Shown one piece after another: positions 1-64,000 of a stretch of 64,000 nt of DNA; position 1 is the stretch's first letter, and each line of letters opens with the position of its first letter. The notes under the pieces were generated by a model that was not told the origin of the DNA, searched no databases, and was given only the letters and a program-made list of their open reading frames with translations. Source of the DNA: a virus. The stretch covers positions 50,177-114,176 of the IMG/VR virus record IMGVR_UViG_3300045738_002140, one strand, 5' to 3'. The translations under genes were made by a program, and so were the position numbers.

Positions 1-660
1 CTTTTCGCAGTGAAGCCTAAACCTGAGTCGATTTGCTTCGTGAAAGTTGTGGACCTCTTGACCGAACCTCCCGTAAAGTAATTGGCAGTGATTTGACCGA
101 CCATAGACATAGTAGTATTTGGCTGGGTGAGCAAGTGCCGGTATAGCTGGGTCATCAAATCGGTTGCTACGTATGCATTTTTGTTTCTCTTCTTCTTCAA
201 AAAATAAAACCTTAGACACTATACCCTGAAGCCCCCAATGTGGGTTTGGAAAGAAAAACATATGATCAAAATATTTTGCTAAATGAATTTTGCTGTTCAT
301 GTTGATTGCCCCTATATTGTTCGAGTCAAGTTCTTCAATTTGTTCCCTTAAGGACGCTGCCCATTCTATGTTTACTCTGTCTGGGGAGTCTGCCAGAACA
401 AACCAGTCTCCGTTGGACATGGTGCCCGCCCTCATGAATTCGTTCATCTGGAAGTCGTGGTCGTTCGTCCATTTTCTTCTTACTATTTTGCCTTGTTTTT
501 TTCTATCATTCAAAAGTTCGTAGGTTCCGTCTTTGGAGAAGCCGTCAGTAAATACTAAGCCATCGAAGTGTTCCATAACCTCTGGGTTAGTCATCTCTTC
601 TATATCCTTCAGCCTGTCTTGGGTTATCCCGCATAGCCATAGCCTTGGTTTGTTAATCAT
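1..660 (-). CDS. glycosyltransferase-like protein, 3'-truncated by window edge
   Basis: An open frame starts at ATG 660 and reads leftwards for 220 codons to base 1 without a stop, so the C-terminus lies outside the window. The start overlaps the stop of the upstream gene by 8 bases, as is normal in this operon. The N-terminus has a strand-turn pattern ('LWLCGITQDR') followed by 'FTDGFSKDGTYELL', which resembles the D-G-T loop of GT2-type (GT-A fold) glycosyltransferases, and 'VLADSPDRVN', which could be the metal-binding strand. The setting in a sugar cluster supports a transferase, but acceptor and donor cannot be told. The family call is an inference. Confidence 0.6.
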   Translation of the reverse strand, partial: MINKPRLWLCGITQDRLKDIEEMTNPEVMEHFDGLVFTDGFSKDGTYELLNDRKKQGKIVRRKWTNDHDFQMNEFMRAGTMSNGDWFVLADSPDRVNIEWAASLREQIEELDSNNIGAINMNSKIHLAKYFDHMFFFPNPHWGLQGIVSKVLFFEEEEKQKCIRSNRFDDPAIPALAHPAKYYYVYGRSNHCQLLYGRFGQEVHNFHEANRLRFRLHCEK

Positions 661-1414
661 AATTTAAATTTGGTTTTTGTTTGTTGTGTTTTTCGTAATA
701 GTTTTCGTTAAACTCTAGCTCGCTCGTGTCGTAGTTCCATAGATAGCTGCAGAAATCCTCTCCCCATCTGTATTTTTGGTATTCGCATTTCATTTTGCTT
801 GTTTCATTATTGAGCCAAGTCATGTGCCTTATGTGGGCTATGTGTCTGGGAATTTCTAGGTGCGACGTGACTTTATAATCTGAACCATCATTGTAAATAA
901 CATCGTCGTCATAATAAAGTCGATCAATCCCGCCATTGCACTTCATGTTAAATATCCTTGGTGGGCAAAAGCCGTCCACCCAAGTGTTGTCATTAAATAG
1001 GTAGTTCTTAAAGTTTATACTAAACCAAGTTATAAATTTATTGAATTCAACGAACTTTATTATTTGTTTAATTTGATCCACCGTGTAGATCTCATCTAGC
1101 CCCAGTAGCCACATGTAATCGACGTCTTGTTTTTTAAGGTAATCTAGGCATATACTCTTTGAGTCTGCTTCGTCTAGTGGCTTTCTCTCTATGTGTAAAA
1201 AATCAATAATTTTTTCGTCATTGAGTTCTTTGAGTATTGACTCGGTATCGTCTGAGGACTTAGGTGGAAAACCAAGCTCTTGGTTCTCTTTAAAGCATAC
1301 GTGTACGACGCTAATGGTCGTGTCTGATTCTTCTTTAAATTCGCCCCAAGGCCTAAGGGCTTCTTCTAAATACTCTGCGCAGTTATAAGCTGAAGATATT
1401 ATTCCTATTTTCAT
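653..1414 (-). CDS. GT2-like glycosyltransferase
   Basis: A 253-residue protein opening with 'MKIGIISSAYNCAEYLEEAL', the usual first strand and helix of a GT-A nucleotide-sugar transferase. 'WLLGLDEIYTVDQI' near residue 110 sits where the DxD-like metal site is expected. No membrane segment is seen, so it probably acts in the cytoplasm on a lipid-linked, nucleotide-linked or protein acceptor. Its start overlaps the stop of the DegT-like gene by one base, implying translational coupling within the leftward sugar operon. Substrate unknown. Confidence 0.65.
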   Translation of the reverse strand: MKIGIISSAYNCAEYLEEALRPWGEFKEESDTTISVVHVCFKENQELGFPPKSSDDTESILKELNDEKIIDFLHIERKPLDEADSKSICLDYLKKQDVDYMWLLGLDEIYTVDQIKQIIKFVEFNKFITWFSINFKNYLFNDNTWVDGFCPPRIFNMKCNGGIDRLYYDDDVIYNDGSDYKVTSHLEIPRHIAHIRHMTWLNNETSKMKCEYQKYRWGEDFCSYLWNYDTSELEFNENYYEKHNKQKPNLNYD

Positions 1415-2604
1415 TATACTTGGTTTAAATAATCTGTTAGGTTTAGTATCTGGTCTTCTGACACTTGGCTGTGGAGTCCTACATATAATCCATTTTTGTG
1501 CAAATATTCTGCGTTCTTGAAGAGCTTGTAGTCTTCGTATTGCTTATAGCAGGTATGTCTTAGTATGTTGCCGCTAATTATTGGTCTGTATTCTATGTTT
1601 TTTTCTTTAAGATAATTTTTTATTAATTTTGATTTTCTTTTTTTGGATATAATTGGTAGACAAAACGGGACATTAACCCTATCGTTTACGTTGTCTGGCA
1701 ATAGGTATTTACTTACGTCTAGGTTGGACGAATAGGTATTGTATAATTGTAGCCTATCGTAAGCATAGTCGTATATTCTCTTGAAATCTAAAAGCCCCAT
1801 GAACGCCGCAATGTTTGTGCTTCTGTAGTTCCCACCGAGGGTATTAAAATCAAATGATGGATCGACTAGTTTGTTTGATAGGATTTTGGCATAGTCTTTA
1901 GACAAGTCGTATCTGTTGAGCTCTCTCGTAAGGCCATGACTCCTACCTAAAACATAAAAGACAAACTCCTCCTCGTCATTAGTGAAGATCATTCCTCCTT
2001 CTGATCCCGTGGTGGTCTGGTGGCCAAAGTATACGGAGGTGGAGGACGTCGGGCCAGAGCACACGTGTCTGTAGTCGTAGATATCTTCGTCGTAATATGA
2101 GCCAAAAGAGTTTTCGCAATTGTCTAGTTTTAATTGTACGCCGTACTTTTTGCATATGTTTTCGGCGCGAGGTATGTCTGGGGTAAGCCCTATAAGCGAA
2201 GTAAGGAAAACTGTATTTACTGAGTGGTTTTTAGCTTTAAGATAGTTTTCTAGTAGGTCTAGGTCAATAGAAAAATCTTTTAAATTTATATCAATAAATT
2301 TTGGTGTGAACCCATTGTTTATCCAAGGGCTAATAGAGGTTTGCCAAGTGACAGAGGGAAAAACTACTATTGGTTTTTTGGGATTAAGCCTCTTGGCGTA
2401 TTGAGCTATCAATTCGTTGGCCGTGGACCCGCTGCTGACCATGAGTGCGTATTTAGATTTAGTATATTCTTTCCATCCCTCTTCATACTTTAGGACGTAC
2501 TTGTCTTGAGTCCACCTGTTTGATGGGTTAAGAAAAAATTTACAAATTTTAAGTCTATCTGACCAAGTAAAATTAGAATCATTTAAATGCCAGTTAAACT
2601 TCAT
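1414..2604 (-). CDS. DegT/DnrJ/EryC1/StrS-fold PLP enzyme with His in place of the Schiff-base Lys (possible sugar 3-dehydratase)
   Basis: This 396-residue protein has the DegT/StrS aminotransferase fold: 'MVSSGSTANELIAQYA' (phosphate-binding loop, residues ~55-70), 'LKLDNCENSFG' with the Asp (D161) that contacts the PLP ring nitrogen, and 'SVYFGHQTTTGSEGGM' at the active-site loop. In true aminotransferases that loop reads S-F-x-P-x-K, as in the neighbouring paralogue at 3481-4587. Here the lysine position is His195. The same Lys-to-His change marks the ColD and RfbH (E1) sugar 3-dehydratases, which use PLP without an internal aldimine. The protein is therefore more likely a deoxysugar-forming dehydratase than an aminotransferase. 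Gene ends overlap both neighbours. Confidence 0.75.
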   Translation of the reverse strand: MKFNWHLNDSNFTWSDRLKICKFFLNPSNRWTQDKYVLKYEEGWKEYTKSKYALMVSSGSTANELIAQYAKRLNPKKPIVVFPSVTWQTSISPWINNGFTPKFIDINLKDFSIDLDLLENYLKAKNHSVNTVFLTSLIGLTPDIPRAENICKKYGVQLKLDNCENSFGSYYDEDIYDYRHVCSGPTSSTSVYFGHQTTTGSEGGMIFTNDEEEFVFYVLGRSHGLTRELNRYDLSKDYAKILSNKLVDPSFDFNTLGGNYRSTNIAAFMGLLDFKRIYDYAYDRLQLYNTYSSNLDVSKYLLPDNVNDRVNVPFCLPIISKKRKSKLIKNYLKEKNIEYRPIISGNILRHTCYKQYEDYKLFKNAEYLHKNGLYVGLHSQVSEDQILNLTDYLNQV

Positions 2605-3484
2605 GACTCAGTATCCTTTCTGCCACGCGATTGGGAAGGTACCACTCTGCAACCTCCTTGGCTTTTTCCATGTCAACTCCATCATGATCAAAATTGAGAA
2701 CTTTTTCTTTGCAATCATCTGGATTTTGAGCCTCGTAAAGTGGCAAAATGTCTCCCCATATTTCTCTTTTAATCGGTATGTCTGCGCTTAGGCATGGTGT
2801 TCCCATCAGGGCCCCCTCTATGGGTTGCATACCTAGGCCTGTGTATATTTCTGAGGCGATTAATAGATGGGCGTGTTTAATTAGGGTGTTGACATTTGCC
2901 CTGTCTAGCCAACCAAAATTTTTTATTTTTATATCTGGAGCAACTGAGTTAAAAAGCTCTGGTGGGCAGGGTTCTCCAGAGACGAAGAGCTCAAAGTCTG
3001 TACCGTTTAAAGCCTGAACTACTGTCGATATGTTTTTTATGGGGTCCATCGGTCTACCAAAATAGTAAACATACGAGTGCCTTTCTCTTTCTTCGTAGTC
3101 GCGCTCACACGATAAGGCTGGTATCCCTACGTGTCTTGAGTCTAGGCCGGTGTACTCTTTTAACACTCGGCTGGTTTCTTTTGAGATGGTCATCAACGAA
3201 TCGCAATGTTCGTAGATTTTCTTTTCTTCGCTTAAAAGCTTTTCGTCGCAGATTCTAAATTCCCCATTGTGAACCCCATAGGACAAATCCAAAATTAAAC
3301 AATACAGGGGTTTTCCTGAGCTTATAGACTCTTCGTACGCAAGGTCTAGTTGAGATCTATCTATATTGAAAATGATGTCGTAGCCCCGTTTAACTATGGG
3401 GTGTCCGGATTTTCTCCACTCTTTCTCTAAGGACTCTAAGTATCCTCCCGGAGTTTTTTTGTATCCAAAAGTTTTTATTTTCAT
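2594..3484 (-). CDS. GT4-like (GT-B fold) glycosyltransferase
   Basis: A 296-residue protein with the C-terminal signature of group-1 glycosyltransferases: 'YYFGRPMDPIKNISTVVQAL' near residue 140 opens the nucleotide-binding domain, and 'ASEIYTGLGMQPIEGALMGT' (~210-230) matches the E-x7-E donor-sugar motif. It is shorter than a typical GT4 protein (~370), mainly in the N-terminal acceptor domain. It overlaps the DegT-like gene downstream by 11 bases and the second DegT gene upstream by 4, inside one leftward operon. Likely cytoplasmic; donor and acceptor unknown. Confidence 0.75.
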   Translation of the reverse strand: MKIKTFGYKKTPGGYLESLEKEWRKSGHPIVKRGYDIIFNIDRSQLDLAYEESISSGKPLYCLILDLSYGVHNGEFRICDEKLLSEEKKIYEHCDSLMTISKETSRVLKEYTGLDSRHVGIPALSCERDYEERERHSYVYYFGRPMDPIKNISTVVQALNGTDFELFVSGEPCPPELFNSVAPDIKIKNFGWLDRANVNTLIKHAHLLIASEIYTGLGMQPIEGALMGTPCLSADIPIKREIWGDILPLYEAQNPDDCKEKVLNFDHDGVDMEKAKEVAEWYLPNRVAERILSHEV

Positions 3485-4587
3485 AGGCTATTAATCAGGC
3501 ATTCAGAAACATAATCTATTTGGTTATTGGTTATTTCTGGGTAAATGGGTAGGCTTATTTCTCTTCGAGCTTGCCTTTCTGACTCTGGAAAGTCTCCCTT
3601 TTTGTGATTTAAATTTTTATAAGCTTTTTGGAGATGTATGGGTATGGGGTAATGTATTCCTGTTTGGACCCCCTTATCAAGCATTTTCTTGGCTACCTTG
3701 TCCCTGTGCGAAATAAAGACTGGAAAAAGGTGATACACGCACTTGTTGTCGGGGTTGATCTTGAGAAGCTGGATCTTCTTGTGTCCAGATAGGTTCTTTG
3801 TATATCTTTTTGCTGCTCTTATCCTTTTGTCTGTCCATTCGTTTATGTATTTTAGCTTTATGTTTAGCGCTGCCGCTTCTATTTCGCTCATTCTATAATT
3901 ATTGCCCACTATCTCATGTTTATATTTTTCGCTTTGCCCATGGTTAATAAAGGCTTTCATATACTCGAAAGCTACTTTCGAATTCGTAACTGCAGCGCCC
4001 CCTTCTCCGCATGTGCCTAGATTTTTACCGGGATAAAAGCTGAAGCACGTTATCAATGAGAACCAAGAAATTGGTGTGTCAAGTATTTCGGCTCCGTGCG
4101 CTTGAGCTGCGTCATGGACTAAGAACTTCCCGCTCAGTTGGCAAAGCCTTGCGTATTCTACTAGGTTGCATGGATTGCCGTAAAGGCTGACGGGCATCAC
4201 TATTTTTGTCTTGCCGTCTTCTATCGCTGTTTCTGCTTTAGCTGCGTCCATTCCACCCGTCTTGTCGACGTCTATAAATTTGTGCCTAAGCTTGGGCATA
4301 TAGGACACCGCTTCGCTTGTCGCTATAAAACTATTTGGGGGAGTAACAACGTCCCCCTCTACTTTGAAACATGCTAACGCCGCATGTAACGCCGCGGTCC
4401 CGCTGCTCGTGGCGACGCAATACTTAACGTCACAATACTCTGAGAAATCTTCTTCGAATTTTTTGACCCTATCCCCAGCGGCGTAGCTGCCTGAGTCTAC
4501 AATGCTGGAGACCTCTTCCATGAATTCTTTTTTAAATAGCTTGTTCTGTTTGGGCAGATCTAAGAATTTAACATTCATTTTCTTCAT
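3481..4587 (-). CDS. DegT/DnrJ/EryC1/StrS sugar aminotransferase
   Basis: A 368-residue PLP enzyme of the family that aminates keto sugars attached to nucleotides. It carries 'SSGTAALHAAL' (~61-71), 'VHDAAQAHGAE' with D159 at the PLP nitrogen, and 'FSFYPGKNLGTCGEGG', where K188 is the Schiff-base lysine. The length is normal for the family. ATG at 4587 is used here; an in-frame ATG three codons later is also possible. It overlaps the SDR epimerase gene upstream by 20 bases. With the Gfo/Idh and ATP-grasp genes it suggests synthesis of an amino sugar, but the product cannot be named. Confidence 0.9.
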   Translation of the reverse strand: MKKMNVKFLDLPKQNKLFKKEFMEEVSSIVDSGSYAAGDRVKKFEEDFSEYCDVKYCVATSSGTAALHAALACFKVEGDVVTPPNSFIATSEAVSYMPKLRHKFIDVDKTGGMDAAKAETAIEDGKTKIVMPVSLYGNPCNLVEYARLCQLSGKFLVHDAAQAHGAEILDTPISWFSLITCFSFYPGKNLGTCGEGGAAVTNSKVAFEYMKAFINHGQSEKYKHEIVGNNYRMSEIEAAALNIKLKYINEWTDKRIRAAKRYTKNLSGHKKIQLLKINPDNKCVYHLFPVFISHRDKVAKKMLDKGVQTGIHYPIPIHLQKAYKNLNHKKGDFPESERQARREISLPIYPEITNNQIDYVSECLINSL

Positions 4588-5446
4588 ATCTTTTGAGTCC
4601 GTCTTCTAGCCTAATCGATTCTTCTCCGAGCAATTTATTCATCTTGCTCGTATCAAAAACGAGGTCTGTTTGTTTATAATGGGGTTTGGTGTACTGTATT
4701 TCTAGGTCTTTTTTGTATATTTTAATTATTTTTTTTAAGATTTCTTTTATGGTAAGTGATCTTGATGAGCAAATGTTTATGGGGCCCTCATATTTTGTGA
4801 GGGGTAGGCTTTTGAGTATGAGGCTGCATACATCATCTACGTGAATCAGGCTTCTTTTGCTAAGCCCGTTTCCTGTTACTTGAGGGCTCTTGTTTTCTTT
4901 TATTCTTCTTATGGTTTCTGGTATTATTTTTTTATATGACTCGTCCCCCTTCCCGTATACGTGACCTATTCTTAGTATTTGTAATGTAACGTCGTTTTCT
5001 TTTGCCCAAGCTTCAAGCATTTTTTCGCAGTACAATTTTGACCAGCCATATAAAGACGCTGGGGTTGTCTCTGTGTCCTCGTTAATGCGAGAGGTGTTTG
5101 TCCCTCTGTAAACATCGAGGGTGCTTGCAAATATTATTTTTTGGGGCTTATGTGGTAGTCTGTCTAGAAGGTATTGTGTATTTGTAATATTACTATTTGA
5201 CTCCCTAGCTAAGTCAACCTCGTCTGGGGACTTTGGGGTGAATGCTCCAATGTGGAGGAGAGCGTATATATCTTCCCATGTTTTTTCGTAAGGCTTGGGG
5301 CAGCTTAGGCATGGCAATAGGTTATATTTTTTGTTTTTTGTTTTTATCGGGATCACTCTATACTCTCTGGGGAATTTTTGAGAGATGAGCTCTGTTAGTC
5401 TTTTGCCTATGAAGCCACCCGTCCCTGTCACTAGGAGCTTTTTCAT
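4568..5446 (-). CDS. NAD-dependent epimerase/dehydratase (extended SDR)
   Basis: A 292-residue protein with the N-terminal dinucleotide-binding motif 'LLVTGTGGFIG', the 'ASTLDVYRG' strand carrying the catalytic Ser/Thr region, and the active-site pair in 'YGWSKLYCE' (Y-x3-K). These define the extended short-chain dehydrogenase family acting on nucleotide sugars (4,6-dehydratases, 4-epimerases, reductases). It is slightly short for the family (~310-340). The gene overlaps the ATP-grasp gene by 4 bases (ATGA). It likely supplies the keto or epimerised sugar used by the neighbouring DegT enzymes. Confidence 0.88.
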   Translation of the reverse strand: MKKLLVTGTGGFIGKRLTELISQKFPREYRVIPIKTKNKKYNLLPCLSCPKPYEKTWEDIYALLHIGAFTPKSPDEVDLARESNSNITNTQYLLDRLPHKPQKIIFASTLDVYRGTNTSRINEDTETTPASLYGWSKLYCEKMLEAWAKENDVTLQILRIGHVYGKGDESYKKIIPETIRRIKENKSPQVTGNGLSKRSLIHVDDVCSLILKSLPLTKYEGPINICSSRSLTIKEILKKIIKIYKKDLEIQYTKPHYKQTDLVFDTSKMNKLLGEESIRLEDGLKRYEENEC

Positions 5447-6507
5447 GGCTCAAGCATCTCTTCTTGTATCTCTTTTTCTGTGGTTAGCATGGGGCATGTG
5501 TCCATGTTTCTTAGCCATAGGAGCCCGTCTTCTAGCGGGTTTATCTTTTTGTCTAGCGTGGGGAACCTATTGTATAGCGCTATGTCTTTAAATATTTTAG
5601 GCATATTAAGTCCAGCTCGAGTAAAAAAGAGAGACGTTGTAAAGAATCTTGAAATATTTATCTCTGTTGGGTTGGGGGCTCCTTCGCTGTCGTAGGTCAT
5701 GTCAACTCCATAAATTCCATGAGGTTTTTCGTCTATGGATAAGATGGAGTCTTGGGCCACAGTGTCTACACTCTCTGAGGAAAACGTTTCCCCAACCTTT
5801 GTAACTCCGGTTACTCCGGATAATGTTCGGTTGCCTAGGTTCCAAGACCTTCTTTTTCTGGTTTGAGCAACAACTAAGTCTCCTTCATACCAAATAGACA
5901 ACCAAGTAACGCTATTTTTTGTGAGTAGTTCTGCTGCTGTAAACTCACCCCATCCGCTAAATTTACTTATCCACTTCTCTGCAAAATCATAGTCTCCGGT
6001 TGGGAGCGCCCCCCTGCCTCCGCCCCCCACGTTGGCTCTTAACCAAATTTTACCATCATTGTTTCCTAGGGTTTCAAAGGCTTTCTTGAGGTCTTTTGTG
6101 TTCTTAACGGTGATGGTTTTAGGGATTTTTATTCCTGACTTTTCCCATATGGTTGCAGACTTTCCTTTGTCTACGCAGTTCTCTATTACGTCGTGCGGGG
6201 GCATGAAAACCTTAGTTCCCGTATCGGTTATGCTGTACCTGAGTTTCGAGGCTTCTAATATTTCTATGTCGTTTTGGAAGTGGATTAGTTCTGGCTTCTC
6301 TCTGTTTAAAAGTTTTATTAATGACTTTTTGTATCCTTTTTCTGTGGCGCACGGGACTATGTATTTTCTGGCGGCAGCAGAAAGCATAAGGTCGCTTGAG
6401 TCGCAGTTCATTCCTATTATTTCTTCTTCGTGCCCTCCTGCAAAAAGGCACTCTATCACGTTCTCGGAGGGGGTGCCTCCGGCTCCGGCTATTAGTATTT
6501 TAGACAT
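5443..6507 (-). CDS. ATP-grasp ligase-like enzyme (carbamoyl-phosphate-synthase-like fold)
   Basis: A 354-residue protein. Residues 1-100 look like a pre-ATP-grasp Rossmann domain ('ILIAGAGGTPSENVIECL'). The rest fits an ATP-grasp domain: 'KIWLRANVGGGGRGALPT' is the glycine-rich nucleotide loop, and 'GVDMTYDSEGAPNPTEINIS' near the C-terminus holds the acidic and Asn residues that bind Mg-ATP. ATP-grasp enzymes join a carboxylate to an amine or similar group through an acyl phosphate. In this sugar cluster it may attach an amino acid to an amino sugar, but that is inference. It overlaps both neighbours. Confidence 0.8.
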   Translation of the reverse strand: MSKILIAGAGGTPSENVIECLFAGGHEEEIIGMNCDSSDLMLSAAARKYIVPCATEKGYKKSLIKLLNREKPELIHFQNDIEILEASKLRYSITDTGTKVFMPPHDVIENCVDKGKSATIWEKSGIKIPKTITVKNTKDLKKAFETLGNNDGKIWLRANVGGGGRGALPTGDYDFAEKWISKFSGWGEFTAAELLTKNSVTWLSIWYEGDLVVAQTRKRRSWNLGNRTLSGVTGVTKVGETFSSESVDTVAQDSILSIDEKPHGIYGVDMTYDSEGAPNPTEINISRFFTTSLFFTRAGLNMPKIFKDIALYNRFPTLDKKINPLEDGLLWLRNMDTCPMLTTEKEIQEEMLEP

Positions 6508-7477
6508 CGATTGGTTGCCCTTTAAGTTCTATGGATTTGTTGGTTGCCTCAATGAGTTCTACAACCCTTTTGCCAAGTTCGGGCCCTGAAATACACTCTC
6601 CTCCCTGTATACATTGACAGAAGTGTTTTATTTCTTCCTCTATGGCTTCTGAGTTGTCGAGCTTGGGGGAAAACATGTCTCCTGATCTGTAAGAGAAGAC
6701 ATTTTCGTCATAGCTTACCCCCTTGTCGTAGACCATAATTTTTTCTGAGGGTTTGTTATCGTCGTAAACCGCCATCTTCTCATCGCCGTTAAGTATTATT
6801 TGCCTCACCTTAATGGGAGAAAACCAGCTGATGTGAATATGTGCAGAAAAGCCATCTTCGTAGGTTACGGATATGTTCGCCACGTCCGCATTTCCTTTCG
6901 GGGTGTGGGAAGCGCCGACAGCGGAGATTGTTTTTGGTTTTTTTTCTCCGACAAGATAGCTTAGTATAGAAAAATCGTGAGGGGCCAGATCCCAAACCAC
7001 GTTAGAGTCTCTTTGGAATAATCCTAGATTAATTCTCACTGAATCGAAATGTTTAATCTCCCCCAAGGAACCATTTATTATTAGATTCTTTAGCTCTCTA
7101 ACAGACGAGGTAAACAGGAATGTGTGTGCGACCATGAGCGCTAAGCCTTTCGCTTTGGCTATATTTTCTAGCACGCTGCATTCCTCGGAGCTCATGGCCA
7201 TGGGTTTCTGTATTAGCACGCTCACCCCGCTCTCTAGTACGTGCTTTGCGATTTTAAAATGGGTAGATATTGGCGTAGCTATTATTACTCCGTCTACATT
7301 TGAGTGTCTGCCTAGGGCAAGCTCTGCGTCGTCAAAGAACGCTGTGGCTGCTGGGATTTTTTTAAAAACCTCAACGTCTTTATCTACGATGAACTCTAAG
7401 TCAACGCCGTCAATTTTCTGGATATTGCGAACAATGTTTGGGCCCCAGTAGCCGCATCCTATGAGTCCTAGTTTCAT
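6500..7477 (-). CDS. Gfo/Idh/MocA-family NAD(P)-dependent sugar oxidoreductase
   Basis: The start is placed at ATG 7477, giving 325 residues that open 'MKLGLIGCGYWGPNIVRNI', the exact Rossmann start of the family. The frame is open for another 57 codons upstream, but that stretch is basic, lacks any domain and lies inside the preceding gene. 'VLIQKPMAMSSEEC' is the E/Q-K-P motif whose lysine is catalytic, and 'DLAPHDFSILSYL' carries the conserved His region. Such enzymes oxidise or reduce hydroxyls of nucleotide sugars (WbpB-like). ATGA overlap with the upstream gene indicates coupling. Confidence 0.9.
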   Translation of the reverse strand: MKLGLIGCGYWGPNIVRNIQKIDGVDLEFIVDKDVEVFKKIPAATAFFDDAELALGRHSNVDGVIIATPISTHFKIAKHVLESGVSVLIQKPMAMSSEECSVLENIAKAKGLALMVAHTFLFTSSVRELKNLIINGSLGEIKHFDSVRINLGLFQRDSNVVWDLAPHDFSILSYLVGEKKPKTISAVGASHTPKGNADVANISVTYEDGFSAHIHISWFSPIKVRQIILNGDEKMAVYDDNKPSEKIMVYDKGVSYDENVFSYRSGDMFSPKLDNSEAIEEEIKHFCQCIQGGECISGPELGKRVVELIEATNKSIELKGQPIDV

Positions 7478-8331
7478 TTTATTATTTGTTTTAGTTTTTC
7501 TTCGCCTATGTTCATGATTGATTTTCCTTCGTCCGTGAAGGCGGGGGGCGGCACTTTTCCGAACACTTCGTTTGTGTCTCCGTGATCCATGGAAAGGTGC
7601 ATCCTTTGTATCGTCACGCACTGAAAGTGGTGGGCGTAAGAGCGACAATATACACCTGTGGTGAGGCCGAGTTTGCGGCAGTTGTTATACCAATCATAGT
7701 CCTCCCCTCCAGAGAGACCCACGTCTGTTCTGTATCGGGGGATCTTTTTCAGGGCTTCCTTTTTGATGTGATAGCACCCTGTCCAGAGTTGGCCTACGTG
7801 CGACACCGTTGGGAGCGTTAGTATGTGTTTGTCTAAAAATGCCTGCTCTCCTTCCGGGTAGATTATTTTAAGGAATTTTAATATCTTGGCCTTGGACTCT
7901 GGGTGATCTAAGTATTTAGGCTTTAGTTTGTTATGTTGGGCTTTGTTGGCGTCGTTCCAGAACGGAACGTCGCCTTCTATGTGCAGTCCGAATGGGGTCC
8001 ATGGGCTAGCGATATCTACTGGCCCGCCCTCAAGGAAGGGCGTTGACCACCCGGGAAACATGTAGTGGTCATTTGATATATACATTACATCTTGGCCTAG
8101 TCGCTCGCCCACATCCATAAGGTAGTTCACTGCATTTGATGAGCCATAATTATTGTCCAGCTTAAGAAGCGCGGTGTTGCTTGAGTCTATGTCCGTCTCG
8201 TCCAACCTGTCTTCGGACAGATTGTCCCACACAACCAAGTTGATTTCTTCTGGGGGTGTGTTCTTGTATATGGAGTCAATGCAAACCCTTGTGAACTCCG
8301 CGTGTCCGTATGTCAGTACTAATTGTATCAT
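7474..8331 (-). CDS. GT2-like glycosyltransferase
   Basis: A 285-residue protein beginning 'MIQLVLTYGHAEFTRVCIDS', with 'NLVVWDNLSED' then 'LDNNYGSSNAVNYLMD', the usual N-x-G-x-x-x-A-x-N loop of GT2 enzymes. 'VMYISNDHYMFPGW' stands at the metal-binding strand, with N-D-H rather than D-D-D. 'GGEDYDWYNNCRKLGLTTG' is the acidic acceptor-side motif. No membrane helix is seen, so it is probably soluble. Donor and acceptor are unknown. Confidence 0.78.
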   Translation of the reverse strand: MIQLVLTYGHAEFTRVCIDSIYKNTPPEEINLVVWDNLSEDRLDETDIDSSNTALLKLDNNYGSSNAVNYLMDVGERLGQDVMYISNDHYMFPGWSTPFLEGGPVDIASPWTPFGLHIEGDVPFWNDANKAQHNKLKPKYLDHPESKAKILKFLKIIYPEGEQAFLDKHILTLPTVSHVGQLWTGCYHIKKEALKKIPRYRTDVGLSGGEDYDWYNNCRKLGLTTGVYCRSYAHHFQCVTIQRMHLSMDHGDTNEVFGKVPPPAFTDEGKSIMNIGEEKLKQIIK

Positions 8332-8334
8332 ACA

Positions 8335-9144
8335 CTATTCATTCCATAGCCTTAGGTTGTGTTTGTAAACGGTATGTGTGGGCATATCTTCTTCTTTCGT
8401 CGGTATGTCATTTGTTTTTCCTGACTCTATTTCCCAGTGGCTTTTCCAGAAGTTTTTGTTTCTTAACGCTCTGTCTGAAAAGTTTGCATACCCTAAATGA
8501 AATACAAAAAGGCCTTCGTTTTCTATAAAATTTAAATATTCTTGCATAGAGTTTTTGCAGGAGTCTTTTGTTATGTGCGCTGACGAGCAAAGGCTTCCGT
8601 CTTTTTTTATTAATTCGCACGTGTCGCTTTTGGCTGTATCTACTTTTCCGTTGGGGAGCCTGCCGAAATCTACGGCCCCTCTATGTAGCCCGCCTTTGTG
8701 AAGGTACCATTTAAAATTCAAATTCATTTCATCATCCCACCTTATAGAATATGTGTCCCCCCAAAGGTTTAAGCTGGGGACTAGATAAGAATCAAAGTTG
8801 GAAAACCTCATCCTGTAGGCGAACGTCTCCCACCTTTCTCTGTGCCTTATGGGGATTCGTTCGTCAAGATCTAAGTTAATTTTGAATTCTTGAGTTGTCG
8901 CTTGAAGTGCGGCGTTTTTTATTTTTCCGTCTAGAAGTGGGTCTTCATAGCTGAATTCGGTTTCTATTATCTTTAGGTTTCTTCTGTCTCTGGCTTCGTC
9001 CTTCAGTTTGCTGAGCGTGTCGTCTTCGCTCTCGTTGACAGCTATGACCACCTCGTTAGCAAAGAAACAAAAATTTTCTAAGGCTTTTCTGTAATCAAAA
9101 TTATTCTTAATTAAGTTAAATGCAGAACTGTAAATAGATAGCAT
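8335..9144 (-). CDS. GT-A-type glycosyltransferase-like protein, first gene of the sugar operon
   Basis: A 269-residue protein with 'MLSIYSSAFNLIKNNFDYRK' at the start and 'FKINLDLDERIPIRHRERWE' near residue 90, a D-x-D metal-binding strand. It heads the leftward sugar operon (9144 down to beyond base 1), whose genes overlap or are separated by a few bases. A promoter with TTGCCT and TATAAT boxes lies immediately upstream, with the -10 box ending 6 bases before the ATG, so its mRNA is probably leaderless. The specific reaction is unknown. Confidence 0.68.
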   Translation of the reverse strand: MLSIYSSAFNLIKNNFDYRKALENFCFFANEVVIAVNESEDDTLSKLKDEARDRRNLKIIETEFSYEDPLLDGKIKNAALQATTQEFKINLDLDERIPIRHRERWETFAYRMRFSNFDSYLVPSLNLWGDTYSIRWDDEMNLNFKWYLHKGGLHRGAVDFGRLPNGKVDTAKSDTCELIKKDGSLCSSAHITKDSCKNSMQEYLNFIENEGLFVFHLGYANFSDRALRNKNFWKSHWEIESGKTNDIPTKEEDMPTHTVYKHNLRLWNE

Positions 9145-9177
9145 ACCATATTATAAACTAATATGGCAAAAAGGCAA
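9142..9177 (-). promoter_or_regulatory. sigma-70-like promoter of the sugar operon, with inverted repeat
   Basis: Read leftwards: TTGCCT (9177-9172), 16-base spacer, TATAAT (9155-9150), then ATG at 9144. A perfect 8-base inverted repeat CCATATTA / TAATATGG (9146-9153 and 9159-9166) spans the -10 box and spacer and could be an operator. Predicted start of transcription falls at or next to the ATG. Confidence 0.65.
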
Positions 9178-9183
9178 TTTTTT

Positions 9184-9468
9184 TTACTTTTTGAGGTTAT
9201 CTATTTTCTCTTCTAGCCTGTCGAATCTGTCGTTCATCCTTTCGGCGAAGACTCTGAAGTCGTCTTTGTTGACGTATTTATCTGGAAGTGAGAGAGCGAG
9301 ATCCGTAACCTTGCCAGTGAGCTCCCTGTAGTCTTCTGTTTGTTTGACAAATAATGACTGGTGTTCGTCTTTCATTTCCTTAAGCTGTGTGAGGACTAGT
9401 CTAAAGACCCAGCCAGCTATAATGGCGAAAACACCAGTGATTATATCAATAAGGTTTGCAATCTCCAT
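9184..9468 (-). CDS. small membrane protein with C-terminal coiled coil
   Basis: A 94-residue protein from ATG 9468; a TTG 21 bases upstream (9489) is an alternative start. Residues ~3-25 ('IANLIDIITGVFAIIAGWVF') form one hydrophobic membrane helix. The rest is charged and heptad-like ('FAERMNDRFDRLEEKIDNLK'), a probable coiled coil. One transmembrane span plus coiled coil is common among small phage membrane proteins, including some holin- or spanin-like ones, but nothing here proves a lysis role. It lies just after a terminator for the upstream lipoprotein gene. Confidence 0.6.
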   Translation of the reverse strand: MEIANLIDIITGVFAIIAGWVFRLVLTQLKEMKDEHQSLFVKQTEDYRELTGKVTDLALSLPDKYVNKDDFRVFAERMNDRFDRLEEKIDNLKK

Positions 9469-9491
9469 AACAATAGTAATTACACCCAAAA

Positions 9492-9519
9492 AAGAAAAGC
9501 CCCATAAAAAATGGGGCTT
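9492..9519 (-). terminator. rho-independent terminator after the small lipoprotein gene
   Basis: Perfect 9-base stem AAGCCCCAT / ATGGGGCTT (9497-9505, 9511-9519) with a 5-base loop. Read leftwards it is followed by TTTTCTTTTTT. It sits about 22 bases past the stop of the lipoprotein gene at 9542-9727. Confidence 0.85.
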
Positions 9520-9541
9520 GGCGTAAGGTTTTTTATGTTGT

Positions 9542-9727
9542 TTACTTGTCGACCTTTACGCCAGCGCTAACAAGGGGCACCGTTAGGTTAACGTGGTTCC
9601 ACCCTAACGATCCGCTTAGGCAGCTGTTTTTGTTAGCTTTTGGGCCAACGGTTACTGTGCTTGTGCAACCTGCCGCTGTACCTAAGAGAGCGACGGTAAC
9701 AATGATGTATTTAAGTGTTTTCTTCAT
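9542..9727 (-). CDS. small lipoprotein
   Basis: From ATG 9727 the protein is 61 residues: 'MKKTLKYIIVTVALLGTAAG' then Cys, a type II signal peptide with lipobox L-G-T-A-A-G-C. The mature part is a short Thr/Val/Gly-rich segment with one further Cys. The frame extends 12 codons upstream, but that would bury the signal peptide, and the upstream promoter's -10 box ends 8 bases before 9727. It is a monocistronic unit with its own promoter and terminator. Function unknown; small outer-membrane lipoproteins of phages can act in exclusion or lysis. Confidence 0.75.
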   Translation of the reverse strand: MKKTLKYIIVTVALLGTAAGCTSTVTVGPKANKNSCLSGSLGWNHVNLTVPLVSAGVKVDK

Positions 9728-9763
9728 TGAAATAATCTTATCATCTAGTGGGCAAAAAGTCAA
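9725..9763 (-). promoter_or_regulatory. promoter of the small lipoprotein gene
   Basis: Read leftwards: TTGACT (9763-9758), 17-base spacer, TAAGAT (9740-9735), ATG at 9727. The -10 box ends 8 bases before the start codon, leaving an mRNA leader of about one base. Confidence 0.7.
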
Positions 9764-9796
9764 ACTTAAAATTTATATTTAAAAAAATAATTATAT

Positions 9797-11017
9797 TTAT
9801 GATTTATCATCGCGCGGCTTCTTATCCTTTTCGGCTGGGACCTGAGAAGGGGCGGCCGCGGCCAGCGAGGTGACCGACAAGCCGACCTCGCGCAGGGATT
9901 TCCGCTCAGAACCATGGCTGCCTGCGCGGGTTCCTCCCCACCAGAATCTTGCTGGAAGGTAGTTTTCCATTTCTTCTACTACAATGCGGGAATAGTCTCG
10001 GGCAAACTGATCAAATGGCATTCCTTCTATGTCGAAGACCCCTTCAATCAGTGACTGAACTAACCCAATCAGAACCTTTTCTTCTTTCCCGTTCCAGAAA
10101 TGACGATGACCAAAGGATGCCCTTATTGAACCCCTTACGGTCCCCATCATCTTGTCGTAATCGCTTTTTTCAGTTATCTTCATATTGCTCCAGTTTGCTA
10201 TGTATTCCTCTTTGGTCATGCGATCGTAGTGATGGATGGCCGTTACGTCTATTAGCTGATTTGGGAGCCAAATATGGTTTGATACCGCTTTAGCAGCTCT
10301 GTAGAAATCGACATCGTGGAGTTTTTTGTCTAGTTTTTTGGCGCAAACATATGTCCAGTAAAGGGTATTCTCTGTTGCTCCATCACTGAGGGCTTTTTTG
10401 ATGAGGTCAAGCCCATACTCTTCGAGTAGATCTTTTACTACCTGAGTGTTGAATTGACAGTGTGCAGCAATCAATGAGCTCGGTGGCGCCGTTAAGTTCA
10501 GGTGCTCAGATGCTGCCCGCCACCAATGATGCGTGGATCCGGCAGCGCCCGGCGGCTTTCCGACTGCGGTTTTGATTCGTCCATTAATAAAAAAATCTTT
10601 TACTTCACATTTGTTTGCGATATATTGGTCACAGTCTATTATTTGCACAAATTCTGTATCGATGTGCTCATGGAGTAATAGTTTTAGGCCTTTTTGGCGC
10701 TGCCAGTGTTTACCTTTGTGAAAAGTGTGTGCCCATTTTTGACTGTCCTTCACAGGCTCGAAGAGGTGTCCGCGCTTTTGCTGCTTCCCATCGCTGCCTT
10801 GTCCATGATGAAGGAATCCGAGGTCAACATCACGGTCTTTTAATATTTTATACTCATGGGAAGTGGGAAGAGATTCAATATCGTTTGGGGTTACTACTAA
10901 TATTTTGATGTCTTTCTTGTCGACCAATCTCTCTATTGTGGGGATTACGCATTTCATTAGTCTAATTTCGTCTGTGGGGCCAGACATGACTGTAACTAGC
11001 GTTAGTCTTTTATTCAT
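9797..11017 (-). CDS. glycosyltransferase-like protein with D-C-D motif
   Basis: A 406-residue protein. 'RLTLVTVMSGPTDEIRLMKC' opens an alpha/beta nucleotide-binding-like domain, and 'EFVQIIDCDQYIANKCEV' (~120-138) carries a D-x-D site as in GT-A enzymes. Large aromatic, His-rich segments follow ('GSTHHWWRAASEHLN', 'GHRHFWNGKEE'). The last ~45 residues are Ala/Pro/Lys-rich and probably disordered, and their DNA is more GC-rich than the rest. It lies 18 bases downstream of nrdB and may share its transcript. Transferase function is an inference from the fold-like pattern. Confidence 0.55.
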   Translation of the reverse strand: MNKRLTLVTVMSGPTDEIRLMKCVIPTIERLVDKKDIKILVVTPNDIESLPTSHEYKILKDRDVDLGFLHHGQGSDGKQQKRGHLFEPVKDSQKWAHTFHKGKHWQRQKGLKLLLHEHIDTEFVQIIDCDQYIANKCEVKDFFINGRIKTAVGKPPGAAGSTHHWWRAASEHLNLTAPPSSLIAAHCQFNTQVVKDLLEEYGLDLIKKALSDGATENTLYWTYVCAKKLDKKLHDVDFYRAAKAVSNHIWLPNQLIDVTAIHHYDRMTKEEYIANWSNMKITEKSDYDKMMGTVRGSIRASFGHRHFWNGKEEKVLIGLVQSLIEGVFDIEGMPFDQFARDYSRIVVEEMENYLPARFWWGGTRAGSHGSERKSLREVGLSVTSLAAAAPSQVPAEKDKKPRDDKS

Positions 11018-11035
11018 ATTTTATAAAATCTTTAT

Positions 11036-12046
11036 TTAGAAGTCATCTTCTAGGCTCCCTGAACTTTGATAGTCTTTTACTTTTCTTTCGAAAAAGTTGG
11101 TCATGGCCGTGGTGTCAACAACCTCGGACAACCAAGGGAATGGATTCTGGTCACTGTCAAATCGGAAATCAATACCTATGCCTTCAAGTCTCCTGTTACC
11201 GATATACTTCATGTAGTCCACAAACATATCCGCGTTTAAGCCTAGGATTCCTCTCGGCAGAACGTCATGGGCGTATTGAATTTCGAGGTCTACGGCTTTT
11301 TTAATGTGTTCGACCGTTTCTTCTTCGAACTTCTTTGTCCACACCGATGGGTATTGTTTTTTTATTGTGTTAATTAGGTATGTCCCGAACTGTATGTGGA
11401 GGGTCTCGTCCCTTAGGGTATATCTAATCTGGTCTGAAAGTCCCGGTAATTTGTTTTGTCTACCCAGAGCGAGTAGCATGGCAAATCCACTAAAGAAAAA
11501 TGTGCCCTCGCAAACAATGTAATAGGTTATGAGGTTGCGAAGAAACTCCCTTTTGCCTTCTGTTGTTTTTGTGGAAAAATCTTGCCTGTTGACATCTGTC
11601 GTGATCTCTATCAAAAAGTCGTCCTTGGCTTTAATGCTTGGAATATTAAGGTACGCCTCGTAAACCTCCGAGACCTTTAGCCCGTAGCTGTCGCAACAGG
11701 TTACTATCGTCCAGTTATGAAGGGATTCTTCGTATGCTTGCCTGAGTATATATTGACTGCACTCCGCGTCAGTTATCCACCTGTTGACTGTAAGTAATAG
11801 GTTGTTTCCTACTAGGGACTCCGTGCTGGCAAAGAAGCCCAAGCAGCGCCTGACTAGGAGTTTTTCGTCTTTTGTTAGGGCGTCTGATTTCCATTGGTCA
11901 ACATCGTCGCTCATGTTAATCTCGGACGGAGCCCAACTGTTGGCTACGCCCTTTAGGAATAAGTCCCATGCAAATTTATGTTTGTGCGGAAGTATTTGGT
12001 TTACCCCTCCGATTTCTTCCCCTAGTAGTAGCCCTGTTTTGTTCAT
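11036..12046 (-). CDS. nrdB: class I ribonucleotide reductase beta (R2) subunit lacking the usual radical tyrosine
   Basis: This 336-residue subunit houses the di-metal cofactor that starts the radical reaction of class I ribonucleotide reductase. All six metal ligands are visible: E76 ('STESLVG'), E107 and H110 ('YEESLHNW'), E180 ('VCEGTFFFSG'), E214 and H217 ('LRDETLHIQFG'). The residue four after the first His ligand, Tyr122 in E. coli R2, is Ile114 here. A stable tyrosyl radical at that place is therefore impossible, which points to a metal-based (class Ic/Id-like) or other oxidant. The start at 12046 overlaps the nrdA stop (TAATG); the open frame extends 6 codons further upstream but is less likely. 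The C-terminus 'SLEDDF' is acidic, as needed to bind NrdA. Confidence 0.93.
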   Translation of the reverse strand: MNKTGLLLGEEIGGVNQILPHKHKFAWDLFLKGVANSWAPSEINMSDDVDQWKSDALTKDEKLLVRRCLGFFASTESLVGNNLLLTVNRWITDAECSQYILRQAYEESLHNWTIVTCCDSYGLKVSEVYEAYLNIPSIKAKDDFLIEITTDVNRQDFSTKTTEGKREFLRNLITYYIVCEGTFFFSGFAMLLALGRQNKLPGLSDQIRYTLRDETLHIQFGTYLINTIKKQYPSVWTKKFEEETVEHIKKAVDLEIQYAHDVLPRGILGLNADMFVDYMKYIGNRRLEGIGIDFRFDSDQNPFPWLSEVVDTTAMTNFFERKVKDYQSSGSLEDDF

Positions 12047-14490
12047 TATTGACAACTCTCGCATGAAGGATCTTGTATATTGCAGGCCGCTGGTTCTCCG
12101 TCCTGTGTCGCTTGGGTGAATGATTTTTCGATTTTGCTTGCGGCTTCTGTTCTTAAGTAGTATGTGCTCTTAAGTCCCCTGTTTCTGGCGTGAATATAAA
12201 GGTCGTTCAAGAGTTTAAGAGATGTCTTATTGTTAAACAGGTTTAAGCTTTGGCCCATATCTATCCATTTTTGTCTCGCTGCGGCACCGTCTATCAAAAT
12301 AAATTGATCCTGATCAAACGCTACCCTGTATTGTCTCTTAAGTCCCTCGGGTAGCTCTCCGTTTAGGTCTGCAACATTTCCGTCTACGGCCTTGATCATT
12401 TCTATAAGATTTTTTGACCAAATATTTAGTTTCTTACATTCTTTCACGAACCACTCGTTTGTTATCGTCAGGTTTCCCGATTTGTTTTCGTAGACGAAAA
12501 GGACAGAAAAATCAGGCTCAACAGAAGGAGAGCAACCTTGAATGTAAGATATAGTAGCAGTAGGAGCGACAGCCATAGTGTTACTGTTACGCATACCGTA
12601 AATCCCAATATCATCCCGTAAACTTTTCCAATCCACCTCAGAAACATATTCTTTGCCCTTATGGATGATAGGCTGTTGGTCCAAATAATCCATAAGTTTT
12701 TTATATGTATCTATGGGAAGAGAGCCCTTGCTCCACTTGGAGCCTTCGTAGGTTTGGTATTTTCCTCTTTCCTTTGCTAGTCTGTTTGAATTTAAGATAC
12801 AATGATATGAAATAAATTCATAAAGTTCATCTGAGAATCTAACCGCCTCCTTCGACGAGAAGTCTATTCCATATGAGTGGAAAACGTCTGCCCATCCCAT
12901 CGTGCCTGCTCCGACGGGTCTGTGTTTGTTGTTGGCTTTTTCTGCTTCTTTTGTGGGGTAGAAGTTCAGGTCTATAACGTTATCTAGCATGCGCATTTGG
13001 GTAGCTATGCTTTTAGCTAAAAGCCTGAGGTCTAGCTTTCCGCTCTCTTTAAGGTGGCTCTTGAGGTTTATGGAGCTCAGGTTGCACACCGCTGTCTCTC
13101 CTATTTCGGTCTTTTCCCCGTGCTTATATTTAGAGGCCTTGGTGTGTAAAAAAATTTCTGTACAAAGATTTGAGCTATTTATTATTCCTTCGTGTGAGTT
13201 TGAGTACCTTATATTGGCGTTGTCCTTGAACGTCATCCACGGGTGCCCTGTTTCGTAAAGGGATCTTAACATCTTCTTCCACAAAGATTTAGCTTTTATT
13301 ATCTTATGGTTTTTAATTTCCCCCTCTTCCGCTAGTCTGCAATAATCTTTATATTTTTCATCAAACTTATCGCCGTAGGTGCCGTGAAGATCCTTTACGT
13401 CATTTGGGCTAAAGAGGTACCAGTCTTCGTTTCTTTCTACTTTTTGCAAAAAAAGATTTGGAATCCAATTGGCCGTATTGATATCGTGACAGCGACGACG
13501 CTCTTCTCCAGTGTTCTTCTTTAAGTCTAAGAATTCCTCTATATCTAGGTGCCAAGTTTCAAGGTACGCACATCCTGCGCCGGGGCGTTTGCCGCCTTGG
13601 TTAACCGCGACTAGGAGATCGTTAAATATCTTAAGCCACGGAACAAGACCGCTTGAGGTCCCGTTTGTCCCCTTTATGTAGGACCCTGACGCTCTAAAAT
13701 TAGAGACATCCAATCCTAATCCGCCCGCGAACTTGGATTTCCTAGCTTCTTGCCACGCCCCTTCGAAAATTCCATCTATTGAGTCGTCGAAAGTATTAAG
13801 GTAACAAGAAGAAAGCTGAGAGCGAGCGCCACCGCTATTAAAAAGTGTTGGGGTCGACGGGCAAAGCCTAAATGTAGAGATAGCCTCATAAAATTCAATT
13901 GCTTTCTTTTCTTTGTTTTTTTCATTTAGCGCTAGCCCCATCGCTACCCTCATCCAAAAGGATTGGGGAGACTCTAGTCGCCTGCCGCCCATGCTGTGCA
14001 GGTAGCGATCATATAATATTTGTAAACCAAGGTATTTAAATTTAAAATCTCTTTCGGGGCAAAGGATTTCTGATAATTTTTTTAAGTCAAAATCAAGAAG
14101 CCTTTCGCTTAGAATTCCTTCTTTCACTAGAAGCTTTATGTTTCTTATGAATGATAGTCTGTATTGATGGTCAAAGGCGTCTTTGTCTACGCTGATTCCG
14201 AATACTTCTTTGTGAATATTCCCTAGGAGTAGCCTCGCTGCAACGTAGCTGTAGTTCGGTTCCTGTTCTATCTTCGTCCTTGCGGACATGATAAGGGCCC
14301 TATCTATCTCCTTGGTGGGGATCTTGTCGTAGAGCTGAACGTTCGCGTCGATTACAACTTCGCTAGCAGAAACCCCCTCTAGCCCTTCGCAGGCTCTCTG
14401 CGCGCAGATATTGGCTTTGTTTATGTCGAGGGGCTGCAGTCTGTTGTTTCTTTTCTTTACGTTAAGTATGTTCTTTTTGTGGGGGTCCAT
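12046..14490 (-). CDS. nrdA: class I ribonucleotide reductase alpha (catalytic) subunit
   Basis: An 814-residue enzyme that reduces ribonucleoside diphosphates to deoxyribonucleotides. Residues ~1-100 form an ATP-cone (allosteric activity site) starting 'ILNVKKRNNRLQPLD'. 'GARSQLSSCYL' holds the first active-site Cys, 'NSSNLCTEIFLHT' the N-x-C-x-E catalytic triad, 'CNLSSINL' the second redox Cys, and 'STYYLRTEA' the radical-transfer tyrosine pair. The C-terminal tail 'DPSCESCQ' supplies the shuttle cysteines. No intein or intron interrupts it. Length and motifs are complete, so it should be active, paired with the unusual R2 gene that follows. Confidence 0.97.
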   Translation of the reverse strand: MDPHKKNILNVKKRNNRLQPLDINKANICAQRACEGLEGVSASEVVIDANVQLYDKIPTKEIDRALIMSARTKIEQEPNYSYVAARLLLGNIHKEVFGISVDKDAFDHQYRLSFIRNIKLLVKEGILSERLLDFDLKKLSEILCPERDFKFKYLGLQILYDRYLHSMGGRRLESPQSFWMRVAMGLALNEKNKEKKAIEFYEAISTFRLCPSTPTLFNSGGARSQLSSCYLNTFDDSIDGIFEGAWQEARKSKFAGGLGLDVSNFRASGSYIKGTNGTSSGLVPWLKIFNDLLVAVNQGGKRPGAGCAYLETWHLDIEEFLDLKKNTGEERRRCHDINTANWIPNLFLQKVERNEDWYLFSPNDVKDLHGTYGDKFDEKYKDYCRLAEEGEIKNHKIIKAKSLWKKMLRSLYETGHPWMTFKDNANIRYSNSHEGIINSSNLCTEIFLHTKASKYKHGEKTEIGETAVCNLSSINLKSHLKESGKLDLRLLAKSIATQMRMLDNVIDLNFYPTKEAEKANNKHRPVGAGTMGWADVFHSYGIDFSSKEAVRFSDELYEFISYHCILNSNRLAKERGKYQTYEGSKWSKGSLPIDTYKKLMDYLDQQPIIHKGKEYVSEVDWKSLRDDIGIYGMRNSNTMAVAPTATISYIQGCSPSVEPDFSVLFVYENKSGNLTITNEWFVKECKKLNIWSKNLIEMIKAVDGNVADLNGELPEGLKRQYRVAFDQDQFILIDGAAARQKWIDMGQSLNLFNNKTSLKLLNDLYIHARNRGLKSTYYLRTEAASKIEKSFTQATQDGEPAACNIQDPSCESCQ

Positions 14491-14504
14491 TCTGGTGATA
14501 GGGC

Positions 14505-14518
14505 GTAATAGATATTAC
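14505..14518 (-). promoter_or_regulatory. inverted repeat upstream of nrdA, possible operator or -10 region
   Basis: GTAATA GA TATTAC is a 6-base inverted repeat with a 2-base centre, 15 bases upstream of the nrdA start. It is not an NrdR box. The 119 bases between nrdA and the next gene upstream otherwise hold only purine/pyrimidine-rich runs and no clear -35 box, so promoter status is unproven. Confidence 0.3.
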
Positions 14519-14609
14519 ATGGTTTTGCCTTAAAAAGAAAGAAAAAAAGAGCAACGAGAACTTTTTTGACATCAGGGGTAGGGAAAGTGTACGAGGCTTT
14601 GTTTTCCGG

Positions 14610-14963
14610 CTACACTAGGCCAGAGGAATCGTTAGGGTGTTTTTTCCCTTTTCTTTCTTCGCTATATTTTTTGAAGTTTTCTTTTTGGATTGGGTCGTAG
14701 CCTTCTTTTTGTATTCTCATTTCGCTTGCCTCTTTTGCCCTGTCCCATAGCTCTCCGACTGTCCCTTTCCCGTCTCTTGTTTTCTCTATGAACTTTTTCG
14801 GGGACCATGGGTTCGGCCGCCCCTCTACATTGAAGTTCGTCGGAGTAAAAACTCTGGACCATTCTGTTCCGTCTTTGTCTATATACGCGTGGACGTCGGT
14901 CATCTTTTGGTGAAGCTCTACCATCTCTTCTGTTTCTGGATGTACGTATATATAAAGCGGCAT
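14610..14963 (-). CDS. FmdB-like small protein without zinc-ribbon cysteines
   Basis: A 117-residue protein starting 'MPLYIYVHPETEEMVELHQK', the opening typical of FmdB-type regulatory or zinc-ribbon proteins, in which 'MPxYEYxC' precedes a CxxC ribbon. The cysteines are absent here. The middle matches a phage-style 'WSRVFTPTNFNVEGRPNP' segment, followed by a Lys/Glu-rich helix. It lies 4 bases after the GT4 gene and is probably co-transcribed with it. Function unknown. Confidence 0.6.
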   Translation of the reverse strand: MPLYIYVHPETEEMVELHQKMTDVHAYIDKDGTEWSRVFTPTNFNVEGRPNPWSPKKFIEKTRDGKGTVGELWDRAKEASEMRIQKEGYDPIQKENFKKYSEERKGKKHPNDSSGLV

Positions 14964-14967
14964 GTTC

Positions 14968-16059
14968 TTATTCTAGGGCTTTAAGCTCTTCTGTTATGGA
15001 GTCTAGCATTTTTCCGTAAGTAAATTTTTCTTGTAGCTTCATTCCTTCTTCGTTTATTCTGTTTTTATTTAGCCTTTCCACGACCCTTTCGCAACCTTTG
15101 ATGAAGTCTTCGTCGTCAAAATCATATATGTTTCCTTGGTTAAAGTTCTCGCCTTTTCGAAAAAACATATTATCATAAACTTCTATTTTGTTTTTAGGCT
15201 CAACTAAGACGGAGTTTTCTTTGTTTGCCCACTGTTTATATCCGCTGCAATTTAATACAACCGCGTGTTTGCCCATAGCAACAGAGTGAAACTCTGGTAG
15301 TCCCCACCCTTCCCCGCCAGACATGGCAATAACGACGTCTGCTGAATTTAGGAAGTCGTTATAGACGCTGTTCTTTTCCATGCTCCCAAGAAAATTTACA
15401 TTGAAGTATTCTTTCCCTTCCATTATTTGCTGTACAATTTGGTTGTTGTCTTCTGGCTTAAGGAAGGGGTTCCAGATGGCGCATTGTAAAAAATATTTTG
15501 GATTATTTCCGTATGTTTTTATCCAAGCTCTTATCGCTTTTACGTGGTGTTTTCTTTTTTCAAATTTTCCTGTAAGATTGAAGACTATCCTCTCGTCGGA
15601 GAAGTATTTTTTGTTTAATATCTTAAAGTTAAAGTCGTCAAAGGCTAGAGGGACTGTCCCAACGTTGTCTGCGCCATTCATAGTTAGAATGTCCTTGGTC
15701 TCTTCGTTGCTAACAAGAACTCTGCTGTTGTTCTTTATTATGTTTAGCTCTGTTTCTGTCGGTTGGTCTAGTTCGTAGAATGTAAATAGAACTTGTCTCT
15801 CGCTGAAGGACTCTAAGGATCCATTAATGTGCCAAAGCTTAAAAATGGGTGTTTTTCTGTTGTGTGTGTGTTGTGACTTCTTAACACAGACGTCTATCCA
15901 GTCGGAGAAGTCTTTCTCTGCGGGTTGGCAATTTATATCTACGTTACCTACTGGAAATAGGCAGGGCTCTAGCCCTCTCTTGTGCATTTCCCTAAGCAGG
16001 GACGTCGAAACCTGCCCAAAGCTAACGCTATTTACGGGCAGATGTAAGGAAAGATTCAT
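14968..16059 (-). CDS. GT4 glycosyltransferase
   Basis: From ATG 16059 the protein has 363 residues; an upstream TTG in frame overlaps the predicted -10 box and is rejected. The C-terminal half has 'FNLTGKFEKRKHHVKAIRAW' (nucleotide domain start) and 'MSGGEGWGLPEFHSVAMGKH', the E-x7-E motif of group-1 enzymes. The N-terminal domain begins 'MNLSLHLPVNSVSFGQVSTS'. Likely a cytosolic retaining glycosyltransferase. Its promoter lies directly upstream, and the transcript probably continues into the FmdB-like gene. Confidence 0.85.
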   Translation of the reverse strand: MNLSLHLPVNSVSFGQVSTSLLREMHKRGLEPCLFPVGNVDINCQPAEKDFSDWIDVCVKKSQHTHNRKTPIFKLWHINGSLESFSERQVLFTFYELDQPTETELNIIKNNSRVLVSNEETKDILTMNGADNVGTVPLAFDDFNFKILNKKYFSDERIVFNLTGKFEKRKHHVKAIRAWIKTYGNNPKYFLQCAIWNPFLKPEDNNQIVQQIMEGKEYFNVNFLGSMEKNSVYNDFLNSADVVIAMSGGEGWGLPEFHSVAMGKHAVVLNCSGYKQWANKENSVLVEPKNKIEVYDNMFFRKGENFNQGNIYDFDDEDFIKGCERVVERLNKNRINEEGMKLQEKFTYGKMLDSITEELKALE

Positions 16060-16093
16060 ATATGATATTACTATCAATCATGCAAAAATACAA
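16057..16093 (-). promoter_or_regulatory. promoter of the GT4 gene
   Basis: Read leftwards: TTGTAT (16093-16088), 17-base spacer, TAATAT (16070-16065), five bases, then ATG at 16059. The predicted transcript starts at the ATG. It abuts the terminator at 16095-16122. Confidence 0.6.
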
Positions 16094-16122
16094 AAAAATC
16101 AGGGCACGAATGCCCTGATTTT
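16090..16122 (-). terminator. rho-independent terminator after the 97-residue protein gene
   Basis: Perfect 11-base stem AAAATCAGGGC / GCCCTGATTTT (16095-16105, 16112-16122), 6-base loop, followed leftwards by TTTG. The T-tract is mostly inside the stem, and the stem is symmetric enough to work in both directions. Confidence 0.85.
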
Positions 16123-16147
16123 CTTTTGTGGACACTCTCGGGTGCCT

Positions 16148-16441
16148 CTATTGCAGGAGATCCGCCGTGTCTTCTGCTTGTTTCTCGGTGCTTTCGGTGC
16201 TTTCGGTGCTTTCGGTTGAGGAACCTTCCGTTGATGTGGATAGCTCTTCGGACCTATAGACCCTAAAGTCTGGGGCCTTGTCGTTTGTCTTATTGGAGTT
16301 CAAAAAGACAACTACCTTTTCCTTTTCGCCCTCTGCGTTGACCATGTGGCCTGCAAGATACTTGCGTCCAGTGCTTTTGCCTTCCCTTTTCCAAAGGGCA
16401 CCGATTTCCCTGTCACTCCATTTATTAGTGCTGTTGTTCAT
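16148..16441 (-). CDS. small acidic protein with Ser-Thr-Glu repeats at the C-terminus
   Basis: A 97-residue protein. Residues 1-62 look folded ('KWSDREIGALWKREGKSTGR', 'KVVVFLNSNKTNDKAPDFRV'), like a small beta-rich DNA- or protein-binding module. Residues 63-85 are a low-complexity run ending in T-E-S repeats, encoded by a 9-base tandem repeat. It has its own promoter and terminator. I do not recognise the family, though similar short proteins with the 'NKxxxKAPDFRVY' pattern are common in DNA-processing loci. Confidence 0.65.
   Translation of the reverse strand: MNNSTNKWSDREIGALWKREGKSTGRKYLAGHMVNAEGEKEKVVVFLNSNKTNDKAPDFRVYRSEELSTSTEGSSTESTESTESTEKQAEDTADLLQ
16187..16216. repeat. 9-base tandem repeat coding Thr-Glu-Ser
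   Basis: Three perfect copies of GGTGCTTTC (16187-16195, 16196-16204, 16205-16213) plus a partial fourth. On the coding (minus) strand this gives repeated T-E-S. Such a run can change length by slippage without frameshift because the unit is three codons. Confidence 0.85.
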
Positions 16442-16477
16442 ATATTAATATATAACACATACTCCTAGTGTTGTCAA
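16439..16477 (-). promoter_or_regulatory. promoter of the 97-residue protein gene
   Basis: Read leftwards: TTGACA (16477-16472), exact 17-base spacer, TATATA (16454-16449), seven bases, ATG at 16441. The spacer contains ACAC and GTGT arms 9 bases apart, possibly an operator. Near-leaderless. Confidence 0.7.
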
Positions 16478-16478
16478 A

Positions 16479-17078
16479 TTATATTTTGTCTGGCCATTGG
16501 TGTTTGCCCTTCATCTTTTTGTTGAGTACTTTAATTCCCCTTTCGTGGAGGTTTATGGCTGTCTGTGTGCTGGCCTTTATTGTCTTAGCTATCTTTGCCC
16601 ACGGAGCCTTCTTCCCGTTTTTGTCGAAGTACCTTAGTTCAAAAACCTGTTTTATTCTTTTATCTTTTAGTTGATTAAGTATATTAAATACAAACTCTAG
16701 GTCGTCTTTGTAGTTTTTCTGTGGTTGTGGGCCGTGGTTGTTCACTAGGTAATCTAGGTCCTTCTCGTCCACGGCGAGATACCTGTTGTTGTTTATTACA
16801 TTCAGGCAGTGGTACTTTATTTGGTTCCCGAGCCAAGTCGAAAACTTTACGTTCCTTGTCGGGTCAAAGCTCTTTGCGGCTTTATAGACATAGAAGTCTT
16901 TTTCTTTGGATACCTCATGTACGCAATGCCCTGACGCCATTATCGCTGGAGAGTATTTTTTATAAATAGTAAAACACAGCGGGCTGTGTCTGCTTATTAA
17001 TTCGCACAGGCTTTTCTCGCAGTTTTCTGCCTTAACGTTTTCTGCTAGGGCTTTGTCTTGAATTAGGTTTTCATCCAT
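16479..17078 (-). CDS. sigma-70-family RNA polymerase sigma factor
   Basis: A 199-residue sigma factor with two DNA-binding regions. 'AAKSFDPTRNVKFSTWLGNQ' (~67-86) matches region 2.3-2.4, which contacts the -10 element. 'APWAKIAKTIKASTQTAINL' (~158-177) is a region-4 helix-turn-helix followed by 'RGIKVL'. Region 1 and most of region 3 are absent, as in small alternative or phage sigma factors. It should redirect host RNA polymerase to phage promoters, perhaps the GTGTAAATA-type sites seen in this window. Start overlaps the upstream gene by 16 bases. Confidence 0.85.
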   Translation of the reverse strand: MDENLIQDKALAENVKAENCEKSLCELISRHSPLCFTIYKKYSPAIMASGHCVHEVSKEKDFYVYKAAKSFDPTRNVKFSTWLGNQIKYHCLNVINNNRYLAVDEKDLDYLVNNHGPQPQKNYKDDLEFVFNILNQLKDKRIKQVFELRYFDKNGKKAPWAKIAKTIKASTQTAINLHERGIKVLNKKMKGKHQWPDKI

Positions 17079-17512
17079 TTTTCTATCCTTTGTTTAAAAT
17101 TTTCTATACTCATTTTCTTGTCCTCAAATCTCAGGAGGTCTATGTGCTGCCCCTTCATGTCGAACATCCTCAGGGGGGTTCTGGAATACTTTAGTAATTC
17201 TTTTTTTTCTTCCTCTCTAAAGCACTTTTGTTCTTCTATAACCTCTTCACTGTTTAGGGAGTTTATTATTATTTTTACGCATAAAGTGTGTTCATTTTCT
17301 ATTGTTGTTTTGGCGCAGGAAACTGCGAACAAAAATTTTTGGTTGGGTGATATGTGGTTAATTACTTTAGCATAGTTCTCGTTCATAAAGACAGGAAACC
17401 TAGGCTTCATGACAAAAACGGGAGTCACGAGCCCTTCACCGTTCTTGTCTCCTGTTTTAGAAGCGTAGTTCGATATTATTTCTTTAAGCTTTTTCCAGCC
17501 ATTTTTCTTCAT
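17063..17512 (-). CDS. unknown 149-residue protein
   Basis: It lies between the sigma factor and the dNMP kinase, overlapping both (16 and 29 bases), so it is translated from the same mRNA. The sequence has a beta-rich centre ('KFLFAVSCAKTTIENEHTLC', 'VKIIINSLNSEEVIEEQK') and basic helices at both ends. No membrane span or recognisable catalytic motif is seen. I do not recognise the family. Confidence 0.7.
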   Translation of the reverse strand: MKKNGWKKLKEIISNYASKTGDKNGEGLVTPVFVMKPRFPVFMNENYAKVINHISPNQKFLFAVSCAKTTIENEHTLCVKIIINSLNSEEVIEEQKCFREEEKKELLKYSRTPLRMFDMKGQHIDLLRFEDKKMSIENFKQRIEKWMKT

Positions 17513-18146
17513 GTTCTCTTAGCCATTTTAGGAATTTTTTAACTTTTGCGGCGACGCATGCTTCGACCTTTTCCATTGTCCCGTGTATGTACTCCAGCTC
17601 TACTCTGTAGTCTGCGTCTTTTTTGACCAACGGGTCTTGCCGTTTTTCTTCTTCGTTTGCGGGTGCGCGGAAGACTTTGCCTATCTTTGTTTTGGGCCAG
17701 TGCCTTTTGTCTGGGGTCTCTTTTATTTCATATTGGGAAATATGCACCAGCACTCCCCCAAGTTCATTCTTGAGCCAGTAGGCTTCGTCCTTTTCGTGTT
17801 CGTTATATCTTATGTCCGTTATACATATAACTGTTGGTTCGTCAAAGCGGAGCACGTCTAGGGTGTGCTGTAGTCTGTCTATCCAGTGCCTTCCCTTTGA
17901 CATTTTTCTCTTTGTCCTCCCGTGACAAACCAATAAGTCTCTTATGCTTTCCTTTTCTTTTCTTGAGCAGCTTAGGGCGTCTATGCCGTAACTTGGGAAG
18001 GTTATGGAGTTTATCTCCACCTTAAGGGCATCTGCTAGAGCAAACCTTTCTGAATTAATTTTTAATTTTTTTAATTCTTTTTTAAGAACCTTGAAGAATA
18101 AATCTTTTCCTGATCCAGCTACGCCTGATAATCCTATATAAAACAT
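17484..18146 (-). CDS. deoxynucleoside monophosphate kinase-like P-loop protein
   Basis: From ATG 18146 the protein has 220 residues; a TTG one codon upstream is less likely. 'FYIGLSGVAGSGKDLFFKVL' is a P-loop at the very N-terminus. 'ICITDIRYNEHEKDEAYWLK' resembles the substrate-side 'V-x-D-V-R-x-x-x-E' segment of T4 gp1-type dNMP kinases. Such enzymes convert dGMP, dTMP or hydroxymethyl-dCMP into diphosphates. Proximity to dCMP deaminase supports a role in dNTP supply. The end is Lys/Glu-rich and helical. Confidence 0.8.
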   Translation of the reverse strand: MFYIGLSGVAGSGKDLFFKVLKKELKKLKINSERFALADALKVEINSITFPSYGIDALSCSRKEKESIRDLLVCHGRTKRKMSKGRHWIDRLQHTLDVLRFDEPTVICITDIRYNEHEKDEAYWLKNELGGVLVHISQYEIKETPDKRHWPKTKIGKVFRAPANEEEKRQDPLVKKDADYRVELEYIHGTMEKVEACVAAKVKKFLKWLREHEEKWLEKA

Positions 18147-18181
18147 CAATCAAAGATATCATAAAGTAACCGAAAAGTCAA
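18144..18181 (-). promoter_or_regulatory. promoter of the dNMP kinase-sigma operon
   Basis: Read leftwards: TTGACT (18181-18176, overlapping the end of the deaminase gene), 17-base spacer, TATCTT (18158-18153), six bases, ATG at 18146. Transcription should begin at the A of the start codon, which favours this ATG over the TTG before it. Confidence 0.7.
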
Positions 18182-18600
18182 TCGTTAACTTTGACTATGC
18201 TTTTTAGGTTGATTTGAAGGTCTTTGCAGATTTCTAAGGATGAATAGTCATTTTGGTAAATCTCCCCGAAAACTACATTGGGAATTCCGTATGCGGCGAT
18301 GGTTCTTAGGCACTCATTACACGGCAGGTGTGTGCACGCAAGCACACGGCCTTCCCCGGGTTTTATGTATCTTAGTGCGTTTACTTCTGCATGGACCACT
18401 CTCTTTCTTCTCGCATCCCTGTCTTTCCAGTCGATCTCTATGTTGGGGGGAGCCCCGTTGTAACCCAGTGAGGCTACAGAATTGTCTCCTCGGAGAACGC
18501 ACGCCCCAACCTTAAGGTAGGGGTCTTCGCTTCTTTTCGAAGCCACTTTTGCTAGTTCAAGTGCATAGCTTTCCCAGCTTATTCTTTTTGTTTTATCCAT
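18178..18600 (-). CDS. dCMP deaminase (ComEB/dCMP-deaminase family)
   Basis: A 140-residue zinc enzyme that deaminates dCMP to dUMP, feeding ThyX and dTTP synthesis. The zinc site is complete: 'VVHAEVNALRY' supplies His and the proton-shuttle Glu (H-A-E), and 'THLPCNECLRTI' the two Cys ligands (P-C-x-x-C). 'SEDPYLKVGACVL' is the family's N-terminal signature. The length is near the minimum for the family. A GC-rich hairpin lies just upstream of its start. Confidence 0.95.
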   Translation of the reverse strand: MDKTKRISWESYALELAKVASKRSEDPYLKVGACVLRGDNSVASLGYNGAPPNIEIDWKDRDARRKRVVHAEVNALRYIKPGEGRVLACTHLPCNECLRTIAAYGIPNVVFGEIYQNDYSSLEICKDLQINLKSIVKVND

Positions 18601-18604
18601 TAAA

Positions 18605-18654
18605 AGGGGGGGCAGCGCGGCACTGATATGAAAACGGTTATGCCTCGCCGCCCC
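18605..18654 (-). terminator. GC-rich hairpin between the AT-hook-like gene and dCMP deaminase
   Basis: Arms 18641-18654 and 18609-18622 pair over 14 bases with one G-U and one mismatch, 18-base loop, followed leftwards by CCCTTTT and the deaminase ATG. It may end transcription of the 91-residue gene, or act as an attenuator; the T-run is short. Confidence 0.5.
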
Positions 18655-18663
18655 GTTGTTGGT

Positions 18664-18939
18664 TCAACTCTGCAAAAAAGACCCTTGTTGGGTGCTCTGA
18701 GCTTTGGAATACAGAACTCGTGGCCTCCCTGCTTTTGGGGTAGACTTTCCGACCACCCTAAGTGCACCGCTTCTTACTGCTGTATTAATCTTTAGCTGGA
18801 TTGATACATTAGACAAGGGTGTTGATACCGTGGAGGCTAAGTCCTTGACTGTAAAGTGGCCGTCCGGCCACTCTACCTTCACTGCTGGTCTTCCGCGACG
18901 CTTTACGTCTGTATTGACTGATTGATTTTGTGTGTTCAT
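18664..18939 (-). CDS. small basic protein with AT-hook-like R-G-R-P motifs
   Basis: A 91-residue protein with 'KRRGRPAVKVEWPDGHFTVK' near the start and 'PKAGRPRVLY' near the end, both G-R-P cores of AT-hook-like minor-groove binders. The middle ('DLASTVSTPLSNVSIQLKIN') reads like a helix-turn-helix. It is the first leftward gene from the divergent promoter region and could be a transcription regulator. DNA binding is an inference. Confidence 0.6.
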   Translation of the reverse strand: MNTQNQSVNTDVKRRGRPAVKVEWPDGHFTVKDLASTVSTPLSNVSIQLKINTAVRSGALRVVGKSTPKAGRPRVLYSKAQSTQQGSFLQS

Positions 18940-18976
18940 ATTCTCTATAAGATAGAATACTTTTATTAAAAAGTCA
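18937..18976 (-). promoter_or_regulatory. promoter of the AT-hook-like gene
   Basis: Read leftwards: TTGACT, 17-base spacer, TATCTT, then nine bases to ATG 18939. The boxes and spacing are the same as at the dNMP kinase promoter. The short leader holds GAGA close to the start. Confidence 0.6.
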
Positions 18977-18983
18977 AAAAAAA

Positions 18984-19011
18984 TTGATTAATTTTTGTTT
19001 GGGCATATTAT
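18984..19011 (+). promoter_or_regulatory. divergent rightward promoter
   Basis: TTGATT (18984-18989), 16-base spacer, TATTAT (19006-19011). The -10 box covers an ATG at 19010 and ends 8 bases before the next in-frame ATG (19019), favouring the latter as start. Confidence 0.5.
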
Positions 19012-19018
19012 GCTATTG

Positions 19019-19429
19019 ATGACTTCGCTTGACGCATCTAATAAGCTTTTTGAATGGTTCGCTGAAAACGATACCTTTTCCTTGGAGCGAGACTTTGGCG
19101 GCGTTATGCCTGAGTTTAATGATAGGGAGGAGGGGGGCGCCATACTCACCTGTGCCCTAAGAGATCTTGAAGCAATAGATTTTATACAAAATTGTGGTGA
19201 CTTTTGGGTTTTGAAGAAACCCTTTGTCTCGTTTTCTCAAAACGTAGAGCTACAGCCTCAGGTCTGCTTGGGTATCTCTCAGGTCATCAATGGGTTTTGC
19301 GGTATTATAGGCGACGAATCGGACGCCTGCGACCCTTCTAGGGTACAGCCCAAGGACATATCAAACATGCTGACTATATGCGGTTATCTCATGCAGCAGA
19401 ACGCTCAAGAAAGTGATAAGGAAGAATGA
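19019..19429 (+). CDS. unknown 136-residue acidic protein, first gene of the rightward arm
   Basis: The start at 19019 follows from the promoter position; in-frame ATG 19010 and TTG 18995 are possible. The protein is soluble, with 'LFEWFAENDTFSLERDFGGV' and a Cys-containing C-terminal half ('DISNMLTICGYLMQQ'). It overlaps the next gene by 4 bases (ATGA), so the two are coupled. I do not recognise the family. Confidence 0.65.
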   Translation: MTSLDASNKLFEWFAENDTFSLERDFGGVMPEFNDREEGGAILTCALRDLEAIDFIQNCGDFWVLKKPFVSFSQNVELQPQVCLGISQVINGFCGIIGDESDACDPSRVQPKDISNMLTICGYLMQQNAQESDKEE

Positions 19430-20289
19430 ATATAGGAATCGTAGGGAATGGGTTTGTGGGGAAAGCTACCGCCCTGCTCGGGTGCAGGGATGAGCGCGGT
19501 ACTTATCGTTCTGAAGATAATGTCATAATGACTTACGACAAGGACCCAGACAAGAGGGTGCCTAGGGAAGTGGAGCTTCATCATCTTAAGGATTGTGGCG
19601 TGGTGTTCGTATGCGTTCCAACGCCCATGAATAAAGATGGGTCATGTTACACGGGTATCGTTGAGGAAGTCATCGAAGAGCTTCGGTCGAACGACGTCGA
19701 GGATATAGTCATAAGGTCAACTGTGCCTGTGGGGTTTTGTCGCGAGCAGGGCGTTAACTTTATGCCTGAGTTTTTAACTGAAGCTAGCTGGGGAGAGGAC
19801 TTTAAGTCGTGCAGGAACTGGGTGTTTGGTTTAGACGATCCAGACAATAAGGATTTGAAATTAAAATTAAGACAAATATTCTTAACTGCCAAGCATAATG
19901 GCAAAATTAACCATGCTAATTTTATGTTTTGCCCTAGCGAGGTGGCAGAGTTGAGCAAGTACGCTAGAAATTGTTTCTTGGCAACCAAGGTCTCTTTTTT
20001 TAATGAAATAGAAGAATTTTGTAGGGTTAAAAACATCTCGTACGAACAAGTAAGAGAGCTCGTAGGCATGGACGACAGGATTGGGACAAGTCACACCTCT
20101 GTTCCGGGCCCGGACGGAAAAAGGGGCTTCGGTGGAACCTGTTTCCCTAAAGATATAAGTTCTCTTTTTAACCAAATGGCAAGCTCTGGGATGGAAAGCT
20201 ATGTCGTCGAGGCTGCCTGTGCCAGAAATGTGCAGGTGGACAGAAAGGGTCAGGACTGGAAAAATAGCAAAGGAAGAGCCGTGGTTTGA
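19426..20289 (+). CDS. UDP-glucose/GDP-mannose dehydrogenase-like protein lacking the C-terminal domain
   Basis: A 287-residue protein. 'IGIVGNGFVGKATALLG' is the NAD-binding motif, 'VVFVCVPTPM' the second strand signature, 'RSTVPVGF' the conserved loop, and 'GFGGTCFPKDISSL' holds the catalytic Cys (C239). Full-length enzymes (~400-450) have a second Rossmann domain after the dimer helix; this one stops just after the helix. Family members oxidise the C6 of a nucleotide sugar to a carboxylate. Whether the short form is active is unclear. Its stop overlaps the TTG start of dut. Confidence 0.85.
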   Translation: MNIGIVGNGFVGKATALLGCRDERGTYRSEDNVIMTYDKDPDKRVPREVELHHLKDCGVVFVCVPTPMNKDGSCYTGIVEEVIEELRSNDVEDIVIRSTVPVGFCREQGVNFMPEFLTEASWGEDFKSCRNWVFGLDDPDNKDLKLKLRQIFLTAKHNGKINHANFMFCPSEVAELSKYARNCFLATKVSFFNEIEEFCRVKNISYEQVRELVGMDDRIGTSHTSVPGPDGKRGFGGTCFPKDISSLFNQMASSGMESYVVEAACARNVQVDRKGQDWKNSKGRAVV

Positions 20290-20771
20290 ATATAATATTC
20301 GAAAAGACTTCCTTAAGCGCGGTTAAGCCAACAAAACAGCACCCACAAGACGCTGGCTATGATTTGTACAGCACACACAGGGTTGTTATCAATCCAATGG
20401 AAAGAGCAGTCGTCCCAACTGGAATAATCGCTCAAATTCCTGAAGGATATTATGGCAGGATTGCGCCAAGAAGCGGGTTGGCGATCAGGAATGGGGCGGG
20501 CATACTTGCCGGGGTAATCGACTCAGGCTATGCAGGGGAAATAGGCGTCGTCCTTGTGAACTTAAACCTGCCCGTGTCCCTGTTGAACCCAAGCAAAAAG
20601 ATCGCTGCTTTTGAAAACATGTTCGGACAAAAAGGAAAAATAGAAATAAATCCCGGCGACAGGGTAGCTCAAATAATTATTGAAAAATGTTATGATGTGA
20701 CATGGACAGAGTCAACAGAAACAAAACAGTCCGAAAGGGGAGAGGGAGGTTTTGGTAGCTCAGGAATTTGA
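20286..20771 (+). CDS. dut: dUTP pyrophosphatase (trimeric dUTPase)
   Basis: A 161-residue enzyme that hydrolyses dUTP to dUMP, keeping uracil out of DNA and supplying ThyX. The five trimeric dUTPase motifs are present: 'DAGYDLY', 'APRSGLAIRNGAG', 'GVIDSGYAGEIGVVLVN', 'PGDRVAQIIIE' and the C-terminal 'RGEGGFGSSG'. There is a short insertion before motif IV ('ENMFGQKGKIEIN'). The start is TTG at 20286, overlapping the previous stop (TTGA). The gene's last bases double as the -35 region of the RNA promoter downstream. Confidence 0.95.
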   Translation: MNIIFEKTSLSAVKPTKQHPQDAGYDLYSTHRVVINPMERAVVPTGIIAQIPEGYYGRIAPRSGLAIRNGAGILAGVIDSGYAGEIGVVLVNLNLPVSLLNPSKKIAAFENMFGQKGKIEINPGDRVAQIIIEKCYDVTWTESTETKQSERGEGGFGSSGI

Positions 20772-20796
20772 CTTTCGTACATAAAGCAACTATAAT
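20768..20796 (+). promoter_or_regulatory. strong sigma-70-like promoter for the stand-alone RNA
   Basis: TTGACT (20768-20773, overlapping the dut stop), exact 17-base spacer, TATAAT (20791-20796). Transcription should start near 20803. No start codon lies near the predicted +1. Confidence 0.8.
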
Positions 20797-20802
20797 CAGA
20801 AA

Positions 20803-21148
20803 ACGGTAAAGTCCGTTTAAGCTCGCTGAGAGAAAACAGTGGAGTTTCCCCTAGGTGAGACATAATTTGTCAGGGTGGCAGCAGGAGCCCCAACCCTAGG
20901 GAATACCTGCTAGGGAAATACACACCCATTAAAAAACTGATAGGTAGTTCCTATCGCAATGCCCCGGCGTGTTGTGGTAACTGCTGTAAGGAGTTTTCAA
21001 GCACAGTTTCTCCGCCTGTAAAAAGGTAGGTAGTTTCAGGTAAAACTGATCGTGTATGTCTGCTGAATGTCCCCTCAGCTTCAAAAAAACAGGGCTTAAA
21101 GAAGGCGAAAGACATGCTCAAAACCCTCTCTCGTAGGGGGTTTTGTCT
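20803..21148 (+). ncRNA. stand-alone structured RNA of about 345 nt, class unknown
   Basis: The 443 bases between dut and the next gene hold no credible ORF but do hold a promoter, many helices and a terminator. The visible pairings are: a 5' hairpin AAACGG/CCGTTT (20801-20818); a 9-base closing helix TTTAAGCTC (20816-20824) with GGGCTTAAA (21092-21100), which shares bases with that hairpin; nested GGGTG/CACCC (20873-20877, 20923-20927) and AGCAGG/CCTGCT (20880-20885, 20906-20911); a hairpin GATAGG/CCTATC (20939-20944, 20950-20955); and CAGTTT/AAACTG (21004-21009, 21043-21048). The pieces TAAAGTCC, GCTGAATG and ACAGGGCTTA recall the conserved core of RNase P RNA (P4 and J18/2), but the match is partial. 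It is not tmRNA or tRNA. Confidence 0.78.
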
Positions 21149-21151
21149 TTT
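21120..21151 (+). terminator. rho-independent terminator of the structured RNA
   Basis: Nine-base stem AAAACCCTC / GGGGGTTTT (21120-21128, 21136-21144; one G-U), 7-base loop, then GTCTTTT. Confidence 0.88.
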
Positions 21152-21178
21152 CTCCTTAAGAAAGGCGTCAACATACTT

Positions 21179-21207
21179 TTGAAAAAATTATTATAAATTG
21201 ATATATT
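21179..21207 (+). promoter_or_regulatory. promoter of the DUF1360-like gene
   Basis: TTGAAA (21179-21184), exact 17-base spacer, TATATT (21202-21207); ATG at 21215 is 8 bases after the -10 box. Confidence 0.6.
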
Positions 21208-21214
21208 TTACTAG

Positions 21215-21568
21215 ATGGATATCGATTATGATGTTGTTCTTGCTAATTCTTTTATAAGCTGTGCTGTGTTACTGGTCTGGTTTAAGACTGAGGCTGTGCT
21301 AGAATACGCAAAGCTATTCGGCTTGGGTAAGATTTTCTACGAAAAAGAATATGAAAAATTTGCAAAGACTAATATGTTTCTTGGGTACCACGATTTTCTT
21401 TTAAAAAAACATAACTGTTTTGTAATGAGGCTTATCACTTGCCCTGTTTGTCTTACGGTTTGGATGAGCGTTTTTTTTGCTTTATTTTTTGGTTTTTATT
21501 ACTTGTGTCCTAATATTATTATTAGTTTGAGTATCTATTTTTTTGTGTTAAAATTAATGAAGGATTAA
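21215..21568 (+). CDS. small membrane protein, DUF1360-like
   Basis: A 117-residue protein with hydrophobic segments at ~7-27 and ~70-112 and a central charged helix. 'MRLITCPVCLTVWMSVFFAL' resembles the C-x-x-C-x-x-x-W motif at a membrane edge in DUF1360-type phage and Bacillus proteins. It probably sits in the inner membrane. It is followed after 3 bases by the next small gene. Function unknown. Confidence 0.65.
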   Translation: MDIDYDVVLANSFISCAVLLVWFKTEAVLEYAKLFGLGKIFYEKEYEKFAKTNMFLGYHDFLLKKHNCFVMRLITCPVCLTVWMSVFFALFFGFYYLCPNIIISLSIYFFVLKLMKD

Positions 21569-21571
21569 GTT

Positions 21572-21847
21572 ATGGTAATTGATAGTTTTGGAAGATTTTT
21601 TGTTGAGTTAGAGTCTATAGGTAAATTGTCTGAATATAACGAGATGCTTTCCCATTGGAGAAACATGGTTACAGGCCTACGGGGAGGGTGCGGCTGCGAC
21701 AGAAGCAAAAGGGTAGAAGGTGTAGAGATTATGTATAAAAATATGTGCGAAATACTTTCAGACGAAGACAAGAAGGAAATAAAAGAGAAGCTTCAAGTAG
21801 ACAAAATAGAACTAAGCCACGATGAACAGATCTTTTGCTCCTTCTAA
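21572..21847 (+). CDS. unknown 91-residue phage protein
   Basis: A helical, acidic protein with a compact 'GLRGGCGCDRSKR' motif around residue 36. Two Cys in a basic Gly-rich loop is a pattern I associate with short conserved marine-phage ORFs, though I cannot name the family. It overlaps the next gene by 26 bases. Confidence 0.6.
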   Translation: MVIDSFGRFFVELESIGKLSEYNEMLSHWRNMVTGLRGGCGCDRSKRVEGVEIMYKNMCEILSDEDKKEIKEKLQVDKIELSHDEQIFCSF

Positions 21848-22034
21848 CAGGGCCCACCCCTTCAACAGCTTCACGAAGAAAATGGTTGGTAAGACCGTGC
21901 TCGTAAGCAGGGGCGACAGAGAATATCCCGCCGAAGTCTTGGGCACAAAAAACGAAAATGAGTTGATAATTCGACGGTTCGGCCCCAATTCCCACGAAGA
22001 ATGTGTAAATTTGTTTGATATTCGCTCCCTCTGA
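21822..22034 (+). CDS. unknown 70-residue protein, SH3-like beta pattern
   Basis: Short beta-rich protein: 'MVGKTVLVSRGDREYPAEVL' and 'ELIIRRFGPNSHEECVNLFD' read like five strands of a small SH3/Tudor-like barrel. It starts inside the preceding gene, so translation is probably coupled. Confidence 0.55.
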   Translation: MNRSFAPSNRAHPFNSFTKKMVGKTVLVSRGDREYPAEVLGTKNENELIIRRFGPNSHEECVNLFDIRSL

Positions 22035-22132
22035 TCAAAAAAAATGGAGTTCTTTTCTTTTTCTCACTATAATAAGTTAGTGTAACGACCTTCAGTATAG
22101 GTTAAAATGACGCATTAACTATAAAGTATATT

Positions 22133-23068
22133 ATGAAAATTCTATCTACCTTAATCCTCGGTCTCACCCTTGCGATATCTTCGCTTGGAGCAGAGAAGAA
22201 GCAAACCACAGCAGAGCATCTACAGAATGTTTCCGTTACAATACGATCCGAGTCAGGCTTTATGGCCGGAGAAGGGTCGGGGGTGATTTTTACCAGAAAA
22301 GATTCGAAAGGAAACCTAGTAAATTTTGTATGGACCGCCGCTCACGTAGTGGACAACATGCGCCTTACTAAGCGCATACTCGTCGATGGCACATATAAAA
22401 CCATTGTACATTTTAGAGACCCTGTAATTATCAAGGAAATCCGTCAAGACGGCAGAACGGTTGGTCGCTTACAAATGGATGCGGAAGTGTTAAAGTATTC
22501 AGAAAGCGAAGACGGACATGACCTTGCGCTGCTTCGCATTCGTAAGCTGAACTTCGTAACGGATAGCGTCGTATTCTATCTTGACAAAGAGATCCCTCCC
22601 CTAGGAACAGACTTACTTCACGTTGGTTCTCTATTAGGTCAATTTGGGGCGAACTCTATGACATCAGGAATAATGTCTCAACACGGCAGGATCCTTAAAG
22701 ACCTCAATAAGCACATATTCGACCAGACTACCTGTACGGCGTTTCCGGGGTCTAGTGGAGGTGGTGTGTATTTAAAATCTGACGCCAGATATGTAGGGAT
22801 GTTGGTTCGTGGAGCAGGAGAAGGGTTTAATTTAATCGTACCTGTGAGGCGCATGGTCGAGTACTGCCAAGAGAACAAAATCATGTGGGCCCTAGATAAA
22901 AATGTGCCAATGCCCACAGAAGCCGAACTCAAGAAAATGCCCATAGAAAATGCCCCTAAGGAAAAAGAAGAAACTAAAGAGGCAAAAAAGGAAACAACTA
23001 AAAAGATGTTCCCGTTCATGTTGCGTGTAACCTACCCTAGAGTATTTATTATTAAGGAAAAAAAATAA
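22133..23068 (+). CDS. secreted trypsin-like serine protease
   Basis: A 311-residue protein with a Sec signal peptide (residues 1-20, ending 'AISSLGA'). The catalytic triad is complete: H71 in 'VWTAAHVVDN', D130 in 'DGHDLALLRI', and S208 in 'FPGSSGGGVYLK'. This is the S1C/HtrA-like fold without a visible PDZ domain. The last ~60 residues are a charged Lys/Glu linker and a short hydrophobic basic tail ('MFPFMLRVTYPRVFII'), perhaps a membrane contact. It probably works in the periplasm or outside the cell. Its stop overlaps the start of a Cys-rich lipoprotein gene (TAATG), so the two are co-translated. Confidence 0.9.
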   Translation: MKILSTLILGLTLAISSLGAEKKQTTAEHLQNVSVTIRSESGFMAGEGSGVIFTRKDSKGNLVNFVWTAAHVVDNMRLTKRILVDGTYKTIVHFRDPVIIKEIRQDGRTVGRLQMDAEVLKYSESEDGHDLALLRIRKLNFVTDSVVFYLDKEIPPLGTDLLHVGSLLGQFGANSMTSGIMSQHGRILKDLNKHIFDQTTCTAFPGSSGGGVYLKSDARYVGMLVRGAGEGFNLIVPVRRMVEYCQENKIMWALDKNVPMPTEAELKKMPIENAPKEKEETKEAKKETTKKMFPFMLRVTYPRVFIIKEKK

Positions 23069-23217
23069 TGAAGAAAATGATTTTTACAATTACCGCGCTA
23101 TTTGCAATCGGCTGTAACTGGAACAATTCCGGATGCCCTGACTGCTCGTGTGATTCGAGCTGTTGTTCATCCGACACCTGTTCGGTTGCTGATTGCTCTT
23201 GCGCGTGCAAAGATTAA
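23068..23217 (+). CDS. tiny cysteine-rich lipoprotein
   Basis: A 49-residue ORF whose ATG overlaps the protease stop (TAATG). 'MKKMIFTITALFAIG' then Cys is a lipoprotein signal with lipobox L-F-A-I-G-C. The 33-residue mature part holds ten Cys counting the lipid-bearing one, arranged C-P-x-C-x-C, C-C and C-x-C-x-C, with many Ser and Asp. This is metallothionein-like spacing. It could bind metal or form a disulfide knot on the outer face, and coupling suggests it partners the protease. A terminator follows. Confidence 0.7.
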   Translation: MKKMIFTITALFAIGCNWNNSGCPDCSCDSSCCSSDTCSVADCSCACKD

Positions 23218-23267
23218 AGCCAAGGGGATATATGAGACAGGTCCAAGGGTGGAGACCGACAGTGAAG

Positions 23268-23300
23268 CGTAGCTGGTTGCGGCCAGCTACGTTTTTTTTT
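23268..23300 (+). terminator. rho-independent terminator of the protease operon
   Basis: Perfect 9-base stem CGTAGCTGG / CCAGCTACG (23268-23276, 23283-23291), 6-base loop, nine T. It ends at the stop codon of the convergent signal peptidase gene. Confidence 0.92.
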
Positions 23301-23859
23301 AATAAATAACCAAAGACTTAATCTCTTTTATCTCAAGCACCCCATACCACGACTCCGCCCTGTTATCTCCTATTATCCAAACGCTGCCATTAGGAATGGT
23401 TTTCTTTACTTGATTCACCAAGCTAACAACAGGTTTGCCTTTGTCAGGGCCATTCCAATATATAAGGTTCTTGTCGTTGTCGTCGACCAAGAAAAACGAT
23501 ATCAGTCCGCGCCCGTACGGGTCCTTAAATAATTTATCATTTAAATAAATTTCCCCTTCTTTTATTTCTACGGTTTCCCCCGGTAAACCTATAACCCTTT
23601 TAGTGAGTAGATCTCCTGCCTCCTTGTCCTTTATTAATACTAGGTCTAACCTGTCAGGCGTCCACCCTTTTCCTAGAGTCGATCTATTTTGCACAACCAG
23701 CCATTCATTATCATAGATAGTAGGCTCCATGCTAATTCCTGACATATATATAAATTGATATTTATACCCGAACAGGGCAAGCCATGACAGCAGAATGAAG
23801 ATCACAAGGATACAGAAGTCCCTTATTCTTTTTGAAATTTTTTTCTTTAAAATATTCAC
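23299..23859 (-). CDS. lepB: signal peptidase I (S26 family)
   Basis: A 186-residue membrane protease that removes Sec signal peptides. One N-terminal membrane anchor (residues ~14-32) is followed by 'YMSGISMEPTIYDNEWLVV' with the catalytic Ser43, 'DLLTKRVIGLPGETVEI' with the general-base Lys87, and 'GSVWIIGDNRAESWYG' with the conserved G-D-N-x-x-x-S box. It is a short, bacterial-type enzyme. It is unusual in a phage and probably tuned to the exported proteins of this genome, such as the convergent protease-lipoprotein pair. It follows the JmjC-type gene by 3 bases. Confidence 0.93.
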   Translation of the reverse strand: MNILKKKISKRIRDFCILVIFILLSWLALFGYKYQFIYMSGISMEPTIYDNEWLVVQNRSTLGKGWTPDRLDLVLIKDKEAGDLLTKRVIGLPGETVEIKEGEIYLNDKLFKDPYGRGLISFFLVDDNDKNLIYWNGPDKGKPVVSLVNQVKKTIPNGSVWIIGDNRAESWYGVLEIKEIKSLVIY

Positions 23860-23862
23860 AAC

Positions 23863-24543
23863 CTACCACACTCGGGTTTTGTATTCAATTATTATACCCA
23901 TTGTGCTACTCAAATTATAAACAGAATGGTTATATCTATAAGGCACGAACACCACGTCCCCAGACTCTTGAGTACATTCAATGGTTTGTATTGTCTTTTT
24001 TAAATTAAGGTACTCCGCCTCATACCACTGAGGCCACAGAGAGCCCTTTGCGTATTCGTCGTAATATAAAAGCTCCAAGCGCGCACCCACAATAGTCGAA
24101 GAATCAAAAAGTATCCACTTCTTTTTCCCATAAACCATAAAATTTAAAGCGTCTCCATGAGAATGAGGCAGCGCGCCAGTCCCTGCATCACCAGAAAAGA
24201 ATATATGACCACCAACATCCCCTTCATCAAAGAATACATTAGGAAACGTAAAGTCGCTTAAAAAATCCCCACGCTCTACCACTCCCTGTCTTGTAAAGGT
24301 ATACTCTTTTTTGTCATATAGATTGTTAAAAAAGTTTTCATAAGTTGCACGCTTAGAAGAATAAACAGGCCGAGCGTCATCGCTATAAGAACAAATACTT
24401 TTTCCCCATTTTTTAATGATATATTCTTTGTCCCATTTTTTTAAGTTTTTAAATTCGCTTGTGCCGTTTTTTATTAGAGTTGGTATCCTTCGCCGCCTAA
24501 GATCAGCAAGGGACTCCCTTGTTATATCAGTTACTGTATTCAT
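23863..24543 (-). CDS. JmjC/cupin-8-like 2-oxoglutarate-Fe(II) oxygenase
   Basis: A 226-residue protein. 'GALPHSHGDALNFMVYGKKK' near residue 125 carries H-x-D, the start of the iron facial triad and the 2-oxoglutarate-binding strand. 'GDVVFVPYRYNHSVYNLSS' carries the distal His. This matches the cupin-8/FIH group, which hydroxylates amino-acid side chains of proteins. It stands divergent from a polypeptide GlcNAc-transferase-like gene, which suggests hydroxylation followed by glycosylation (inference). Co-transcribed with signal peptidase. Confidence 0.8.
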   Translation of the reverse strand: MNTVTDITRESLADLRRRRIPTLIKNGTSEFKNLKKWDKEYIIKKWGKSICSYSDDARPVYSSKRATYENFFNNLYDKKEYTFTRQGVVERGDFLSDFTFPNVFFDEGDVGGHIFFSGDAGTGALPHSHGDALNFMVYGKKKWILFDSSTIVGARLELLYYDEYAKGSLWPQWYEAEYLNLKKTIQTIECTQESGDVVFVPYRYNHSVYNLSSTMGIIIEYKTRVW

Positions 24544-24623
24544 CTAGGTTAAAATAATTATCGACATATAACTAAAAAAAGTCTAGAAATTCTCACAGCG
24601 TCCTTCTACTATTAAGAAGACAG

Positions 24624-25955
24624 ATGGATAAGATTTTTATACAAATAGCCAGCTACAGAGACCCCGAGTTAGTGCCCACCATAAAGGACTGTCTTGATAA
24701 CGCATCAGACCCAGAGGCCCTAGTGTTTGGAATATGCAGGCAATTTCATGAAGACGACGGATTCGATAGCCTTGAAGAATACAAAGATGATCCGAGATTT
24801 AGGATAAAAGATATACCCCATAACGAAACGAAAGGAACCTGTTGGGCCAGAAACCAAATACAACAGCTGTATGAAGGAGAAAAATATACCCTACAGCTTG
24901 ACTCCCACCACAGATTCACAAAGGACTGGGACGATCAGCTTAAGAAAATGTTCCACGACCTAGTAGGCCTCGGTTACCAAAAACCCCTACTTACAGCATA
25001 CATATCCTCATATAACCCCAGAAAGGACCCAGAAGAACGGGTGCAAGAGCCTTGGCAAATGAATTTCGATAGGTTCATACCAGAAGGCGCGGTGTTTTTT
25101 ATGCCATCAACGATAGAGAACTGGGAGAAGCTAAAATACCCAGTACCCGCTAGGTTCTATTCCGCTCATTTTTGTTTTACTTGGGGAAAATTCTGCGAAG
25201 AGGTCCAGCATGATCCAGAATATTATTTCCACGGGGAGGAGATAAGCATCGCGGCAAGAGCTTACACCCATGGGTACGACATGTTCCACCCGCATAAGGT
25301 TGTAATATGGCACGAATACACAAGGAAAGGGAGGACGAAACAATGGGACGACGATTCAGATTGGGGAAACAAGAACGCCTCGTCTCACCTAAGGAACAGA
25401 AAGCTATTTGGAATGGACGGGCTTAAGCGTGACATAGAATTCGGAAAATATGGATTCGGGAGCCAGAGGTCACTGCAGGATTATGAAATATACTCAGGAC
25501 TTCACTTCGCAAAGAGAGCCATTCAGCAATGGACCAAGGATGATAACTATCCGCCCAACCCAAATACATACAAGTCACAAGAAGAATGGGAGGAGTCATT
25601 TCTAAAAATATTTAAGCATTGCATAGACCTTGACAAAAACCAAGTACCAGAAAATGATTATGATTTCTGGGCCGTAGCCTTCCACGACAAAAAAGGCAAT
25701 ACGATAAACAGAAGAGATGTGGTTGCAGAAGAAATGCCACACCTCTACAACGACCCAGACGGATATATAAAGATTTTCAGAGAATTCGAAACGAATGAAC
25801 TCCCCTACGAATGGGTTGTTTGGCCGCACAGCAAGTCCAAAGAGTGGATGGATAGGCTTTCTGGAAGAATATTTCCAGAAGACACACACCAAGAAAATCC
25901 CGCCACGCCAGAAGGTCCGAGCGTAGTTGATGCGGTTGTTTTAAATGAAGAATGA
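24624..25955 (+). CDS. GlcNAc-transferase family protein (Skp1-type, PF11397-like)
   Basis: A 443-residue protein opening 'IFIQIASYRDPELVPTIKDC', the hallmark of the GLCNAC family whose known members add GlcNAc to hydroxyproline or protein acceptors. 'EKYTLQLDSHHRFTKDWD' (~86-103) is the D-x-H metal site, and 'FHGEEISIAARAYTHGYDMF' the catalytic acidic block. The last ~150 residues are an extra domain with many Trp and Asp. It overlaps the carbamoyltransferase by 11 bases. Donor and acceptor here are unknown. Confidence 0.85.
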   Translation: MDKIFIQIASYRDPELVPTIKDCLDNASDPEALVFGICRQFHEDDGFDSLEEYKDDPRFRIKDIPHNETKGTCWARNQIQQLYEGEKYTLQLDSHHRFTKDWDDQLKKMFHDLVGLGYQKPLLTAYISSYNPRKDPEERVQEPWQMNFDRFIPEGAVFFMPSTIENWEKLKYPVPARFYSAHFCFTWGKFCEEVQHDPEYYFHGEEISIAARAYTHGYDMFHPHKVVIWHEYTRKGRTKQWDDDSDWGNKNASSHLRNRKLFGMDGLKRDIEFGKYGFGSQRSLQDYEIYSGLHFAKRAIQQWTKDDNYPPNPNTYKSQEEWEESFLKIFKHCIDLDKNQVPENDYDFWAVAFHDKKGNTINRRDVVAEEMPHLYNDPDGYIKIFREFETNELPYEWVVWPHSKSKEWMDRLSGRIFPEDTHQENPATPEGPSVVDAVVLNEE

Positions 25956-27585
25956 ATCAATCATATCCATATATGGCTCTCACAACGGTGGAGTTTCCGT
26001 TTACCACAACGGTGAGATTCATGTAATAGAATCTGAAAGATTTTATGGTATAAAAAATTGCGGCCTCTGCCAATACAAGACGCCCACCCAATACAAAATT
26101 GATTTTTCTTTTCAAGAGATATTAAGGTTCCTCAATAGACATTACAACATACCGCTAAAGTTTGGCAAGTGCCTACACCAAAGCACAGACTACGTCATAG
26201 GGGAAGAAAGATTTGAACTCACAGAGGGCATAGACTGCGAAGAGCGCACCCACTGCCTGCACCACGAAAGCCATGCAAACGGCTCATTTTACCAATCAGA
26301 CTTCCTAAAAGCCCTTGTTCTCTCATATGACGGCGGAGGCAACGACGGAACTTTCAACATCTACCTAGCCGACAGAAAGAAGGGCATTAAATTAATAAAA
26401 AATTACTTCATGGTTAACCTAGGTTTTCCCTATATGATATTTGGACATTACTTTAGCGACATTGCCCAAGAGATGCTGTCGCAAGGCAATCTAGTTTATT
26501 CCGGCAAGATCATGGGGTTAGAAGCGTATGGAAAAGTCGTAGAGAAATGGCTCCCGTTTTTTGAGGACTTTTATGATTGCCCTATGCACGCCGACTTTCA
26601 AAAAGTGGAAGAAGATTATTTTTATGTAAATAAACTCAACAAACTTTCAGAGCACACGGGTATAACGTTCGACGAGGCGGCCAGACTAGAAGGCGAAGAA
26701 GAATACAACACTGCAGCGACATCACAAAAGGCCTTTGAAAACGTTTTTATAAAATACGCAAGACCATTCATAGAAGAGCACCCCAAGCTACCCATTATAT
26801 TAACTGGCGGCTGCGCCCTCAACATATCCCTCAACTCGAGAATTAAAGAGGAGTTCAACAGACCCATGTTCATAGCCCCAAACAGCAACGACTCAGGGCT
26901 GTCGCTTGGCATGCTCCTCGGACACCTCAAGCCACAACAAGCCCCGGAGGTAACCTATTGCGGCCTCCCCTTACTGGACAGGGAGTCCCTACTCTCTGAC
27001 CTAGGTGAGCGCCTGCTAGGCAATTACGCAGAAGAGGACATAAACGATGTTTGTTTGGAAAGCTTAGCCGGGATGCTTAAGGCCGGTAAAATAATTGGTG
27101 TAGCGAGAGGAAATTCTGAGCATGGGCCCAGAGCACTAGGGAACAGGAGCATACTGTGCAATCCTTCTATAGAGGGAATGAAAGATACGCTTAACGAAAA
27201 AGTCAAACACAGAGAATGGTTTCGACCCTTTGCTCCAGTCGTGAGACTTGAAGATGTTAATAAATATTTTTTATTTAATGGAGAATCAAGACACATGACT
27301 TACTCATGTAAAGTAAAAAAAGCATGGAGAAAAAAATTGAAAGCGGTTACGCATATAGACAACACGGCGAGAATACAAACCGTAAAAAGAACAGAAAACC
27401 CTTGGCTCTACGATCTATTAACTTACTTTGATTCAGTTAATGACCATGGAGTTCTTCTCAACACGTCCCTTAATGTAAACGGTAAACCCATACTCTCGAC
27501 AATAAAAGATGCAGTGCAAATATTTGACGAGGGATTGGACGCATTAGTGATAGACGACCTCATCATATCAAAAAATGACAAGTAA
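25945..27585 (+). CDS. NodU/TobZ-type carbamoyltransferase
   Basis: A 546-residue protein. The N-terminal ASKHA-like domain shows 'ISIYGSHNGGVSVYHNGEIH', 'HCLHHESHANGSFYQSD' (metal-binding His residues), 'LVLSYDGGGNDGTFNIY' and 'ILTGGCALNISLNSRI'. The C-terminal YrdC-like part has 'GNSEHGPRALGNRSILCNP' and 'HREWFRPFAPVV'. These are the family's signatures for O-carbamoylation of sugars or antibiotics using carbamoyl phosphate and ATP. The length is near normal. In this setting a glycan hydroxyl is the likely acceptor. It overlaps both neighbours. Confidence 0.93.
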   Translation: MKNESIISIYGSHNGGVSVYHNGEIHVIESERFYGIKNCGLCQYKTPTQYKIDFSFQEILRFLNRHYNIPLKFGKCLHQSTDYVIGEERFELTEGIDCEERTHCLHHESHANGSFYQSDFLKALVLSYDGGGNDGTFNIYLADRKKGIKLIKNYFMVNLGFPYMIFGHYFSDIAQEMLSQGNLVYSGKIMGLEAYGKVVEKWLPFFEDFYDCPMHADFQKVEEDYFYVNKLNKLSEHTGITFDEAARLEGEEEYNTAATSQKAFENVFIKYARPFIEEHPKLPIILTGGCALNISLNSRIKEEFNRPMFIAPNSNDSGLSLGMLLGHLKPQQAPEVTYCGLPLLDRESLLSDLGERLLGNYAEEDINDVCLESLAGMLKAGKIIGVARGNSEHGPRALGNRSILCNPSIEGMKDTLNEKVKHREWFRPFAPVVRLEDVNKYFLFNGESRHMTYSCKVKKAWRKKLKAVTHIDNTARIQTVKRTENPWLYDLLTYFDSVNDHGVLLNTSLNVNGKPILSTIKDAVQIFDEGLDALVIDDLIISKNDK

Positions 27586-29992
27586 AAAAAAGAACGAGCT
27601 GATAAGGAGATGGCATAAAGAACAATGCAGACATGTAGACTCTTTAATTCACAGCATTACGGAGATCCTGCCCAAGAAAGACTCCTATAATATAATAGAT
27701 ATTGGCAGCAACACAGGGAGATTTTTTGTAAACCTTTCAAAAAAAATAAAGATAAACAAAGGTATCCTAATAGAACCATCAGTTGACCTATACCGCTTTT
27801 CTAAAAGAAACCTATACAAAAACAAAAAAGTTAAAATATATAACTACGGACTAGCCTCAAAAACAAAGAGCGTTAACTTTTATAGCGCACTTAGCTCAAA
27901 CAAAAAGGTAGACGAATCAGACCTTAACCTTGGCCTAGACAAAGTTGTCGGACACGGGGGAGAGGAAGTCACATTTTATAGCCTTGACGACCTAGTCGCA
28001 GACAAGAGGATCGACCTCAAAGGGCTAGGCGAGGTTGATTTAATTAAAATAGACTGCGAAGGATACGACTACGAAGTGCTTGAAGGTATGTTGGTTTTTC
28101 TGTCGTCGCTTAAGCTCAAACCAGTGATAGTCTTTGAATCAGCCCAAGGAAAACTTGGCGCAGACTTTTCAAATAACGAAAGCCTCATCAGCAAATATAA
28201 CGAGGCAGGCTTTTACTGCGAGGAGCTTTACAAGGGTAGCTCAGACATGTTCTTTGCCCCATCAGGACTAACAAACAAAGATGACTATCCCTCCGACACA
28301 GAAAGCATAACCGTTGTCACGGGAATATGGAACCTAAGAAGAGACAAGGCAGGGAAGGGCTTTAAGAGATCGTTCGACTACTACACAGAAAATTTCATTA
28401 AACTATTGAAGACCGATGTCCCTATGTATATATACATAGAAAAAGAATACGAGAAGTTAGTTTGGGAACATCGATCAAAAACAAATACCCACGTCCACAT
28501 AAAAGAGTCAGCCGAGTTCAAGGACTTCCCCTTTTTCAAGGACGTTCAAAAAATAAGAAAAAGAAAAAGGTGGAAGGGCCAAGCTAGCTGGCTAGCCGAG
28601 AGCACACAGGCGACGATGGAGCTCTACAACCCCATGGTAATGAGCAAGATGTTCATGCTCCATGACGCAAGCCTACTTGATCCATTTGGAAGTGAATACT
28701 TTCTGTGGGTTGACGGAGGCCTAACATCGACCACGCACGAAGGATACTTCACGAAGCACGAGATCATACCTAAAATAAAACCATTCCTAGACAGTTTCTT
28801 ATTCCTTTGCTTTCCATATCACACGGAAGCAGAGATACACGGCTTCGAGAAACGAGCAATGGACACCTATTCAGAAACAAAAAGCGTAGAATGGGTGGCG
28901 AGAGGGGGGCTGTTCGGAGGAAGGAAAGAGTTCATATCCGAGGCGAATGGGCTTTATTACTCTTTACTAGAAACCTCTCTGAGAGAGGGCTTTATGGGCA
29001 CAGAAGAGAGCGTCTTTACCATCATGACGTATTTAAATCCTCAGATTTATAACAGGTTCATGATAAAAGAAGATGGGTTTATTCATACCTTTTTTGAGGA
29101 CATACTAGAAGGCAAGGCTAAGATAGAGGACCCAATTGCGACGGCCAGAAAGCAGAACAAAATAGTAGACCTAAGAAAAATAAAAGCATCTCTATATGTG
29201 ATAACATTTAATTCCCCAGAACAGTTGCAACTACTTCTAAGCTCGTACGAATTACACAAAGACTTCCTGAGCTCTCCTAACCTCACAAAGGTCCTAATAG
29301 ATAACTCGACAAAGAAAAAGGTAGACAAAAAATATAAAGCAATATGTAAAAAATATGGCTTCGAGCACATAAAGAAAGGCAACATAGGCATCTGCGGCGG
29401 AAGACAGCTAGCAGCAGAACACTTTGATAAGTCAGACTCAGACTATATGTTTTTCCTAGAGGACGACATGACCCTTTACCCTCCCCAAAGCCAATTGCTG
29501 TGCGCCAACGGGCTCAAGACTTATGTCGCTGGCCTGTACGAAAAATCCCTGAAGATAATGATTAAAGAAAACTATGACTTTATGAAGCTTTCTTTTACTG
29601 AATTTTTTGGTGACAACACGAACCAGTGGGCGTGGTATAATGTACCGCAAAACAAGAGAGAAGAGTACTGGCCAGACTACAATGAGCTGCCCATCGTTGG
29701 GCTCGATGCAAATTGTCCTAACACAAAATTCAATAATATAAAAAGCCTAGACGGCCTACCATACGTAGACGGAGAAATTTACTACTGTAACTGGCCACAG
29801 GTGGTGAGCAAGGAAGGAAATAAAAAGATGTTCCTTGAAACAACTTGGGGCCACCCATTTGAACAGACTTGGATGTCTTACATATTCCAAAAAACTAAAG
29901 AGGGAGAAATAAAACCAGCTATACTCCTAGCTTCACCCATCCATCACCACAGAGAGCACCATTACAGGGCAAGCGAAAGAGTGGAGTCCTAA
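27575..29992 (+). CDS. three-domain fusion: FkbM methyltransferase, HtrL/YibB-like domain, GT2-like glycosyltransferase
   Basis: An 805-residue protein. Residues ~30-220 form an FkbM-type SAM methyltransferase ('NIIDIGSNTGRFFVNLSKK', 'VDLIKIDCEGYDYEVLEGM'). Residues ~247-520 resemble the HtrL/YibB glycosyltransferase-like family ('VTGIWNLRRDKAGKGF', 'YNPMVMSKMFMLHDAS', 'GSEYFLWVDGGL'). Residues ~537-800 read as a GT2-like domain ('SLYVITFNSPEQLQLLLSSY', 'YMFFLEDDMTLYPP' with a D-D-x metal site). It may build and cap a glycan in sequence. It ends 4 bases into the convergent small gene. Confidence 0.82.
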   Translation: MTSKKKNELIRRWHKEQCRHVDSLIHSITEILPKKDSYNIIDIGSNTGRFFVNLSKKIKINKGILIEPSVDLYRFSKRNLYKNKKVKIYNYGLASKTKSVNFYSALSSNKKVDESDLNLGLDKVVGHGGEEVTFYSLDDLVADKRIDLKGLGEVDLIKIDCEGYDYEVLEGMLVFLSSLKLKPVIVFESAQGKLGADFSNNESLISKYNEAGFYCEELYKGSSDMFFAPSGLTNKDDYPSDTESITVVTGIWNLRRDKAGKGFKRSFDYYTENFIKLLKTDVPMYIYIEKEYEKLVWEHRSKTNTHVHIKESAEFKDFPFFKDVQKIRKRKRWKGQASWLAESTQATMELYNPMVMSKMFMLHDASLLDPFGSEYFLWVDGGLTSTTHEGYFTKHEIIPKIKPFLDSFLFLCFPYHTEAEIHGFEKRAMDTYSETKSVEWVARGGLFGGRKEFISEANGLYYSLLETSLREGFMGTEESVFTIMTYLNPQIYNRFMIKEDGFIHTFFEDILEGKAKIEDPIATARKQNKIVDLRKIKASLYVITFNSPEQLQLLLSSYELHKDFLSSPNLTKVLIDNSTKKKVDKKYKAICKKYGFEHIKKGNIGICGGRQLAAEHFDKSDSDYMFFLEDDMTLYPPQSQLLCANGLKTYVAGLYEKSLKIMIKENYDFMKLSFTEFFGDNTNQWAWYNVPQNKREEYWPDYNELPIVGLDANCPNTKFNNIKSLDGLPYVDGEIYYCNWPQVVSKEGNKKMFLETTWGHPFEQTWMSYIFQKTKEGEIKPAILLASPIHHHREHHYRASERVES

Positions 29993-30315
29993 TAATCCCT
30001 TAAGCCTTTTAGTTGGCCCAATATCAATGGCGTATTTTCGCACCTTATGTATTTTGTTTGAATTGTCCTTGGAAAATCTAGTTCAGTATCGATCCTTACG
30101 CCATCTATTCTCCATTCAGGAAGAACAAAGTCTTCAATGAAGTCAAACCACCCTCTTTTTTTAAGAAATTTATAGTAAATATCTATCTCTTCTTTTTTTG
30201 CTTCTATGACGACAGAGTAATCGAGATCCTCTTTAGCTATCATAGTTACGTGCCTAAAGTACAGCCCCTCCGATGGAGGGTCTGACGTAAGTCCCGATGA
30301 GATGATTAAATTCAT
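29989..30315 (-). CDS. unknown 108-residue protein
   Basis: The start is placed at ATG 30315; the open frame goes 16 codons further upstream but crosses the rightward promoter region. The protein begins 'MNLIISSGLTSDPPSEG' and continues with 'KKRGWFDFIEDFVLPEWRID' and 'VRIDTELDFPRTIQTKYIRC', an alpha/beta pattern seen in short phage enzymes of unknown role. It is the only leftward gene between 24.5 and 64 kb. I do not recognise the family. Confidence 0.6.
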   Translation of the reverse strand: MNLIISSGLTSDPPSEGLYFRHVTMIAKEDLDYSVVIEAKKEEIDIYYKFLKKRGWFDFIEDFVLPEWRIDGVRIDTELDFPRTIQTKYIRCENTPLILGQLKGLRDY

Positions 30316-30326
30316 AATTATATTTA

Positions 30327-30343
30327 CACTTAAGGTGTAATTT
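30327..30343 (+). promoter_or_regulatory. inverted repeat overlapping the region before the 82-residue gene
   Basis: TTACAC / GTGTAA arms flank TTAAG (near 30325-30341) and include GGTGTAATTTA, a sequence found again at 33852-33862 before another gene. It could be an operator or phage-type -10 element between two divergent genes. Confidence 0.3.
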
Positions 30344-30592
30344 ATGGCGACACAACGAGTCATGCTTTATCTAGGGTATCACATAGAAATCAAGAGCAAA
30401 GACTATTCAATGACCCCATTTGCTAAAGCGCATTGGGCTTCTAAAATAATTACTATTTACGACCCCAAAAAACAAATAAATGAAGCCTTTTGTACAATGA
30501 TGATACAGTATCTATATGACGAGGGGTTTATAGAGGACAGAAGAACTGACGTAGAAATCGTAGACAGCGGCTGGGATATCAGACAGGAGTAA
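30344..30592 (+). CDS. unknown 82-residue protein
   Basis: Small soluble protein, 'RVMLYLGYHIEIKSKDYSMT' then 'FCTMMIQYLYDEGFIEDRRT'. It is divergent from the 108-residue gene, sharing a 28-base control region. No family recognised. Confidence 0.6.
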   Translation: MATQRVMLYLGYHIEIKSKDYSMTPFAKAHWASKIITIYDPKKQINEAFCTMMIQYLYDEGFIEDRRTDVEIVDSGWDIRQE

Positions 30593-30602
30593 AGACAAGT
30601 AA

Positions 30603-30737
30603 GTGAAAAAAATACCGTGGCACTTAGAGCTGTGGATAAGATGTTTCTTTAGATGTATCTTCAGATTCAAGTGGAACGTACTGCCTTGGATAGTCAAAAA
30701 TATTGTCAGAAATATAAAAGAATTATTAAAAAAATGA
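30603..30737 (+). CDS. possible tiny Trp/Arg-rich hydrophobic peptide
   Basis: A GTG-started frame of 44 residues rich in W, F, R, I and K ('MKKIPWHLELWIRCFFRCIF'), ending just before the repeated motif at 30744. It has no clear ribosome binding site. The composition would suit a short membrane-associating peptide. It may equally be chance. Confidence 0.3.
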   Translation: MKKIPWHLELWIRCFFRCIFRFKWNVLPWIVKNIVRNIKELLKK

Positions 30738-30743
30738 TTTTTG

Positions 30744-30792
30744 AACCGCGACGAAAATAAAACTCAGGGTGGACGATATATTCGTGTAAATA
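30744..30792 (+). promoter_or_regulatory. candidate phage promoter with AACCG-N18-GGGTGGACGATATAT, then GTGTAAATA
   Basis: AACCG (30744-30748), 18 bases, GGGTGGACGATATAT (30767-30781). The same layout with the same 18-base spacing occurs at 34990-35027, before a glycosyltransferase operon. Here GTGTAAATA follows at 30784-30792, 19 bases before the sulfotransferase ATG, which has its own AAGGA ribosome binding site. Confidence 0.5.
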
Positions 30793-30810
30793 TTCAAAGG
30801 AATAAGGAAA

Positions 30811-31455
30811 ATGATCTCGCACGAACATAAAGCCATATTGATACACATCCCCAAAACAGGAGGGTCATCATTCGAAAGGCTCCTGTGTGGCCAAGTTTTT
30901 GACCACCCGACTGTCAGTCGCATGCCTAATGCCCAAGGCTTCCAACATCTCGACGCAAGAGAAATGAAAGCAAGCTTCGGTAGAGAAATATGGGAAGAGT
31001 ACTTCACATTTAGCTTCGTCAGGAATCCTTGGGATTTGATGGTTTCTCTTTATGCCTTTCTTCTCACCGAACACTGGCCCGGCAAGTATCTTTACTATCA
31101 TGACGTATTTAAAACGGGAGTCCGGGAAGGCATCCAGTCGGATGGCCCGATTAGCTTCGAAGACTTTATTGACAGGGCGCCTACGTTTAACAGATACTCA
31201 ACCGCAGGGCAACTAACGTACCTTGTCGATAGAAGAGGCAAAATAGAGCTAGACTTCATAGGTCGGTTCGAGAATTACGCGGAAGATGCAGAGAAAATCC
31301 TGAAAACCCTAGGGGTTAAAGAGAAAATAGGGCACGATAAAAAGTCAGAACACAACCACTACTCCACATATTACAATGAAAGAACAAAAGACAAAATATA
31401 CAAGCTCTTCAGGCGAGACATTAAATACTTTGGATACGAATTCGAAAAAGAATAA
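30811..31455 (+). CDS. sulfotransferase (PAPS-dependent, Sulfotransfer_2-like)
   Basis: A 214-residue protein with both PAPS-binding motifs: 'LIHIPKTGGSSFERLL' (5'-phosphosulfate loop, residues ~10-25) and 'FSFVRNPWDLMVSLY' (3'-phosphate site, ~72-86). It transfers sulfate from PAPS to a hydroxyl, most often of a carbohydrate. No signal anchor is seen, so it acts in the cytoplasm. A clear ribosome binding site (AAGGAATAAGGA) precedes the ATG, unlike most genes here. One of four sulfotransferases in the window. Confidence 0.9.
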   Translation: MISHEHKAILIHIPKTGGSSFERLLCGQVFDHPTVSRMPNAQGFQHLDAREMKASFGREIWEEYFTFSFVRNPWDLMVSLYAFLLTEHWPGKYLYYHDVFKTGVREGIQSDGPISFEDFIDRAPTFNRYSTAGQLTYLVDRRGKIELDFIGRFENYAEDAEKILKTLGVKEKIGHDKKSEHNHYSTYYNERTKDKIYKLFRRDIKYFGYEFEKE

Positions 31456-31615
31456 ATACAAGCATCAGAAAAAGTATTTCAGCACAGAAAAGGGCTCGAA
31501 TAGCCTCGACAAAGCCAGAAAATCCTACGACAATCGAGACCCAGAGAGAAGGAGGAAGCAGAAAAGAGAATATATGAGAAGAAAACGGGCAGAGGACCCT
31601 AGTATCTGGAGGTAA
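31376..31615 (+). CDS. small basic protein overlapping the sulfotransferase end
   Basis: A 79-residue frame, of which the first 27 codons overlap the sulfotransferase. The downstream part is highly basic ('RDPERRRKQKREYMRRKRA') and ends 'EDPSIWR', resembling the N-terminal arm of HNH-type or DNA-binding phage proteins. The real start may be later, and the product could be a remnant. Low certainty. Confidence 0.4.
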   Translation: MKEQKTKYTSSSGETLNTLDTNSKKNKYKHQKKYFSTEKGSNSLDKARKSYDNRDPERRRKQKREYMRRKRAEDPSIWR

Positions 31616-31638
31616 TGCATACTTAGCGAAGAAAATAT

Positions 31639-31647
31639 GTGTAAATA
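31639..31647 (+). promoter_or_regulatory. GTGTAAATA motif before the 722-residue gene
   Basis: Exact 9-base match to motifs at 30784-30792 and 62793-62801; 12 bases lie between it and the ATG at 31660. Candidate -10/late-promoter element. Confidence 0.35.
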
Positions 31648-31659
31648 GAAAAGACAATT

Positions 31660-33828
31660 ATGCCTAGGAAAACGATTAAAGTAGCGGGCGGAGGGGGATA
31701 CTCAAAACCCACTTACCCGAAGAACCCCACCTCTGAAATCAAGGTCATCAAGGGTGTGAAAAAATCGGTCCCGATCAAAAGACCGTATCCCAAGACCCCC
31801 TCAGTCGTAAAGCCAATGACCAACCTATCCAACGGCAGGAAAGTTGGAAAAGGGGCACGCATTACCACCCTAGAAAACCCAAACGCTACACAAAAGAAAG
31901 CCGGCAACATAGTTCAACAAGGATCAGTTCCGGTGGGGACCAACGTTAATCAGGCAAATAACAGCGGGCCGAGCGGCACCAATCCCCTGCAAAAAGCGGT
32001 AAACAATACGTACATAAAAGAACCCCAAGCAACCAAAACGTCCGATCTACCCACGACTAGGAACGTAATCAAAGCAGCCAAAAAGGAAGGCACCGACGGC
32101 CGTAAAATTAAAAAGATTGCAGGAACCTCTGGCGTGCCCGGCATCGCCTCTAAAATCCAACTGCCCGGCATAAGCGGAGGAAACACTTCGCCAGAAGGAC
32201 CGCCCGGCAACAGGCTTCAACACCAAACCTTCGGCGAAACTTTAAACGTTGTTAAAACCAAAGTTACCAAAGCAGAAAACCCTGCGCTTACCCCGGGCGA
32301 GAATCAAACGACCACGGGCCAACCGGTCAACATTGGCAAGAGTGGAAAAAAGGGAGGAAACATTCCCGACATACCAAAGCAACCTAAGGGCGGCGGTCAA
32401 CAAGGCGGCGGCAACCCCGGCAAAAAAGCGGCAAGGAAGCTGAAGAATAAAATAATCCCAATTGACCTTAACGACCCCAGCAAAGGCACGAAGACCATAA
32501 CGATCCTAAAAAATGACCCCAAGAAAAGCAATAAAAACACCCTCAACAACCTCCCCAAGGTCGAGCCCAAGCCGAAGGCTAAAAAACCCAAGATTGAGAA
32601 GACCATGCCCGCAAAAATACTGCCTAAGCAAACAAACGGAAGACTTCTCAAGAAAGCCGTGCAGACGAACCTAAACGGAACAACAGACCCCATCAGCGAG
32701 CTGCCAGTACAAAAAGTTAAGCCACGCCCAAAAACGAAGGTTACTCCAACAACAGAGGTGACTACGCCAGTCGTCACTATCGTGCCAAAAAAGAAACCGA
32801 AACCGAAGCTACCCCCGAAGAAAGAGCCCAAGAAACAGCCGCCACCAGAAAAGCGGCCGAAGAAGCAGATCATCATCGTCGATCCGATCGTCGATCCAAT
32901 TCCACAAAAACCAACCGGCAGGAAGGTAAAGAATCCTAAAGTAATCATTGACATTGAGCCCGGCTGCGCCGTCCTTAGCGGCCCGGGAGACTCAGGTATG
33001 TGGGCGCTCCCCAGAATGATTAATGGAAAAATGGTTCCCGGCACATCGAACTTTGGCATCCGAGTAGCAAAGGTGGTCACCTATGGTCAGGCAACGACTG
33101 CCCGGGTAACCCGTGGGGGCCCAAGAGGTCCCCAAGTAAACCCGCAAACTGTTTCCCGAATTGAGTTTCCAGAAGAGGCCTTTCTCCTTCAAGTTCAGTG
33201 GCTAGAAAGACCACCCGAAGCTGGCACCTTTGTATTCAGAAATATCCCAAGCACAGGTATACCCGCAGCCCTTAACCCAAATAATATAAACAGTGGTGGG
33301 TTTTTCATGTCTCCAAAAAAGAACGGCGAATGGCAGATTTTTCAATCGATCACAGGACATCTTGGCGGCGGAAACATGATGACCGCGTCTGCGCAGTACG
33401 GATCCAATGGCCCCGGACTTATGCTGGGTGGCATCCAAACAAAACAGAGTCTCACAAACTCGTACGGGATCGCCAACGGGATGTCAGGAAAAGAACTTAC
33501 CGAGGCCTTGGCTATGAGAAGATCGGAGCTTGTGATGATGGCTCAGATTGCACGGGCGAGCGGAATCTGGGAGGTTGGCGGTGCCATGCGGGCTTACGGA
33601 CCGAAAGGCGAGAGGCTCTTGACCGGCACGCTGGCACACCACTACAAGCAAATGTCAATTAGAGGGACGATCGGCGACCCGAACTATGGCGGAGGCGCTT
33701 CAGTTGAGGTCGGCCTGAGGGCCAAGCAGGGGAGCAATATCAATTGGAATGTCAATATAGGCTATGGCGACAGCGGCGAGGGGCGGGTAACCTTCGGGAT
33801 CGATCTGCTGCCTTTCTTCAATAGGTGA
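31660..33828 (+). CDS. large Lys/Pro-rich protein with a folded C-terminal region, function unknown
   Basis: A 722-residue protein. Residues 1-~425 are low-complexity: Lys, Pro, Gly, Asn and Thr in loose repeats such as 'PKPKAKKPKIEKTMP' and 'KKKPKPKLPPKKEPKKQPPP'. They are probably disordered and strongly basic. Residues ~430-722 are beta-rich and Gly/Asn-rich, ending 'VNIGYGDSGEGRVTFGID' and 'LLPFF', which recalls the closing strand of a beta barrel or an autotransporter-like or fibre tip. No signal peptide. The DNA is clearly more GC-rich than its neighbours, suggesting separate origin. It could be a structural or DNA-condensing protein; the role is not known. Confidence 0.75.
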   Translation: MPRKTIKVAGGGGYSKPTYPKNPTSEIKVIKGVKKSVPIKRPYPKTPSVVKPMTNLSNGRKVGKGARITTLENPNATQKKAGNIVQQGSVPVGTNVNQANNSGPSGTNPLQKAVNNTYIKEPQATKTSDLPTTRNVIKAAKKEGTDGRKIKKIAGTSGVPGIASKIQLPGISGGNTSPEGPPGNRLQHQTFGETLNVVKTKVTKAENPALTPGENQTTTGQPVNIGKSGKKGGNIPDIPKQPKGGGQQGGGNPGKKAARKLKNKIIPIDLNDPSKGTKTITILKNDPKKSNKNTLNNLPKVEPKPKAKKPKIEKTMPAKILPKQTNGRLLKKAVQTNLNGTTDPISELPVQKVKPRPKTKVTPTTEVTTPVVTIVPKKKPKPKLPPKKEPKKQPPPEKRPKKQIIIVDPIVDPIPQKPTGRKVKNPKVIIDIEPGCAVLSGPGDSGMWALPRMINGKMVPGTSNFGIRVAKVVTYGQATTARVTRGGPRGPQVNPQTVSRIEFPEEAFLLQVQWLERPPEAGTFVFRNIPSTGIPAALNPNNINSGGFFMSPKKNGEWQIFQSITGHLGGGNMMTASAQYGSNGPGLMLGGIQTKQSLTNSYGIANGMSGKELTEALAMRRSELVMMAQIARASGIWEVGGAMRAYGPKGERLLTGTLAHHYKQMSIRGTIGDPNYGGGASVEVGLRAKQGSNINWNVNIGYGDSGEGRVTFGIDLLPFFNR

Positions 33829-33866
33829 TACCGACGAAACTACTTTTTTTTGGTGTAATTTAGTTC

Positions 33867-34175
33867 ATGAGAAAGGAGCTATCTCAAGCTATCGACAGCC
33901 TTGTTGTCCAGTCAAAATTTGAAGGAATTGACCTTACAATAAAAGAAGGACTAGGTAACGCCGCAATAATAGCCAATATATCTGCCCAAAAAGTAGCGCT
34001 TTTAGGGATAGACGACAAAAACTCCATACACGCGCTAATGATTGACATAAACAGGTGGAAATGGGCAGAAGATGAAGGCTTCACCATGGAAGACGTAGTA
34101 GAGAAGCTTTCTGACGAAATATTCACAGAAGTACGCCTCCACAGGCTAGTATATGAGCTCAATAAAAAACAATAG
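33867..34175 (+). CDS. unknown 102-residue protein
   Basis: A soluble, mostly helical protein: 'SLVVQSKFEGIDLTIKEGLG' and 'HALMIDINRWKWAEDEGFTM'. The sequence GGTGTAATTTA (33852-33862), shared with the 30344 gene, lies just upstream. No family recognised. Confidence 0.65.
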   Translation: MRKELSQAIDSLVVQSKFEGIDLTIKEGLGNAAIIANISAQKVALLGIDDKNSIHALMIDINRWKWAEDEGFTMEDVVEKLSDEIFTEVRLHRLVYELNKKQ

Positions 34176-34203
34176 AAATTTCCCCTGAAAATTACTATTA
34201 TTT

Positions 34204-34362
34204 ATGATGATCAGAAAAAAAGAAAAATACTACCTAGTGCTTTCCAAATCAAGGAACTACAGGATGGGGGTTTATCCCTATACGGAAGAAGGGAAGAAAC
34301 AGGCAGAAGAGTTCGTAAAAAAGAACAAGAAAACAGAAGAGCTCTATATAGTTGAGAAGTAA
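34204..34362 (+). CDS. unknown 52-residue basic protein
   Basis: ATG at 34204 (or 34207) to TAA 34362. The sequence 'KKEKYYLVLSKSRNYRMGVY' then a Lys/Glu helix ending 'TEELYIVEK' has a beta-alpha-beta look and phage-like codon use. Stand-alone small gene between the 102-residue gene and the hsp20 control region. Confidence 0.55.
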   Translation: MMIRKKEKYYLVLSKSRNYRMGVYPYTEEGKKQAEEFVKKNKKTEELYIVEK

Positions 34363-34363
34363 T

Positions 34364-34404
34364 GTCACACCTTCACTGTGTCATTTTGTCACACAAACTA
34401 TAAA
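34364..34404 (+). promoter_or_regulatory. operator-like repeats and TATAAA box upstream of hsp20
   Basis: Two copies of GTCACAC (34364-34370, 34389-34395) flank CTGTGTCA; the right copy and the CTGTGTCA form an imperfect inverted repeat (TGTGTCA/TGTCACA). TATAAA lies at 34399-34404. No good -35 box is spaced from it. The 109-base gap holds nothing else clear except a 60-base leader. Confidence 0.35.
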
Positions 34405-34471
34405 ATATACCACCTTCTCTTGTCTTAATTCAAAAACAAGCTGGCACGCTACCTGCTGAATAGGATGTATT

Positions 34472-34795
34472 ATGAATACATCACTATATACCAATAGGTT
34501 ATTTAACGACCTATTCGATACCCTTAGCTTGGATTCCAGAATCCACCCATCAGAGGAGGCTTACGAGTTTAATGTCAATTTGGCTGGCTTTAAAAAAGAA
34601 AACGTAAAAGTTAAAGCCGAAGACGGACTACTCCACATCAGCGTAGAGCAGGGTGACAGGAGCTACTCCAGATATTTCACAGTCCCAGACAAGGCAGACC
34701 CTACAGCCACGGTAATAAAATACGAAGAAGGTTTATTGCACGTCAAATTTATTAAAAATGAAAAAGAAAAAGGGGTGAATATAGCAGTAAATTAA
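34472..34795 (+). CDS. Hsp20/alpha-crystallin small heat-shock protein
   Basis: A 107-residue protein with a short N-terminal arm (~30 residues) and an alpha-crystallin domain: 'EAYEFNVNLAGFKKENVKVK', 'LLHISVEQGDRSYSRYFTVP' and 'YEEGLLHVKF'. The C-terminal I-x-I/V tail is reduced to 'GVNIAVN'. Small Hsp20s are known in T4-like and cyanophages, where they likely help assemble phage proteins. TAGGAT (34461-34466) six bases before the ATG could be a -10 box, but its -35 is poor. Confidence 0.92.
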   Translation: MNTSLYTNRLFNDLFDTLSLDSRIHPSEEAYEFNVNLAGFKKENVKVKAEDGLLHISVEQGDRSYSRYFTVPDKADPTATVIKYEEGLLHVKFIKNEKEKGVNIAVN

Positions 34796-34797
34796 AG

Positions 34798-34825
34798 TTG
34801 AAAAACAAAAACCAACCCATATCAT
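34798..34825 (+). promoter_or_regulatory. promoter of the pseudoknot RNA
   Basis: TTGAAA (34798-34803, directly after the hsp20 stop), 16-base spacer, TATCAT (34820-34825); predicted start near 34832. Confidence 0.6.
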
Positions 34826-34831
34826 TATAGT

Positions 34832-34973
34832 ACATACCAAAAGAACGCTTGTTTGGAAAGTGAGCGCACCTAGAGACTGGGTAAAAAGAGCGTTGTTTTT
34901 ACCCGGCTCTCTTCTCCAAACAAATCTAGGTACTACTAAGCCGGCCTTTGATCTGAGGGCCGGTTTTTTTTTT
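34832..34973 (+). ncRNA. stand-alone RNA of about 140 nt with an H-type pseudoknot
   Basis: Helix A pairs TTGTTTGGA (34849-34857) with TCCAAACAA (34915-34923). Helix B pairs ACCTAGA (34868-34874) with TCTAGGT (34925-34931). Because B opens inside A and closes outside it, the two form a pseudoknot. Inside lie GAGC/GCTC (34862-34865, 34906-34909) and a 9-base hairpin GGGTAAAAA/TTTTTACCC (34879-34887, 34896-34904) with an 8-base loop. A promoter precedes and a strong terminator follows. The order of helices recalls HDV-type ribozymes, but no family was recognised. A 63-residue frame crossing it is not credible. Confidence 0.8.
34941..34973 (+). terminator. rho-independent terminator of the pseudoknot RNA
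   Basis: CCGGCC / GGCCGG stem (34941-34946, 34958-34963), 11-base loop, ten T. Confidence 0.93.
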
Positions 34974-34989
34974 GAAAAACTGAATTTTA

Positions 34990-35027
34990 AACCGAAGGGG
35001 CTTTTTTTGCTTGGGTGGACGATATAT
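34990..35027 (+). promoter_or_regulatory. second copy of the AACCG-N18-GGGTGGACGATATAT element
   Basis: AACCG (34990-34994), 18 bases, GGGTGGACGATATAT (35013-35027), 51 bases before the glycosyltransferase ATG. Identical layout to 30744-30781. Confidence 0.5.
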
Positions 35028-35078
35028 ATTGTTTTTTTTGATTTAGTGTGACTTTTAGTCTAAAATAATTAGACAAAA

Positions 35079-36173
35079 ATGGAAAGAGAAGACGAAATAA
35101 GAAAAGCCGTTAATTCCTTTGGCCAAGACGATACGACGTACAAAATACCTTCTAATAAAAAAGGTAAAATAAACCTTGGGACACAGGTGACCTTCTCCAC
35201 GCACAGAAGCGGATGGGCTTACGCTATGAGAGCCCTCAAGCCCATCCACAACAAGAAAGGGGTCTATTTTCACGGTTTTCTTGAAGATGTTTTTTGTTGG
35301 AGAAAGAACTCGTACGAAGAGGGAGGACTTCTGCCATTCAAGCATAAATGGTGCGGTTTTTTACATAACCCCGCCTCTGAACCTAATCGCCATCCAAATT
35401 GGTTTTGGGATATGTACTCTGGCCGAGAAATAATTAAATCAGACGCTTTTAAATACAGTTTGGATAACTGCATAGGGCTATGGACGCTCTCAGAAAGTCA
35501 TGCCGAGTTCTTGAGGAAAGAAACAGGGAAAACCATATCTTCACTGATTCACCCTTCGGAGATACCAGAAGTGCAGTTTGACTTCAACAAATTTAAAGAA
35601 AATAAATCAAAAAGAATAATAAACATTGGATATTGGCTTAGAAAAATAAACTCTATTGACATTTTGCCGGTTCATGTAGATAAGTACATCAAGACAAGGG
35701 TATTACCATTCCACAAAGATAGTGTAGCTTATGGACATTTTCTTACGTTAAAAAAACTTGAGTTCAAACATGAGCATTGGTTACGCTCAGCGTGGGGAAA
35801 GTACAATAACGAATCATACAACAGAGTAGACGAACTGAACAGAATCCCTGACGAAGATTACGACAATCTTTTTGTTGACAATATAGCTTTCTTAGACATG
35901 TACGACTCTAGCGCAAACAATGCGGTGATAGAGTGCATAGCTCGTTGTACGCCGCTATTAGTTAACCGGATTCCTTCCATAGTGGAGTATCTTGGGGTAA
36001 ATTATCCGTTTTATTTTGAATCTTTAGAAGAGGCCGCAGAAAAGGCAATGGACGAGAACTTAATAAAAGTTACAAGCGAGCACATGAGGCACAACGTAAA
36101 AACGAGAAAGAAGCTCACACCAGAAGCCTTTCTCAAAGATTTTGTAAATAGCGAGGTATACAAAAAAATATGA
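35079..36173 (+). CDS. GT-B-like glycosyltransferase
   Basis: A 364-residue protein. The N-terminal half includes 'VTFSTHRSGWAYAMRALKPI' and 'WTLSESHAEFLRKETGKTIS', typical of an acceptor domain that recognises a lipid or protein. The C-terminal half has 'RIINIGYWLRKINSIDILP' and 'SSANNAVIECIARCTPLLVN', which resembles the donor-binding N-x-x-x-E motif of GT-B enzymes, then 'IPSIVEYLGVNYPFYF'. It leads an operon with a sulfotransferase, a cupin and a HAD protein, overlapping the next gene by 4 bases (ATGA). Confidence 0.75.
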   Translation: MEREDEIRKAVNSFGQDDTTYKIPSNKKGKINLGTQVTFSTHRSGWAYAMRALKPIHNKKGVYFHGFLEDVFCWRKNSYEEGGLLPFKHKWCGFLHNPASEPNRHPNWFWDMYSGREIIKSDAFKYSLDNCIGLWTLSESHAEFLRKETGKTISSLIHPSEIPEVQFDFNKFKENKSKRIINIGYWLRKINSIDILPVHVDKYIKTRVLPFHKDSVAYGHFLTLKKLEFKHEHWLRSAWGKYNNESYNRVDELNRIPDEDYDNLFVDNIAFLDMYDSSANNAVIECIARCTPLLVNRIPSIVEYLGVNYPFYFESLEEAAEKAMDENLIKVTSEHMRHNVKTRKKLTPEAFLKDFVNSEVYKKI

Positions 36174-36964
36174 TTATTTCGCATAAACATAAATTTATTT
36201 TTATTCACACAGAAAGGACTGGCGGAACGTCTATTGCAAAATCGCTCATCCCCCACCTAGGGCCTAAGGATGAAATTTATGGCTACACCCACGAAGGAGA
36301 ACTACTCTCCGACAAAAACAGAAGCATAAACCTAAGAGGCGGATCAGGCAAACGCCACGAGCAAGGACTGAGCCCTTGGAAGCATTCGACCGCACATTGG
36401 GTGAAAAAGCATGTGGGCAACAGGAAATGGAAGGCGTACTTTAAGTTCGCTTTCATTAGGAACCCTTGGGATATATATCTTTCTCTTTTTCATCACTGGA
36501 AAAAAGGCAAAGGCAAATGGGACCCAGTTCCGAAGGGTTTTCCGGAAAAGTACAATAAGATAAAAAAAATGTCATTTGATGAGTATCTCTGCTCAAACCT
36601 TAAGTGGGAATATACGTTACTAGATTACCTCCTTGTGGAAAAAAAAGAGCCCAGCAGAGTTGACCCCTTTGCCTCAGGAACCTCTGCTCAGGACATAGGA
36701 ATTGACCTAGACTTTGTGGGGAGATACGAAAAACTAAGATTAGATTTTTCTTATTTATGTGGTCGGCTAGACCTACCTAATTTGTTTTTATGGAGAAATA
36801 ATGAATCTAGATCACTAGAGGACAGGCGTCATTTTTCCTCGTATATAAAAAACGAAAAATCGAGAAGCGAAATAAGAAAAAAACATAGCGTTGATACAAA
36901 TTATTTTAAATACTCATACGAATATAACGAATATGAGGACAGTTGGAACTATTACATGATGTAA
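36170..36964 (+). CDS. sulfotransferase
   Basis: A 264-residue PAPS-dependent enzyme. 'FIFIHTERTGGTSIAKSL' is the 5'-phosphosulfate loop (with T-E-R in place of the usual P-K-T), and 'FAFIRNPWDIYLSLF' the 3'-phosphate site. 'LDFVGRYEKLRLDF' is the conserved region contacting the acceptor side. Translationally coupled to the preceding glycosyltransferase, so it probably sulfates the glycan that enzyme makes. Confidence 0.88.
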   Translation: MIISHKHKFIFIHTERTGGTSIAKSLIPHLGPKDEIYGYTHEGELLSDKNRSINLRGGSGKRHEQGLSPWKHSTAHWVKKHVGNRKWKAYFKFAFIRNPWDIYLSLFHHWKKGKGKWDPVPKGFPEKYNKIKKMSFDEYLCSNLKWEYTLLDYLLVEKKEPSRVDPFASGTSAQDIGIDLDFVGRYEKLRLDFSYLCGRLDLPNLFLWRNNESRSLEDRRHFSSYIKNEKSRSEIRKKHSVDTNYFKYSYEYNEYEDSWNYYMM

Positions 36965-36965
36965 C

Positions 36966-37319
36966 ATGAAAACAAGAGCGAAAAGGGTAGAAAAAATATG
37001 GGGTTACGAGCTGTGGCTAGCTAATGACGAAGATAACGACTACTGCGGCAAGATACTGCACGTAAATAAAGGGCATTCCTTTTCCATGCACTTCCACGCC
37101 GCTAAACACGAAACCTTTTACATACTAAGTGGATCAGCAAGACTCAACATAATTGATACGGTGACAGCAAAGGTAAACTCGACAATCCTAGAAGAGGGCG
37201 ACTGTTATATGATAGACAGGCTGGTGCCACACCAAATAGAAGCCCTAGAAGAGCTAGAAATAATAGAGAGCAGCACACACCACATGGACGAAGACAGCCA
37301 CAGAGTATGGATAAAATAA
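36966..37319 (+). CDS. cupin, mannose-6-phosphate isomerase type II-like
   Basis: A 117-residue single cupin domain: 'RVEKIWGYELWLANDEDNDY', 'KGHSFSMHFHAAKHETFYIL' (H-x-H and E metal ligands) and 'LVPHQIEALEELEIIESST' (third His). This matches the C-terminal phosphomannose isomerase domain of ManC-type proteins, which binds hexose phosphates. Together with the phosphomannomutase-like HAD gene that follows (13-base overlap), it suggests a mannose-phosphate or GDP-sugar step. Confidence 0.85.
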   Translation: MKTRAKRVEKIWGYELWLANDEDNDYCGKILHVNKGHSFSMHFHAAKHETFYILSGSARLNIIDTVTAKVNSTILEEGDCYMIDRLVPHQIEALEELEIIESSTHHMDEDSHRVWIK

Positions 37320-38038
37320 CATATCTTTTCGACGTAGACGGCACGCTTACGAAGCCTATACAAAAAATGGAAGCAGGGTTCACTGTCTCTTTTCTTTCTT
37401 GGATGAATGACAAGACTGTTTTTTTGGCTGCAGGCAGCAACATAGAAAAAATACAAAGACAACTCCCCTCTAGCGTGTTATCTAGATTAGATGGAATTTT
37501 CTGTTGTATGGGTAACGAATTCTGGCAAAAAAATAAATTAATTTATCAAAACGAATTTAATGTACCATTTAGATTAAAAGAAATGCTCACCTCGTTTCAA
37601 ATGTATACGAGCTTTCCGGTTAAAGCAAAAAAGGGTGGTCGTGGCAATATCTTTGAACATAGAGCGGGCATGTTGAACTTTACCACGATAGGAAGAAACG
37701 CAGACACAGAAGAACGAAATAAATACTGTAAATGGGACGAAAAATACGGAGAAAGAAAGAGTATAGCGCTTGAAATTGAAGACCAATTCCCAGAGCTAGA
37801 GGCTAGACTTGGCGGACAAATAAGCATAGACATACAACCCAAAGGCAACAACAAATCACAGGCCAGCCAATGGGTAAGAGAAAATATAGGAGGAGAAATA
37901 ATTTTTGTTGGAGACAAATGCCTCAAAGGCGGAAATGATTATGATATTGTTTTTGACCTTATACGTAACCAAGATGGCCTATTCTTTCAGGTCGACTCCC
38001 CCGACGAAACAGAGGGGCTACTTAAAGACTTAAAATGA
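37307..38038 (+). CDS. HAD-superfamily phosphomannomutase-like protein
   Basis: A 243-residue protein with 'YLFDVDGTLTKPIQKMEAG' (HAD motif I, D-x-D), 'FLAAGSNIEKIQRQL' (motif II), and 'GGEIIFVGDKCLKGGNDYDI' (motif IV with G-D-K and N-D). The cap region 'MLNFTTIGRNADTEERNKYC' is very like the 'x-N-x-S-P-I-G-R-x-C' loop of eukaryotic-type phosphomannomutases. It may interconvert mannose-6- and mannose-1-phosphate, fitting the cupin next to it. Phage examples of this type are rare. Confidence 0.85.
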   Translation: MDKITYLFDVDGTLTKPIQKMEAGFTVSFLSWMNDKTVFLAAGSNIEKIQRQLPSSVLSRLDGIFCCMGNEFWQKNKLIYQNEFNVPFRLKEMLTSFQMYTSFPVKAKKGGRGNIFEHRAGMLNFTTIGRNADTEERNKYCKWDEKYGERKSIALEIEDQFPELEARLGGQISIDIQPKGNNKSQASQWVRENIGGEIIFVGDKCLKGGNDYDIVFDLIRNQDGLFFQVDSPDETEGLLKDLK

Positions 38039-38211
38039 AAGACAAAAAACAAGCACTAGACCTACTGGGTCAAATAATTGAGAAGTCAGAATATGACGAC
38101 TCCCAGCACAAAAAAGAAATGATAGAACAACACCAAGGCTCTAAAGCTATAGGGGAAAGCTGGATGACTTTTTATTTGAAAAGGCTAAGGGAGCTAATGA
38201 TAGATGAGTAG
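38035..38211 (+). CDS. unknown 58-residue helical protein
   Basis: ATGA overlap with the HAD gene and an 8-base overlap with the next sulfotransferase place it firmly in the operon. The sequence is helical and charged ('LLGQIIEKSEYDDSQHKKEM', 'SWMTFYLKRLREL'). No family recognised. Confidence 0.65.
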   Translation: MKDKKQALDLLGQIIEKSEYDDSQHKKEMIEQHQGSKAIGESWMTFYLKRLRELMIDE

Positions 38212-39118
38212 TTCCAAGAAAATAATTCACCTTTCTCATCACAAAACAGGGACAGTTCTTATTAAGAACTTTTTGTCTATTTTGCTTGAGGAAACAGGGA
38301 GGAAAGTCATTCTCGATGAAGACTGTTCTTCTGTAGTTGACTTTTCTCCTCACGGAAGAGAGTGGAGGGCAGGCATAACAGAATCTGTTCGCATGTTTTC
38401 GCGCGGTGAGCCACAACACAATATTTTTAATTTTTCTCAGCTGCGCAAATGGTACAATTTACCAGTCAAGGATCGCCTTCTGATTTCTCACTCAGTTAGA
38501 GACCCAAGAGATATGGTGGTTTCTGGTTATTTTTATCACAGCAGATGCAGCAAAGAGCTAGAACCTTGGGTCTTCGAAGAACAACACGAACAAGACTGGC
38601 CGAGATATTGGCTAAGGGAAAAAGGCGAGGACGCAAACAGGGTATATGACGATGTAGTCCTTAAATACCTTAAGCCAAATGAAGGATTAATAAAACAAAA
38701 TATCTTAAAAAAGATGGAGAAGAAAGAGGCGTTAATATACGAAATGTTCGTCATGATTCACGAGCCCCTAAGACAAATGCACTATTGGAGAAACGCCAAA
38801 GGACAGGCCGCGACGGATGGCGTCCTAATTAAAGAAGTAAAATACGAAGATATAATGAAAGACTTTCGTGGGAGCTTTAGTGGGATTTTGGATTTCTATG
38901 AAATAACAGAGAAAAGAGAGCAGATCCTAGAAAGGGCACAAGACCTAGATACATCTACTTGGAGCAAAAAGCAGGTTAAGAACGATCCGCACGTTAGCTT
39001 TAAATATAAAGAGAATCGATGGAAAGAACACTTTACCGACGAGACCAAATACTTATTTAAGTTATTTTTTGGGGATATACTTATTGATTTTGGGTACGAA
39101 AAAGACTATAATTGGTAG
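38204..39118 (+). CDS. sulfotransferase (Sulfotransfer_1-like)
   Basis: A 304-residue protein. 'IIHLSHHKTGTVLIKNFL' is the PAPS 5' loop, and 'LISHSVRDPRDMVVSGYF' the 3'-phosphate motif with R-D-P-R-D. The C-terminus 'ENRWKEHFTDETKYLFKLFF' matches the W-K-x-x-F-T segment of cytosolic-type sulfotransferases. It is longer than the other three and of a different subfamily, so it probably has a different acceptor. Last enzyme of the 35-39 kb operon. Confidence 0.85.
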   Translation: MSSSKKIIHLSHHKTGTVLIKNFLSILLEETGRKVILDEDCSSVVDFSPHGREWRAGITESVRMFSRGEPQHNIFNFSQLRKWYNLPVKDRLLISHSVRDPRDMVVSGYFYHSRCSKELEPWVFEEQHEQDWPRYWLREKGEDANRVYDDVVLKYLKPNEGLIKQNILKKMEKKEALIYEMFVMIHEPLRQMHYWRNAKGQAATDGVLIKEVKYEDIMKDFRGSFSGILDFYEITEKREQILERAQDLDTSTWSKKQVKNDPHVSFKYKENRWKEHFTDETKYLFKLFFGDILIDFGYEKDYNW

Positions 39119-39696
39119 TGATAGATACAGTCACATGTGAATACGCGCTTCCCATATCTGGTGGGTGTCTAGCGGAAATAATTGATCCCCCAGATTGGCA
39201 GGAGGTAGATTTTCAGACAGATTCCTTTTTTACCCCACAAAAAGGGCTCTTTATTGATAACTATACAATATCAGAAGACGGACAACTATATAAAGACATA
39301 GTAGAAAGAGAAGTTGCAGAAAACAAAGACGGATTTAGCGAAATAAAAGAAAAGAACAATGGCATAGAGAAACAAGACTATACAGGAGAAATAAACCTAT
39401 ACGGAATCCACCTTGAGGAGGAATATGATTTCTATGTCACCTTTAGAGCCCTTTTTTGGAAAGGCGACCTCAAAGAGCTTCTCTTAGATCAATGCGACAA
39501 GAACAGTAACGAGAAAAGAAAAGAAAGCCAGCGCAAACTAAAAGAACAACTGAAAAAGATACAGAAAGAAGAAAAGGAACAGAATGTGGTTTTGTCTTTT
39601 TTTAAAAATATACTTATTTTGTTTTTATTCTTGATAAGATGGATCTTTGGTAGCATAGTTAGGTTTGTTTGGAGGATTGAAAGGAAAATAAAATGA
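39118..39696 (+). CDS. membrane-anchored member of a small phage protein family (paralogue of 53158-53775)
   Basis: The start is taken as GTG 39118 within TAGTG; a TTG 6 bases upstream is possible. The 192-residue protein has a beta-rich N-terminal part ('TVTCEYALPISGG', 'DFQTDSFFTPQKGLFIDNYT', 'DYTGEINLYGIHL'), then a charged coiled stretch and one membrane helix at ~165-185. The N-terminal region aligns by eye with the protein at 53158. Function unknown; the C-terminal anchor would place it on the cytoplasmic side of the inner membrane. Confidence 0.65.
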   Translation: MIDTVTCEYALPISGGCLAEIIDPPDWQEVDFQTDSFFTPQKGLFIDNYTISEDGQLYKDIVEREVAENKDGFSEIKEKNNGIEKQDYTGEINLYGIHLEEEYDFYVTFRALFWKGDLKELLLDQCDKNSNEKRKESQRKLKEQLKKIQKEEKEQNVVLSFFKNILILFLFLIRWIFGSIVRFVWRIERKIK

Positions 39697-40169
39697 AAAG
39701 GTTAATTGTATTATTTATGTTTTTAGCATCGTCAGTTTTCTCGGACGAAGTGCTGACCCGAGACGAGCGAATCGTCGCTCTTACTATTCTCGGCGAAGCC
39801 AGAGGCGAAGGCAAGCGCGGCATGGAGGCCGTGGGGTGCGTAATTCAAAAACGGATGGATGAAGGCAATACCTTGACTCCGGCTCAAGTGTGCCTAGAAC
39901 CTTGGCAGTTTAGCATCTGGAACGCCGGACGAGGGAAGGTTAAGAAAGAAAGCGAGTTGCATTATCTCTGGGGGTCGCCGTCCATGAAGGAGGCCAGAGA
40001 GATAGCGAGAAAAGTTTGTCGCCACGGCATGAACCAGAAGCTAACGGGCGGCGCAAACCACTTTTGCACATTGGAAAAGAAACCATATTGGGCGTTTGAT
40101 AAGGAAGCAAAGAGGTGGATTAAGCCCACTAAGATTATAGGTAATCATAAATTTTTTAAATTAAAATGA
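39693..40169 (+). CDS. secreted cell-wall hydrolase, SleB family (candidate endolysin)
   Basis: A 158-residue protein with a Sec signal peptide ('MKRLIVLFMFLASSVFSDE') and a hydrolase_2 domain: 'ALTILGEARGEGKRGMEAVG' with the catalytic Glu, 'QVCLEPWQFSIWN', and 'GGANHFCTLEKKPYW'. SleB-type enzymes cleave peptidoglycan as lytic transglycosylases. With its signal peptide it could cross the membrane without a holin. It is the best lysis candidate in the window. ATGA overlaps at both ends. Confidence 0.9.
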   Translation: MKRLIVLFMFLASSVFSDEVLTRDERIVALTILGEARGEGKRGMEAVGCVIQKRMDEGNTLTPAQVCLEPWQFSIWNAGRGKVKKESELHYLWGSPSMKEAREIARKVCRHGMNQKLTGGANHFCTLEKKPYWAFDKEAKRWIKPTKIIGNHKFFKLK

Positions 40170-40375
40170 AATTTTACGAAGCTAAGAGGAAGATGAACAA
40201 TCTACAGTGGTGTCATCTCGCTTACTTTAAAAAAAAGACTGATGCTGAGAGGTTTTTAAAAGATATAGGCGAATCCTACATTAAATCAGGGGTTAAAATA
40301 GAAGACGTTTATGGTGTTCCAACCCTAGAAATAGAAGAAAAGAAATTTTCTAATTTGAAAGATTTTGATTTATAA
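40166..40375 (+). CDS. unknown 69-residue protein
   Basis: Short basic protein ('MKFYEAKRKMNNLQWCHLAY', 'DAERFLKDIGESYIKSG') with a ferredoxin-like beta-alpha-beta look. Coupled to the SleB gene by ATGA. No family recognised. Confidence 0.6.
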   Translation: MKFYEAKRKMNNLQWCHLAYFKKKTDAERFLKDIGESYIKSGVKIEDVYGVPTLEIEEKKFSNLKDFDL

Positions 40376-40383
40376 TATATAAT
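40355..40383 (+). promoter_or_regulatory. promoter of the VOC-ALDH operon
   Basis: TTGAAA (40355-40360), 17-base spacer, TATAAT (40378-40383); the GTG start at 40388 is 5 bases further, so the transcript should begin at or inside the start codon. Confidence 0.7.
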
Positions 40384-40387
40384 AGGC

Positions 40388-40948
40388 GTGAGATTAGACC
40401 ACATAGCGTACAGAGTAAAGGATAGACATAAAACAGCCAAGCTTTTCGTAGAGGCTTTTGGGTATGAGATAGGCACCTCTTTTGAGGTAAAGTTTGACGA
40501 CGGATCACACGCAGACTGCCTCGTCTTAGCGCCGCCAGAAACAAGGCACCCACAAACTGACATGTGGACATACAGCGTATTGATGGGCGTTAATTTTAAG
40601 GGGGGAACAATTAAACCAGAATATCACGCCCCACCTGAGATTTTTATTAGTGACGGAGGGCTTGGCTCGATCGTGGGGGACTGGGTAGCCGAAAGAGGCG
40701 GTGTAGGCGGCATACATCACATCGCTTACCAAGTTGAAGACGTAGAGGCCGTAATGGAGGAGTGGAAAGAGAAGGGCTACGCAGAATTTTACACAGAAGA
40801 CCCCATTATCTGCAAAGAGCCAGACCTTACCCAAGTATTTACAAAACCATCAGAGCTAACAGGAGTTATATATGAATTCATTAACAGAGAAGGTGCTGGC
40901 TTCTGCAAAGACAGCGTTAAGCAACTTATGGAAAGCTCGGCCAAATAA
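40388..40948 (+). CDS. VOC-superfamily (glyoxalase-like) protein
   Basis: GTG start, 186 residues, two babbab modules: 'RLDHIAYRVKDRHKTAKLFV' and 'GGIHHIAYQVEDVEAVMEEW', each giving one metal-binding His. 'TKPSELTGVIYEFINREG' supplies the final Glu ligand. The pattern resembles 4-hydroxyphenylpyruvate dioxygenase C-terminal and methylmalonyl-CoA-epimerase-like members. Dioxygenase or epimerase role is not resolvable. It is followed after 10 bases by an aldehyde dehydrogenase, suggesting a shared catabolic role. Confidence 0.82.
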   Translation: MRLDHIAYRVKDRHKTAKLFVEAFGYEIGTSFEVKFDDGSHADCLVLAPPETRHPQTDMWTYSVLMGVNFKGGTIKPEYHAPPEIFISDGGLGSIVGDWVAERGGVGGIHHIAYQVEDVEAVMEEWKEKGYAEFYTEDPIICKEPDLTQVFTKPSELTGVIYEFINREGAGFCKDSVKQLMESSAK

Positions 40949-40958
40949 TTATCATTTT

Positions 40959-42491
40959 ATGAAATTCGACGGCAAAAATTACATTGATGGAAAATGGGAG
41001 ACCATAGCCCCGGACTATCAAAACATTAACCCCGCTACAGGGGCATCTTTGGGTTCGTTCCCAGCTACCGAACACAACGACGTACACAGGGCATACCTTG
41101 CGGCCCGCAGGACTTTCAAGAAATGGAGAAAAGTTAGCAGGTTCGTAAGATCAGACTACATGTATAAAGTGGCCCAAATAATAGAGAGAAGGAGAGACGA
41201 ATTAGCGACGGTCATATCTCTCGAAACAGGAAAAAATTACAACGAATCTATAGCGGAGGTGAACGAGGCGCTTCATATGGCTCAATTCGCCTTTAGCTCA
41301 GGAAGGTATTCCCACGGGGAAGTAGTCTCTTCTGAAATTGAAGATAAAGACGCGTACATGCTCCGTAAGCCAAAGGGTGTGATAGCAATTATATCACCGT
41401 TTAATTTCCCACTGGCAATAGGGGCCTATTGGTGCGCAGCGCCAGCCATTGTCGAAGGCAACACGGTCGTAATAAAACCAAGCGAAGATGCGCCGATGTC
41501 GACACAACTGGCTGTGGAAATTTATGAGGAAGCGGGGCTCCCCCGTGGAGTCATTAACTTGGTTCACGGCTGCGGTGACACTGGCGATTTTCTGACCCAC
41601 AGCGATGTGGATCATATTTGCTTTACTGGTTCTGCCGAAGTTGGTCAGCATATTCGCAAGGTGGCAGCGGAAAGCTGGCATAAAACCACCTCTTGTGAGA
41701 TGGGAAGCAAATCGGCATGCATTGTTTTTGATGACGTAGAGTACAGCCTGACTATGCCCGCGACAGTAGCAAGCGCGTTTAAACTTTCCGGTCAGCGCTG
41801 CGTTTCTTCTGGCCGCATGATTGTTCAGAGGACTATTTTTGATGAATTTGCAAAACGGTTTGCAGAAGAAGCCTCTAAGCTTAAGACCGGAAATCCGTTT
41901 CGTAAAGTGCTGGGGTCCACAGGGACACCAGACGCCATCTGCTGGGAAGACTACCTCCCAGATGAGGGCATGTATTATGGGCCGCTTATCAACGAACAAG
42001 CATACCTTAAGGTCGCAAAGTATAACCGAATGGTAATGAGCGACAGGGAAGCAGAGGTTTTACTAGAAGGAAAAAGACTAAGCGATTCAGATGGATACTT
42101 CATGTCTCCAATGGTTTATAAAAGCGAGTGGAGGGGCGCAGACGCCCCGTATCTCAGAGAGGAGGTTTTCGGCCCCCATGTAGCAATAATCCCCTTTGAC
42201 ACAATGGAGGACGCCATTCGCATTTATAACGATACAGAATACGGCCTTGCTCTTGGGGTTTTGACAAACGACTTCAGAAAAGCGAGGGTCATGAGGGACG
42301 AGTGCGAGGCGGGTATGATTTACTGGAATGGCGGGTCAATCGCAGCAGAGTCTCACCTATCCTTTGGCGGGGTTAAAAAATCAGGCAATGGATTTCCGAG
42401 CGCGGCAAGAACCTATCGCGCGGTGACACATGAGGTTAGCTGGACAGTCAACCATGCTGACGAGTTAACTTTTCCACAAGGGATGAAATGA
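40959..42491 (+). CDS. NAD(P)-dependent aldehyde dehydrogenase (semialdehyde type)
   Basis: The start at ATG 40959 gives 510 residues beginning 'MKFDGKNYIDGKWETI', the normal start of the family; an ATG 87 bases earlier would overlap the VOC gene. The catalytic residues are Asn149 ('SPFNFPLA'), Glu247 ('SCEMGSKSA') and the nucleophile Cys281 ('LSGQRCVSSG'). 'FTGSAEVGQ' is the nicotinamide loop. The C-terminal 'SHLSFGGVKKSGNGFPSAAR' is typical of the amino-acid semialdehyde group (P5C/aminoadipate semialdehyde dehydrogenases). Oxidation of aminoadipate semialdehyde would link it to the saccharopine-dehydrogenase-like gene 1.5 kb downstream (inference). Confidence 0.92.
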   Translation: MKFDGKNYIDGKWETIAPDYQNINPATGASLGSFPATEHNDVHRAYLAARRTFKKWRKVSRFVRSDYMYKVAQIIERRRDELATVISLETGKNYNESIAEVNEALHMAQFAFSSGRYSHGEVVSSEIEDKDAYMLRKPKGVIAIISPFNFPLAIGAYWCAAPAIVEGNTVVIKPSEDAPMSTQLAVEIYEEAGLPRGVINLVHGCGDTGDFLTHSDVDHICFTGSAEVGQHIRKVAAESWHKTTSCEMGSKSACIVFDDVEYSLTMPATVASAFKLSGQRCVSSGRMIVQRTIFDEFAKRFAEEASKLKTGNPFRKVLGSTGTPDAICWEDYLPDEGMYYGPLINEQAYLKVAKYNRMVMSDREAEVLLEGKRLSDSDGYFMSPMVYKSEWRGADAPYLREEVFGPHVAIIPFDTMEDAIRIYNDTEYGLALGVLTNDFRKARVMRDECEAGMIYWNGGSIAAESHLSFGGVKKSGNGFPSAARTYRAVTHEVSWTVNHADELTFPQGMK

Positions 42492-42919
42492 GCAACGGAC
42501 ACCCAGAAGCGGCACAATACGAAGAATACATGAGATATATGGAAAGACTTGACATGGAATTTCACGAATCAAAAAAATTATCATCAGATGATAGACAGGT
42601 TGTATTAGTTGACGTTGATGAGACAATTTGTTTTTATTCTGGAGCAAGACAATACGATCTTGCTGAACCAAACCAAGAAAATATAGCAAAAATAAATAAA
42701 TTATATGACGAGGGTTGGTATGTCGTTTACTGGACGGCTAGGGGAGGTTCTCAAAAATCTATATCATTAGGTAAGTGTTATTATGAATTTACTTGGAAGC
42801 AGCTAGAGTCTTGGGGGTGTAAATTCCACGACCTATCTACTGGGTCAAAAGGCAAATACATTAAACCCGCTTGCGACATGGTTATTGATGATAAAGCTAG
42901 AAGAATTGAGGAGGTATAA
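42488..42919 (+). CDS. HAD-like phosphatase
   Basis: A 143-residue protein with 'VVLVDVDETICFYSGARQYD' (motif I, D-x-D-E-T), 'GWYVVYWTARGGSQKSIS' (motif II T-A-R) and 'PACDMVIDDKARRIEE' (motif IV D-D). These match the small HAD phosphatases that act on nucleotides or sugar phosphates. ATGA overlap with the ALDH gene. Substrate unknown. Confidence 0.82.
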   Translation: MSNGHPEAAQYEEYMRYMERLDMEFHESKKLSSDDRQVVLVDVDETICFYSGARQYDLAEPNQENIAKINKLYDEGWYVVYWTARGGSQKSISLGKCYYEFTWKQLESWGCKFHDLSTGSKGKYIKPACDMVIDDKARRIEEV

Positions 42920-42970
42920 AGTTATAGCTAATAAAGAAAAAAGTAATGCAGGAAAGCTTGCCGAAGATTG

Positions 42971-43120
42971 ATGAACTATAAAGAATGGCTAAAATGGAGA
43001 GAAGAATATTTTAAAGAGGGTTGGAATTTGATTGAAAAAGAAAAATTAACTGAAGAACAACAAATGGAAGCTTGGGGAAAATATCTTAAGGAGACGGATT
43101 CAGGGCACAGACCGAGTTAA
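42971..43120 (+). CDS. unknown 49-residue protein
   Basis: ATG 42971 to TAA 43120. Strongly Trp/Glu/Lys-rich: 'MNYKEWLKWREEYFKEGWNL' then 'EEQQMEAWGKYLKETDSGHR'. Plausible by codon use and position, with no upstream promoter seen. No family recognised. Confidence 0.5.
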   Translation: MNYKEWLKWREEYFKEGWNLIEKEKLTEEQQMEAWGKYLKETDSGHRPS

Positions 43121-43125
43121 AAAAT

Positions 43126-43147
43126 AAAACTAAAATATATTAAATGA
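43126..43147 (+). repeat. 22-base direct repeat, copy 1
   Basis: AAAACTAAAATATATTAAAT plus GA, exactly repeated at 55841-55862. In both places it ends on the ATGA of a gene start. AT-rich; may be promoter-like or a short homology patch. Confidence 0.6.
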
Positions 43148-43536
43148 AAAAAATATTACTATTAATTGCGTTAATCTTTGTCACGGGTTGCCCGTCGACC
43201 AAGTCCCCTTATTGGCCGCTAGCGACCAAGTCCCCAGAGCGCCCAGAGCTACACCCTTTGGGTCCGATATCGGTGACTGGTGAAATTGATTCCATGCTCG
43301 CATATAAAGTTTATGTAAAGGGGCTAGTATGTCCAGCCTGTGCGGTTGGATTAAAAAAATTCTTACTGCGATTGCCTTTCGTTAAAACAATCCACGTTAA
43401 TTATAAAACTGGTTTGGTTTTAATATATGAAATACATCCGCGCATTGACCCCAAAGGTATCAGAAAATTTGATAAGTCACGAATCACAAAAGCCGTTGAT
43501 GACAGCGGGTATGAAGTAGATAGATTTGTAAAATAA
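43144..43536 (+). CDS. lipoprotein with heavy-metal-associated (HMA-like) domain
   Basis: A 130-residue protein with lipoprotein signal 'MKKILLLIALIFVTG' then Cys. After a Pro-rich linker, residues ~52-125 resemble an HMA fold: 'YKVYVKGLVCPACAVGLKKF' carries the C-x-x-C metal site, followed by 'TGLVLIYEI' and 'ITKAVDDSGYEVDRF'. Such domains bind Cu or Hg ions. As an outer- or inner-membrane lipoprotein it could capture metal in the periplasm. Rare in a phage setting. Confidence 0.75.
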   Translation: MKKILLLIALIFVTGCPSTKSPYWPLATKSPERPELHPLGPISVTGEIDSMLAYKVYVKGLVCPACAVGLKKFLLRLPFVKTIHVNYKTGLVLIYEIHPRIDPKGIRKFDKSRITKAVDDSGYEVDRFVK

Positions 43537-43547
43537 AGAAAAATATT

Positions 43548-43649
43548 ATGGCCAATAAAGAAAAAAGAAGAAAAGAAAAGAAAAAAGAACCACAACTAAC
43601 TCCAGCCGAAAAAAGAAAGAAGAAAAGAGAAAAAAAGAGGAGTAAATAA
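43548..43649 (+). CDS. possible 33-residue Lys/Arg-rich peptide
   Basis: ATG 43548 to TAA 43649; 'MANKEKRRKEKKKEPQLTPA' then more Lys/Arg. One base separates it from the next start (TAAATG). Very short and low-complexity, so support is positional only. Confidence 0.35.
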   Translation: MANKEKRRKEKKKEPQLTPAEKRKKKREKKRSK

Positions 43650-43793
43650 ATGGTAGGAAGAAAAACATTTTCATACGACCACCAAGGGATAAAGAAAAAG
43701 ACTCGCCAAGGCTGCGGCAACAAGAGCAAGGGTATGAAAAAATACAGGGGTCAAGGTGGCCCCAGAAAAAGATGCAAATTACCTAAAAAATAA
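43650..43793 (+). CDS. small basic phage protein, 47 residues
   Basis: ATG directly after the previous stop. 'RKTFSYDHQGIKKKTRQGCG' and 'MKKYRGQGGPRKRC' form a basic, Gly-rich, Cys-containing protein. I have a sense of similar 'KKYRGQG' ORFs in marine phages, but cannot cite a family. Perhaps nucleic-acid binding. Confidence 0.5.
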   Translation: MVGRKTFSYDHQGIKKKTRQGCGNKSKGMKKYRGQGGPRKRCKLPKK

Positions 43794-43797
43794 CTTT

Positions 43798-44001
43798 ATG
43801 AACAAACAAGAAGAAAACTGGAAAATAATGCACATGCTTAACATGGCTTGGTCAGAGGCAACGAAACTGGAGAGCGAAGACAGAAGTTTTCTCCTAGAAA
43901 GAGCCGAGACCATAAGGGTTAAGATGGAAAAAGAAGCCGAAGATGCTAGGCGTGGAGGGGCGCAAAACGTAGTGGCTCCTTCGGACTTAGACATCAAATG
44001 A
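43798..44001 (+). CDS. unknown 67-residue helical protein
   Basis: The start at ATG 43798 follows the previous stop; the frame is open 14 codons further upstream. The sequence is a single charged helix pattern ('EENWKIMHMLNMAWSEATKL', 'LERAETIRVKMEKEAEDARR'). ATGA overlap with the saccharopine-dehydrogenase-like gene. Confidence 0.6.
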   Translation: MNKQEENWKIMHMLNMAWSEATKLESEDRSFLLERAETIRVKMEKEAEDARRGGAQNVVAPSDLDIK

Positions 44002-45107
44002 AAGCTGTTGTATTCGGCATAGGCAGGATGGGTCAGGCCATAGCTTACGCTATGGACAAGCTTGGCTATGATGTAATGGGCGTAGACGCTAAATCTACTG
44101 CTCGCAAATTACTGGAAGACCTAGTTCCCAACGCTAAATTTTTTCAATCTAGTGATTTGGAATTAGACTTCCCAGAGATACTTGACGAGGATAAACCAAA
44201 AGTAGATATCGTCATATCCTCGCTTCCCTACCATCAGACGAAAAGCCTTGGCGTCTATTGCATAGACGCCGGAGTTCGTTATTGCGACCTAGGAGGAAGG
44301 GTAGATGTTTCCGAGGCCATTGATGACTACGCGAAGCAAGTAGCAAGTAAGCCCGTAATGACAGACCTCGGCTTGGCCCCGGGGTGGGTTAACATACTGG
44401 CAGAACAGGGCTGCAGAGACATTCACGGCGACGCGACAGACGTTAAGATGATGGTCGGCGGCTTACCAGATTACCTTGAGAGCAACAAGAACCCACTCAG
44501 ATACGGAATTACTTGGTCAATCGATGGGCTTATTAATGAATACAGAGACGATTGCGTTATCCTAGAAAACGGAGAAATAAAAATAGTTAAAGGAATGGAA
44601 GGTCTCGAAGATGTAGAAGGGCAAAACTTCGGAAGGATGGAAGCATTCTATACCAGCGGTGGAGCCTCGCACTCCATTCGTTCAATGAAAGACAGAGGAG
44701 TCAAGAACTGTTCGTACAAAACCTTAAGATATAAAGGACACAGAGACATAGTTAAGTTTTTAATTAGAGACTGCGGATTAGACAACGAAACACTTAAACA
44801 CATCTTTACCAAAGGGTGCGGCTTTGCAGATAAGGACGAGGTTCTCGTGCTGGCAGAAGTAAAGGGCGGGGACAAAACTTGGAGACAAGAGAAAGTCATC
44901 AAGGCTGATAAAAAATTTTCAGCAATGCAAAAAGCGACAGCTTTTCCAATTTCTTCCGTAGCAGCCCTTATGGCTAAAGGAACCTTTGACGGCAAGAAAG
45001 ACCAGCACAGAGATTATTATACTCATTTTGAAAAAGCATTATCTTACAAAGATATACCATTTGATGAATTTTACAAAAACCTTATAACCCTTGGCCTAGA
45101 GAGTTGA
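43998..45107 (+). CDS. saccharopine dehydrogenase / lysine 6-dehydrogenase-like oxidoreductase
   Basis: A 369-residue protein. 'MKAVVFGIGRMGQAIAYAMD' is the NAD(P)-binding Rossmann start. 'VDIVISSLPYHQTKSLGVYC' and 'GVRYCDLGGRVDVSEAIDDY' match the saccharopine dehydrogenase family. 'MTDLGLAPGWVNILAEQG' is its conserved catalytic-domain entry. Members either split saccharopine into glutamate and aminoadipate semialdehyde or oxidise lysine to the same semialdehyde. The ALDH encoded upstream could use that product. One base separates it from the next gene. Confidence 0.87.
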   Translation: MKAVVFGIGRMGQAIAYAMDKLGYDVMGVDAKSTARKLLEDLVPNAKFFQSSDLELDFPEILDEDKPKVDIVISSLPYHQTKSLGVYCIDAGVRYCDLGGRVDVSEAIDDYAKQVASKPVMTDLGLAPGWVNILAEQGCRDIHGDATDVKMMVGGLPDYLESNKNPLRYGITWSIDGLINEYRDDCVILENGEIKIVKGMEGLEDVEGQNFGRMEAFYTSGGASHSIRSMKDRGVKNCSYKTLRYKGHRDIVKFLIRDCGLDNETLKHIFTKGCGFADKDEVLVLAEVKGGDKTWRQEKVIKADKKFSAMQKATAFPISSVAALMAKGTFDGKKDQHRDYYTHFEKALSYKDIPFDEFYKNLITLGLES

Positions 45108-45108
45108 G

Positions 45109-45663
45109 ATGGACGCAGAAAACTGGCATTACCCTATTTCCGAGGTGGGAGATTCATTTTGTGATGTGATTGATCAAATGGGTGATTTCAAGATGGAACA
45201 AAAGGAGGTTCCGCTCATAATCAGATTAACAGAAAACCCGCGCTACAAAACATCCAAGATATTCACCGGAGCCGTCAGTCTCTTTGCCCATGACTGTATT
45301 CATGTACTACTTGGCCGAGGTCTTCTGCTAAAAGACGAAGCTTTCGTAATCGGATATACAATGGGGTCAGCCAAAAAAATGAGCAGATGGCGCAGAAATT
45401 TATTCATGATCGTGTCAAAGCACCTTTACCCAGAGGGTTATCGTTTTGGAGAAGAAGAACGTTATGTTTTTTACTCAGGGATAATGGCAGGCAATAGATG
45501 CCCAGTTGACCTTTCCCTGATTGACTTTAGCAGCCCAGAGTACCAAGACTGTACCGTCGGTCAGGTTAGAAAAAAAATAGGGATAGACAAAGCCCTACTT
45601 AAATGTTATTATTGTACCGAGAAGAAGCTCTTTAAAGATAAAGAGTCTCAAAGGTTGGTATGA
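45109..45663 (+). CDS. Coq4-like protein with H-D-x-x-H motif
   Basis: A 184-residue protein. 'SLFAHDCIHVLLGRGLLLKD' has the H-D-x3-H zinc-type motif and following Leu/Gly of the Coq4 family, which helps build ubiquinone. 'FVIGYTMGSAKKMSRWRRNL' and 'HLYPEGYRFGEEERYVFYSG' continue the alpha-helical pattern. The similarity is by motif only. Coupled to the dehydrogenase-like gene before it and to a small membrane protein after it (ATGA). Confidence 0.6.
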   Translation: MDAENWHYPISEVGDSFCDVIDQMGDFKMEQKEVPLIIRLTENPRYKTSKIFTGAVSLFAHDCIHVLLGRGLLLKDEAFVIGYTMGSAKKMSRWRRNLFMIVSKHLYPEGYRFGEEERYVFYSGIMAGNRCPVDLSLIDFSSPEYQDCTVGQVRKKIGIDKALLKCYYCTEKKLFKDKESQRLV

Positions 45664-45926
45664 AAATAAAATATTTACTTTTTTTCTATAATTTAAAAGA
45701 AAATTTTTTAAAAAACGCTCTAGGGTGGATAGGAGCCTCACTGGTCTTATTCGGGTACGTGCTAAATGCTCAAAAAATGCCTATATCTTGGCTTATTTGG
45801 GTTGTTGGCAACGCCATGGTGGGCACTTATTGTCTACAGAAGAAGACCTACCCAACAGCCGTCATGTCCTTTATTCTGGTGATTTTGAACGTATATGGCT
45901 ATTTGTGTTGGATAAAGTGGTTCTAA
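45660..45926 (+). CDS. small three-helix membrane protein
   Basis: An 88-residue protein with hydrophobic spans at ~20-36, ~42-58 and ~66-86 ('LGWIGASLVLFGYVLNAQK', 'ISWLIWVVGNAMVGTYCLQK'). The pattern of three helices with W and G pairs recalls SemiSWEET/PnuC-like half transporters. Transport function is only a guess. Confidence 0.65.
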   Translation: MKIKYLLFFYNLKENFLKNALGWIGASLVLFGYVLNAQKMPISWLIWVVGNAMVGTYCLQKKTYPTAVMSFILVILNVYGYLCWIKWF

Positions 45927-45965
45927 ATAATTTGTTTTTTATGTTAAGTATGTTATTATTAGTTA

Positions 45966-46136
45966 ATGGAAAAGATAATACGAGAAGTCCTTGAGGAGCT
46001 TGTTGGGTCTCAAATGAACATAGATTCAGAGGTAGCAAGAGAATATTTAACAAAGACCCTCCACGAAAGGATAGGCAAAAAGTATTATCTTTTCAAGAAA
46101 AAAGAACCAATAGTCGAAGAGGATGACGTATCTTAG
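45966..46136 (+). CDS. unknown 56-residue protein
   Basis: ATG 45966 to TAG 46136; 'MEKIIREVLEELVGSQMNID' then 'LHERIGKKYYLFKKKEPIVE'. Overlaps the next gene by 14 bases. No family recognised. Confidence 0.55.
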   Translation: MEKIIREVLEELVGSQMNIDSEVAREYLTKTLHERIGKKYYLFKKKEPIVEEDDVS

Positions 46137-46305
46137 CATTAAAGAAATTTTTGACACCTTAAGCGAAAAGGAGTCCTCGCTTATCGAGTCCTATAGGGTG
46201 GAGAGGGACTCAGGAGACAGAAAAGTCATATTCTCCAACATTCTCTTAACGAGAGAAATAAGAAAAAAATTTAAAGACAAAATCATTTCTAAATATGACA
46301 ACTAA
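46123..46305 (+). CDS. unknown 60-residue protein
   Basis: Helical charged protein ('SIKEIFDTLSEKESSLIESY') translated from within the end of the preceding gene and overlapping the next by 11 bases. No family recognised. Confidence 0.55.
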   Translation: MTYLSIKEIFDTLSEKESSLIESYRVERDSGDRKVIFSNILLTREIRKKFKDKIISKYDN

Positions 46306-46837
46306 CGTCCTAGAGAACACAAGAACATATCTGGTAGGCCATATGCAATATGCGAGCGGCAGAGATTGGCGCGAGCATGTTGAGGCCGAACTGGAACCCC
46401 TCCAAATAAAGATCTTTAACCCGTACAAAAAACCATTCGTCAAGGATGTAAAAGAGGATGAAGACACCAGACTCTCAATAGCTCACTGTATGGAACACGG
46501 CTACTTTAATGACGTAGCAGAAAGAATGAAGCTTATTCGTAGCTACGACTTAAACCTCGTTGACAGAAGTGATTTCATCATAGCGCACCTACTTCCAGAG
46601 GTGGCAAGCTGGGGCAGCGCAGAGGAAATAGTTACGGCGGTTAGGATGAAGAAACCAATGTTTATATCGATGGAAGGGGGCAAACACAAGACTCCTTTAT
46701 GGATGATGGGTATGCTGCCACATAATTACATTTATGACTCCATTGAAGAAGTTGTAGAAATGATTAAGCAAATTGATAATGGTGAAAAAAAGATTGACAG
46801 CGACAGATGGAGACTCCTAAAGAAAGAACTGAGGTAG
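46295..46837 (+). CDS. nucleoside 2-deoxyribosyltransferase-like protein
   Basis: A 180-residue Rossmann-like protein: 'TYLVGHMQYASGRDWREHVE' (first strand and active-site loop), 'ERMKLIRSYDLNLVDRSDFI' (conserved D-L-x-x-x-D-x-S-D), and 'ASWGSAEEIVTAVRMKKPMF' (G-x-x-x-E catalytic-Glu helix). Related enzymes swap bases between deoxynucleosides or hydrolyse deoxynucleotides. With RNR, dUTPase and ThyX elsewhere it may adjust nucleotide pools or salvage bases. Confidence 0.78.
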   Translation: MTTNVLENTRTYLVGHMQYASGRDWREHVEAELEPLQIKIFNPYKKPFVKDVKEDEDTRLSIAHCMEHGYFNDVAERMKLIRSYDLNLVDRSDFIIAHLLPEVASWGSAEEIVTAVRMKKPMFISMEGGKHKTPLWMMGMLPHNYIYDSIEEVVEMIKQIDNGEKKIDSDRWRLLKKELR

Positions 46838-46980
46838 ACTGGAAGGATTCCATGCTTAAGTTCATGAAGCTGACTGGCGAGAAATCGAACGAGTGGAACC
46901 CAGAGCTATGGGAATCTTACGGCATAACCCGTAGCCACGCCAAAGAGATAATAGACGAGTATGAAAAACGATTTACCTAA
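46807..46980 (+). CDS. unknown 57-residue protein
   Basis: ATG 46807 lies inside the end of the deoxyribosyltransferase-like gene; 'METPKERTEVDWKDSMLKFM' then 'WESYGITRSHAKEIIDEYEK'. Overlaps the next gene by 20 bases. Compact helical protein, no family recognised. Confidence 0.55.
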   Translation: METPKERTEVDWKDSMLKFMKLTGEKSNEWNPELWESYGITRSHAKEIIDEYEKRFT

Positions 46981-47083
46981 AAGATTATGGTATTTATTTC
47001 TTGTATTAGTTCTAAGCGCGGCCTATTTCGTACAGATAGTCTTTATTGCAATTTGGGAGCAAATAAAAAGGATTTTTAAATGA
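46961..47083 (+). CDS. 40-residue single-span membrane peptide
   Basis: ATG 46961; one hydrophobic helix ('LWYLFLVLVLSAAYFVQIVF') flanked by charged ends (K-N-D-L-P-K-R and K-R-I-F-K). The stop overlaps the next start (ATGA). Tiny membrane proteins of this kind are common in phages, some regulating lysis. Confidence 0.55.
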   Translation: MKNDLPKRLWYLFLVLVLSAAYFVQIVFIAIWEQIKRIFK

Positions 47084-47583
47084 TATATATATTATACGGA
47101 CAACCAGCGTCAGGAAAAACAACCCTAGGCAAATTATTAGCCAGCCATCTCGACACGCCATTCATTATTGATGGTGATGAGTTTAGAGAGATGTTTACAA
47201 ATAAAAATTACGGTAAAGAAGGGCGAGAAGAAAACATTAGAAACGCAAATGCAGTTGCGACCTATTTAAACAAGAAAGGTAAGTCAGATGACTGGGTTTG
47301 CATTTACGTTAGAGAGGAGCCGAACAGCATAAAAGGTATCTCGGTAAATAATGAAACTGATGTAATTATGAGTTTAGTGAACCCCTATAGGCGTTTACGA
47401 GATGAATTAAAAGCGAACAATGATGGAGAAGTACAGGAAGTATTGCTAGTTTCCGAGAGGGAGCTGAGAAAAGAATATCATGTGGAAGGCTTTGAAGCAG
47501 GAAACCCGAATTATACAGTAATCACAGACGGAGAAGTGGAAGACACTTGGAAACAACTAAAAGATTTACTAAAAGTACAATGA
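47080..47583 (+). CDS. APS kinase-like P-loop kinase (CysC-like)
   Basis: A 167-residue protein. 'MIYILYGQPASGKTTLGKLL' has the P-loop, 'TPFIIDGDEFREMF' the D-G-D-x-x-R motif, and 'GREENIRNANAVATYLNKKG' the E-N-I-R-R-like APS-binding helix of adenylylsulfate kinases. APS kinase makes PAPS, the sulfate donor for the four sulfotransferases in this window. The second half ('KGISVNNETDVIMSLVNPYR') is more divergent. A related nucleotide or sugar kinase cannot be excluded. Confidence 0.75.
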   Translation: MIYILYGQPASGKTTLGKLLASHLDTPFIIDGDEFREMFTNKNYGKEGREENIRNANAVATYLNKKGKSDDWVCIYVREEPNSIKGISVNNETDVIMSLVNPYRRLRDELKANNDGEVQEVLLVSERELRKEYHVEGFEAGNPNYTVITDGEVEDTWKQLKDLLKVQ

Positions 47584-48119
47584 GAACGCATAGTCTTAAA
47601 AATCTCGTATTAGTTTTCTTCTTATTGGCTTTTAGCCTAAGCGCCGCCCCCCCTACCAGAAGGTCGGTGTTAAGTGATCTGAACAGCATCGTCATAAAGG
47701 AAATAGAGCTTAACGACCTAACAATAGAAGAGGTAATAAGAGTTTTACAAACAAAATCTACAAATAAAATTAATTTTTTATATTTGCCGCACACCAAACC
47801 TAAGCCGCCCACCCCTCAAGTGACAAACAATATACCTTTTGGGTTTGACCCAGCCACAGGACTACCACAAGCGCCGCTTCCTCCTCCAGTATTTCTTGCG
47901 CCCCCGATAGCCGATAATGTGCCACGCATCATCAATGGCAATATTATCCTTAGAAACATCACACTAAAACAGGTGTTAGACATCTCTACCCTATGCTTTA
48001 ACCAACCCATGCAATATATAGTTACAGATTTCGGAGTCGTGTTTATCCACCCCAAAGACGACGAAAAAGGGCTGTTTACCCGCGTGTTTAGAGTTAATCC
48101 TAGGGTTTTTAGAAAATGA
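47580..48119 (+). CDS. exported protein with STN/secretin N-domain-like repeats
   Basis: The start at ATG 47580 (ATGA with the kinase stop) gives 179 residues with a signal peptide ('[17 protein letters not shown]'). Two halves resemble the short secretin/TonB N-terminal (STN) motif: '[18 protein letters not shown]' and '[18 protein letters not shown]', each followed by an extended strand. A Pro-rich linker separates them. STN domains occur in outer-membrane secretins and receptors, so this may bind the host envelope. Coupled to guaC (ATGA). Confidence 0.65.
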
Positions 48120-49270
48120 GAATTGAACCAGAAATAAAGCTAGACTACAAGGACGTCCTTCTCCGCCCAAAGCGTTCTACGCTAGAGTCCCGCAAAGAAG
48201 TTGATTTGGTTCGTGAGTTTACCTTTCCTAATGCTGGTGGCGAAGGCAGTGACCCCAAAGCCTATGGCTGGAAAGGTGTCCCAATTGTCGCATCTAATAT
48301 GGATACAGTCGGAACCTTTGAGATGGCAAAAGCTCTTGCTGAATACCGTATGCTTACTTGCATCAGCAAACACAACGATATAAAAAGATGGCTACACAAG
48401 CTAAATGGTTATGGAGTCTATAAAAACCAAGAGCAAAAAGACGGCACGGTTTGGGAGCATGACCCAAACTCAAAGAGCTCTCACAATAGAATCTATGAAC
48501 ACATTTCTCCTTCTATTGGAATTAAATATGACGAGAAAGAATTTGACGATATAGACTACCTCCATACTATCACTTGGAATTTTCATCATACTAGGTTTGT
48601 ATGTATTGACGCGGCGAATGGATATACAAAAAGGTTTTGTGACTTTATAAAAAGAGTTAGAGAAGAACACCCTGCGCTTATTATAATAGCTGGGAATGTC
48701 GTCACTGGAGAGATGACAGAACAATTAATTTTAAATGGAGCAGATATTGTCAAAGTCGGCGTTGGAAGCGGTTCTGTTTGTACTACTCGCATTCAGACTG
48801 GTGTTGGTTATCCCCAATTTAGCGCGGTGGTTGAATGTGCCGATGCCGCTCATGGTGTTGGGGGGTATATTATGGCTGATGGCGGTTGTACCTGTGCTGG
48901 GGATGTTGCCAAAGCTTTTGGTGGTGGCGCTGATTTTGTCATGCTTGGCGGGATGTTGGCTGGACATACGGAATGCGAAGGACAAGAAGAAGAAATAGAT
49001 GGCAAAAAGTATAAAACCTTCTACGGCATGAGTTCCGAAAAAGCTATGAAAAAACACAACGGGGGCGTAGCAGCCTACAGGAGCGCAGAGGGGAAGACAG
49101 TGAGGGTGGAGCACAGGGGCCTCGTTAAAAACACGTTAGAGAGCATCCTCGGAGGCCTACGGTCCACCTGTACATATATCGGTGCAAAAAGGTTGAAAGA
49201 TATGCCTAAATGTGCTACATTTATTAGGGTGACCCAGCAGTCTAACGAGATTTTTGGAAAGAACGCATGA
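48116..49270 (+). CDS. guaC: GMP reductase (IMPDH/GMPR family)
   Basis: A 384-residue TIM-barrel enzyme. '[18 protein letters not shown]' is the GMP reductase start, '[18 protein letters not shown]' the first loop, '[10 protein letters not shown]' the phosphate region and '[18 protein letters not shown]' the catalytic Cys loop (C222). There are no CBS domains, which together with the N-terminus favours GMP reductase over IMP dehydrogenase. It converts GMP to IMP with release of ammonia, diverting host guanine nucleotides. Rare in phages. Overlaps the next gene by 4 bases. Confidence 0.92.
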
Positions 49271-49638
49271 AAACAATAGAAGAAATAAAATTAAACTGGA
49301 AAAGCCAAGTCTTTTCGAGTAAAGAATGCAAAAAGGCGGAACAACGACTTGAATGTTCGCTTGATGATTTCTTTTGCTCCGAAAGCCCAGAGGCAGCAAG
49401 AAAATTGGTTGATTTATGTGGAAAATTGATTTTTTTATCTAAAAAATGTATTTTTGATTCCAATGCCCTGCTAGACTCTGTGGACAGGTTGTCTGAGGAA
49501 GAATTTGACAATCATAAAGACTTTTTATACGAAATAAGCAAATCCCTTGCCCTTATGGTGGAAGACCATTCCGCGCTAAGAGACAAGATACACCTAACCA
49601 AGCAGTTAATTAAGGATCTCTGTGAAGAAGATAAATAA
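49267..49638 (+). CDS. unknown 123-residue helical protein
   Basis: All-alpha, charged and Cys-containing ('[20 protein letters not shown]', '[19 protein letters not shown]'). Coupled to guaC. No membrane span or known motif. It ends the operon; a promoter and tRNA gene follow. Confidence 0.65.
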
Positions 49639-49688
49639 TTTTCTTATCTATTTGTTTATATTGAAAACAAGATCAGACTTGTTTATTA

Positions 49689-49719
49689 TAGACAAGGTAA
49701 AGAAATTATTTGCTATAAT
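49689..49719 (+). promoter_or_regulatory. promoter of the tRNA / ExbB-like unit
   Basis: TAGACA (49689-49694), 19-base spacer, TTGCTATAAT ending 49719. The -10 box is consensus but spacing is long. The 200-base region before the ExbB-like gene also holds the tRNA. Confidence 0.5.
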
Positions 49720-49747
49720 AAAGATACGTTAAGCCTGAATCAGTTTT

Positions 49748-49825
49748 GCTCCGGTAGCTCAACTGGTTTAGAGCACACGCCTTATAAGCGTGAGGTTGTG
49801 GGTTCGAGGCCCACTCGGAGTACCA
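49748..49825 (+). tRNA. tRNA-Ile, anticodon UAU (reads AUA)
   Basis: A full cloverleaf: acceptor GCTCCGG / TCGGAGT (two G-U pairs), D-stem GCTC/GAGC, anticodon stem CACGC/GCGTG with loop CTTATAA (anticodon TAT), variable loop AGGTT, T-stem GTGGG/CCCAC with loop TTCGAGG, discriminator A and an encoded CCA. Most bacteria read AUA with a lysidine-modified CAU tRNA, so an unmodified UAU tRNA lets the phage read this codon, frequent in its own genes, independently of that enzyme. Confidence 0.95.
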
Positions 49826-49838
49826 ATTTTAAATAGAT

Positions 49839-50309
49839 ATGAAAACTTTCACAAAATGGTTCCTGCTCAACGCAGTCACGTTAACTGCTGTTTTTTTTGC
49901 AGAAACAAAAGGCGCAATCTCAACAATGGTTAAAAATGATGTTAGCTATATAACCATTGTTATAATGGCCCTATACGTGGTTATCTCTATAATGGTGGGA
50001 AGGCTGTGCTTTTTGTCAGACAAAATAAACAAAGGCAGAGAAAAAGAAGCGAGAAGGCACCTATCAAAGAGAGCAGAGGTTGGCTGGTTCGCCGCAGAGC
50101 ACTTTTTTTCGCTCGGCCTGTTGGGTACAGTTTTTGGGTTGTGCCTAGCAACCTCAACCAATCTTGGTACAGACGCCCCCGTAAGTGATATAGTAGCTGG
50201 GCTCAAGGTGGGACTAAACACTGCATTTTATACTACCATTTGTGGCATAGTATTCAGCCTTGCCCTGCAAATACAACTAATGATTTTAAGATTTAAGCTA
50301 GAGGAATGA
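49839..50309 (+). CDS. ExbB/TolQ/MotA-type proton-channel protein
   Basis: A 156-residue membrane protein with helices at ~5-22, ~32-57, ~85-108 and ~123-150. 'SLGLLGTVFGLCLATSTNLG' and 'KVGLNTAFYTTICGIVFSLA' match the conserved third and fourth helices of ExbB/TolQ, where Thr and Gly line the proton path. It is smaller than ExbB (~240), lacking most of the cytoplasmic domain. Its stop overlaps the start of an ExbD-like partner. Confidence 0.82.
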   Translation: MKTFTKWFLLNAVTLTAVFFAETKGAISTMVKNDVSYITIVIMALYVVISIMVGRLCFLSDKINKGREKEARRHLSKRAEVGWFAAEHFFSLGLLGTVFGLCLATSTNLGTDAPVSDIVAGLKVGLNTAFYTTICGIVFSLALQIQLMILRFKLEE

Positions 50310-50914
50310 TCAATAAAGGATACAAAAAATTCTTTTCGTTTAGGCCATTCATTGATGTGCTTTTTTGTTGTCTATTAATGCTGGTGGCTATCCTATTCCT
50401 TCTCAAAACAGAAGAAGAACAAACAAGGTCTCGGCCACCCAATGCGATTTATGAGGTTATTCTCACGTGGGACGGAGAAAGCGAAGACGACTTAGACCTT
50501 TATGTCCAAGCGGCATCAGGACACACGGTTAGCTTTAACAACAGGGAAGGTGGGCAAGGGAGCCTAATTTCCCTAGACCATGACGCTCTTGGAAAGCGAA
50601 GAAACAATAGCTTAACCCAAGGCTCACAGGGCAAGGTTGTGAACTTTAATGAAGAAATAGTTTCTTTTCGTGGGGTAACAGAGGGGGAGAATATAGTAAC
50701 CGTACACGTTTACTCCAAGCGGGACGAGTTACCAACAAAAGCGACAATTAAATTAATAAAAATAAAGCCCTTTAAGGAGATAGCCTCCAAAGAAAGAGAA
50801 TTTACCATTACAGGGGACGAAAAAATAGCCTTTAGATTTAAGACAGACAAAGACGGCAACATTTTAGAAATAAATGAATTACCAGCGAATTTAGTTAAGC
50901 CATTAGGAGAATAA
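50306..50914 (+). CDS. ExbD/TolR-like subunit with a YfaP/DUF2135-like outer domain
   Basis: A 202-residue protein. 'FRPFIDVLFCCLLMLVAIL' (residues ~12-30) matches the ExbD/TolR membrane helix, and D17 is the proton-carrying Asp in P-F-I-D-V. The periplasmic part is not the usual ExbD fold. It reads 'EVILTWDGESEDDLDLYVQA' and 'NIVTVHVYSKRDELPTKATI', a DUF2135/YfaP-like beta domain with Asp-rich loops that may bind calcium or glycans. Together with the previous gene it would form a proton-driven two-part motor with a novel head. Confidence 0.75.
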   Translation: MINKGYKKFFSFRPFIDVLFCCLLMLVAILFLLKTEEEQTRSRPPNAIYEVILTWDGESEDDLDLYVQAASGHTVSFNNREGGQGSLISLDHDALGKRRNNSLTQGSQGKVVNFNEEIVSFRGVTEGENIVTVHVYSKRDELPTKATIKLIKIKPFKEIASKEREFTITGDEKIAFRFKTDKDGNILEINELPANLVKPLGE

Positions 50915-50916
50915 TT

Positions 50917-51672
50917 ATGAGGTATGTAACATACGCTAGTAATGATAAACATAGATGCATTTACTTTAATGTAGCCAAGAACGCGAGCACTACTATGATG
51001 GTCTTCCTCAATCATGCGGGTATCCTACACCACTCGGCAGATCGTCCGTTGCGGTGGAGTAAATTGACCAGTGAGAGGGGACTGACGGCGCGCGGCCCCC
51101 AAAAACTAAGCCATGTTAAAGCCCTCTTTAAAGAAAAATATGATTCTTATTTTAAATTTGCAATAGTAAGAAACCCGTGGCATAGGGTAGTCTCTTGTTG
51201 GAAGAATAAATGTCGTCCCGATCATAAAACAAGCTGGCCGAGATCTCCCTTTATCAAAGCGGAAAACGATACTCTTGCAGAATTTGTTAACAGGATAATT
51301 AATGGAGAATTTACGGAAGGCGAGCAGTCTTGGGTTTGGGACCGGCTTAGCCAGCAATCAAATCATCGTGACCGGTATGTCAAAGAGCTCTATAATCCAA
51401 ATGATATTAACTGGTACGGGGATGAGCAACACGTGCTATCACAGGCCATACAAATTCCCGACGACGTAGATTTCGTCATAAGACTTGAAAACTTTCAAGA
51501 GGGACTTGATATTGTCTGCGACAAGATTGGGGTGCGGCGAGAGGAGCTTCCACGCAGCAACCAAACAAAACCCTATAGTTACACCGAATACTATGATGAC
51601 GAAACAAGACAAATCGTTGCGGAAAAGTATAAGGAGGACATTGAGAGGTTTAAGTATAAATTTGGGGAATAG
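50917..51672 (+). CDS. sulfotransferase (Sulfotransfer_2-like)
   Basis: A 251-residue PAPS-dependent enzyme: 'CIYFNVAKNASTTMMVFL' (5' loop), 'FAIVRNPWHRVVSCWKN' (3'-phosphate site), 'DVDFVIRLENFQEGLD' (conserved late region). It resembles the carbohydrate (chondroitin/dermatan-type) sulfotransferases. A ribosome binding site (TTAGGAGA) precedes the start. It ends just before a strong promoter. Confidence 0.88.
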   Translation: MRYVTYASNDKHRCIYFNVAKNASTTMMVFLNHAGILHHSADRPLRWSKLTSERGLTARGPQKLSHVKALFKEKYDSYFKFAIVRNPWHRVVSCWKNKCRPDHKTSWPRSPFIKAENDTLAEFVNRIINGEFTEGEQSWVWDRLSQQSNHRDRYVKELYNPNDINWYGDEQHVLSQAIQIPDDVDFVIRLENFQEGLDIVCDKIGVRREELPRSNQTKPYSYTEYYDDETRQIVAEKYKEDIERFKYKFGE

Positions 51673-51690
51673 ACAATTACCAATTTAGGC

Positions 51691-51719
51691 TTGACACACC
51701 CAGAAAACAGTGCTATCCT
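51691..51719 (+). promoter_or_regulatory. consensus promoter, leaderless start
   Basis: TTGACA (51691-51696), exact 17-base spacer, TATCCT (51714-51719); ATG at 51726 is 7 bases after the -10 box, where transcription should begin. Confidence 0.8.
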
Positions 51720-51725
51720 TATAAG

Positions 51726-52088
51726 ATGGCTGATAGAGAAAAATTTATTAAATGTGATTGTCATGGCGAAGGGATACTCGTTACCAAGTATGACGACGAG
51801 GAAGAGATGTACTTTAGCTACTGGCGCGAGGGCATGAACCCCATCAAACTATCTTGGTGGATGAGGTTGAAGTTGTGCTATTTAGCTTTATTTAAAGGTA
51901 ACTTTTATAATGACCAAGTCATTCTAAATAAAGAAAAAGCCATGGAACTTGCGTTGTGGATTCAAGAAGAGCACGATGCTGTTCCCCCTATGGATAAGAC
52001 TAAATTCGCAGTAGGGAATTTGCTCGATCGGAAACCCCCCGACCCAGCTTTAGAACAGGACAAAACCGATGAGTGGGGGGGAGTATAA
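51726..52088 (+). CDS. unknown 120-residue phage protein
   Basis: An acidic, aromatic protein: 'FIKCDCHGEGILVTKYDDEE' then 'FSYWREGMNPIKLSWWMRLK', and a tail 'DPALEQDKTDEWGGV'. The 'DPALEQDKT' end recurs in the next gene's product, suggesting a shared tail motif or short duplication. Stop and next start overlap (TAATG). Family not recognised. Confidence 0.7.
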   Translation: MADREKFIKCDCHGEGILVTKYDDEEEMYFSYWREGMNPIKLSWWMRLKLCYLALFKGNFYNDQVILNKEKAMELALWIQEEHDAVPPMDKTKFAVGNLLDRKPPDPALEQDKTDEWGGV

Positions 52089-52459
52089 TGAAAATAACAA
52101 TTGAACCAACCGAACAACGTAGGCCGGAAACCGTAGACACCATGCACTCGACGGTAAGCGTAAGCATTGCCAGCGACGATTTGGATATTGGCGAGACAAT
52201 GGAACAAGTAGTGAAAGCCCTGCAAGCGTGGGGATTTCACAACGAGAGCATCGCGGGATACCTCGATGAAGAACTTGCGTGGCAACTCGGGTTGGGTGGA
52301 AGAGACGACCAAGCAACGATGCTCGAAAGCATTTATCAGAACGCAGATGCAATCAGCAAGGACGTAATAAAAATTGATCCAGCCCTAGAACAAGACAAAA
52401 CCCCCAAAGAAACCGTTACTCCGTCATCGGGGTGCTGTGGCGCGAAAGACAAGCGATGA
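52088..52459 (+). CDS. unknown 123-residue protein
   Basis: The start at 52088 follows TAATG. 'STVSVSIASDDLDIGETMEQ' and 'VVKALQAWGFHNESIAGYLD' suggest a small alpha/beta domain. The tail 'IDPALEQDKTPKETVTPSSG' repeats the motif of the previous protein and ends with Cys-Cys. ATGA overlap with the next gene. Confidence 0.65.
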   Translation: MKITIEPTEQRRPETVDTMHSTVSVSIASDDLDIGETMEQVVKALQAWGFHNESIAGYLDEELAWQLGLGGRDDQATMLESIYQNADAISKDVIKIDPALEQDKTPKETVTPSSGCCGAKDKR

Positions 52460-53058
52460 GTAAAGAAAAAAGAACAATAGTAAAAGAAGAAATCGTTGAA
52501 CGATTCTTGGAAGATATTGTCGGTAGGTCAAAGGTTCCTTGGTATACAAGAGTTTGGTGGCGGTTTTACTGGAAGTATGAAGTGGTCGCGGGTTGGTGGC
52601 GCAACAAACGTCAGACTTGGCAAACAGGGTTTCCACACGAACAGGCGTGGAACTTTCATAGTTGGCATTCTGAGACGGTTGCACCTCGCTTGAAGCACCT
52701 TAGAAATAATCTCAATGGTTGCCCTAGCGAGATGTTCGAAAAGGATTACGACCACAGTACGGCCTACGAATTGCCCAAGGCAGAGAGCGAATTAGCTATG
52801 GACAGGGCCATGCGTAATTGGGAGAAGACCTTGGACAAAATGATTTGGTCGTTCGAGCATTGGGATGATACGATTGACCCAATTAAGCCTAAAGACTACG
52901 ACCCAAGACACAAGAAGACCACCTACAGTGACGGTAGCGTTGGGTATGAGGGCTTGGATGATAGAGATTGGGATTGGACACCATGCGAGAAGCATAATGA
53001 GAGGGTTCAAGAAGGGTTGAATTTGTTTAGTAAATATTATTTGAATTTGTGGGATTGA
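52456..53058 (+). CDS. unknown 200-residue Trp-rich protein
   Basis: The start at ATG 52456 overlaps the previous stop. Very aromatic: 'VPWYTRVWWRFYWKYEVVAG' and 'AWNFHSWHSETVAPRLKHLR', then 'DDRDWDWTPCEKHNER'. There is no true transmembrane run. Similar Trp-rich proteins occur in T4-like phages with unknown roles. A structured RNA element follows immediately. Confidence 0.65.
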   Translation: MSKEKRTIVKEEIVERFLEDIVGRSKVPWYTRVWWRFYWKYEVVAGWWRNKRQTWQTGFPHEQAWNFHSWHSETVAPRLKHLRNNLNGCPSEMFEKDYDHSTAYELPKAESELAMDRAMRNWEKTLDKMIWSFEHWDDTIDPIKPKDYDPRHKKTTYSDGSVGYEGLDDRDWDWTPCEKHNERVQEGLNLFSKYYLNLWD

Positions 53059-53060
53059 TT

Positions 53061-53147
53061 TAACTTAGCCGTAACCGCTAACCCACCGGTAATAGGCACT
53101 GAGAGTTGATGGAAAGCGCTCGCGGGTAATATCCTGCGGCTAGGTTA
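53061..53147 (+). ncRNA. structured 5'-UTR element (candidate riboswitch or regulator)
   Basis: An 11-base closing helix pairs TAACTTAGCCG (53061-53071) with CGGCTAGGTTA (53137-53147; one T-G), enclosing about 65 bases. Inside, CGGG/CCTG pair around TAATAT (53123-53136), and CCGGTAATAGG and CGGGTAATATCC are near repeats. The element ends 10 bases before the ATG at 53158. Some words (CTGAGAG, CGGGTAATATCC) recall the TPP riboswitch, but the layout does not fit. Class unknown. Confidence 0.6.
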
Positions 53148-53157
53148 TTAATTTATT

Positions 53158-53775
53158 ATGGGAATGTTTGATTATATAAGCTGCGAAATGCCACTACCAC
53201 GAGGCGGTGCAAATACTATACCTACTTTTAGGTACGACCACCAATTCCAAACTAAGGATTTGGTCAACGGTCTTATAGAGTACAAGATTGGCAAGGATAA
53301 AACTCTTTACGAGAGGAAGATAGAGTACGAGGAAAGGGAGCTAACCGAAGAGGAGAAGAAGGATAGAGACAGCGGCGGGTTTTGGAGTCCTATGTGGTCT
53401 ATGGAAGAAAAGAGCCATGAGTGGGTAAAGGATAACTTTACAGGTTATATTACGTTCTATGATATTCTTCATGATGTAGACGGTACACATGATGGTTGGG
53501 TAGATTACCGTATCCATGTAAAAAATGGAGAAGTGCAGGGAGATGTGGAACTAGCAGAATACAGGCTTGAAGACAATACGGAGAGCAAAGCCAATCAGGT
53601 AAAATGGAAAGAAGAAGCAAAAGCCCGAAAAGAATACGAGGAGAAATGGAGATACAAATATTGCTTCAAGTATTGGAACAGGCTAGTAGGCTGGATATTT
53701 CGTGGGGTCAGAAGGATTCGCGAGTGGGAAGGCAAGCTTTATTCGTGGAAGGTAGAAAATAAATTAAAATTTTAA
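53158..53775 (+). CDS. soluble paralogue of the 39118-39696 protein
   Basis: A 205-residue protein: 'MGMFDYISCEMPLPRGGANT' and 'RYDHQFQTKDLVNGLIEYKI', 'TGYITFYDILHDVDG'. The same order (F-D/T-x-x-C-E-x-P-L-P, F-Q-T-K/D, T-G-x-I-x-F-Y) is seen at 39118. It has a basic C-terminal helix instead of a clear membrane anchor. Such proteins occur widely in phages as 'hypothetical'. Its expression is probably governed by the 53061-53147 element. Confidence 0.7.
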   Translation: MGMFDYISCEMPLPRGGANTIPTFRYDHQFQTKDLVNGLIEYKIGKDKTLYERKIEYEERELTEEEKKDRDSGGFWSPMWSMEEKSHEWVKDNFTGYITFYDILHDVDGTHDGWVDYRIHVKNGEVQGDVELAEYRLEDNTESKANQVKWKEEAKARKEYEEKWRYKYCFKYWNRLVGWIFRGVRRIREWEGKLYSWKVENKLKF

Positions 53776-53776
53776 T

Positions 53777-54061
53777 ATGAAGAAAAAAAATGAAGCCAAA
53801 TTAAACGATGGAACCCTCGAAGAAGTTATGGCGAGTGACTTCCCGAGAATCTATATCCACAGCATGGAGGATGAACCAGACGGCGACTGCACCATGACCT
53901 TTGACACAAATAAAGCATTTGATGAAGTATATAAAAAAGCAAAGGGCCGCAAGCGAGTTACCCAAAAAGGTATGGGAAATTATATATTAGAGATTATGAC
54001 AAAGGCCCTTGACAAGAAAGACGGGTACGAATTAAAGACTTTAAGCGACACGTTCAAGTAA
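53777..54061 (+). CDS. unknown 94-residue protein
   Basis: Acidic alpha/beta protein ('IYIHSMEDEPDGDCTMTFDT', 'YILEIMTKALDKKDGYELKT'), one base after the previous stop. No family recognised. Confidence 0.65.
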   Translation: MKKKNEAKLNDGTLEEVMASDFPRIYIHSMEDEPDGDCTMTFDTNKAFDEVYKKAKGRKRVTQKGMGNYILEIMTKALDKKDGYELKTLSDTFK

Positions 54062-54122
54062 TATGTCGATGAGATAAACATAAAATAAAAGTAAACTTTA
54101 CAAATAGACGCCCATACGCAAA

Positions 54123-54998
54123 ATGAACAAGTCTAAAATAAACGACTTAGCGGACAATGTATATGTTCTTAATTTAGAAAAAGATTCATTTAAGTATGAT
54201 ATTTTGAAGAGAAAGCTAAACCAGAAAAACATACATCACGAACGATTCGTCGGAGTTGACGGGTGGGATGGTTGCCGCTCGCCAGATAAAACAGTGGAGT
54301 CATTTATTAAAATTTTGGACGGCTACAGAGACTCGGGACTTTATGAGCCAATACGAGAGAAGGGGGCGCATATCGTAGCTCACGGTTGGGGAGCTTATCG
54401 CAGTGCGGGAGCCATGGGGTGTGTGTTGTCGCATTTAAAAATTTTTAAAGATGCGATTGAAAACAAATACAAAAAGATACTGCTTCTTCAAGACGATATT
54501 TATTTTCATAACCAATTTGAAGAGTTACTTGAGGAACGAGAAGAGCAAATTAAACGAAGTTCAATATTTTACTTGGGAGCCACAGAACATGCGGGCTGGA
54601 TGAAAAACGATTGGCACTGGCGAAACCCTCACTGGAGTAGGAAGCACCATAAGCTTGGCTACTACAACACGACCGACAGCAGCTTGGGAATGTTTGCGGT
54701 GATAATTGATAAAAAAATATTTTCCCCGTTCATAAAATTAGTAGAATTTGAGCTTCTCGCATGCGATCAAGCCTTGGCCCTGTTAGGCACGAAAGGCTTT
54801 GCTGGTGAGAGCTTTGTGTCCTACCCGAACCTAATAATGCCAGACACGACCTACAGCAATACGTCCTCCGACGTTGCTGGAGGACGCTCCTTCCATGACG
54901 GCAACACATGGAGAGACTTTGGGAAATGGTCTATTGAGCAGGGCTGGGATTACAATTACTACGACTTAAGCGAAAGATACTATACAACAGAGAAATGA
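54123..54998 (+). CDS. GT25-like glycosyltransferase (LPS-type)
   Basis: A 291-residue protein with 'VYVLNLEKDSFKYDILKRKL', the N-L-x-x-x-x-x-R opening of family 25. 'GAMGCVLSHLKIFKDAIENK' (G-x-x-G-C-x-x-S-H) and 'KKILLLQDDIYFHNQFEE' (D-D metal motif) are also present. GT25 enzymes add galactose or related sugars to LPS or to hydroxylysine. Overlaps the nucleotidyltransferase-like gene by 4 bases. Confidence 0.85.
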   Translation: MNKSKINDLADNVYVLNLEKDSFKYDILKRKLNQKNIHHERFVGVDGWDGCRSPDKTVESFIKILDGYRDSGLYEPIREKGAHIVAHGWGAYRSAGAMGCVLSHLKIFKDAIENKYKKILLLQDDIYFHNQFEELLEEREEQIKRSSIFYLGATEHAGWMKNDWHWRNPHWSRKHHKLGYYNTTDSSLGMFAVIIDKKIFSPFIKLVEFELLACDQALALLGTKGFAGESFVSYPNLIMPDTTYSNTSSDVAGGRSFHDGNTWRDFGKWSIEQGWDYNYYDLSERYYTTEK

Positions 54999-55405
54999 AA
55001 TACTCAATGTTCATAGGTCGGTGGCAAATATGGCATTCTGGCCATCAGTGGTTAATCGACCAACGATTGGAAAAGGGAAAAAATGTTCTAATCTGCATAA
55101 GAGATATGGGGATAGACAAAAATAACCCCCTCGAAGCGCAAGAGATTTACAATAACCTTTCCGAAAGATTTGGAGCACTAATTGATTCTGGGCGGATTAA
55201 ACTTAGAATTATCCCAGACATTGAATCAGTTAATTACGGCAGGGATGTCGGCTATGAAATAATAGAACATAGCCCACCAGAAGAAGTAAAAAAAATAAGC
55301 GGGACAAAAATAAGGAATAAGGGAGAGCATAGCAATTGGGAAAATGAGGGAGGTAGCAACTTAGGCAGCCTGCCCGAAGAAGGATGCGAGGGAGGACACT
55401 ATTAA
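54995..55405 (+). CDS. HIGH-superfamily nucleotidyltransferase-like protein
   Basis: A 136-residue protein with 'MFIGRWQIWHSGHQWLIDQR' (H-x-G-H at residues 14-17) and 'EVKKISGTKIRNKGEHSNW' (I-S-G-T-x-I-R) near residue 100. These are the two catalytic motifs of cytidylyl-/adenylyltransferases such as NMN adenylyltransferase and ATP sulfurylase. A role making APS for the sulfation pathway is attractive but not proven. Coupled to GT25. Confidence 0.75.
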   Translation: MKYSMFIGRWQIWHSGHQWLIDQRLEKGKNVLICIRDMGIDKNNPLEAQEIYNNLSERFGALIDSGRIKLRIIPDIESVNYGRDVGYEIIEHSPPEEVKKISGTKIRNKGEHSNWENEGGSNLGSLPEEGCEGGHY

Positions 55406-55549
55406 ATGAATAAAAAAAACTGGAAAGACTTATTCATTGGCTTTTCAATGATAGGATTATCAGCGTGGTTGTTCGTTAATGGGCAATATACGCTTGAGAT
55501 TGGAATATTGTTAGGCTTATTGACCTTATGGTGGTTGGAGCTTTTTTAG
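55406..55549 (+). CDS. 47-residue membrane protein
   Basis: ATG 55406 directly after the previous stop. Two hydrophobic helices, 'LFIGFSMIGLSAWLFVNGQY' and 'IGILLGLLTLWWLELF', joined by a short loop. The next ATG follows directly after its stop. Small holin-like size, no further evidence. Confidence 0.6.
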   Translation: MNKKNWKDLFIGFSMIGLSAWLFVNGQYTLEIGILLGLLTLWWLELF

Positions 55550-55858
55550 ATGGAAGACGCTGGAGAACATAAAAATTTAGGAGTAGGCATAGTAGGTAGC
55601 CTAAAGAAGAAAGAACCCGCCGAGACCGAGAAGAAGCCCAAGGCCAAGAAAATAACAAAAAAGAAACTAAAAGAGGGAGAGGTAAACGAAGGCATAAGGA
55701 CAGCAAAGGCAGAATATTTACGGCACTGTACGAAAACAGTAGGAATTGTAAACAAGAAGGGCGAATACGAAATAAAATTAACTAAAGACTGTGGAGAAGG
55801 AGATGTAGTTTGGGTACTGGAAGACGACGGAACCTTTACAAAAACTAAAATATATTAA
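55550..55858 (+). CDS. unknown 102-residue basic protein
   Basis: Lys/Glu-rich N-terminal half ('KKKEPAETEKKPKAKKITKK') and a folded beta C-terminal half ('YEIKLTKDCGEGDVVWVLED'). The 22-base repeat copy 2 covers its last codons. No family recognised. Confidence 0.65.
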   Translation: MEDAGEHKNLGVGIVGSLKKKEPAETEKKPKAKKITKKKLKEGEVNEGIRTAKAEYLRHCTKTVGIVNKKGEYEIKLTKDCGEGDVVWVLEDDGTFTKTKIY

Positions 55859-55862
55859 ATGA
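55841..55862 (+). repeat. 22-base direct repeat, copy 2
   Basis: Identical to 43126-43147. Here it codes the end of the 102-residue protein and the first bases (ATGA) of the next gene. Confidence 0.6.
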
Positions 55863-56062
55863 ATGATAAATTATATACCATGCTTAAGAGTTCTGCAGAA
55901 GCAGACGTAGCCAAGGCCGAACTTACCTTAGACCTGTTAGATAACAGGGCTGCGGGGATCGGAGACCACTCAACAGGAGACTTCTATAAAAACGCGGAAG
56001 AAGCATTGTCCTTGCTTGCGGACGCCGTGGACAGGTTAGAAGTATTGGCAAGATATAAATGA
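55859..56062 (+). CDS. unknown 67-residue helical protein
   Basis: Ala/Leu/Asp-rich helices ('KSSAEADVAKAELTLDLLDN', 'EEALSLLADAVDRLEVLARY'), likely a small coiled coil. ATGA overlap with the next gene. Confidence 0.6.
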   Translation: MNDKLYTMLKSSAEADVAKAELTLDLLDNRAAGIGDHSTGDFYKNAEEALSLLADAVDRLEVLARYK

Positions 56063-56253
56063 TAAAAGAAAGTGACATTTTTGGCGGCGTTCAGTGGACA
56101 AAGCGACAGCAGTACGGCGAGGAGATAAAGTCATTGCTTGCCCAAATATATAATACAGTAGAAAGTTATGGAGAGTTATCTCGCAAAGAAAAAAAGACGC
56201 TGAAAGGTGATATAGGAAATTTTGAGTTCGCCCTAAATGAGTATAACAAATGA
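56059..56253 (+). CDS. unknown 64-residue helical protein
   Basis: Charged helices ('QYGEEIKSLLAQIYNTVESY', 'RKEKKTLKGDIGNFEFALNE'), similar in style to the preceding gene product. ATGA overlaps on both sides. Confidence 0.6.
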   Translation: MIKESDIFGGVQWTKRQQYGEEIKSLLAQIYNTVESYGELSRKEKKTLKGDIGNFEFALNEYNK

Positions 56254-56444
56254 AAAAAATATTATTAATTTTACTATTATTAACCGTGGGGTGCAAGACG
56301 TATTACGCTCCCAGCGGAAAGGCTTTTCCGAGAAGCTGGGGTAAGCCACCAGAAATACAGTTAACAGACCATCGTCCACTACCCTATGGGTATGGTTCCG
56401 GTAGCAGTACGCTTTACGGCTGGATAATGGAGAACAAAAAATGA
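56250..56444 (+). CDS. small lipoprotein
   Basis: A 64-residue protein: 'MKKILLILLLLTVG' then Cys (lipobox L-T-V-G-C), mature part Pro/Gly/Tyr-rich ('HRPLPYGYGSGSSTLYGWIM'). Likely anchored in the outer membrane. Coupled to a membrane protein gene. Confidence 0.7.
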   Translation: MKKILLILLLLTVGCKTYYAPSGKAFPRSWGKPPEIQLTDHRPLPYGYGSGSSTLYGWIMENKK

Positions 56445-57022
56445 ATATAGCATTACCAACCTTACTATTAGTATTTGGCAGCTTAACCCTTTGGCTACTT
56501 ACAGAGTCTTCGGTTCGGTGGCTTCTTAAGGCGGCTTGTATTTCTGCTTTTTGTTTATTTACTGTTGTTTTCTGGTCGTCGATTCATTCTTTTCTCGGGT
56601 GGCCAGCGGATGAAGACGACATGCCAGAAAAGGTACTTATCCATTGGGTTATTATCAAGGAGCCGAATAAATTTACAAAATTTGATGGACAGATTTATAT
56701 ACTTCTTGAATCCGTAGAAGACGCAGAGGATAGTGCTGTTGAAAAATTCTTTGGCTACGAACAAAAGAAGATAGAGCCACGACTTTACGGTCTTAAATAC
56801 AATAGAAGCCTACACGAGAACCTAGAGAAAAACGTGATGCCCAAACTCAGAAGAGGCCAGCCCGTGCTTGGCAAGCTGGACAGAGGAAAATCGTTAGGCA
56901 AACAAGGAAGAACGGAGGGGGAGGGGGCAAATAAAAAGGGTCACGGCAGCGAATCTCAGGAGCAAGAATGGCACTTTCATGAGCTATTACCGTCAGAAAT
57001 ACACAAAAAGCCAGATAGATAA
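56441..57022 (+). CDS. membrane-anchored protein with basic Gly/Lys tail
   Basis: A 193-residue protein. Two hydrophobic helices at ~5-20 and ~27-50 are followed by a beta-rich domain ('VLIHWVIIKEPNKFTKFDGQ', 'IYILLESVEDAEDSAVEKFF') and a disordered basic tail ('LGKQGRTEGEGANKKGHGSE'). No family recognised. Confidence 0.65.
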   Translation: MNIALPTLLLVFGSLTLWLLTESSVRWLLKAACISAFCLFTVVFWSSIHSFLGWPADEDDMPEKVLIHWVIIKEPNKFTKFDGQIYILLESVEDAEDSAVEKFFGYEQKKIEPRLYGLKYNRSLHENLEKNVMPKLRRGQPVLGKLDRGKSLGKQGRTEGEGANKKGHGSESQEQEWHFHELLPSEIHKKPDR

Positions 57023-57033
57023 TAGTAATTTAC

Positions 57034-57062
57034 TTGATTAAATAGAATAAAAATGATATAAT
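57034..57062 (+). promoter_or_regulatory. promoter of the Tat-signal protein gene
   Basis: TTGATT (57034-57039), 17-base spacer, TATAAT (57057-57062); ATG at 57068 is 6 bases on, so leaderless. Confidence 0.75.
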
Positions 57063-57067
57063 AAACT

Positions 57068-57613
57068 ATGAACAGAAGGCAATTCATCAAAACCGCTATA
57101 CCCGTAGCGGCTATTCCAGCGATAGCAATCACTTGCAAATACGAGGATGACGAAAAGGGGCCAGAGAAAGAAAGCAAATGCGATTGGCCCTATCGCGTCT
57201 ATTGTTATGAGCGAGAACAGGGCGAGTGGACATTTAGCCACAATATAAGGGGCAGCTTTGCTCCAGAAAGAGAGTACATGGCCTTTGAGGAAGAGAACGA
57301 CCTTAGTTGGAATCCTCACTATGCGGGTGGCTGGATGGATGGGGGCAAATTACATTTTCAAACCCTTGACGATGCTACAGAATTTGTAGAGATGCACGCT
57401 AGAACCAAGGACGACATAAATCTTATAGATTCTATTTATGATATTTATTATATTAGTAGAAATACCGTTAGAGATCAATACGGCGTTGAAGATGTAGAAA
57501 CGAGAGAAATAAAGGTTGCTCATTATTGGTTTAATGGGGATACAGGAAGGCAGATACAATGGGTAGCCAATGATCGGCCTTATACAGACTGGGGCAAGGT
57601 AGAGTGCGCATAA
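57068..57613 (+). CDS. Tat-exported (lipo)protein of unknown function
   Basis: A 181-residue protein with a twin-arginine signal 'MNRRQFIKTAIPVAAIPAIA' followed by Ile-Thr-Cys, which could be a lipobox. Tat carries folded proteins, often with cofactors. The mature part is rich in Trp, Tyr, Asp and Glu ('WPYRVYCYEREQGEWTFSHN', 'SWNPHYAGGWMDGGKLHFQT'). Phage-encoded Tat substrates are very unusual. TAATG overlap with the next gene. Confidence 0.7.
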   Translation: MNRRQFIKTAIPVAAIPAIAITCKYEDDEKGPEKESKCDWPYRVYCYEREQGEWTFSHNIRGSFAPEREYMAFEEENDLSWNPHYAGGWMDGGKLHFQTLDDATEFVEMHARTKDDINLIDSIYDIYYISRNTVRDQYGVEDVETREIKVAHYWFNGDTGRQIQWVANDRPYTDWGKVECA

Positions 57614-57810
57614 TGAAAGCCAAGAAAAAACCCACAAAGAAAAAGGATGGTAGCTGGGACACCACAGACCTTTATAGAAATAGCGAGAGATACCCCTTTG
57701 ATATAGAATGGCTTAAATACTACAACTCCATGGAGGGTCGAGACCAAGTCCTATTTCTCTACAAAGATAAAAAAACGAAAAAAATTATAAAGCATAGAAT
57801 ACTTAGATGA
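57613..57810 (+). CDS. unknown 65-residue basic protein
   Basis: The start at ATG 57613 overlaps the previous stop. Basic N-terminus and a beta-rich end ('YNSMEGRDQVLFLYKDKKTK'). ATGA overlap with the methyltransferase-like gene. Confidence 0.6.
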   Translation: MKAKKKPTKKKDGSWDTTDLYRNSERYPFDIEWLKYYNSMEGRDQVLFLYKDKKTKKIIKHRILR

Positions 57811-58670
57811 AGGAAGAAACCAAACAAAAGGGACAGCTTGCAGCGGTAGGCACGAAGGTTCCCGAACTCCTCTATCTTGAAAAAGAAATAGAAAAATTCT
57901 TAGCAAATAAGAAAGGGGAAGACACAGACGTATTGGTAATCGGAGAGAGGGAGGGCGAGGAGAATGTAATCCAGACAGTCCTTCTGAGCGAACAGCTACG
58001 CTCGGTTAAGTGTGTGGATATATCCCCCATCAAAGAAGGAGGGCCGCTTCAAGAAATAATAGAACAGAACAACAAAATTTCCTTTGAACAGTGTGATTTT
58101 GTAGAAAATAAAATAGATGAAAAATTTGATATAATTGTTTGTATAAGCGTCTTAGAACATTTTGGCATGAAGTTCAACGAGCAGGAACACAGTATGTTTG
58201 AGGGGGAGAAAAGAAGAGACCAGATACTATGGAACTACGACCTAGACGGCATGCTTGCCATGTCGAAACTTCTTCGTGATAACGACAGCGTTTGTATAAT
58301 AACCCTTCCAATAGGCCCGTTTATGAATTATTTTGAAAGCGGTTTCCCTTTTTTAAGATACTATGACCAGACTCGGCGAAATGTAATCGGAAGGTTTTGT
58401 GACGAAAACAACATTACATTTAGTGAAAGGTTTTTTGTTTCTCCGCTCGCCCCGACGCCAGATGAAGCGAAAGAGGAAGTAGGGCAGTCCCATATGATGT
58501 TCACTGTTTGGAGGGAGTTCAACGAGTCTATCTTCACTGACCTAACGATTCACTATAACGGAACAGTATGTGCGGCCTCTTCTCATCACCCCAAAGATTC
58601 CGAGGTGATAGGGATTAACCCAATGACCCCAAACGCTATCTGGGGATTGACATTACAAAATGAATGTTAA
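57807..58670 (+). CDS. SAM-dependent methyltransferase-like protein
   Basis: A 287-residue protein. 'DTDVLVIGEREGEENVIQTV' stands at the SAM-binding first strand (degenerate G-x-G), 'VKCVDISPIKE' gives the acidic second strand, and 'FDIIVCISVLEHFGMKF' the class I motif with L-E-H. It is closest in style to small-molecule or glycan methyltransferases. Overlaps thyX by 11 bases. The degenerate glycine loop leaves activity open. Confidence 0.68.
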   Translation: MKEETKQKGQLAAVGTKVPELLYLEKEIEKFLANKKGEDTDVLVIGEREGEENVIQTVLLSEQLRSVKCVDISPIKEGGPLQEIIEQNNKISFEQCDFVENKIDEKFDIIVCISVLEHFGMKFNEQEHSMFEGEKRRDQILWNYDLDGMLAMSKLLRDNDSVCIITLPIGPFMNYFESGFPFLRYYDQTRRNVIGRFCDENNITFSERFFVSPLAPTPDEAKEEVGQSHMMFTVWREFNESIFTDLTIHYNGTVCAASSHHPKDSEVIGINPMTPNAIWGLTLQNEC

Positions 58671-59385
58671 GTTAATATCAATTACGCAACCCCACGTTAA
58701 AGGGTATGATGATAAAATCATGTGCGCGGAAGACATTATAGCTTACTGTGCTAGAGTCTCTAACCCGAGCAATCAACACAACGTAAAGACTGCCCCAAAA
58801 CTATTGGGGTTCCTAATCAAGCACAAGCACTGGTCGCCGTTTGAGCTTGCAAATATGTGTGTCGAAATAAAGACGAGCAGGGCAATTGCCGCACAGATTC
58901 TTCGACACAGGAGCTTTAGCTTTCAAGAGTTCAGCCAAAGGTATAGCAAGGCTGAACAGCTAGAGCCTCTTGAATTACGTGGGCAAGCAGAAAAGAATAG
59001 ACAAAGCTCGACAGATGTAACCGACCCTCTTCTTACGGATGACTATAAGAACATTAAAGCGTCCACGGCAATCTCTCAATATTTAAATGAAGGCATTAAA
59101 TTGTATGACGAGCTGATTGAGGCGGGAGTAGCAAAAGAAAGCGCGAGGATGATGTTACCGCTGACAACTGAGACGACAATGTACATGAATGGTACGGTTC
59201 GTAGTTGGATTCATTATATTAGTTTAAGAACAGAAGAAAACACACAGAAGGAGCATAGAGATATAGCTAAGGCTATAAGGAATATTTTCATAAACCAATT
59301 CCCGAACACAAGCGAGGCATTAGGGTGGATTAGGAAGGTCGATGACGCGGGCGTTGACATAGACACGGGAAAATTTACGGGATGA
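58660..59385 (+). CDS. thyX: flavin-dependent thymidylate synthase
   Basis: A 241-residue enzyme that makes dTMP from dUMP with FAD, NADPH and methylene-tetrahydrofolate. The signature R-H-R-x7-S-x-R is present in 'RHRSFSFQEFSQRY' (82-95). 'RMMLPLTTETTMYMNGTVR' and 'HYISLRTEENTQKEHRDIAK' provide the dUMP-binding residues. Slightly long for the family. With dCMP deaminase and dUTPase it completes a phage dTTP route. Confidence 0.97.
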   Translation: MNVKLISITQPHVKGYDDKIMCAEDIIAYCARVSNPSNQHNVKTAPKLLGFLIKHKHWSPFELANMCVEIKTSRAIAAQILRHRSFSFQEFSQRYSKAEQLEPLELRGQAEKNRQSSTDVTDPLLTDDYKNIKASTAISQYLNEGIKLYDELIEAGVAKESARMMLPLTTETTMYMNGTVRSWIHYISLRTEENTQKEHRDIAKAIRNIFINQFPNTSEALGWIRKVDDAGVDIDTGKFTG

Positions 59386-60188
59386 ATAAGAATGCCATAT
59401 ATACCTTAAAAGCCGATCCACAAAAAACGGGCCGGATAGACGAATGGAGTGCGCTCCCGCTGAAGAGAATGAAGCTATACGCAAAGAGGGTAAGAGCAGA
59501 CCTTGTCGTTGTAGATGAATCGAAAATAAGAGAGATGAATATACCCAGCACACTAAATACTTTTCAAGCAGTCAATATGCTTAAGTTTTATATTTTAGAC
59601 AATTTTTCTCGCAGCGAATATGAACGTATGTTGTTTTTAGATTTAGATATTTTGATTAGAACTGGTGCGGAAAATATTTTTGATGAAGTTGAATGCAAAG
59701 GGATTCACATGACCATAAATAAAAATGAATCGGACGACAGAACGTATAAAAAACTCATGGAGAATCATTATTTCGAGCGTCGGCCAGTTCCCCAATTAGT
59801 TTACGAATCTCCTGTATATAACGGAGGAATTATTTACGCGGATAAGCCTACTATTGAAAGATTTTGTAAAAAAATACCGAAGCTAAAGGATTGGACTAAA
59901 TTCTTTGAATCTTATAATTTAGCATCGAACCCTCTTTTTAGCGGCGACCAAATGAACGAACAGCACTTAATAAGTTTGTTCCTAGCCAAACACCACTTTG
60001 AGGTTAATATATTAGATATAAAATGGAACGTAATGGGCAAACGATTCTATGGGCCGTGGGCCTTCTTATGGCAGAAACCAGATTCTAATTTTGTTCATTA
60101 TTTTGGGCAAGAGGGTAAAGAAGTTTTAAATAAATTAAATACATGGGAAAAGAACGGACACACAGAAAATTTGTGTTTTTATTATTAA
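59382..60188 (+). CDS. GT8-like glycosyltransferase
   Basis: A 268-residue protein with 'YERMLFLDLDILIRTGAENI' (D-x-D metal motif of family 8), 'SPVYNGGIIYADKPTIERFC' (N-x-G loop) and 'SNFVHYFGQEGKEVLNKLN' (late H-x-x-G motif). This is the glycogenin/LPS galactosyltransferase fold. Overlaps thyX by 4 bases. Confidence 0.85.
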   Translation: MNKNAIYTLKADPQKTGRIDEWSALPLKRMKLYAKRVRADLVVVDESKIREMNIPSTLNTFQAVNMLKFYILDNFSRSEYERMLFLDLDILIRTGAENIFDEVECKGIHMTINKNESDDRTYKKLMENHYFERRPVPQLVYESPVYNGGIIYADKPTIERFCKKIPKLKDWTKFFESYNLASNPLFSGDQMNEQHLISLFLAKHHFEVNILDIKWNVMGKRFYGPWAFLWQKPDSNFVHYFGQEGKEVLNKLNTWEKNGHTENLCFYY

Positions 60189-60191
60189 ATT

Positions 60192-60692
60192 ATGAATACC
60201 ATTATCGAATACGGAGTAAATAAAGAAGAACTCAGTCAGGCCAAACAAGAAGCCCTAGCAATGGGGCGACTTAGGAACTCCATACTAAAGGGGGCAGGAA
60301 ATGCGGCGGGACTCCTTTCCGAAATAATTTTGGCAAATAACTACCCCAACCTAGAAAGAGATTCCACGCGTAACTGGGATTTGGTAGACAGGGCGGCAAA
60401 TAAGACATATGATTCCAAGGCAAAACAGACGATAGTCGAACCTCTTCCCCACTATGAGTGTAGCGTAGCCAATTTTAACCCAAACCAAAAGTGCGATTCT
60501 TACATTTTTACAAGGGTTCACAAAGGTCTATTAAAGGTGTGGGTACTTGGGTACATAGATAAGTATGAATTTTTTGAAAAAGCCACGTTCCACCGTCGAG
60601 GCGACTACGATGAAAGTAACAATTTTACCTTCCACGCAGATTGTTATAATCTTAAAATAGAAGAACTAAACCCAATGTCAGAAATAACTTGA
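60192..60692 (+). CDS. PD-(D/E)xK nuclease-like protein
   Basis: A 166-residue protein. 'NWDLVDRAANKTYDSKAKQT' has the spacing of a restriction-nuclease core (W-D-L-V then D-S-K), and a preceding helix 'NAAGLLSEIILANNYPNLER' supplies the Glu. Such single-domain nucleases occur widely in phages for DNA repair or host DNA breakdown. Assignment is by pattern only. Confidence 0.5.
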   Translation: MNTIIEYGVNKEELSQAKQEALAMGRLRNSILKGAGNAAGLLSEIILANNYPNLERDSTRNWDLVDRAANKTYDSKAKQTIVEPLPHYECSVANFNPNQKCDSYIFTRVHKGLLKVWVLGYIDKYEFFEKATFHRRGDYDESNNFTFHADCYNLKIEELNPMSEIT

Positions 60693-60717
60693 TTTTTTTA
60701 TTTAATATAGTATCATA
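60690..60717 (+). promoter_or_regulatory. promoter of the 48-residue membrane protein operon
   Basis: TTGATT (60690-60695, overlapping the previous stop), 16-base spacer, TATCAT (60712-60717); ATG at 60722 is 5 bases on. Confidence 0.6.
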
Positions 60718-60721
60718 ATGT

Positions 60722-60868
60722 ATGAAGGTATTACCAGACTGGCTCTATAACGTGGAAAGGAAGCTAGATTCATGTAATCACTTAATGGAAATGCTGAGAA
60801 CCTTGTTAGCTATTTGCACCCTAACATTACAAGTGGTTATTTTATTAAAATTATTTAATATCATATGA
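60722..60868 (+). CDS. 48-residue membrane peptide
   Basis: ATG 60722. An amphipathic N-terminal part ('VLPDWLYNVERKLDSCNHLM') and one membrane helix ('LLAICTLTLQVVILLKLF'). The stop overlaps the next ATG. The start is fixed by the promoter. Confidence 0.6.
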   Translation: MKVLPDWLYNVERKLDSCNHLMEMLRTLLAICTLTLQVVILLKLFNII

Positions 60869-61329
60869 AGAAGAAAAAATTAAACAGTAAAGACGGCAGC
60901 GAGTTCACTGTTTTTTACTTGAAAGATAAAGAAAGCGAGCCAAATAAAATGAGCGACAAGGAAGACATAGCAGCGCAGAACTTGGCCGCAGCGTTTTCCG
61001 CCTTGGGCGGGAGCCTCCCGAAGTTGCCTATAAGTAACTTTTTCGGCGCATCAGAGGGTAGCGTTGAAGTTCTTATAGACGATACAATCGAAAGCGACTT
61101 CTTGGACACGGACGCTTTGGTGGTTGGCCGAATTTATAGAGTCCACGAACTAAATAGCCTGATTATAAGATACAACGGCCTTGGAGTAACCAGTCGCGCC
61201 AGTTCCGGAGTCACAAGCCTCATCGTTCTGAAGGTCAGCCACAATGATTTTCACTTTTGGGTGAATGAAAAGTCTTTAATTAAGGCGAACAAAGATGAAG
61301 TTAATTTTTATTTAAATAAAACGATATAA
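60865..61329 (+). CDS. unknown 154-residue protein
   Basis: N-terminal charged arm, an Ala-rich helix ('DIAAQNLAAAFSALGGSLPK') and a beta-rich C-terminal domain ('LVVGRIYRVHELNSLIIRYN'). It is separated by one base from the next gene. No family recognised. Confidence 0.65.
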   Translation: MKKKKLNSKDGSEFTVFYLKDKESEPNKMSDKEDIAAQNLAAAFSALGGSLPKLPISNFFGASEGSVEVLIDDTIESDFLDTDALVVGRIYRVHELNSLIIRYNGLGVTSRASSGVTSLIVLKVSHNDFHFWVNEKSLIKANKDEVNFYLNKTI

Positions 61330-61330
61330 T

Positions 61331-61528
61331 ATGAAAGCACAGCCAAGATTAGTTAGACTAACAAAAATGGACGAGGACAAAGAAGTTCTGGTAAACTGGA
61401 TGGCCGTGACATACGTTTACCCCACCTCCGCGAGAGGAAAAGGTGATTACAGTGATGTTTATTTTATAGGAGGCTCATCGCTTCCCGTAAAAGAAACAAC
61501 TGAAGAAATTCAACTTCTTGTAAAATGA
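61331..61528 (+). CDS. unknown 65-residue beta-rich protein
   Basis: Pattern of about five short strands: 'RLVRLTKMDEDKEVLVNWMA', 'DVYFIGGSSLPVKETTEEIQ'. It resembles small flagellar-type FlbD-like or SH3-like phage proteins. ATGA overlap with the next gene. Confidence 0.6.
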   Translation: MKAQPRLVRLTKMDEDKEVLVNWMAVTYVYPTSARGKGDYSDVYFIGGSSLPVKETTEEIQLLVK

Positions 61529-61878
61529 AAACATTTGCAGTAGAGGGGTGCAACTGGCACACGGAAGTTCAAATAAACGATGAACTTTTTGAAAATGAGA
61601 TGGACATGGCTTTTGAGGCCATGACGCAGGGGGTGGAGCGTTTCATTAACGAGGACGAAAGAATAGAGTTGGTTGGCTACGATGAACCCGCGCTAGGGTT
61701 TTTTATGGCAGCGCATGATAGCAGCAAAAAAAATAATTCAACAAATAAGGCGATGTGCCTCACGGAAAAGCTGCTGGTTAATGGGGGTTTTTATGACATA
61801 GCAACAGAGTTTGAAAGCCAGATGCACGGAGCAATAGAGCAGGAGCAACAGGACAAAAAAAACAAGAAGAAGCCTTGA
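61525..61878 (+). CDS. unknown 117-residue acidic protein
   Basis: Acidic alpha/beta protein ('DELFENEMDMAFEAMTQGVE', 'MAAHDSSKKNNSTNKAMCLT') with a Gln/Lys-rich tail. It ends at the promoter of the metallopeptidase gene. Confidence 0.65.
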   Translation: MKTFAVEGCNWHTEVQINDELFENEMDMAFEAMTQGVERFINEDERIELVGYDEPALGFFMAAHDSSKKNNSTNKAMCLTEKLLVNGGFYDIATEFESQMHGAIEQEQQDKKNKKKP

Positions 61879-61903
61879 CTTTTGTTTGATTATATTTTAT
61901 AAT
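61875..61903 (+). promoter_or_regulatory. consensus promoter of the metallopeptidase gene
   Basis: TTGACT (61875-61880), exact 17-base spacer, TATAAT (61898-61903); ATG at 61909 is 6 bases on, so leaderless. Confidence 0.8.
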
Positions 61904-61908
61904 TATCT

Positions 61909-62670
61909 ATGAGAACATTGCAGAGCCTGTTGTTACTTTTTTTTACTCAATCTTTATTTTCTGCGCCCCAATTCAGTACGGAGAACATCGAGGGATGGAC
62001 GGTTTATCTAAATAAAAGCGCAAATAATAAAGCCAAAAACGAAGCAAGGGCTTTCCTCGCTAAAGACCTCCGAATTATTAAACAAAAAGTGCCAAATAAT
62101 GCGCTTGATGTGTTACAGAAAATCTCAATCACCGTGGGTCGAGGGTCAAATAAATTCTGGGCAAAATATAGTTACGGAAATAAGAGCGTTGAATTTAAAA
62201 GCGTTAAGGGCTTTATAGACGGGAGGGGCGTTTACCCAGATGTAGTCCTTCACGAAATGGCTCATGGGTATCACACTCTTAAAATTGGTCTTGATTACAG
62301 AAAGGATTCTCCAGACGGAAGCGTCAGCAAGGAACTAAAACAATCATTAGTCGCGGCTTGGAAAAGACACAAGACAGACTACTCATCCCTTGGAAAAAAT
62401 GCGCTCACCCCCAAAAATAAGCCCTCAAATAGCTTTTTCCTAAAGTGGGCTACCCTAAACCAGCTTGAGTATTTTGCTGAAATGTCAACCACACACTACG
62501 GAGTTCATAGGTATTGGGCCGAAATAAAAGATAAAGATTCAGAAAGAGTGATAGGTGAGCTTTGGGGAGAAAAAAAAACAGGCCAAATAAAAGAAGTAAA
62601 TAAGAGGACATTTGCCCATCCGCTTACCAGACGGGGCTTGAGAATCTTAATGAGGCAACCCCAAAAATAA
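61909..62670 (+). CDS. secreted zinc metallopeptidase-like protein
   Basis: A 253-residue protein with a Sec signal peptide ('SLLLLFFTQSLFSA', cleavage near residue 20). 'VVLHEMAHGYHTL' has the H-E-x-x-H zinc motif (H115, E116, H119), and 'LNQLEYFAEMSTTHYG' offers the third ligand Glu, as in gluzincin or lethal-factor-like families. It would act in the periplasm or outside the cell. It is monocistronic, with its own promoter and a strong terminator. Substrate unknown. Confidence 0.82.
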   Translation: MRTLQSLLLLFFTQSLFSAPQFSTENIEGWTVYLNKSANNKAKNEARAFLAKDLRIIKQKVPNNALDVLQKISITVGRGSNKFWAKYSYGNKSVEFKSVKGFIDGRGVYPDVVLHEMAHGYHTLKIGLDYRKDSPDGSVSKELKQSLVAAWKRHKTDYSSLGKNALTPKNKPSNSFFLKWATLNQLEYFAEMSTTHYGVHRYWAEIKDKDSERVIGELWGEKKTGQIKEVNKRTFAHPLTRRGLRILMRQPQK

Positions 62671-62722
62671 ATTTTGATATTTTAGGGTCAGCTCGATATA
62701 CTATTAAGTAACTCTGCGACAA

Positions 62723-62780
62723 AAATAAAGCTGGACGAGGTTTTGCTCCTTTCTCTCCTTGTTCGGCTTTATTTTTTTTT
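62723..62780 (+). terminator. long rho-independent terminator after the metallopeptidase gene
   Basis: An 18-base stem AAATAAAGCTGGACGAGG / CCTTGTTCGGCTTTATTT (62723-62740, 62757-62774) with four G-U pairs and no mismatch, 16-base loop, then a T-run. Confidence 0.88.
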
Positions 62781-62792
62781 AAGTATTTTAAA

Positions 62793-62801
62793 GTGTAAAT
62801 A
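62793..62801 (+). promoter_or_regulatory. GTGTAAATA motif before the 131-residue gene
   Basis: Third exact copy of the 9-base motif; TAAATA ends 6 bases before ATG 62807. A T-run lies where a -35 would be. Confidence 0.35.
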
Positions 62802-62806
62802 AGGGC

Positions 62807-63202
62807 ATGGCAGCAGCAGAGCTAATTAGCCCTAATTTTATAGAAAGATGGCAGCAGGAAGGCTTTTTACCCAAAGGGGTGATTAGCTGCGAGAGGTGTA
62901 GCTGGACAAACTATACCGTGGAAGAATACAAGATTCTCTACGAACACAAGAAGCTCGCTTATTTTTTCTTTATTAGCGACGACGAGAAGATTGAAGAAAC
63001 CCCATTCCTTTGTCATGGTTGTTTATTTAATGAATTAAAAAAAGCCGCTGGCAACGAACCCTTGAGAGTAACACTCTTGGACGAGGAGAACTCATACAGT
63101 TGCGAGCTTATTCCAGAAGAATGGATGGACGGCGACCCTTACCCAGAACCAGAAGAAAGTGACGAGGATGATGACGAGGACTTTTGGTTTCCAAAAGAAT
63201 AA
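62807..63202 (+). CDS. zinc-ribbon-like acidic protein
   Basis: A 131-residue protein. 'GVISCERCSWTNYTVEEYKI' and 'EETPFLCHGCLFNELKKAAG' give two C-x-x-C pairs about 45 residues apart, likely one zinc site. The C-terminus is a run of Asp/Glu ('EESDEDDDEDFW'), as in DNA mimics or protein-binding tails. Function unknown. Confidence 0.65.
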   Translation: MAAAELISPNFIERWQQEGFLPKGVISCERCSWTNYTVEEYKILYEHKKLAYFFFISDDEKIEETPFLCHGCLFNELKKAAGNEPLRVTLLDEENSYSCELIPEEWMDGDPYPEPEESDEDDDEDFWFPKE

Positions 63203-63211
63203 TTTTTTTAC

Positions 63212-63240
63212 TTGACACGGCATGAACCCTATTGTAAGGT
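63212..63240 (+). promoter_or_regulatory. promoter of the HhH-GPD-like gene
   Basis: TTGACA (63212-63217), exact 17-base spacer, TAAGGT (63235-63240); ATG at 63247 is 7 bases on. Confidence 0.7.
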
Positions 63241-63246
63241 AGGTCA

Positions 63247-63993
63247 ATGCAAGCACAACTAGACTTCATCGGAACCCCGAAAGTAGAGCGGGAACCAGAG
63301 CAGTTTGCTCTTTGGAACAGAGAGGGCAAACCAAACAAACCACAAAAAGACATTGACTTCGCCAATGTTGATACCCTATTTAACTCATTCGATTCGGAAG
63401 AAATTGAACGCTATAAAAATTATTGGGAAAGCGTTAAGCCCAAGAATGATACAGAGATATTTCAGCGTTGGCTTTTTGCTTTTATGTCCGTCCACACAGG
63501 TTGGGAAGCCAACGTGAGAGGCTACGAAGCCGTTAAGGATTGGACTAAATGGGTAAACCGTGATGATGAGCTTGAACGACTGCTCGTACAGAGTCGAGTG
63601 GGCTTGCATAAAAATCGTACAAGATTTATCTCACAGTTTGCCCAAAAATTTTGGAGTGACCCCGAATGGTATAAGCACCAAGAAGGTAACTGGCAAACAC
63701 TCCGCGACAGGCTCGTCAAGAGCATCCTTGGCCTTGGCATAGCAAAGGTATCGTTTTCTCTTGAAATGATTTACCCCAACAAGGCAGAAGTAACCTGTAT
63801 GGATACTCACTTGTTTCAAGCGTATGGGCTTAACCAGACGAAGGACGCTCGCCGCTATAAGGAAATCGAAGACTATTGGCTAGGTATGTGCCGTATGTGG
63901 AACGTGCCATCATACATTGCACGGTGTATCTTGTGGGACAGAAAGCAGGACAAAACCGACAGCAGATATTGGAGCTATGTATTGGAGGATTAA
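63247..63993 (+). CDS. HhH-GPD-like DNA glycosylase-fold protein
   Basis: A 248-residue protein. 'FQRWLFAFMSVHTGWEANVR' resembles the first helices of the endonuclease III fold. 'RDRLVKSILGLGIAKVSFSL' is a helix-hairpin-helix with G-L-G-I-A-K, and 'EVTCMDTHLFQAYG' carries the catalytic Asp of the V-D-T-H motif. No Fe-S cysteine cluster follows, as in many phage or alkyl-base members. It may remove damaged or modified bases. Another ATG begins at 63997 but is cut by the window end. Confidence 0.7.
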   Translation: MQAQLDFIGTPKVEREPEQFALWNREGKPNKPQKDIDFANVDTLFNSFDSEEIERYKNYWESVKPKNDTEIFQRWLFAFMSVHTGWEANVRGYEAVKDWTKWVNRDDELERLLVQSRVGLHKNRTRFISQFAQKFWSDPEWYKHQEGNWQTLRDRLVKSILGLGIAKVSFSLEMIYPNKAEVTCMDTHLFQAYGLNQTKDARRYKEIEDYWLGMCRMWNVPSYIARCILWDRKQDKTDSRYWSYVLED

Positions 63994-64000
63994 ATTATGA

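Follow-up and report, generated by a model that had tools for sequence, protein, structure and literature searches.

In the window, a 64,000-nucleotide stretch of phage DNA analysed here, dut (20286-20771) and a 117-aa gene (21215-21568) flank the gene of a structured RNA. The RNA represents a new family without a relative in Rfam 15, and novelty is claimed for the family. Comparison with homologues shows that the gene is under conserved structural selection and is present as a single copy in the records tested. The family is very likely a stand-alone, trans-acting RNA. The whole feature (20768-21174) comprises a promoter, a non-coding gene of approximately 350-380 nt and a terminator-like hairpin:

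20768-20796, + strand: sigma70-type promoter TTGACT-17-TATAAT, matching the consensus at 11 of 12 positions; its -35 element overlaps the dut stop codon
20797-21174, + strand: structured RNA gene, defined by nhmmer homologues and the 33-sequence alignment A1
21093-21115, + strand: repeat c1 (GGCTTAAAGAAGGCGAAAGACAT), directly before the hairpin
21119-21145, + strand: terminator-like hairpin of 11 bp, followed by TCTTTTC
21152-21174, + strand: repeat c2 (CTCCTTAAGAAAGGCGTCAACAT), the copy of c1 beyond the hairpin

An earlier note on this DNA had proposed a large stand-alone phage ncRNA and, as one option, a new class. Homologues, covariation, a promoter upstream of most homologues and the lack of an Rfam match support both proposals. 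The promoter that it placed after dut was found as described, and the best-scoring promoter of 24 of the 33 homologues has a TTGAC-type -35 element. The promoter score sum across the homologues is 290 (251 ± 4 for shuffled sequences), and the promoter is in register with the 5' hairpin. The promoter type suggests transcription by the host sigma70 polymerase and hence early expression. As also anticipated, no credible ORF is present: the longest sense ORF between promoter and hairpin does not exceed 26 aa. Antisense ORFs of 51-57 aa occur in the RNA region, which evolves as a structured RNA despite them. Since homology extends beyond the hairpin to approximately 21174, the end of the feature was corrected to this position. 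The length of the RNA is approximately 350 nt if it ends with the hairpin and 375 nt if the second repeat is included; we place its end tentatively at the hairpin or just beyond it, the 3' end being uncertain owing to c2. The folding energy indicates only modest stability (z = -1.9 relative to shuffles), and comparison across homologues was therefore needed; the proof of a structured RNA is comparative, not thermodynamic.

With the window sequence alone, nhmmer found 8 homologues among relatives of the dut locus (E-values from 5e-15 to 2e-42). Short conserved DNA patterns, used to scan IMG/VR viral contigs, yielded further homologues. The 32 homologues from other IMG/VR phage contigs and the window copy constitute alignment A1 (n = 33, near-copies removed beforehand), with a mean pairwise identity of 57% and a minimum of 44%. 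A covariance model of the core detected exactly one copy in the phage record G000. Seven further phage records of 85-178 kb likewise had one copy each, and nine additional viral records had none. The model also gave no match in 398 Pseudomonadota genomes under strict filters and without a positive control, so that cellular relatives are possible. The RNA is absent from the 50,697 named phage records of INPHARED at blastn sensitivity, where a conserved upstream protein of a relative had no match either. The phage lineage carrying the RNA apparently consists of large, uncultured phages, as no cultured relative was found in these sequence searches. A 16-mer scan of genome contigs was followed up with nhmmer, which gave no convincing homologue at the matched loci. 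Gp23 and the T4-type prohead protease gave no signal as lineage markers, but the controls were silent too. The cmscan against Rfam 15 that the earlier note had suggested returned no family matching the RNA, including RNase P, GOLLD, ROOL, and tmRNA. A tmRNA was also not supported by ARAGORN, which found only a tRNA-Ile (anticodon TAT, window 49748-49825). No description of the RNA was found in the open-access papers searched.

The structure was derived from covariation among the 33 sequences. In an unbiased mutual-information scan of 74,305 column pairs, Watson-Crick-consistent pairs of a few helices ranked at the top, and the scan revealed two long-range pseudoknots in the core. The conserved elements are as follows:

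20802-20817, + strand: H0, the 5' hairpin AACGG...CCGTT, which contains the RNase P-like word TAAAGTCC
20822-20844, + strand: H1, hairpin CTCGCTG / CAGTGGAG, with compensatory UA/CG changes
20872-20911, + strand: probable H-type pseudoknot A, in which the stem loop AGCAGG (20880-20885) pairs with CCTGCT (20906-20911)
20934-21009, + strand: core pseudoknot H8, AAAC (20934-20937) with GTTT (21006-21009), from covariation
20939-20955, + strand: H2, hairpin GATAGG / CCTATC, double changes in all 6 pairs, 99% paired
20971-21002, + strand: core pseudoknot H9, GTT (20971-20973) with AGC (21000-21002), from covariation
20979-21035, + strand: H4, AACTGCT / GGTAGTT, double changes in 6 of 7 pairs, 99.6% paired
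20990-20993 with 21010-21013, + strand: H4a, GGAG / CTCC, enclosed by H4 together with H4b
21036-21049, + strand: H5, hairpin TCAG / CTGA, double changes in all 4 pairs, 80% paired
21054-21117, + strand: H6, GTATGTCT (21054-21061) / AGACATGC (21110-21117), enclosing pseudoknot B
21062-21094, + strand: H-type pseudoknot B, with a GCTG/CAGC stem whose loop CCC (21071-21073) pairs with GGG (21092-21094)

In the resulting 48-pair structure with pseudoknots, 94.7% of the cells are paired, as compared with 78.1% in shuffles and 36-47% when the partners were slid by 1-3 columns; the lead over the slid versions is in part to be expected because the structure was partly chosen from the same alignment. 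The pair types are nevertheless decisive, as exemplified by the H2 pair 186-202, which occurs as CG, AU, GC, and UA. Double changes were observed in 33 of the 48 pairs and amount to 303 cells (98 in shuffles), a value reached in none of 500 shuffles. In this covariation analysis, of the kind that the earlier note had recommended, the region behaves as a conserved structured ncRNA, above both the shuffled and the slid controls.

The core consists of H2, H3, H4 (with H4a and H4b) and H5, and is locked by H8 and H9. Among relatives, H8 occurs as AAAC/GUUU, GGAC/GUCC, AGAC/GUCU, and GAAC/GUUC. The H9 pair 236-272 is GC in 25 sequences, AU in 7 and UA in 1, and the middle pair of H9 is weaker. Outside the core, a comparison of own with permuted partners shows covariation between the arms of H0 (z = 6.2), of H6 (z = 7.5) and of the 3' hairpin (z = 9.5). 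The H0 arms are AAAAGG...CCTTTT in most relatives, and the helix score of H6 is 500 (362 ± 13 for shuffled sequences). Pseudoknot B near the 3' end is well supported by the alignment, with a score sum of 618 relative to 371 ± 51 in shuffles and a second strand pair that becomes GGCUA/UAGCC in L199 and GCUU/AAGC in L068. Pseudoknot A in the 5' half (best score sum of 816 vs 745 ± 12 in shuffles) is probably real but less uniform than B, since compensatory versions are found in many, not all, relatives.

The 3' hairpin had been described as a terminator. Its 11-bp stem followed by TCTTTTC agrees with this in the window, whereas the U-run is missing in the relatives L010, L004, L209, and L211. 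The stem-loop itself is therefore conserved across these sequences, without being a plain terminator in every case. It is flanked by direct repeats of a 23-nt element, roughly YCY(n)AARRAAARNGT..CACAY. The mean score of c1 is 22.8 against c2 of its own genome and 13.6 against c2 of other genomes, indicating that the copies vary in concert. The c2 copy is usually shorter than c1 by one base at the same place, and the match between the two is weaker in the window (score of 16) than in the majority of its relatives. The CACAY end of c2 could pair in H6 (z = 2.7), as that of c1 does. Gene conversion, a duplicated protein-binding site, and an alternative 3' partner for H6 are possible explanations for the concerted variation. 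A third copy in H0 was rejected, as its similarity within the own genome equals that to other genomes, and no convincing copy was found elsewhere in the 114-kb record. Pairing of c2 with the strand following the hairpin was not significant. To our knowledge, no RNA family has a hairpin flanked by two copies of an element that vary together in this way.

The earlier note had raised a highly diverged RNase P-like RNA as an option. Such an RNA, which would process tRNAs of the phage or the host, now has a practically negligible probability. In its favor are the tRNA-Ile gene within the window and three short RNase P-like words that occur in the right order in the window sequence. This order is seen in the window sequence alone, and the first word does not withstand comparison: TAAAGTCC (20807-20814), with the P4-like AAAGTCC, is located within the variable loop and the 3' arm of H0, and homologues either carry another sequence in its place or lack it. 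The other two, GCTGAATG (21062-21069) and ACAGGGCTTA (21089-21098), lie in the two halves of the covarying pseudoknot B and are not parts of J18/2 and P4. The P4 helix expected from the core words (AAG(U)CC.. with ..GGGCUU) was not recovered, as its 5' strand does not covary with the c1 region. In the seven phage records examined, RF00010 did not match the RNA at E-values up to 10, whereas 11 of 14 control genomes were positive; its sole match in these records (5.4 bits) lies elsewhere in one relative. Likewise, no RNase P model was found at E-values up to 10 in a permissive Rfam scan of the region. The 9-base closing helix described in the same note, taken here as TTTAAGCTC (20816-20824) with GGGCTTAAA (21092-21100), is present in the window sequence and is not conserved (z = 0.8). 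It conflicts with the conserved H0, H1 and second strand of pseudoknot B. Both this helix and an alternative with c2 score well relative to composition shuffles; the scores disappear once partners are exchanged between homologues and thus reflect shared composition.

The 114,176-base IMG/VR virus record that contains the window encodes a DnaB-like helicase, a DnaE-like DNA polymerase, NrdA, a dNMP kinase, a sigma-like factor, and a lambda-J-type tail protein. In most loci, the RNA comes after a conserved gene for a protein of approximately 143 aa (window copy at 19019-19426), while dut takes this place in the window and a group of relatives. Because the neighboring genes are kept together as a block, they single out no specific protein partner. 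The ~143-aa family is the commonest neighbor of the RNA. Its structure model is confident (pLDDT of 92) and looks like a winged-helix protein; it matched no solved structure at E ≤ 0.001, and the window copy has no Pfam or PHROG match. A small basic protein of 91 aa with an AT-hook-like start, RRGRP (18664-18939, - strand), is conserved close to the RNA in 21 loci. The gene at 19426-20289 is UDP-glucose/GDP-mannose dehydrogenase-like with only 287 aa; its match covers the central domain and a portion of the NAD domain. A trypsin-like protease with an apparent signal peptide is located at 22133-23068. The block at 23863-29992, encoding a cupin/JmjC-like protein, a GlcNAc transferase (PF11397), a carbamoyltransferase and a methyltransferase-like protein, is probably surface-glycan or DNA-modification cargo. 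In six relatives (L041, L053, L069, L052, L204, and L196), variable cargo genes, several of them convergent, lie directly 3' of the RNA. By eye they are sulfotransferase-, glycosyltransferase-, and methyltransferase-like, and the spot is a possible insertion hotspot.

This setting bears on whether the element acts in cis. A leader, riboswitch-like or an attenuator, controlling the next gene would account for the same-strand gene that begins shortly downstream in most loci and for the terminator-like hairpin at the 3' end, and the manA and wcaG RNAs of cyanophages, located in potential 5' UTRs of metabolic genes, may likewise be leaders (PMC2864571). It is quite improbable here, because no consistent same-strand gene follows: the next gene is a dNMP kinase in 13 loci, a member of the 117-aa family in 8, another same-strand gene in 6 and a convergent gene in 6. 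There is also no clear anti-terminator, as the 5' strand does not covary with c1 or c2 (z = 0.8 and 0.9). Very improbable is a function at the DNA level, as a replication origin or recombination hotspot, with a phage protein binding to c1 and c2 and an incidental RNA. The concerted variation of these direct repeats and a spot that takes variable genes would suit it, while RNA-type covariation over approximately 48 pairs, including G-U pairs and pseudoknots, and the promoter in register with the 5' hairpin argue against it. The variable downstream genes, six of them convergent, and the RNA's own promoter favor a trans-acting stand-alone RNA over a leader.

Because its folded shape is kept in at least 33 strongly diverged phages, the RNA must, on this comparative evidence, have an important role. 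That a fold with several pseudoknots persists at 57% identity is suggestive of an RNP scaffold or an RNA assembly. The RNA would most likely fold into one rigid domain serving as a scaffold, together with one or more proteins or with further copies of itself, and would influence gene expression of the host or phage, or nucleotide metabolism, during take-over. We consider this scaffold or RNP mode of action plausible and tentative, and any single target distinctly unlikely. On a more speculative and rather unlikely reading, the RNA is a multi-pseudoknot RNP scaffold or catalyst with a duplicated c1-hairpin-c2 module, in which either copy could complete H6 and thereby provide two alternative 3' states during phage take-over. 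If this two-state reading were true, the RNA would be a new machine working in host take-over. Few large structured RNAs are known to be conserved in phages; of these, GOLLD and ROOL had unexpected architectures. The present RNA is compact enough for structure determination, occurs as a single copy, recurs in records of 85-178 kb and has a strong covariation model, which opens its structure and partner to direct testing.

Among known RNAs, RNase P RNA (RF00010) resembles the family in length and, by chance, in three short words, and differs in its pseudoknot topology; neither a covariance-model match nor a conserved P4 is found here. The manA and wcaG RNAs, from marine metagenomes and cyanophages, are likewise complex, whereas the present RNA has its own promoter, variable or convergent neighbors and no Rfam match. 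GOLLD and ROOL assemble into homo-oligomeric cages, octameric in ROOL; both are often near tRNA islands, and many GOLLD members exceed 800 nt (PMC12286853). The present RNA is smaller than GOLLD, lies far from the only tRNA gene of the window, in a block of nucleotide-metabolism and regulator genes, and matches neither covariance model, so that an ornate RNA self-assembling into such a cage appears unlikely from this comparison. It shares with GOLLD a stand-alone, phage-encoded gene and an elaborate structure, and with ROOL the phage origin and several pseudoknots, with no obvious protein partner.
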